From an uncultured Spirochaetales bacterium (lineage in GTDB: Bacteria > Spirochaetota > Spirochaetia > Sphaerochaetales > Sphaerochaetaceae), in the NCBI GenBank assembly GCA_949292445.1, contig CASEZU010000036.1, positions 1 through 21,990 of the forward strand: 21,990 nt of DNA, given 5' to 3'. Position numbers and translations under genes: made by a program. Below the pieces are notes generated by a model. That model did no database searches. It had not been told where the DNA came from and worked only from the letters and a program-made list of their open reading frames with translations. Of this stretch, positions 1 through 21,990 are shown in pieces (position 1 is the stretch's first letter; each line of letters starts with the position of its first letter).

Positions 1-1374
1 CTCCGAAACAATATGTACATAAACTTCTTCGAGATAACGGCCCGGTAGCATAACGGAAGGAGGTGTGTCCACGACAACACTTACAATGCCTTCGTATTCT
101 GAATAACCTGAATCAACTTTGATTATGTCACCACGATTGTCATAAACCGGAGTCCAGCTACTATCAACTTTATCAGCCTGACCGGTATCGTTATTTGCAA
201 CATAGGAAATCTTGATGCTGTTATCTGGAAGCACTCCATTAACAACCGCTTCAGAACCTGAATAAACCTCAGCGCTTGTAGAATTTGTCCCTGTGCATTT
301 CACTGTATTCAGATACACATCAAATCCTATTGAATTAGTCGGGAGCTTAGGATCATTGTAGCCAAGCGATGAATGCACGAACCTGAATCCGTTTGCATCT
401 GAATCGAAAGGATTATTGGAAGCGGAAAGGAACAGATTGTACGACACATTCGCTTCAGTCGACATGAAGTTTATGTCCGCGACATCTATCTCACGACCAT
501 AATTGTTCTTTATATCGATATTGGAAGCAGCCGCACGAGGCCTGACAACGAGGCTTGCAGTCTCCTCAAAGCCGCGGTCATTCGCTGAATAATAGCCACT
601 GAGAGGAATGGTTATCTCATCAATTACTCCGCTTCCATTGCCCCACTCCACGCGCAGTGTGACAAGAGCATTGTAATCATCAGCTTCAACGAGATTATAC
701 TCTCTGCCATCCACCACAAGACGTCCGGTAGATGATACAGGTTCATCGAAAGGTAAAGCGAGAATGACATCAAACCACATAAACTGATAGACAGAAGGCA
801 GGCCAAACGTCATATCGCTCACACCAACATCGTTCGGTTTCACATTCTCAGGAGCATTGACAGTAATTACATTATTCCCATCGCCAAGTATGAATATTGA
901 AGGGGATGGAGAATATGTATTCGGTTCGTACCCTTGATCATTGGTATCATGAGACCAGCTGTATTTGCACACAAGGATTATCTCAAAGGTGCGCCTTGCT
1001 CCTTCGTTTGAAGTCGATTCAAAATAGAATCCATTCGGGCAGGAGGCAGTTACTGTAATTGGAGTATTTATCTGAGAATTATTCCAATTTCCAAAAAGTA
1101 GTGGGCCCTCCCACTCTGATCGCATATTATAAACACCACCAATAGCAATCATCTGACGGTATCCGTAATAATCGTGGGAATCAAAAGTGGCACCGTTATC
1201 ATAATTCCACCATTCATATCCACCCTGAAATTCCTGGCTGGCCATATTAATCCCGAAACCACCGTTTCTCGGGGCTATCGCAGCTCTGAGATCAGAACTT
1301 GGTTCAGGTGCTCCGACAAGTGTCTGGAAATTGAGAAGAAGGATGATAGATAGGAAAAGAGTCAGCTTTCTCAT
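1..1374 (-). CDS. Large secreted protein of the fibre operon, C-terminus cut by the window edge
   Basis: An open frame of 458 codons runs from an ATG at 1374 to the left edge without a stop. The first residues, MRKLTLFLSIILLLNFQTLVGA, cut here to the pattern Lys/Arg then a long hydrophobic run ending Val-Gly-Ala, form a signal peptide, so the product is exported. The mature part is rich in Asn, Ser, Gly and aromatic residues and in alternating beta-strand patterns. The last visible residues, LPGRYLEEVYVHIVSE, resemble the C-terminal strand of the two upstream subunits, so the true end is probably close. The ATG overlaps the upstream stop (ATGA), and GAGGGGG lies 7 bases before it. Lines I counted are about 37-45% GC, lower than the usher gene. 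As the largest and last visible subunit it could be a tip adhesin. That is inference from position; I do not recognise the family. Confidence 0.75.
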   Translation of the reverse strand, partial: MRKLTLFLSIILLLNFQTLVGAPEPSSDLRAAIAPRNGGFGINMASQEFQGGYEWWNYDNGATFDSHDYYGYRQMIAIGGVYNMRSEWEGPLLFGNWNNSQINTPITVTASCPNGFYFESTSNEGARRTFEIILVCKYSWSHDTNDQGYEPNTYSPSPSIFILGDGNNVITVNAPENVKPNDVGVSDMTFGLPSVYQFMWFDVILALPFDEPVSSTGRLVVDGREYNLVEADDYNALVTLRVEWGNGSGVIDEITIPLSGYYSANDRGFEETASLVVRPRAAASNIDIKNNYGREIDVADINFMSTEANVSYNLFLSASNNPFDSDANGFRFVHSSLGYNDPKLPTNSIGFDVYLNTVKCTGTNSTSAEVYSGSEAVVNGVLPDNSIKISYVANNDTGQADKVDSSWTPVYDNRGDIIKVDSGYSEYEGIVSVVVDTPPSVMLPGRYLEEVYVHIVSE

Positions 1375-1997
1375 ACCTGCACCCCCTCATCTGGCATGAT
1401 TGTTATCACGACATCGGCACCATACTCTCCGGGAGGAATGGAGGTATCATCGGATGTGCTGATGAAATTCGAGGTTTCCTGATCGAACATGAAGTATATG
1501 TATCCGTTTACGGAACCGAGGAATGTATCCTCATCATTTGAAATGGAAGGTGTCCACACAACACTCTCCGCGCTCCTGCTCCTGAAACTGAACTCCTCCT
1601 GATGCCCGACAGATGTCCCGTTTTCATAGGAACCGATAGTCACATTGAAGTTGAGGATGTAATGGAGGCTTTCTTCTGTTGACTCCCCGCCAAGGTGCGT
1701 CATCTCCGGCCCTGATATCTCCAGAGTAAACGGAGTATTGGAAATGAGATCGATAGTGGCGATGCGCCTGCCATCAGGAGTGGCTCCATACTGCACAAGC
1801 CTCTCCTCGATATCAAACGGCATGCCTGCGATGTAAGCATTGGACTGTGCCGGTATCTCCTTTACGGAAACCTCCATGCTTTCCCCATAGCCTGCCTGAA
1901 GGGAGAATGAATCAGAACGTACGGGAACATAAGCAGCGCCTGCAGGCATGCAGAATGAAACAAGGATAGCCAATGCAATTGAAATCACTCTATACAT
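1371..1997 (-). CDS. Small secreted subunit-like protein (pilin-like), second of two
   Basis: The protein has 208 residues. The N-terminus (MYRVISIALAILVSFCMPAGA) is a signal peptide with probable cleavage after Ala-Gly-Ala, giving a mature beta-rich protein of about 187 residues with no membrane segments. It ends with IPPGEYGADVVITIMPDE. A Gly-x-Tyr turn followed by alternating hydrophobic residues is the C-terminal strand pattern of spore-coat-U/archaic chaperone-usher pilins. The start overlaps the upstream gene by 13 bases, and AAGGTGG precedes it at suitable spacing, so translation is probably coupled. It lies downstream of an usher-like gene and upstream of the large secreted protein. 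A role as a fibre subunit is inferred from context and fold pattern. No close family is recognised. Confidence 0.72.
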   Translation of the reverse strand: MYRVISIALAILVSFCMPAGAAYVPVRSDSFSLQAGYGESMEVSVKEIPAQSNAYIAGMPFDIEERLVQYGATPDGRRIATIDLISNTPFTLEISGPEMTHLGGESTEESLHYILNFNVTIGSYENGTSVGHQEEFSFRSRSAESVVWTPSISNDEDTFLGSVNGYIYFMFDQETSNFISTSDDTSIPPGEYGADVVITIMPDEGVQV

Positions 1998-2653
1998 TTC
2001 AGTTCCACCTTCACCTCTGCCAGATATTCATCTGTGCTGACTTCCGAACCACGGTAGACATTGCTGTCAACCATCATCGCAACCGCGCCCCTATGAACCC
2101 ACTCGGGTACAACAGATGACGTCGACTGCTCCACCTTCCACCGCGATGACAGAGTATCCTCGCCTGTCCGGACAATTATTTCTTTGCTGCTTGAGACACT
2201 GCTGATCGTTGCCCCGTTATATGAGCTTGAAGCCGCAGCAGGGAATACATAAGAAAGGTTCCCGAGATCGTATCTTGCAGGGATCATGTCACCGCTCTCA
2301 TCACTCCTCAGCGGTGACACAGTCAATGCTATTTCGTAAGTACCGGCAGTATTGCCGACGATACGGTATGAGAAGACGACACGCTCTGGAAATGTATCTG
2401 ACTGAGGCTTATCAATATCCGAGCTGAGGAGCATCTCCACATGCGGTGACAGGTCTATCACCTCTCCGCCCTGAATGATGGCGAGCGATTCATAGAGCGC
2501 ATCAGTGATGACAATTTTCAGATAGTCTTCCGGACCTGTCTTGTATGCCCTTATGTTAAGTACATTAGGAGCATCTGCCTGAACCTCCTCATCTGCGGCA
2601 GATATGAATGACAGAGGAATGAGCATCAGGAGGAGGATCATCAGCTTTCTCAT
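1985..2653 (-). CDS. Small secreted subunit-like protein (pilin-like), first of two
   Basis: The protein has 222 residues. The signal peptide is MRKLMILLLMLIPLSFISAA, with likely cleavage before ADEEVQ. The mature protein is beta-strand rich, has one Cys near the end (LKCIE) and finishes with STDEYLAEVKVELKC, the same Tyr plus alternating-hydrophobic pattern as the next gene's end. The ATG overlaps the usher stop codon as ATGA. The first 13 bases of this gene (ATGAGAAAGCTGA) are identical to the first 13 of the large gene at 1374, which hints that these subunit genes arose by duplication. Position directly after an usher suggests a structural fibre subunit. That is inference; sequence alone gives no specific family. 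Confidence 0.72.
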   Translation of the reverse strand: MRKLMILLLMLIPLSFISAADEEVQADAPNVLNIRAYKTGPEDYLKIVITDALYESLAIIQGGEVIDLSPHVEMLLSSDIDKPQSDTFPERVVFSYRIVGNTAGTYEIALTVSPLRSDESGDMIPARYDLGNLSYVFPAAASSSYNGATISSVSSSKEIIVRTGEDTLSSRWKVEQSTSSVVPEWVHRGAVAMMVDSNVYRGSEVSTDEYLAEVKVELKCIE

Positions 2654-5600
2654 ACTGCGGCACCTCCATAAAGCATTGTGAAAAAGTCATCCTGCCCCAT
2701 GAACGACACTATCGGCATTGCTGTCTCAAGTGAATAAATTTCCGGCATTATCTCTGCTGCGGTGAATTCACTGCTCCCTAGCATCTGAAGCATGCCGAGA
2801 TTTGATGAGCTGTCCTCAACAGAGAAGCGCACGAGCAGCCATTCATCGCCGTAATTCACATCGAACGCATACTCTCCCGGAGTGAGTGAAGGAGATACGA
2901 AACGTCCGTCGCTGTCGGAGAAAATGTATTCGTCAGTAGCCTCAAGGACGCCATCGTTGATCTTGTAAAGCGGCGACGAACCATTGAGCCATGGCATTCC
3001 GTCAGGAAGGATCACGACACCGGAAGCGGAATAAGTATTCTCAGCGCTGAGCCTCAGCACATAGCCGGTACGTGATGAAGCAGGAATATTCACGGGATAT
3101 GAACCGCTTGCGGAGAATGAGGAATCACCCTGGCTGTAGACTATGAAGCTATCTGAAACAGATGAAGAGGAAAGCCTGTCATACAGGGAAACTCCGAAGA
3201 GTGAACTCACCTCGTCCATTGAGGAACTTCCAGCTTTTCCGATGAATACCTCATTTCCCTCGAGCGCACCTGACTGGGTTATCAGGACATAGTTAGAAGG
3301 AATATGTGAGCTGAAGGCCATGACGCCGTCTGCGAAGACACTTGAAGTGCGCAGCGTGAAATCAGCTCCGAGCCTGGAGAAGACGTCTCCGGAAGATACT
3401 CCGAGATCAACATCGATGAAATCTCCGGAATAGCTGTAATCTGCATCGAGCCTGTAATCACGGATATCAATGAGGTCATATGTATCAGCAGTGACAGATG
3501 CTGAATGCCTGCCGCTGATGTATCTTGCCTCCACAGACGATGATGTGTCGCTTATCACAGCATTGACATTTGTCTTTCCGAAGCGGAACGTTGCTGAGAG
3601 ACGGCCATGCATGAATGGAGAACCTGTTCCCGTGCCGCCTATGTTCATGGATTCTGAGAGCCATATGTCCCTGGATATTGATACATTGGCAGAGGCAGAT
3701 ACAGACCAGCTGCTTCTGTCAATATTATCGGTATAGAGACTGCCGCTTGCTGAAAGCGTCCATCCCATTATTCCCAAACGCCCGGAAACCGAGGCATTCA
3801 GTCCTATCCTGTGCCTGTCTGCCACATTGAGTTCATGGGGAGAGGAATAATTTGCTCCGAGAGATATCGAGCTGAGCGGTACCCATCCCGTCTGAATCTG
3901 ATGTCCGATATTCGCATAGATACCGGGAATATTCCATGTCCCGTCAGCATCCGTCTTTTCCGTCACATTGAATCCATATCGCGTCGTACCGATCACATTC
4001 GCATGAGTGAATTCCATCGCGAGCTTCATGTTAGGACGGAAACCTGCAGCCTCTGAGGGGCTGTTCTGCAGGGCCAGTGTCGTATCCATCGTCAGGTTTG
4101 ATGTAAGGCCCGTTCTCAGATAAGAGGAGAGAACAAGATCACGGAGATCATACTCTATGCTCCTGCCATTCCAGAGAGGTATCCTGAATGCTGCCGCTGC
4201 CTTTGCGGATGACGAATTCACAAGACGCCGGCCTGTGACCAGTGAGGCACCGTAATAAACTTCCCCCGGTGCAAGAAGCGATGAAGAGTAAAGGATATCG
4301 AGATCAATCTCCTCGGTCTCGGATCCATCCAGAGGGCTGATCCTTATAGTGATCCTGTTCGCTCCGGAATAAAGCACGAAATCGCGAAGGCGGTATGTTC
4401 CGACATCAAGTGTGCGGCGAAATATCTCCCTCCTCTCATTGAGAATCTGAACCTCAGATGGTTTGTCGATCACAAGGAGCTGCTCATGCTGGCTGGGCCG
4501 CCTGTATCCTTCCGGTGCATAGGAATAGCTTCTGTCGAAACGCACACCTATGGAAGTTCCGCGGGGATTGAGAAGATCGGAAGAGACATTGCCCCATGTA
4601 AGGCGCATAAGCGCTTCCGGTATGTCATAACGGAATCTGTAGGAACCAATGGCAAACCGGAAATAATCAATTCCGAAATTCATGTAATAGTTGAAATCAA
4701 GATAGAGGTCATACAGACGGGCCTCATTGGAAGATGAGAAAGTGAAATCGAGCCCGTCGAGAGGTCTGGCTGACATGAAATCAGTCATACGGCCGGAAAG
4801 GGAATAGGATGATGCAAGGGTGAAAACAGCAGGTTCTATATCCATTCCATCTGATATCGGGCGAGAACGCCTCCTGACACCGGACGAACCGCTTATGCTG
4901 AGAATCTGCACGGGCATGTCCCCAGGATCGAATGACAGTCCGACCTTATAATCCACGCTGTCGAAGGAAACGCCAATGCCACACTCTTCCAGATAAGACA
5001 GCAGAACAGCAGCACCGGCATGAGTGAAGATCCTGTCGAATGCCTCATCCGTGATCGTATCGGAAAGATAATCTCCAAGTTCCGCTACAGAAAGAGAGGG
5101 CTCTCCATCCTGAACATATACCGTTATGGGACCTGTATAATTCCCATTGATCGAGAGATCCATGTAGTACGTTCCATCCTCAAGCTCGAGCTCATCCTCG
5201 CCTGCGATGTAGAATGTGGCCCAGAAATCCGCCTCTTCCTGAGTCATGCCTGAGAAGAAGCTGTCTGCGGAAAGTTCTTCTGTTTCAGGCTCTGCAGGAA
5301 CAGGCTCGATTTTATCTTCCTCAGGTGGCAGGATGATTGACTTCTCATCGCGCGGCTGCAGCTCTATGACTGTCACATCCTCAGGAATTGAGACTGTCTC
5401 TGACAGCGCATCAGGAGCTTCCGGCACAGCAGGCTGGCTCTTGCCGCCTTTGAGACTGATTACCGTCTCTGTCTCCACACCGTAAACCGTGAAGAACAAG
5501 TCGGGAGCAGAAGGGATAGAGAACGGCTCAGCTTCTTCATAAGTCTCCTTCAACTGTTTGGTATGAGGCTTTTCTGCTGTGGGGGTGATTTCTGTCTCTG

Positions 5601-5994
5601 CAATGTCTTCGAAGGCCACTATCTCCGTCGGCCCATCCGCTCCGCCTATTAATGGAAGAACATCTGCCTGCTCCTCCCTAACAGGTGAAGTTTCTCCATC
5701 CTCATCTGAGTCGCTCAGGAAGAGGATGTATGCTATCCCGCCAAGGAAGAAGACGAGAACGCCGAGCGAGAAGACAAGCAGAGCCGTTCTCTTCGTGTTA
5801 TACGTACTGCCTGAAAGAGAGACATTCATCAGTACGGATGACATGAGGAGAATGACATAGCCTAAGAACACAGCAAGGCCCTGCCCTAAGTTCTTCTGGA
5901 ACAGGGCAAGAACTGCTGTAAGGCCCGCAGTCGAGGCAGATAATGAGATGATGAGGATACGCCGGAGTTTACTCCGTCTTTCAGACGCAGACAT
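2650..5994 (-). CDS. Outer-membrane usher-like protein with an added membrane-spanning N-terminus
   Basis: At 1114 residues this is longer than typical ushers (about 750-900). Residues 265-365 look like an usher N-terminal domain, ending in GVSFDSVDYKVGLSFDPGDM. Residues 380-500 and about 570-960 alternate like barrel strands. Residues 505-570, with LLVIDKPSEVQILNERRE and VGTYRLRDFVLYSGANRI, match the family's plug region. About 990-1070 resembles a small C-terminal beta domain (SLTPGEYAFDVNYG). Known ushers form the outer-membrane pore that receives chaperone-subunit complexes and secretes the fibre. Before the usher part lie three hydrophobic segments (about 13-33, 37-57, 69-92) and an acidic, Pro-rich linker of about 160 residues, which is unusual because ushers normally start with a cleaved signal peptide. 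GGAGA lies about 9 bases before the ATG. The broken chaperone ends 24 bases upstream, and the first subunit gene overlaps the stop. Confidence 0.8.
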   Translation of the reverse strand: MSASERRSKLRRILIISLSASTAGLTAVLALFQKNLGQGLAVFLGYVILLMSSVLMNVSLSGSTYNTKRTALLVFSLGVLVFFLGGIAYILFLSDSDEDGETSPVREEQADVLPLIGGADGPTEIVAFEDIAETEITPTAEKPHTKQLKETYEEAEPFSIPSAPDLFFTVYGVETETVISLKGGKSQPAVPEAPDALSETVSIPEDVTVIELQPRDEKSIILPPEEDKIEPVPAEPETEELSADSFFSGMTQEEADFWATFYIAGEDELELEDGTYYMDLSINGNYTGPITVYVQDGEPSLSVAELGDYLSDTITDEAFDRIFTHAGAAVLLSYLEECGIGVSFDSVDYKVGLSFDPGDMPVQILSISGSSGVRRRSRPISDGMDIEPAVFTLASSYSLSGRMTDFMSARPLDGLDFTFSSSNEARLYDLYLDFNYYMNFGIDYFRFAIGSYRFRYDIPEALMRLTWGNVSSDLLNPRGTSIGVRFDRSYSYAPEGYRRPSQHEQLLVIDKPSEVQILNERREIFRRTLDVGTYRLRDFVLYSGANRITIRISPLDGSETEEIDLDILYSSSLLAPGEVYYGASLVTGRRLVNSSSAKAAAAFRIPLWNGRSIEYDLRDLVLSSYLRTGLTSNLTMDTTLALQNSPSEAAGFRPNMKLAMEFTHANVIGTTRYGFNVTEKTDADGTWNIPGIYANIGHQIQTGWVPLSSISLGANYSSPHELNVADRHRIGLNASVSGRLGIMGWTLSASGSLYTDNIDRSSWSVSASANVSISRDIWLSESMNIGGTGTGSPFMHGRLSATFRFGKTNVNAVISDTSSSVEARYISGRHSASVTADTYDLIDIRDYRLDADYSYSGDFIDVDLGVSSGDVFSRLGADFTLRTSSVFADGVMAFSSHIPSNYVLITQSGALEGNEVFIGKAGSSSMDEVSSLFGVSLYDRLSSSSVSDSFIVYSQGDSSFSASGSYPVNIPASSRTGYVLRLSAENTYSASGVVILPDGMPWLNGSSPLYKINDGVLEATDEYIFSDSDGRFVSPSLTPGEYAFDVNYGDEWLLVRFSVEDSSSNLGMLQMLGSSEFTAAEIMPEIYSLETAMPIVSFMGQDDFFTMLYGGAAV

Positions 5995-6018
5995 GGGTTT
6001 GTTCTCCAGATATTCTCT

Positions 6019-6752
6019 TTAAGCTGAATACTCGTAGTCGTAGCTCACCGAAGCCGTTATCGTATCGGTGCCGGCAAGAACGGCAGGCATGTCGATAATT
6101 GTCCTCAGACGCGAATCAGCAAGAAGGTTCTGCCCGCTGACCGCTTCCAGTTCCTCTGCAGTGAGACTGTACAAACTCCCGTCATTTCCGGAAAGAGTCA
6201 CCGCGATGTCGTTGAGCATCTGGTGTACGCTTCCCGTGTTCTCCAGGACAATCTCGAGCCTCCCATCATCTGTGGAAGAAACTGTCGGAGTGACATTCTC
6301 CACAACCCTTGACGGGCGCACATAGGCACTTGTGGAGTACACGAAGAGGAAGGAGATCATCTGTCCCGCCTCTTCCTCCTGCGCACCGCGCGGCATCGGA
6401 ATCTGCTCTGAGATTATTCTGAATGAAAGCTCCCTTGTGACAGTCTGCGGCCAGCGGTACTGGACACGCACAAGCTGCGTGGATCGGGCCGTATGATCAT
6501 ACGGCTGGGCTGGATGGAGAAATAAGCTGATCCATCCTGATTATTCTCATTGCCGTCGATATCAATGATCCTCTGCTACGCCCTCACTTAGATGGCAATC
6601 GGAGCATCGGAATCGTTGACAATGGTATAGACCTTGGCGCTTCCGGCGCCAGTCGGGTCATAAGTTACATTCAGCGGTGACAGCTGATAAGCCATCAGCG
6701 CGAATGGCAGAAGCAGCAGCACAAGAACTGCCGCCGCACGCTTAGAAAACAT
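6019..6752 (-). pseudogene. Broken PapD-like periplasmic pilus chaperone
   Basis: From an ATG at 6752 (GGGAGA upstream) the frame encodes a signal peptide, MFSKRAAAVLVLLLLPFALM, then AYQLSPLNVTYDPTGAGSA and VYTIVNDSDAPIAI, the start of a PapD-type first domain. It then meets TAA (codon 55, 6590-6588) and TAG (codon 59, 6578-6576). The same frame continues as IDIDGNENNQDGSAYFSIQP and RMIIRPD, then shifts near 6483. The next frame continues as STQLVRVQYRWPQTVTRELS and FRIISEQIPMP, the strongest chaperone signature, to TAA at 6019. The length is 734 bp; restoring one base gives 245 codons, normal for the family. Chaperones of this type carry fibre subunits to the usher, as the gene order here suggests. 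Apart from three lesions within about 110 bp the gene looks intact, so the damage is recent or an assembly error. A GTG at 6471 opens the last 150 codons but lacks the signal peptide. Confidence 0.82.
6488..6505. repeat. 18-bp perfect palindrome inside the chaperone pseudogene
   Basis: GCCGTATGATCATACGGC is its own reverse complement over all 18 bases. It lies only a few bases from the inferred frameshift near 6483. It codes for part of RMIIRP in the original frame. Whether it is a protein site, a mutation hotspot or chance is unknown. Confidence 0.7.
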
Positions 6753-6824
6753 GCACGTCTCTCCCTTACAGGAGCTTTCGCCCCAAAGACATGGCTTGCT
6801 CTAAACGCAGATAAGTATCCTTTT

Positions 6825-6852
6825 AAGATACCCCCCCCCTGCTCATTTTCAA
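6825..6852 (-). promoter_or_regulatory. Putative fibre-operon promoter with poly-G spacer
   Basis: On the minus strand TTGAAA (6852-6847; 5/6 to the consensus -35) is followed by a 16-bp spacer and TATCTT (6830-6825; 4/6 to the -10). Nine of the 16 spacer bases are the G run. One extra G would give the optimal 17-bp spacing. The asd promoter in this window is TTGAAA-17-TATCCT, which supports this reading. The expected transcript starts about 65 bases before the chaperone ATG. Confidence 0.55.
6831..6839 (-). repeat. Homopolymeric tract of nine G (minus strand)
   Basis: Nine consecutive C are seen on the plus strand, so nine G on the transcribed orientation of the fibre operon. It is the longest homopolymer I noticed in the backbone part of the window. 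Such tracts change length by slipped-strand mispairing, and this one lies wholly between the proposed -35 and -10 boxes. Confidence 0.9.
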
Positions 6853-7030
6853 AGGTTTCCGGAACTCCCGATTCCATCCGCCTCAAGCAGGACCAGAGCA
6901 TACTGGGAAGAGGAAGGAGAACAAGTGCACATATCTGCGCTTACCGACCTTCCTTCTGCAAACTGGACACCCCTTCCAGCTAACAGAATCATTGTACGAC
7001 TGCACCTTATACAAGTAAAGCCTTTATGGC

Positions 7031-7060
7031 AAGCGGTTTTCCATGAAAACTGCTTTTTAT
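7031..7060. terminator. Hairpin followed by T-run on the plus strand
   Basis: AAGCGGTTTTC and GAAAACTGCTT pair as an 11-bp stem with one G-U pair and a 3-base loop, followed by a T-run on the plus strand. The neighbouring genes read on the minus strand, where no T-run follows. It may end plus-strand antisense transcription or only protect the 3' end of the WYL mRNA. Low confidence. Confidence 0.3.
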
Positions 7061-7078
7061 CCGATGAATACGGATATT

Positions 7079-8017
7079 TCATTGCAGATCATCACTTTCC
7101 GCCCTTCCAGCCATTCTGGATACAGTGTTCCAGTATTCCCTGCAGAAACTCTCCGGAGCGACAGGTTCGGCCTCAGAGCCGAATGACAGGAGTCTCGCAA
7201 GCAGTTCAACCGGGCTCGCTGCCGGTATTGAAAGCTCATAGCTGCCGTCTATCCATCGTCCTTTCTGCTCAGGATGCCAGACTTCTGAGGAAACCCTTAT
7301 CCCGGCATCTCCTGAGAACCTCATCGTATACCATTCGGGCTCATCAGGGCCGATGAATATGCCGTATGAGGCTTCCAGCAGATTGTCTATTGCCATATTG
7401 GAACTGACCTGACGCTGAGGAGACACCTCAACCTTCTCCGCACGCGAAAGACGGAATGTCCTGATTCCATGACGCCCTCTGTCATAGGCAAGAAGGTACC
7501 AGAACCCCTGGTAATTCACCAGTTTCAGAGGATCGGCATGCCTCTCCTCTGCGGCGGAGTCCGGAGTCTTCCTGTAGACAATGTAGAGGCTGAGGCCCTT
7601 GTCGAAGGCCTCGAATACAGGGGAGAGCCACTTCTCATCTTCACCATGGCTCCGCACCGGAGTGCGGTAATCGATATGGGAGAGAATGCGCCGCATCGAC
7701 TGCGGCAGGGCACTGTCTATCTCATCCTTCCCCACCATGCTCCCGGCCATGGCACCCATGACGGCGAATGAGACAAGCATCTGTTCCCTCCAGCCGGAGA
7801 GGATATCCTCGCCTGCTGCCAGCCGGTAGGCCATCAGCTTCCTGTCGTAGACGATCATCTCAGGATCAGGGAGTATCCTGTAACGCACATATTCAATATC
7901 CCTTCCGGCCTGCCTTGTGGAGATCTCATAGCGGTCGGCGATGTCAGAAAGCCTGATGCTTCCGTTCTCACGCGACAGCTGGTAGAGGATGTCAAAGACA
8001 CGTTCAGTCTGGCTCAT
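7079..8017 (-). CDS. WYL-domain transcriptional regulator (DeoR/YafY type)
   Basis: The protein has 312 residues from the ATG at 8017. The first 60 residues form a winged helix-turn-helix (RVFDILYQLS, IADRYEISTRQAGRDIEYV). Residues about 140-205 form the WYL domain (DPLKLVNYQGFWYLLAYDRG, then RTFRLSRAEKVEV), and a WCX-like C-terminal region follows. Such regulators bind DNA, with the WYL domain thought to sense a ligand. The frame opens at 8083, but that extension would translate through the pckG terminator hairpin (8053-8072), so I prefer 8017, where the usual MSQTERVFDILY begins. No strong ribosome site is visible; GATAAT lies 6 bases before the ATG. The gene ends about 225 bp upstream of the fibre-operon promoter and may regulate it. 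This is inference from position only. Confidence 0.85.
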   Translation of the reverse strand: MSQTERVFDILYQLSRENGSIRLSDIADRYEISTRQAGRDIEYVRYRILPDPEMIVYDRKLMAYRLAAGEDILSGWREQMLVSFAVMGAMAGSMVGKDEIDSALPQSMRRILSHIDYRTPVRSHGEDEKWLSPVFEAFDKGLSLYIVYRKTPDSAAEERHADPLKLVNYQGFWYLLAYDRGRHGIRTFRLSRAEKVEVSPQRQVSSNMAIDNLLEASYGIFIGPDEPEWYTMRFSGDAGIRVSSEVWHPEQKGRWIDGSYELSIPAASPVELLARLLSFGSEAEPVAPESFCREYWNTVSRMAGRAESDDLQ

Positions 8018-8040
8018 GACAGGATTATCCCCGGTAAAAG

Positions 8041-8072
8041 AGTGAAAGAAAAGTCCCGGACGGATCCGGGAC
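8041..8072 (-). terminator. Intrinsic terminator of pckG
   Basis: On the minus strand GTCCCGGA and TCCGGGAC form an 8-bp perfect stem with a TCCG loop, followed by TTTTCTTT. It lies 22 bases after the PEP carboxykinase stop codon. Confidence 0.88.
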
Positions 8073-8094
8073 CTGAGCGTCAAATGCTCTCAGC

Positions 8095-9918
8095 TCATGC
8101 CTTGAGGTTCTTCTCAAGCGTATCGAGCATCTCTGCAAGCTCCTTCGGAAGGTGCTTGCCGAACTTCGGATAGTGGTTGGTCCTGATATCCTCGACCTCC
8201 CTGAGCCATCCCTCTGTATCGACCTTGAGAAGCTCTGCCATATCTGCCTCGGAGACTCCCTTCGGCCTGTCGATCGCATCGACTGTAGGCATGATTCCGA
8301 TCGGAGTATCGACTGTCTGAGCCGTTCCGTCGCAGCACTCGAAGATCCACTTGAGGACGCGGCTGTTGTCGCCGTAGCCCGGCCAGATGAAGTGGCCTTC
8401 CGCATCCTTGCGGAACCAGTTGACGTAGAAGATCTTCGGGAGGACATCCTGTGAAGGAGCTGCCTTGCCCACATCGATCCAGTGCTGGAAGTAGTCGCCC
8501 ATGTTGTATCCGCAGAACGGAAGCATAGCGAACGGATCCCTTCTGATCGTTCCGGCCTTGACGTCGAGAGTAGCAGCAGTAACCTCGGAGCCGACGATCG
8601 AGCCAAGGAATACACCATGGTTCCAGTTGCGTGCCATGTGCACGAGAGGAATTGTCGAAGGCCTTCTGCCGCCGAAGAGGATTGCGGAGATAGGAACTCC
8701 TGCGGGATCCTCCCACTCAGGCGCAATGCAGGGGCACTGTGCGGCAGGTGCCGTGAATCTTGAATTCGGATGAGCTGCAGGTGTCTGAGACTTGTCTTCC
8801 TTGTTCTGGATCCACTCGTTTCCGTGCCAGTCGATGAGCTTGCCGGGAGCATCGTATCCGATTCCCTCCCACCATACATCCTTGTCCTCTGTGAGGGCGA
8901 CGTTGGTGAAGATCGTGTTCTTCGATGCTGCCATAAGGGCATTGTAGTTGGACTTTGCGGATGTTCCGGGAGCAACTCCGAAGAAACCTGCCTCCGGGTT
9001 GATGGCATAGAGCCTGCCGTCCTTGCCGGGCTTCATCCATGCAATGTCGTCTCCGATTGTCTCGACCTTCCAGCCGGGGATCGTCGGGATGAGCATTGCG
9101 AGGTTTGTCTTTCCGCATGCTGACGGGAATGCGCCGGTGATGTAGCGGACCTTGCCCTCAGGATTCGTTATCTTGAGGATGAGCATGTGCTCAGCAAGCC
9201 AGCCCTCGTCGCGGGCAAGAACAGAAGCGATGCGGAGAGCGAAGCACTTCTTTCCGAGAAGAGCGTTTCCGCCGTAGCCTGAACCATAGGACCAGATTTC
9301 CCTTGTCTCCGGGAACTGGGAGATATACTTGTGCTCCATCGGAGCGCACGGCCACTGTCCGTTGTCGGACTCGCCTGCCTGGAGCGGCTTTCCTACGGAG
9401 TGGAGGCAAGGTACGAAGTAGCCATCTGTTCCGAGCTCCTCGAGGACCTTTGCACCGACTCTTGTCATGATCATCATGTTGCAGACGACGTATGCGCTGT
9501 CTGTCAGCTCAACGCCGAGCTTGGACATCGGGGATCCGAGCGGACCCATAGAGAAAGGAATGACATACATGGTCCTTCCCTTCATGCATCCGCGATAGAG
9601 ATCAGTCATCGTCTTCTTGAGTTCCTTCGGATCAATCCAGTTGTTGGTAGGACCGGCGTCCTCCTCCTTCTCGGATGCGATGAAGGTTCTCTTCTCAACG
9701 CGCGCTACATCGGAAGGGTCCGAGTGGAAAAGCACGCAGCCCGGCTTCTTCTCAGGATTGAGACGGACACAGAGCTTCTCATTTACCTGGAGATCAATGA
9801 GCTGGTCATACTGCTCCTTGGAGCCATCGCATACAACGATGCTGTCAGGTGTAGTGAGAGCTGCAACCTCATTGACCCACTGGACAAGCCTTGAATGCTT
9901 GAGATCATTAACTGTCAT
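8095..9918 (-). CDS. pckG: Phosphoenolpyruvate carboxykinase (GTP)
   Basis: At 607 residues this is a normal length for the GTP-dependent family (EC 4.1.1.32), cytosolic enzymes that interconvert oxaloacetate + GTP and phosphoenolpyruvate + CO2 + GDP. Visible hallmarks are the P-loop [12 protein letters not shown] (about 264-275) with the family's reactive Cys268 and Lys270, the metal-binding [20 protein letters not shown] (289-308), [10 protein letters not shown] (311-320) and [12 protein letters not shown]. The ATP-type enzyme lacks this arrangement. AAGGAG lies about 8 bases before the ATG. The gene has its own promoter and terminator, so it is monocistronic. In fermentative anaerobes it often runs toward oxaloacetate, fixing CO2 for succinate formation; the direction here is not shown by sequence. 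Confidence 0.97.
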
Positions 9919-9975
9919 AGGTTTCTCCTTATCCTTATTTCATATCTGCGGTAAGGCAGTTATATGCTATCTGAA

Positions 9976-10004
9976 AGGATAATTAGTATCAGGGTGTTTG
10001 GCAA
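9976..10004 (-). promoter_or_regulatory. Putative pckG promoter
   Basis: On the minus strand TTGCCA (5/6) is followed by 17 bp and TATCCT (4/6). The start codon lies 57 bases further on with a good ribosome site between. The -10 sequence is the same as that proposed for asd. Confidence 0.5.
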
Positions 10005-10037
10005 GCAAGCATTTGCCTGCAAATGGTTCCGGATGAA

Positions 10038-10073
10038 CAAAAACATCCGGTTGCGGAGAACCGCAGCCGGATG
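10038..10073 (-). terminator. Intrinsic terminator after the MFS gene
   Basis: On the minus strand CATCCGG-TGCGG pairs with CCGCA-CCGGATG (12 pairs, one internal C/A mismatch, TTCT loop), followed by TTTTTG. It lies 24 bases past the transporter stop and closes the M29 peptidase-MFS operon. Confidence 0.9.
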
Positions 10074-10097
10074 AGGAAACAAAGAGGTAAATCAGGT

Positions 10098-11330
10098 TCA
10101 GGCCTTTGCGGCTTCCCTGCTGATCTTGTTGTAAGGTCCGATAAGCATCACGGACCCGATGATTCCGAGAACTGCGAAGATTATGAACATGGCGAGCTTT
10201 GCTGTCGTTCCCGGGAGAACGCCCATAAGAATGACAGCCACGACACCGCCTGCATTGGCACTGGCGAGTACTGTCGAGCTGAACTTTCCGCCTGCCATCT
10301 TCGGCGATACGATGGCACAATCGCTCTGGACATGCATCGAAATAAATCCGATGAGAACGGCGAGAAGACCTCTTGCGACGGAGATGACAGCGAGGTTTGT
10401 GGAAAGCATGATGCCGAGGATGGCCACGATCAGAAGAGCGCAGGCATACGGCGTGATCTTAATGGACTTCAGGAGCTTGGCCGCGATCGTCGGCAGAAGC
10501 AGGTATGCAGCGAGCTGGACGAACTTTCCTACAGTGTTCGGGAGGCTAACCTCGACGCCTGTGAAACCCTTGCCCTGCAGATATGCCGGCATCCAGTTTC
10601 CGAGAGCGATTCCGACTCCCATGTAGCCGATATAAAGAAGGCAGAGAGCGATGCATGCATTGCGCTCTGCAGGAGTGTACTTGTAGAGCTTTTCCTCATC
10701 CTTCTTGGACTTCGCACTCTTCGCGTCATATACGGAAACGGAGGAGAAGTCATACTTGAGGCTGAACATGAAGACAAAGCCGATGGCGAGTACGACTGCG
10801 CTGATTCCGGAGAAAACGAGGAATGCCTGTCTCCAGGAAAGTCCGAGCTTCTCTATGAGAGCCGCGGCTGTAGATGATGCGACAAGTCCGGAAACCATGT
10901 TGCCGACGAGGTTGATCCTCAGCAGCTTTGAAGGATTCTCGACATTATAGACCTTGAGAGCCTGAGTCGCGCACGGAACGGAAGCTGCCGTCACAAGGCT
11001 GTAGAGCGAGAACCATACCATGCACATGATGCCGTTTGTCGATGTCGCGAACATGGCCATGCTTATGAGAAGGCCCACGGCTATAACATAAAGCACCTTC
11101 TTCGATCCGAAGCGGTCCACGACCCTTCCAGGAAGGGAGCAGACGACAGCGGTCATAAGGCCGCCCATCGATAGGAACAGTCCCTGCATTCCCGATGTCA
11201 TTGCCGTATCAGCGGCAAAATACGCCATGAGAACGGAAGTGAGCGTACTCATGAAACCGGCGACAATGTAGTTGCCGCAGCTGAAGATGAAGACCCTCAG
11301 TTCAGGTCTGATCTTGTCAAGCATTTTCAT
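10098..11330 (-). CDS. Major facilitator superfamily transporter
   Basis: The protein has 410 residues with about 12 hydrophobic segments. The family's loop 2-3 motif is visible as GRVVDRFGSKKVL (about 68-80), and a longer polar central loop around 200-225 (KSAKSKKDEEKLYKYTPAER) separates the two six-helix halves. It is an inner-membrane secondary transporter; its substrate cannot be read from sequence. It lies 18 bases after an M29 aminopeptidase gene, before a strong terminator, so the two are probably one operon, perhaps for uptake or export of peptides or amino acids. AGGAGG lies 2 bases before the first ATG but 8 bases before the third codon (also ATG), so translation may begin at 11324. 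Confidence 0.88.
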   Translation of the reverse strand: MKMLDKIRPELRVFIFSCGNYIVAGFMSTLTSVLMAYFAADTAMTSGMQGLFLSMGGLMTAVVCSLPGRVVDRFGSKKVLYVIAVGLLISMAMFATSTNGIMCMVWFSLYSLVTAASVPCATQALKVYNVENPSKLLRINLVGNMVSGLVASSTAAALIEKLGLSWRQAFLVFSGISAVVLAIGFVFMFSLKYDFSSVSVYDAKSAKSKKDEEKLYKYTPAERNACIALCLLYIGYMGVGIALGNWMPAYLQGKGFTGVEVSLPNTVGKFVQLAAYLLLPTIAAKLLKSIKITPYACALLIVAILGIMLSTNLAVISVARGLLAVLIGFISMHVQSDCAIVSPKMAGGKFSSTVLASANAGGVVAVILMGVLPGTTAKLAMFIIFAVLGIIGSVMLIGPYNKISREAAKA

Positions 11331-11348
11331 TCCCTCCTAAATCCCCGG

Positions 11349-12539
11349 TCAGAGGATTTCCTTATTCCAGTGTCCGTCAACGAGTATCCTGTCCCACCCG
11401 CCGTCAGGCCTCTCGGCCTCGAGTGTCATGTCGTCTGATCCGATCATGAAGTCAACATGGACGGACGATCTGTTTATTCCAAGCTCCTCATCCCTGCCCT
11501 GGGGCATCTGCCCCGCTGCAGTTCCGAGAGCGATATGGCAGGAAGCGTTCTCATCATAGAGCGTCGTGTAGAGGATCTTCCCGGCAGAGGCGATCCTAGA
11601 GGCCTGATCGACAATGGCGAACTCGCCGAGATATGAAGCCCCATCATCTGCGGAGAGTATCTGGCGTATCACATCCTCACCTTTATCCGCAGAGACCGAG
11701 ACAACTTTCCCCTCATGGAAGCTCAGGGAAAGCCCTTCTATGATCCTACCGTCATAATTCAGAGGCAGCGTGGAGACAACATGGCCTTCTGCAGAGAACT
11801 TCTCAGGCACTGTGAATATCTCCTCGGTCGGGAGATTGGGGATGAAGACTCTGTCTGGACATCTGTTGCAGCCTCCGAACCATTTCGATTCCCTGGCGGG
11901 AGAGAGCGTGAGATCAGTCCTGCCGCTTCTGTAGCGGTAACGGACGTATCCCTTGGCATCCAGTGCCTTCTTTCTCTTCTCCGTATTCTCTATATAGCTC
12001 TTCCATGCAGCAACCGGATCATCCTCTCCACACTTCATCAGGTCAAGCACGAGATCCCAGAGCGATCCGATCCTGTCCTCGGGTTCCAGGTCAGGGAAGA
12101 CCTTTCCCGCCCATTCCTCTGTAGGAATGCAGGTGAGCGTGAATCCGCCGCCGGCCTCGCGGAAAAGACGTCTCCTCAGCTGCTTCTGTGCCATGAGGGC
12201 ATTCACGGTCTCTGCCGGAAGCGACTCCGCGGTGTCGAATGTCGGGCACATTATCCTTATGTAGCCTGCCTTTTTTGCCGCATACTCCCTGCATACAGGG
12301 AGCGCCGGATCTTCCACCCCGCTTCCGTGAGCGGCCCTCTCCCTGTCCAGAGCATCGGAGAGCCAGAGCACATGCACATCGGATGCACCGCAGCTGTAAG
12401 CCTCCGGAATCAGGACGGAGACGAACTCATACGCCTCCACCGGCGACTCTATGAAAACAGGCTGTCCCTCTTTCAGCTCCACGCCGACCTTGAGAAGGAC
12501 TCTTGCCATCTTTTTGATATCTTCAATACGAGACAACAT
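11349..12539 (-). CDS. M29-family metallo-aminopeptidase
   Basis: At 396 residues this is close to the usual length of thermophilic-type aminopeptidases (AmpS/PepS/aminopeptidase II). These cytosolic enzymes remove N-terminal residues from peptides using two metal ions. The family's metal-site segments are in order: NLPTEEIF (Glu240), LGEFA (Glu306), YDENASCHIALG (His335) and INRSSVHVDFMIGS (His361, Asp363). The early part (MARVLLKVGVELKEGQPVFI) matches the family start, so the ATG at 12539 is right. No ribosome site precedes it; TATAAT lies only 7 bases upstream, so the mRNA may be leaderless. The MFS gene follows 18 bases downstream. Confidence 0.92.
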   Translation of the reverse strand: MLSRIEDIKKMARVLLKVGVELKEGQPVFIESPVEAYEFVSVLIPEAYSCGASDVHVLWLSDALDRERAAHGSGVEDPALPVCREYAAKKAGYIRIMCPTFDTAESLPAETVNALMAQKQLRRRLFREAGGGFTLTCIPTEEWAGKVFPDLEPEDRIGSLWDLVLDLMKCGEDDPVAAWKSYIENTEKRKKALDAKGYVRYRYRSGRTDLTLSPARESKWFGGCNRCPDRVFIPNLPTEEIFTVPEKFSAEGHVVSTLPLNYDGRIIEGLSLSFHEGKVVSVSADKGEDVIRQILSADDGASYLGEFAIVDQASRIASAGKILYTTLYDENASCHIALGTAAGQMPQGRDEELGINRSSVHVDFMIGSDDMTLEAERPDGGWDRILVDGHWNKEIL

Positions 12540-12546
12540 AAAGCCA

Positions 12547-12552
12547 TTATAT
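12547..12552 (-). promoter_or_regulatory. -10 box of the M29 operon, 7 bases before the start codon
   Basis: A perfect TATAAT reads on the minus strand with GGCTTTT between it and the ATG. Transcription would begin at or next to the start codon. The best -35 candidate (TTCAAC, 17-bp spacing) is weak. Confidence 0.5.
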
Positions 12553-12627
12553 ACAATGAGATAATAAAGTTGAAATTCATATTTTGCATTACAGACGCAT
12601 ATTTATGCATCAAATGAATAAACAGCT

Positions 12628-13968
12628 TCAGGCTTTATGTCTGCGTCCTCCGAACAGAATTGTGAGCACAATGAGAGGAGCCATTATGAGGGGATAGAGA
12701 TTGTGCAGGACCACATCCATCGGAGCGATCTCAACACCCGGCAATGATATCATCGCAATGGATGCCGGAAGCACGGCATGCACTGTCCATGGTGCAAGTG
12801 CGGTTATGCTGAGGCCGCCGCAGTCCATCAGGTTGGCGCAGCGCTCATTCCTGAGCCCCAGCTTCTCCCCTATTGTGTGGACAATCGGGCCGAGAGCCAC
12901 CATGCTGACTGTGCAGACGCCTGTAAGAGCTCCGCCGAAACCGACAGCAAGCATGATCGAAAGCTCGGCGCTGATTCGGCCGCGGGCAACACGGGACATG
13001 GCACGGCCGATCTTCCCGATGACATCGGTCGCCTCCAGGGTTCCGAGGAACATGAATGCGCCGATGAGCATGAAGACAGTTGAGGCTGACCCCGCTATGG
13101 CTTCTATCAGGATGCCCTCGACGGAGAAACCTCCGGGATACGAGAGAAGCTCTGATGGAGTGAATATGCCGAGCACAAGGCCCAGGACTATACCGGCGGC
13201 AATTCCCGCAGAAAGCGCTGCAATGAGGTCAGTCTTGCGCAGGCAGAGAAAAATTACGACAGCAGGGACCGCCAGCATCACAAGTGATACAGGGCTGCTC
13301 TCTGCTCCAGCTGAGGGAATATGGGTTCCTCCGTTTCCTCCCATGAAGCAGAAGAACAGAAAGGAAAGGACAGCGACTGGGATCGAGTAACGGCATCTTG
13401 TGCGCACCACATCCGACATCTCAGCATGCTGGGTGGTTGCCGAGGCGATTGTCGTATCGGAAATCGGGGCGAGATTGTCGCCGAAAATCCCGCCTGACGC
13501 GATAGCTCCCACCATCGCCAAGGGATCCGCGCCGAGACCGGTTCCGACGGGGAAGAATATCGGCATGGCTATGATGTATGTTCCGACGGACGTTCCGGTG
13601 GACATTGAAAGCACGCAGCACAGCAGGAAGCTCATTGCCGTGAATACCCCGGCGGAGACATCAAGGCGCAGCAGGATATTTGAAAGGGCGAGGATCATGC
13701 CGCTGCCGGACACGAGCTTGCCGGCTATCGCAGCGAGAATGATCGCGATTGACACAGTGCCGAACATCGGATTGGAAAGCCCTTTCAGAGCGGCTTCACC
13801 GAATGCCTTGTGATCCTTCGCAAAGATGGAACCTATTATGATGGCCATGAAAAATGCCAGCGTATATCCATCGACATCTGACTCATTTAGAGCAGCCAGC
13901 AGAATGAAGACCGCCGCTGCAAGCAGAGGAATGAGCCTTCCGAAACGTCCAAGCCTGAATTCAATCAT
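12628..13968 (-). CDS. NhaC-family Na+/H+ antiporter
   Basis: The protein has 446 residues and is highly hydrophobic, with about 11-12 membrane segments. It carries the family signature ASGGIFGDNLAPISDTTIAS (about 157-176) and preceding STGTSVGTYIIAMPIFFPVG. NhaC-type carriers exchange Na+ for protons, or in related members couple amino acid exchange such as malate-lactate or arginine, across the inner membrane; the substrate is not certain. The ATG overlaps the upstream LysR stop codon (ATGA), so the two are translationally coupled and the regulator likely controls the carrier. The gene ends 88 bases before the M29 peptidase start. Confidence 0.9.
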   Translation of the reverse strand: MIEFRLGRFGRLIPLLAAAVFILLAALNESDVDGYTLAFFMAIIIGSIFAKDHKAFGEAALKGLSNPMFGTVSIAIILAAIAGKLVSGSGMILALSNILLRLDVSAGVFTAMSFLLCCVLSMSTGTSVGTYIIAMPIFFPVGTGLGADPLAMVGAIASGGIFGDNLAPISDTTIASATTQHAEMSDVVRTRCRYSIPVAVLSFLFFCFMGGNGGTHIPSAGAESSPVSLVMLAVPAVVIFLCLRKTDLIAALSAGIAAGIVLGLVLGIFTPSELLSYPGGFSVEGILIEAIAGSASTVFMLIGAFMFLGTLEATDVIGKIGRAMSRVARGRISAELSIMLAVGFGGALTGVCTVSMVALGPIVHTIGEKLGLRNERCANLMDCGGLSITALAPWTVHAVLPASIAMISLPGVEIAPMDVVLHNLYPLIMAPLIVLTILFGGRRHKA

Positions 13969-14876
13969 ACAGGCGTGCCTCCTTCCCCCACTTCACCGGC
14001 AGCGGTTCTTACCGCAGCTATGTATTTTCTCAGCGCAGCCGTCTCATTCCCCTCCATCCAGGAAAAGACGAAATCGAGCTCCGCCATATCACAGACAAGA
14101 GGAACAGGGCGCAGCGTATCGATAGTATTTATATGCCCTTCCTCATTGAGAATGGTTATCCCTTCACCCCTTGAGGCCATCATCATCGCTTCGCGGGCCG
14201 TATCGGCCTCGATGACAGATTCCCGTCCTATGCCATTTTCCACCAGGTAATCATAGCGGGCGGAGAAAAGAGCGGGCATGCTCTTCTTTCCGCTGAGTAT
14301 TATCTTCTCGCCTCTGAGGTCCCCGACAGTCAGGCTCTCCCTTGAGGAAAGCGGATTGAGGCAGTTCACTACGGCATAGAGCCTTGAGGGCTGCAGCCTC
14401 ACTTTCTCGAGCATCGGGATTTCATCCAGGATGTCTACCGATACAAGACCGTCTATGACTCCGTCCTCCAGGGCTTTCAGGGAATCCTCATGCGGCATGA
14501 AGGAGACTTCCGCCGTCACATCACTGTGCAGTGAGGAAAGAACATTCTCGACTTTCATGCAGAATCCAAGTCCGAACGGATATACGGAATAGCCTATCCG
14601 CAGATGCGAATATCCGTCAGCTATGTCGCGGCAGCGCGCGATCATCGAATCATAGAGATCGACAATCTTCCTTATCTCCGGAAGCAGCCTCTCTCCATCC
14701 GGCGTGATCGACACATCATGTGTCGTGCGGCTGAAGATCTTGACCCCAAGGCTGTTCTCCACCTGGGATATCCTCCGGCTGAATGCGGGCTGGGACATAA
14801 ATGCAAGCGCTGATGCTTGCGTGAAGTTCAGCGTCCTTGAAAGTATTAAAAGCAGTCTGAGAGCCTCTATATCCAT
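13965..14876 (-). CDS. LysR-family transcriptional regulator
   Basis: The protein has 303 residues from the ATG at 14876, a typical LysR length. The N-terminus (MDIEALRLLLILSRTLNFTQ, then ASALAFMSQPAFSRRISQVE) is the family's helix-turn-helix. Residues about 90-300 form the periplasmic-binding-protein-like effector domain (LRIGYSV, then later DGLVSVDI). A longer frame from a GTG at 14921 would run through the proposed -10 box, so I use the internal ATG, preceded by GGTGGTG. LysR regulators are usually encoded divergently from their target; here the gene is instead upstream in the same direction as nhaC and overlaps it by 4 bases. The effector cannot be inferred. Confidence 0.9.
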   Translation of the reverse strand: MDIEALRLLLILSRTLNFTQASALAFMSQPAFSRRISQVENSLGVKIFSRTTHDVSITPDGERLLPEIRKIVDLYDSMIARCRDIADGYSHLRIGYSVYPFGLGFCMKVENVLSSLHSDVTAEVSFMPHEDSLKALEDGVIDGLVSVDILDEIPMLEKVRLQPSRLYAVVNCLNPLSSRESLTVGDLRGEKIILSGKKSMPALFSARYDYLVENGIGRESVIEADTAREAMMMASRGEGITILNEEGHINTIDTLRPVPLVCDMAELDFVFSWMEGNETAALRKYIAAVRTAAGEVGEGGTPV

Positions 14877-14903
14877 CCGCACCACCATCTGGATTTGAAT
14901 CTG

Positions 14904-14932
14904 AGAATACAACAGTCTCACGATGGTGTGAA
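14904..14932 (-). promoter_or_regulatory. Putative lysR-nhaC promoter
   Basis: On the minus strand TTCACA (5/6) is followed by 17 bp and TATTCT (4/6). The spacing to the ATG at 14876 leaves room for a short leader with a GGTGGTG ribosome site. Confidence 0.42.
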
Positions 14933-15007
14933 GAGCGGCGGCAGCTCCGAAGAGGCTTTGAAATACAGGACTGGAACAGCCGGCGTCATACCATTACACT
15001 CATAGCC

Positions 15008-17041
15008 ATGATCGAACTGGCACTCCCTGCAGGGACTATAAAGGAAGCGGTGGCGGCATTCAGGGCTGGCGCTGATGCAGTCTATTTCGGAATGAAGGAT
15101 TTCTCAGCGAGGAAGGGAGCTGGCAATTTCTCTGCAGAAGACCTGTCCAGGATCCGCAGATACTCCCTCGAAAACGGGAAAAGAATATACATAACGGTGA
15201 ACACCCTCATCGATGACAGCGATCTTCCGCGCCTCTATGAAACACTGAAGACAATCAACATGTATGGATGCGATGGCCTGATAGTGCAGGATCTGGGGGT
15301 TGCCAGAATAGTGAGAAATGATTTCCCAGCCATACCTCTGCATGGTTCAACCCAGCTCGCCGTGCACACCACATCCGGCGTGAAGGCGCTGCAGGAGCTT
15401 GGCTTTGAGCGCGTGGTGCTCTCAAGAGAGCTCAATCTCGATGAGATACGGAAGATAAGGCAGGAGTGCCCGGATGTTGAATTGAAGGTCTTCATCCATG
15501 GAGCGCTCTGTTATGGCTTCTCCGGGCTCTGCATGGCCTCCCATCTGATCACGGGACGCTCGGCCAACGAGGGAAGCTGTGCCCAGATATGCCGCTCATG
15601 GTTCCGCGACGAGGATACAGGGAAGCGTTACTACCCGTTCTCGCTCGAGGATCTCGATGCGGGAAAACTGGTCAGGGAACTGATGGATATAGGCATAGAC
15701 AGCCTCAAGGTTGAGGGAAGGCTGAAAGGCCCTGAATATGTCGATGCCGTCACACGCTACTACAGGGCAATCATAGACGGACGCGACGAAAAACCGTACA
15801 AGCATGCCGTAGCTGTATCATTCCAGAGGAAAGCCGGAGCAGGTTTCCTCCTTCCGCTCGGACCGGGGCACAGCATGATGACAACAGGCCCCTATCCGGG
15901 GCACAGGGGAGAAATGATCGGCAAGGTTCTTGACCAGAGAGGAAGGAAGCTGCTTGTGGAAACACAGCGGAAGATAAGACCATATGATGGGCTGATGATC
16001 CTCCTTCCCGATAAAGGCCTCCTGGAACCTTACAGATTCTCAGCCAGAATAACCGAATCAATTGATAACAGGGCCATACTGCTCCTTCCTGATGATGAGC
16101 AGATACCGGCAGGTTCAGAACTTTATATGATTTCGGACAGCACACTGAACATGAAGGCCGTTGCTGCTGATCTTCCGCTGATGAAACGCAGCATCGGAGC
16201 TTCAGTGACCATAGAGAAAGATGGAATATATGTTGAAGCAGGCGGAATAAGCAGAAGATACAGCATGAGAGTGGAAGCCTCTGAAAAATCTCCGGAGAAG
16301 GCAATCACCACAATATTCTCCCAGTCCGGCGATCACTCTGTGCAGCTTTCACCCGTGGCAGTCAGGAACCTCTCGGGCATGGAATCCTGCTACATTAACC
16401 CTTCAGAGCTGAAGAAAGCCAGAAGGGACTTCCTGGAAAAACTCGAGAAAGCCTCGGCTGATAACAGATCATATGTCCCTGAAGCTGTGGAAGATGATGA
16501 ACCGTTCATCCTCCCTGAGAGGAATCTTCTGGACGGGGAAAGAACTCCATGGAATATGGATGAGGCTGAGATAGGAGGAAGGACATATATTTCCTTCCCC
16601 GCTGTCAGGTACGATGAAGAGAAGGTTTTCACTCTCATGGAAGAAAGGCTCAGGAAAATTGAGAATCCTGTTGTCGGACTGAATAATATCGGGGACCTGA
16701 TCTTCGCAGAGAAACATCCTCAGTACAGTTATTTCGCGGATATCTATCTCTATCTGCCTAACCGCGAGGCGGCAAAGCTCCTCAAGGAACGGATTCCCTC
16801 TCTTATCGGGGGATATCTCTGGATAGAACGCGAGAATTTCGGACAGCCCTGGCCATTCACACCTACTATAGCTTCTTCATACAGGCCTCCCCTTTTTATC
16901 TCGCGTTCCTGTTACAGGCACGACGGACTCGGGCTTCCATGCAAGGGCTGTTCAAGGCACAATACATTCAGAGCCGAACAGAATGGCAGGCATTACACCG
17001 TGTTCGCTGATGACTGCATGACAATAGTCCAGGAAAGGTGA
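15008..17041 (+). CDS. Peptidase U32 family protein (RNA-hydroxylase/collagenase-like)
   Basis: The protein has 677 residues. It begins ELALPAGTIKEAVAAFRAGA and DAVYFGMKDFSARKGAGNF, the U32 N-terminal barrel. The block CYGFSGLCMASHLITGRSAN with EGSCAQICR gives four cysteines (168, 175, 191, 195); in studied relatives (UbiU/UbiV) comparable cysteines hold a 4Fe-4S cluster. SLKVEGRLKGPEYVDAVTRY is also a family hallmark. Known members modify rRNA or tRNA (RlhA, TrhP) or act in quinone synthesis; a tail with four more cysteines (RSCYRHDGLGLPCKGCSRH, DDCM) sets this long form apart. Which function applies is not clear, and protease activity is doubtful. No ribosome site precedes the ATG; TACACT lies 6-7 bases before it, so it may be leaderless. 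It is the only plus-strand backbone gene. Confidence 0.9.
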   Translation: MIELALPAGTIKEAVAAFRAGADAVYFGMKDFSARKGAGNFSAEDLSRIRRYSLENGKRIYITVNTLIDDSDLPRLYETLKTINMYGCDGLIVQDLGVARIVRNDFPAIPLHGSTQLAVHTTSGVKALQELGFERVVLSRELNLDEIRKIRQECPDVELKVFIHGALCYGFSGLCMASHLITGRSANEGSCAQICRSWFRDEDTGKRYYPFSLEDLDAGKLVRELMDIGIDSLKVEGRLKGPEYVDAVTRYYRAIIDGRDEKPYKHAVAVSFQRKAGAGFLLPLGPGHSMMTTGPYPGHRGEMIGKVLDQRGRKLLVETQRKIRPYDGLMILLPDKGLLEPYRFSARITESIDNRAILLLPDDEQIPAGSELYMISDSTLNMKAVAADLPLMKRSIGASVTIEKDGIYVEAGGISRRYSMRVEASEKSPEKAITTIFSQSGDHSVQLSPVAVRNLSGMESCYINPSELKKARRDFLEKLEKASADNRSYVPEAVEDDEPFILPERNLLDGERTPWNMDEAEIGGRTYISFPAVRYDEEKVFTLMEERLRKIENPVVGLNNIGDLIFAEKHPQYSYFADIYLYLPNREAAKLLKERIPSLIGGYLWIERENFGQPWPFTPTIASSYRPPLFISRSCYRHDGLGLPCKGCSRHNTFRAEQNGRHYTVFADDCMTIVQER

Positions 17042-17044
17042 AAA

Positions 17045-17076
17045 GAAATGGCAGCACCCGCGAAGATGCTGCCATT
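17045..17076 (-). terminator. Terminator of asd between convergent genes
   Basis: AATGGCAGCA and TGCTGCCATT form a 10-bp perfect stem with a 10-base loop. On the minus strand TCTTTTC follows, so it serves asd best. It lies 5 bases after the U32 stop and may also stop that transcript, though no T-run follows on the plus strand. Confidence 0.78.
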
Positions 17077-17096
17077 CCGTCTGGGCATTAAGGCAC

Positions 17097-18119
17097 TTAT
17101 CTGATTCCGAACCTCGAGACAAATGCCTCTGCGTTCTGGATAGATCCGCCAGCGGCGCCTTTCACAATATTGTTCACAAGAAGCACGAAACCGATCTTTC
17201 CGTTCTTCTTCTTGATGCGTCCCGTATAGACAACCATACCCCTCGGATTGCCCCAGAAAGCATACTTGGGCTGCGGGAATGTCGGCTCCGGAGAATACAC
17301 AACTGGCTGCACAGGAGATGACGGAAGGTCGGATGCCTCCTTGAATTCTGCCCAGTCCCTGATGATGTCCTCAGGCTCCACATCCTTCTCGAGATCAAGC
17401 CATACAGTCTCGAGGTGGCCGAACATTACGGGGACACGTACTGTATATGCATATACATCGGGATCAATTGAGAGGATCTTCTTCACTTCCTTTTCGATCT
17501 TCTCCTCCTCTCCGCCGATATAAGGGATGCAGTTGTCAGTGATGTCAAAGGAAGAGAGTCCGGGATAGCCGGCACCTGAAACACTCTGGTAGCTGTTTAT
17601 TGTGATCGTCTTGATGCCATACTTCCTGAGCGGAGCAAGCGCCATGGCAAGTCCTGTCGTGACACAGTTCGCGTTGGTGACGCAGAAGCCTGTCTGAGGA
17701 TAGCCCTGCTCCCTGATGAGATCGAGCTGCTCCATGTTCGTTTCCGGTATGAGGATGGGGACATCCTTGTCATAACGCATTGCGGCTGCATTGGAGAATA
17801 CATAGAATCCCTCCGCCCTGAGCTGCGGCTCCGCTTCCCTTGCGACAGCTGCCGGAAGAGCTGAGAAGACTATGCGTACGCCGGCCTTCTTCATTTCGGA
17901 GAGGCTGAATTCCTTTACTTCGATATCCTTGATAACCTCAGGCATTTCGAAAGGCATGACCCAGTGAGCAGTAGAGCCATACTTCTGCCCCACTCTCGCC
18001 GCTGATGCGGTAACATAGCTAAGCTCAAACCAGGGGTGGTCGGAAAGCATCCACATGAATACCTGTCCTACCGCTCCGGTAGCACCGATGACAGCAACCT
18101 TGATCTTCTTGTCCATCAT
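17097..18119 (-). CDS. asd: Aspartate-semialdehyde dehydrogenase
   Basis: The protein has 340 residues. The enzyme reduces aspartyl phosphate to aspartate semialdehyde with NADPH (EC 1.2.1.11), the branch point to lysine/diaminopimelate, threonine and methionine. VAVIGATGAVGQ (8-19) is the dinucleotide-binding loop. TNANCVTTGLAMAL holds the catalytic Cys152, and RVPVMFGHLETV holds the catalytic His235. The sequence style (short Cys loop, AFWGNPRGMVVYTGRI) resembles the archaeal/fungal-type subgroup more than the E. coli type. The gene is flanked by its own promoter and terminator, so it is a single-gene unit. A GGCAGGG sequence precedes the start; the second codon is also ATG. Confidence 0.95.
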   Translation of the reverse strand: MMDKKIKVAVIGATGAVGQVFMWMLSDHPWFELSYVTASAARVGQKYGSTAHWVMPFEMPEVIKDIEVKEFSLSEMKKAGVRIVFSALPAAVAREAEPQLRAEGFYVFSNAAAMRYDKDVPILIPETNMEQLDLIREQGYPQTGFCVTNANCVTTGLAMALAPLRKYGIKTITINSYQSVSGAGYPGLSSFDITDNCIPYIGGEEEKIEKEVKKILSIDPDVYAYTVRVPVMFGHLETVWLDLEKDVEPEDIIRDWAEFKEASDLPSSPVQPVVYSPEPTFPQPKYAFWGNPRGMVVYTGRIKKKNGKIGFVLLVNNIVKGAAGGSIQNAEAFVSRFGIR

Positions 18120-18151
18120 TGCCCTGCCTTTTAGTAGAAAATATTGAGAGA

Positions 18152-18180
18152 AGGATACAGATGAATGCCACCCGTTTCAA
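18152..18180 (-). promoter_or_regulatory. Putative asd promoter
   Basis: On the minus strand TTGAAA (5/6), a 17-bp spacer and TATCCT (4/6). It lies 33 bases before the asd start codon and is divergent from the tRNA promoter. Confidence 0.58.
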
Positions 18181-18208
18181 GCCTTGAAAGGAAATACTGT
18201 CCGAAGAG

Positions 18209-18237
18209 TTGCAATTATTACCGACGTTTGGTATAGT
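18209..18237 (+). promoter_or_regulatory. tRNA-Ala promoter
   Basis: TTGCAA, 17 bp, then TATAGT (5/6), ending 13 bases before the tRNA 5' end. Confidence 0.68.
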
Positions 18238-18250
18238 CTCACTCAGTTTT

Positions 18251-18324
18251 GGGGATGTAGCTCATCTGGCTAGAGCGATTGAATGGCATTCAATAGGTAG
18301 TCGGTTCAAGTCCGATCATCTCCA
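18251..18324 (+). tRNA. tRNA-Ala (anticodon GGC)
   Basis: The 74 bases fold fully. The acceptor is GGGGATG with CATCTCC, the D stem GCTC/GAGC, and the anticodon stem ATTGA/TCAAT with loop ATGGCAT. The T stem GTCGG/CCGAT has loop TTCAAGT, and the discriminator base is A. The anticodon GGC reads GCC and GCT alanine codons. The acceptor contains a G3-U70 pair, the known identity mark for alanyl-tRNA synthetase. CCA is not encoded. The AT-rich island begins directly after this gene and its terminator, as at many tRNA integration sites. Confidence 0.95.
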
Positions 18325-18328
18325 CTCT

Positions 18329-18359
18329 AAACAACTCCCTCTAAATCAGGGAGTTGTTT
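18329..18359 (+). terminator. Terminator after tRNA-Ala
   Basis: AAACAACTCCCT and AGGGAGTTGTTT form a 12-bp perfect stem with a 7-base loop, starting 5 bases after the tRNA. The T residues are inside the stem and a CATTT follows. Confidence 0.8.
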
Positions 18360-18429
18360 CATTTCCAGAACTCAACTGCAATATTTTGCTGAAATGTTTT
18401 GAGCCGAATACCATTCTTAGTGGTCATAG

Positions 18430-18444
18430 CTAAACGATAATTTA
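18430..18444 (+). repeat. Third copy of the hsdS recombination sequence
   Basis: CTAAACGATAATTTA is identical to the sequences at 20284-20298 (minus) and 21850-21864 (plus); with the copy at 21850 the match is 16 bases. Unlike those, this copy is not in an hsdS frame: TAG precedes it in that frame. It abuts the stop codon of the 377-residue gene with no gap. It reads opposite to the copy at 20284 and parallel to the copy at 21850. Confidence 0.75.
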
Positions 18445-19578
18445 TCAATATGTTTTTATGTAGATATCACAGATAGCTTTATTCATTGCCAAAGGAACCC
18501 ATGCTAATTTTTGTATAGAATGAATAAGATCTAATGTAGCGTAATTTATTGTTGAACTAATTACATCTTCTATATTCTCTTCATTTATTGTTTCTATAGA
18601 ATATTTTTGATTTTTGCGATTAATAAAACAATTCCATTCTTTGCTTTGTAGCAATGTTTCTCTTCTTGTTTTAAAAGGCAATTCTCCTGGAACTTTTTTC
18701 CGTAATCTATTTCCAACAAGTATCTTATAACAATCCATGATCCAATTATTATTACTATCATCATGGAGGACAGCAGCTATCTCTTTTTTTATTTCAGAAT
18801 CAGATAATTCAGATTGATTAAATAGATAAGAACGTAAATCTTCGCTTTCTTTCTTTTGAATTTCATAGAGCTGTTTATAATAATAGTCTTGATATTTAGC
18901 TACATATGGGCTAGAAGATTCAATTGGTTCATTACCGTACCAAATTTCATTAATAGCAGGCTTTTGTATAGAGAAAATTTGCGATCCAAGACTGAAATCA
19001 ATATTTTGAATTTCATTGTATGTGCATTGAAATGATTTATTTCGTAAATAAATATTCAATAAATATAAAGCAGCTAATGCATGCAAAAAAGCTTTTACGT
19101 TACCTTTATGTAAATTGTAATAACGATCATGCTTTACTGCCTGGTATGCACATTCCCAATAAGTTCCTTGTCTTTTGTGGGCTTCTTTCAAAGGTTTTAG
19201 AATTAGATTCTTATCGTTTCTTAAATCAAAAGTAGGATTTGTAACAAATACTACCTTCTCGTGTGACTTAAATTTGATATCAACTAATTTAAGGCAATCT
19301 TCATCGAATTTAATACTATTGTCACCTCGTGGTTTTGCTCCTCCCAGTATATAGTATAATTCTTTTGATATAGCCTCAATTTGGACACAACAACTAATTA
19401 ATAAATCCGCAATATATGGAGAAAATGTTTCTAACTGAAAATTATAAGATTTGTTTTTTATTTGATGATTATTTTCAATTAATGTAATTTTATCAGTAAT
19501 AAAGATATATCGTGATAAATCAATTGCTTCTTTTTCTAAATTCAAATATGTTTGCCAAAATATATCATGATTATTCAT
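18445..19578 (-). CDS. Unknown 377-residue island protein with an R-x4-H motif
   Basis: I do not recognise a named family. The protein is soluble, with no signal peptide or membrane segment. It is predicted to be helix-rich, with many Lys, Asn, Ile and Tyr, in keeping with its AT-rich DNA. The central part has YWECAYQAVKHDRYYNLHKG followed by NVKAFLHALAALYLLNIYLR. The R152-x4-H157 spacing resembles the HEPN nuclease motif, common in defence genes, but the fold is not shown. The gene follows the orphan hsdS fragment 48 bases downstream on the same strand, so if that fragment gained a 5' half by inversion the two could be co-transcribed. Only a weak GAGA-type ribosome site precedes the ATG. Its stop codon abuts a copy of the recombination sequence. 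Confidence 0.7.
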   Translation of the reverse strand: MNNHDIFWQTYLNLEKEAIDLSRYIFITDKITLIENNHQIKNKSYNFQLETFSPYIADLLISCCVQIEAISKELYYILGGAKPRGDNSIKFDEDCLKLVDIKFKSHEKVVFVTNPTFDLRNDKNLILKPLKEAHKRQGTYWECAYQAVKHDRYYNLHKGNVKAFLHALAALYLLNIYLRNKSFQCTYNEIQNIDFSLGSQIFSIQKPAINEIWYGNEPIESSSPYVAKYQDYYYKQLYEIQKKESEDLRSYLFNQSELSDSEIKKEIAAVLHDDSNNNWIMDCYKILVGNRLRKKVPGELPFKTRRETLLQSKEWNCFINRKNQKYSIETINEENIEDVISSTINYATLDLIHSIQKLAWVPLAMNKAICDIYIKTY

Positions 19579-19626
19579 TTCTCTTTCTATTTTATCATTC
19601 TTTGTTTGCTATTTGAAGTAAAACTA

Positions 19627-20307
19627 CTACTTTAATTGAACCTCTCCATTAAGTAAGCGAGGGAGAAGATAATCACGCAGTGAGGTTAATCGAATATTTT
19701 GAACCTGATTAATTCTTATTGTTTCAAATAGTGGTTTTACAATTAAGTCAAATTGCGATAGCGCAAAGGACGATGGTATCAATACTTCTATCTGAGAGAA
19801 TTGTTCCTTATTTAGGTTTGCAATAGTACTACCACTTGAACCTAGAGCTTGAATCATTGGAGATAATTTCCCCATGAGTAAAAAAACATAATAAGGAGAT
19901 ATATTTGCCTTTGGAACAATAGAATTAATCTGTTGATTTGTTTGACTTATAGTATGAACAAAAGAAACAAGGCCTGCAGTACCTATGCAACTTACACAAA
20001 TGCTATTTGGTGGTAAATATTTGTTATACTGACTATCACCTCCTAATTTAGACAAGCATCTTTCTGTTTTCACTATATAAGTAGAATTATGCATATCTGG
20101 AATTGTTATAAATGGAATTTCATTTCCGTAAAAAGATTTATTTTTTGTTGAAGGAGTTTTCCCACAAACTATATTTTCTGCAAGATCACTAATAGTTCCC
20201 ATTTTCCAGTCCTTCGACCTTACCCCATTGAAATGAGAAAAATAAGTAAACCAATTATCAAAAATAGTTCTAACTTGATTAAGTAAATTATCGTTTAGAA
20301 AACCTTC
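19627..20307 (-). pseudogene. hsdS: Silent 3' half of a type I restriction specificity gene (hsdS cassette)
   Basis: A frame of 226 codons opens just after a TGA at 20310-20308 with no start codon at its left end. Near its beginning it encodes LNDNLLNQ, the central helical linker of HsdS, then a second target-recognition domain (NIVCGKTPSTKNKSFYGNEI, then PFITIPDMH), and ends RDYLLPRLLNGEVQLK, a typical HsdS C-terminus. An ATG at 20202 could start the last 191 residues, but this would lack the linker. HsdS proteins give a type I restriction-modification complex its DNA specificity, each half recognising part of the site. This is a storage copy that would become active when the 5' half at 21328 is joined to it by inversion at the shared repeat. 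Confidence 0.82.
20274..20298 (-). repeat. Inverted recombination site, left copy (hsdS junction)
   Basis: On the minus strand this reads CTAAACGATAATTTA and continues to AATCAAG; it matches 21850-21874 at 23 of 25 positions in opposite orientation. The core contains TAAA-CGATAA-TTTA, short inverted arms around a 6-base centre, the usual form of a tyrosine-recombinase core site. Outside on the left of the core the two copies diverge at once. Confidence 0.85.
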
Positions 20308-20347
20308 TCATATTTGACAGATACTTATACTGAGGAGATTTTTAGCA

Positions 20348-21331
20348 ATGAAAGAACAATTGATACAAGAGATTCTATGCAGGATGTTGCCTGTATTGGA
20401 CAATGAACAAACTTCACTGTTAAAAGAGGCGTTAGAAAAAGAGTTAGCAGGGAAAGAGATAGTATTATCAGAAGAGATATCAGAGGAGCCTGATGTTGAT
20501 TATGTTGGGCTATTTATTACTTCTAAGAGAATTGAAGGATGCTCTGAAAAGACGCTTACCTACTATGAAACAACAATCAGAAAGATGTATGAGCATATCA
20601 GAAAGAGAACTCGTAATATTACGACAGACGATCTCAGAGGTTATCTTTCTTATTACCAGATAGATCGCAATGCAAGTAAAGTTACAATCGACAATATACG
20701 AAGGATACTATCAAGCTATTATGCCTGGCTTGAAGATGAGGACTATATTCTCAAAAGTCCTGTCCGCAGAATACATAAAATAAAGACAACAAAAGTAGTA
20801 AAAGATACATACTCAGACGAGGAACTTGAGTTAATGCGAGATAACTGTTCTTCCAAAAGGGATTTAGCGATTATTGATATACTCGCCTCTACAGGTATGC
20901 GTGTTGGCGAACTTGTTACATTAGATAGAGATGATATCAACTTCAATGAACGAGAATGTGTTGTCCTTGGAAAGGGAGATAAGGAAAGGATCGTATATTT
21001 CGATGCAAGGACAAAGATTCATCTTTTAGAATATCTTGAATCCCGGTCAGATGATTGTCCTGCCCTGTTTGTCTCATTGAATAATCCTTCTTCTAGAATT
21101 ACAATTAATGCAGTTGAAGTCAGATTGAGAGAACTAGGAAAAGAGCTTGGACTTTCAAAGGTGCATCCACATAAGTTCCGCAGGACACTTGCAACAACCG
21201 CCATTGATAAGGGAATGCCGATTGAACAGGTACAGACTCTTCTTGGACATCAAAAGATTGATACTACCATGCAGTACGCAATGGTAAAACAACAGAACGT
21301 AAAAACATCGCATAGGAAATATATTGGATGA
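20348..21331 (+). CDS. Tyrosine recombinase (hsdS invertase candidate)
   Basis: The protein has 327 residues. Residues about 50-135 form the SAM-like core-binding domain (TYYETTIRKMYEHI, then DNIRRILSSYYAWLEDEDYI). Residues about 155-325 form the catalytic domain with the complete active set: Arg185 in STGMRVGEL, Lys209 in GKGDKER, His275 and Arg278 in HPHKFRR, His301 in LLGHQKID, and nucleophile Tyr310 in TTMQYAMV. Relatives placed beside hsdS genes invert specificity cassettes. Its stop overlaps the hsdS start as ATGA, and it lies between two inverted copies of a 15-bp site, so it would flip its own gene. GAGGAG precedes the ATG at about 9 bases. A TTGACA at 20314 and TATACT at 20326 are only 6 bases apart, so the promoter is unclear. 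The alternative is an island integrase acting at tRNA-Ala. Confidence 0.92.
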   Translation: MKEQLIQEILCRMLPVLDNEQTSLLKEALEKELAGKEIVLSEEISEEPDVDYVGLFITSKRIEGCSEKTLTYYETTIRKMYEHIRKRTRNITTDDLRGYLSYYQIDRNASKVTIDNIRRILSSYYAWLEDEDYILKSPVRRIHKIKTTKVVKDTYSDEELELMRDNCSSKRDLAIIDILASTGMRVGELVTLDRDDINFNERECVVLGKGDKERIVYFDARTKIHLLEYLESRSDDCPALFVSLNNPSSRITINAVEVRLRELGKELGLSKVHPHKFRRTLATTAIDKGMPIEQVQTLLGHQKIDTTMQYAMVKQQNVKTSHRKYIG

Positions 21332-21990
21332 ACTTTATAACTCGTACTTTAGGCGAATTATGTAAAGAAAAAGGTTCTTATGGGCTTAGCGAACCTGCTA
21401 TTGATTACGAACCTAATAGTTATCGATATATAAGAATCAGTGATATTACAGATGATGGATTCTTATCTAACGTAGATTTAAAATCTGTAGAAAGCGACAA
21501 ACTGGATACATACCTACTGAAGAAAAATGATATAGTCTTTGCCCGTACAGGAAACAGCACAGGAAGAAATTATTTCTTTTGTGGGTATGAAGGTAAATGT
21601 GTCTATGCAGGCTTCTTAATCAAATTTTCTATTGATGAGAGAATTGTTAATCCTTTATATGTCAAATATTACTGCAAATCCCCAATGTATAGGGATTGGG
21701 TCTGTTCATTCAATACGGGTAGCACAAGGGGCAATATTAATGCAAATACTTTTGCACAATTACCCATTAGGATACCCCCAAGAAAAGAACAGGATAGAAT
21801 CGTTGCTGTGATGAACTCCTTGGAGAATAAAATGCTTACAAACAAAGCACTAAACGATAATTTATTGAATCAAGCACAAAAAATTTTCAAGGCCATTTCT
21901 CAAGATACTGCCTTGAAATGGAGAAATTTCATGATTGGAGAAGTATCTGAAATCAGTGCAGGAGGAGATAAGCCAGATTCAATATCTGAA
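21328..21990 (+). CDS. hsdS: Type I restriction specificity subunit HsdS, 3' end beyond the window
   Basis: The frame is open for 221 codons to the window edge. TRD1 has the family's strands YRYIRISDITDDGFL, LKKNDIVFARTGNSTGR and FAQLPIRIPPRKEQDRIVAV, then a helix and the linker LNDNLLNQ from residue 175; TRD2 begins near KWRNFMIGEVSEISAGGDKP. The HsdS subunit directs HsdM methylation and HsdR cleavage; neither partner is in view, so they are probably to the right or elsewhere. The ATG overlaps the recombinase stop (ATGA), so the two are co-translated. The DNA encoding the linker is the recombination repeat, so inversion would join this TRD1 to the TRD2 stored at 20202-19627. Confidence 0.9.
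   Translation, partial: MNFITRTLGELCKEKGSYGLSEPAIDYEPNSYRYIRISDITDDGFLSNVDLKSVESDKLDTYLLKKNDIVFARTGNSTGRNYFFCGYEGKCVYAGFLIKFSIDERIVNPLYVKYYCKSPMYRDWVCSFNTGSTRGNINANTFAQLPIRIPPRKEQDRIVAVMNSLENKMLTNKALNDNLLNQAQKIFKAISQDTALKWRNFMIGEVSEISAGGDKPDSISE
21850..21874 (+). repeat. Inverted recombination site, right copy (inside hsdS)
   Basis: CTAAACGATAATTTA plus TTGAATCAAG, encoding LNDNLLNQ of the HsdS linker. It is the inverted partner of 20274-20298. With flanks the arms become CACTAAA and TTTATTG around CGATAA, matching at 6 of 7 paired positions. Confidence 0.87.

Follow-up and report, generated by a model that had tools for sequence, protein, structure and literature searches.

A run of nine G residues upstream of a chaperone-usher–type operon in an uncultured spirochaete appears, on balance, to be the slippage-variable strand of a structured leader RNA of about 230 nt that tunes translation, and not a promoter element alone; we put the probability of this reading at roughly 0.56. 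Comparison with related genomes supports the tract itself, its conservation, length differences between species, co-varying stems in the leader, and promoter-like sites farther upstream. Here, "the window" means the whole 21,990-nucleotide stretch of DNA that was analysed; all of the features described below lie on its minus strand.

A G9 tract precedes a chaperone-usher–type operon

The tract (G9, read as C9 on the plus strand) occupies positions 6831 to 6839. It is the sole run of at least six C or G residues in the 21,990-base window and also its longest homopolymer; from the composition of the window, runs of nine or more are expected 0.06 times for C and 0.02 times for G. An earlier note had described the tract as the spacer of a promoter, and the sequence elements that it reported are present exactly as described: TTGAAA, a 16-nt spacer containing the G9 tract (ATGAGCAGGGGGGGGG), and TATCTT extend from 6852 to 6825. 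This pair matches the consensus at 9 of 12 positions, and four sites of this quality occur in 1.3 kb versus a shuffle mean of 1.1. In the window, TATCTT, the −10 element of that proposal, is located within the 5′ arm of a 7-bp hairpin with the loop AAA (6815 to 6831).

The first gene of the operon, encoding a PapD-like chaperone (6019 to 6752), begins about 80 nt 3′ of the tract and is followed by an open usher-like gene of 1114 codons (2650 to 5994), two genes of 222 and 208 codons without a Pfam family (1371 to 2653), and a fifth gene with a signal-peptide-like start, also without a Pfam family, that runs off the window (1 to 1374). The gene order of the operon is identical in locus L001, from an uncultured Spirochaetaceae metagenome-assembled genome, including the two genes that follow the usher. 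The L001 chaperone matches PapD_N (PF00345) above the cut-off (E 1e-7). The usher match to PF00577 is weak and below the cut-off, with E values of 0.016 in L001 and 1.6e-5 in the homologue P0091; precomputed annotation assigns PF00577 to 5 of 112 usher homologues. For the usher of the window itself, no Pfam family matched. With a PapD-type chaperone adjoining an usher, the operon looks to be of the chaperone-usher type, in agreement with the surface-fibre assignment made earlier.

A feature absent from the earlier note is that the chaperone gene of the window is broken, carrying two in-frame stops (6590-6588 and 6578-6576) and a frame change at about 6500-6468, while the usher and the leader parts are intact. 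A protein search with the open downstream piece of the chaperone returned as its top match an identical 125-residue protein, which is probably the window's own (its cluster holds three sequences from five contigs); the next matches, among the best 120 of 231, were at most 78% identical and mostly full-length. Since the cluster contains the identical fragment and the relatives are mostly full-length, assemblies of the window's species probably carry the broken form, with intact copies in relatives. The retention of all leader parts despite the broken chaperone would fit a recent loss.

The tract is conserved within one clade and varies in length

Of 139 genomes from one spirochaete family, 105 contain a relative of the usher. 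One stretch from each of these 105 genomes was compared (L001 and L032-L136; 106 loci, with genome G009 represented twice), and a chaperone gene lay upstream of the usher in 100 of the 106 loci; five of the other six are at contig ends and L061 is not. Eight of the 100 chaperone loci have less than 500 nt of upstream sequence. Apart from the window, 29 of the 100 relatives' loci have a run of at least eight G residues 5′ of the chaperone gene. The distance from tract to chaperone start was 66-178 nt, falling within 66-93 nt in 25 of these 30 loci. All 30 tracts consist of G on the sense strand, and no run of at least eight C residues was found upstream of the chaperone in the 100 relatives' loci or the window. 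In a phylogeny of 99 chaperones, from which one short row and the broken gene of the window were excluded, one clade of 38 rows contains all 29 rows with the tract, including 23 of 23 rows of an inner clade; none of the 61 other rows has it. Outside the inner clade, three sister pairs contain one member without the full run, as in L059 (GGGTGGG) versus L060 (G8).

In an outer group (L050, L052, L057, L058, and L060), the tract lies 108-178 nt upstream and in other surroundings. L050, L052, L057, and L058 carry TTATGACATAA upstream of or near the G run, and TACT follows the run in L057 and L060.

Tract lengths over the 30 loci were G8 in five, G9 in 11, G10 in eight, G11 in five, and G12 in one. 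Within the inner clade, tract length differs between the members of each of the nine sister pairs, a count to be read alongside the spread of lengths, which makes most random pairs differ too. The lengths derive from assembled genomes, one per species, in which a one-base error in a run is possible. The closest comparison is between L042 (G8) and L046 (G11), whose flanks are 96% alike over 301 columns (six mismatches and two gaps, with the tract set equal); a three-base difference is harder to explain as an assembly error than a one-base difference. Tract length in related genomes is hence not uniform, ranging between species from G8 to G12. The earlier proposal that the operon is slippage-regulated gains support from a conserved and length-variable tract, and its promoter-spacer part is weakened by the results below.

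No genome-wide excess of G runs is claimed: 34 genomes contain 9-77 overlapping G8 matches each, and in G009, 35 overlapping matches correspond to 22 runs by hand count, with about 30 runs expected from a rough hand calculation. We also sampled runs of at least eight G residues elsewhere by taking the first listed tract of each of 30 genomes (L137-L166, tract near position 1501). In nine of the 30 (L138, L141, L143, L149, L152, L153, L160, L164, and L165), a lipoprotein-like start follows the tract by 10-42 nt on the sense strand; such starts were also seen on the antisense side in L142 and L153 using the same script and in L158 by eye. Slippage may control a broader set of surface genes in these genomes.

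The tract probably lies inside a structured leader RNA

The region between the predicted transcript start and the chaperone gene is predicted to form a structured leader RNA of about 231 nt (6753 to 6983), as judged from consensus folds and partner-swap tests, in which the pairing of each leader's own strands is compared with that of strands exchanged between species. Its parts, in the 5′ to 3′ direction, are a 5′ hairpin with its loop around AAGGGGTGT (H0; 6961 to 6981), the 5′ strand of a long-range stem P1 (TAAGCGCAGATA; 6932 to 6943), a pyrimidine strand (TCTCCTTCCTCTTCCC; 6905 to 6920) that the consensus folds pair with the tract (P2) and that might instead pair with the Shine–Dalgarno (SD) sequence, the tract itself, the 3′ strand of P1 (TATCTGCGTTTA; 6802 to 6813), and a hairpin around the SD sequence (CATGTC...AAGGGAG...GACGTG; 6754 to 6793).

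Alignment of 12 leaders with MAFFT followed by RNAalifold, with no structure given, recovered P1, P2, and the SD hairpin, with P1 (TAAGCGC... pairing with ...GCGTTTA) spanning the tract. P2 and the SD hairpin were recovered a second time from an alignment of 14 sequences, where six pairs of the SD hairpin have changes in both partners; P1 was not called in this fold, in which three rows (L037, L039, and L044) are shifted. Both sets of leaders were chosen by eye for common P1 letters. In the swap test over 25 loci, own P1 strands paired with a summed energy of −407 versus −344 kcal/mol, and 1 of 20,000 swaps was as good. None of 20,000 swaps was as good for H0 (10 leaders with the loop motif) or for the inner arms of the SD hairpin (11 leaders), whereas control region pairs gave 1014, 4392, and 6002, and 4829 and 6823, of 20,000. 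The P1 and start-region tests omitted the outer group of five loci, L054 was dropped by hand from the H0 test, and the SD test used 11 of 13 leaders with the motif (L035 and L136 were too short). Ten hand-aligned leaders, omitting L037, L039, L044, and L136, displayed three P1 positions with changes on both sides and one position with a G-U pair in seven of the 10, as in RNA. By eye, unrelated letters in L038, L042, L046, L048, and L087 (GATGAGAC with GTTTCATC or GTCTCATC) can form the same long-range stem. Since the sequences on either side of the tract form a stem that co-varies and contains a G-U pair, the tract itself probably lies inside the transcribed leader.

The H0 loop AAGGGGTGT is present in seven of the 10 leaders on the co-varying stem (the window, L033, L035, L036, L037, L039, L041, L043, L045, and L062 make up this set), and it resembles a protein- or RNA-binding site.

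We also considered a known riboswitch or leader family. A search of Rfam 15 with window positions 6500-7300 gave four matches, all below gathering scores and to unrelated families, and the loci of 10 relatives (143,573 bases) gave none, so this candidate was set aside. Searched against 38 genomes, a covariance model of the 3′ half of the leader found 13 places with E < 0.001. All lie at this operon, and 11 are rows used to build the model. Four further matches had E values of 0.07-0.09, two at this operon and two elsewhere. With 109 candidates scored per genome, no strong second copy of the leader was found elsewhere in the 38 genomes. A limited search of the open-access literature found no prior description of this leader, which may still have been published.

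Promoter-like sites upstream of the tract are better supported than sites using it as a spacer

The predicted main promoter of the window is TTTACT-17-TACAAT at 6991 to 7019, which matches the consensus at 9 of 12 positions (p 0.03 versus shuffles) and would place the transcript start at about 6984. To compare such sites across species, we scored the 25 loci in which the tract lies within 100 nt of the gene, using hand-entered sigma-70-like weight matrices; L050, L052, L057, L058, and L060 were omitted from this set and their promoters inspected by eye. The best promoter 5′ of the tract beat shuffles (p < 0.05) in 11 of the 25 loci (Fisher 2e-10), with the −10 element of the best sites ending 75-167 nt before the tract. 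Sites using the tract as spacer beat shuffles at the same threshold in six of the 25, the window included (Fisher 4e-4), and the best of them vary in their hexamers, with spacings of 15-19. Raw mean scores (11.3 upstream and 4.1 for tract-spacer sites) cannot be compared directly: the upstream search covered far more candidate positions, a difference for which the shuffles account. In the window itself, the tract-spacer site (11.8, p 0.01) and the upstream site (11.1, p 0.03) score about equally, and the L001 tract-spacer site scores 11.2 (p 0.01). With two sites of about equal score, the one described in the earlier note may be a second promoter, in the window and a few relatives, while across the set the upstream promoter is the better supported of the two. 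The promoter-spacer proposal thus survives in part: tract-spacer sites exceed chance as a group, but upstream promoters are better supported and the flanks of the tract co-vary as a stem.

Pairing of the tract within the leader

In both consensus folds, the pyrimidine strand stands opposite the tract (P2). A script placed this strand 15-99 nt upstream of the tract in 25 loci; the three 99-nt picks (L042, L046, and L048) are clearly off, yet they were kept in the counts. Over the 30 loci, pairing of the tract with the upstream region exceeded that of dinucleotide shuffles (Fisher 7e-7), six loci being individually significant, and its pairing with the downstream region showed no excess over shuffles (p 0.69, 30 loci). 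In the window alone, the tract is predicted to pair downstream (0.53) more than upstream (0.29). The P2 swap test gave 10,860 of 20,000 swaps as good; P2 cannot co-vary because one of its strands is a homopolymer. Pairing of the pyrimidine strand with the SD sequence was matched by 75 of 20,000 swaps in one test (30 loci) and by 2752 of 20,000 in another (25 loci), so that the first test speaks for such pairing and the second does not.

Two further lines of argument were tried and given up. Masking of the start codon by the 3′ strand of P1 was attractive by eye in several leaders and was not significant in the swap test (1778 of 20,000). Folding of the natural pair L042 (G8) and L046 (G11) revealed no length effect, with predicted openness of 0.01 and 0.01 at the start codon and 0.58 and 0.59 at the SD sequence, and the thermodynamics of natural leaders are not used here as evidence for such an effect.

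Proposed mechanism and alternative explanations

The mechanism that we consider most likely is a competition between leader forms tuned by tract length. Transcription would start about 145 nt upstream of the tract, and the leader would fold into the 5′ hairpin, the long-range stem P1, and the hairpin holding the SD sequence. P1 would bring the upstream pyrimidine strand opposite the tract to form P2, whose G-C and G-U pairs would tolerate shifts in register. Changes in the number of G residues would arise by slippage during replication, and we expect them to occur within a species as well. An altered number would shift P2 and P1, and hence the balance between an open and a masked ribosome-binding region. 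The predicted result is graded, rheostat-like translation of the chaperone and perhaps of the operon, the direction and size of the length effect being conjectural.

Control of transcription by the tract is an unlikely alternative, in which the G run would set the −35/−10 distance and slippage would alter transcription, alone or beside the upstream promoter. Good tract-spacer sites in the window and L001 (p 0.01 each), the excess over shuffles as a group, and a precedent in porA (available text of PMC3639595) and in tprL of another spirochaete (available text of PMC7864442) speak for it. Against this, tract-spacer sites in 19 of 25 loci fail to beat shuffles (p < 0.05), the hexamers and spacings of the best sites vary, upstream promoters are better supported, and the flanks co-vary as a stem across the tract. 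By analogy with Helicobacter pylori, the tract could also be the landing site in trans of a C/U-rich small RNA resembling RepG, with its length setting repression or activation. The layout matches that of the tlpB leader, where, according to the available text of PMC8295292, a variable G run in the 5′ leader confers length-dependent control, but the leaders studied here tend to hold their own pyrimidine partner, and we regard a trans-acting RNA as improbable.

The least probable of the explanations weighed gives the G run a fixed, structural role in the leader, as either a helix strand or a protein site, with a length that drifts but carries no regulatory meaning. The equal predicted openness in the natural G8/G11 pair is in line with it. 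A helix, however, needs no uninterrupted homopolymer, yet all 23 inner-clade rows keep one, and much of the remaining leader changes while the homopolymer stays. We retain competition between leader forms, tuned by tract length, as the preferred reading.

Relation to known systems and significance

Among known systems, the layout most resembles those of tlpB and espR. In H. pylori, RepG uses its C/U-rich loop to bind the variable G run of the tlpB leader, resulting in graded control (PMC8295292, as far as the available text describes it). Both the tlpB-hp0102/RepG system and the leader described here would have a homopolymeric, length-variable G run in the 5′ leader, a C/U-rich pairing strand, and graded rather than on/off control, the last shown there and proposed here; unlike in H. 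pylori, where the partner is a separate small RNA, the leader here would supply its own pyrimidine strand, together with a long-range stem and an SD hairpin. In the Mycobacterium tuberculosis espR 5′UTR, which likewise has a G homopolymer in the leader, a variant with one extra G is predicted to fold differently and reportedly shows higher translational efficiency in a reporter (PMC11898584, available text). That is a variant of one species, whereas the tract described here is clade-wide and flanked by co-varying stems. Clade-wide conservation, a pairing partner carried by the leader itself, and the long-range stem appear to set the present leader apart from both, judging from what these sources make available. 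Neisseria meningitidis porA (PMC3639595) and Treponema pallidum tprL (PMC7864442) share with it a variable-length poly-G run upstream of a surface-protein gene; according to the accessible parts of these reports, the run lies within the promoter, whereas here it lies within the predicted transcript.

More tentatively, the leader may represent a new class of leader RNA in which slippage is the input and the poly-G run competes in cis for a pyrimidine strand able to mask the SD sequence. Such a leader would combine a heritable rheostat, the tract length, with a fast sensor, formed by the 5′ hairpin and the long-range stem, and would be kept clade-wide though the surrounding leader has been replaced.

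The best-known homopolymer switches come from single pathogens and act on a promoter spacer or a reading frame. In fim2 and fim3 of Bordetella, as in the operon described here, a homopolymer lies upstream of a fimbrial gene, and it acts there by changing promoter spacing. In the spirochaetes compared here, a G run appears to be kept in a leader RNA over about 30 mostly uncultured genomes, with its length left free, and natural length variants exist that are ready for reporter testing. If tract length tunes translation, this leader would enable post-transcriptional phase variation of a surface fibre across a whole clade.
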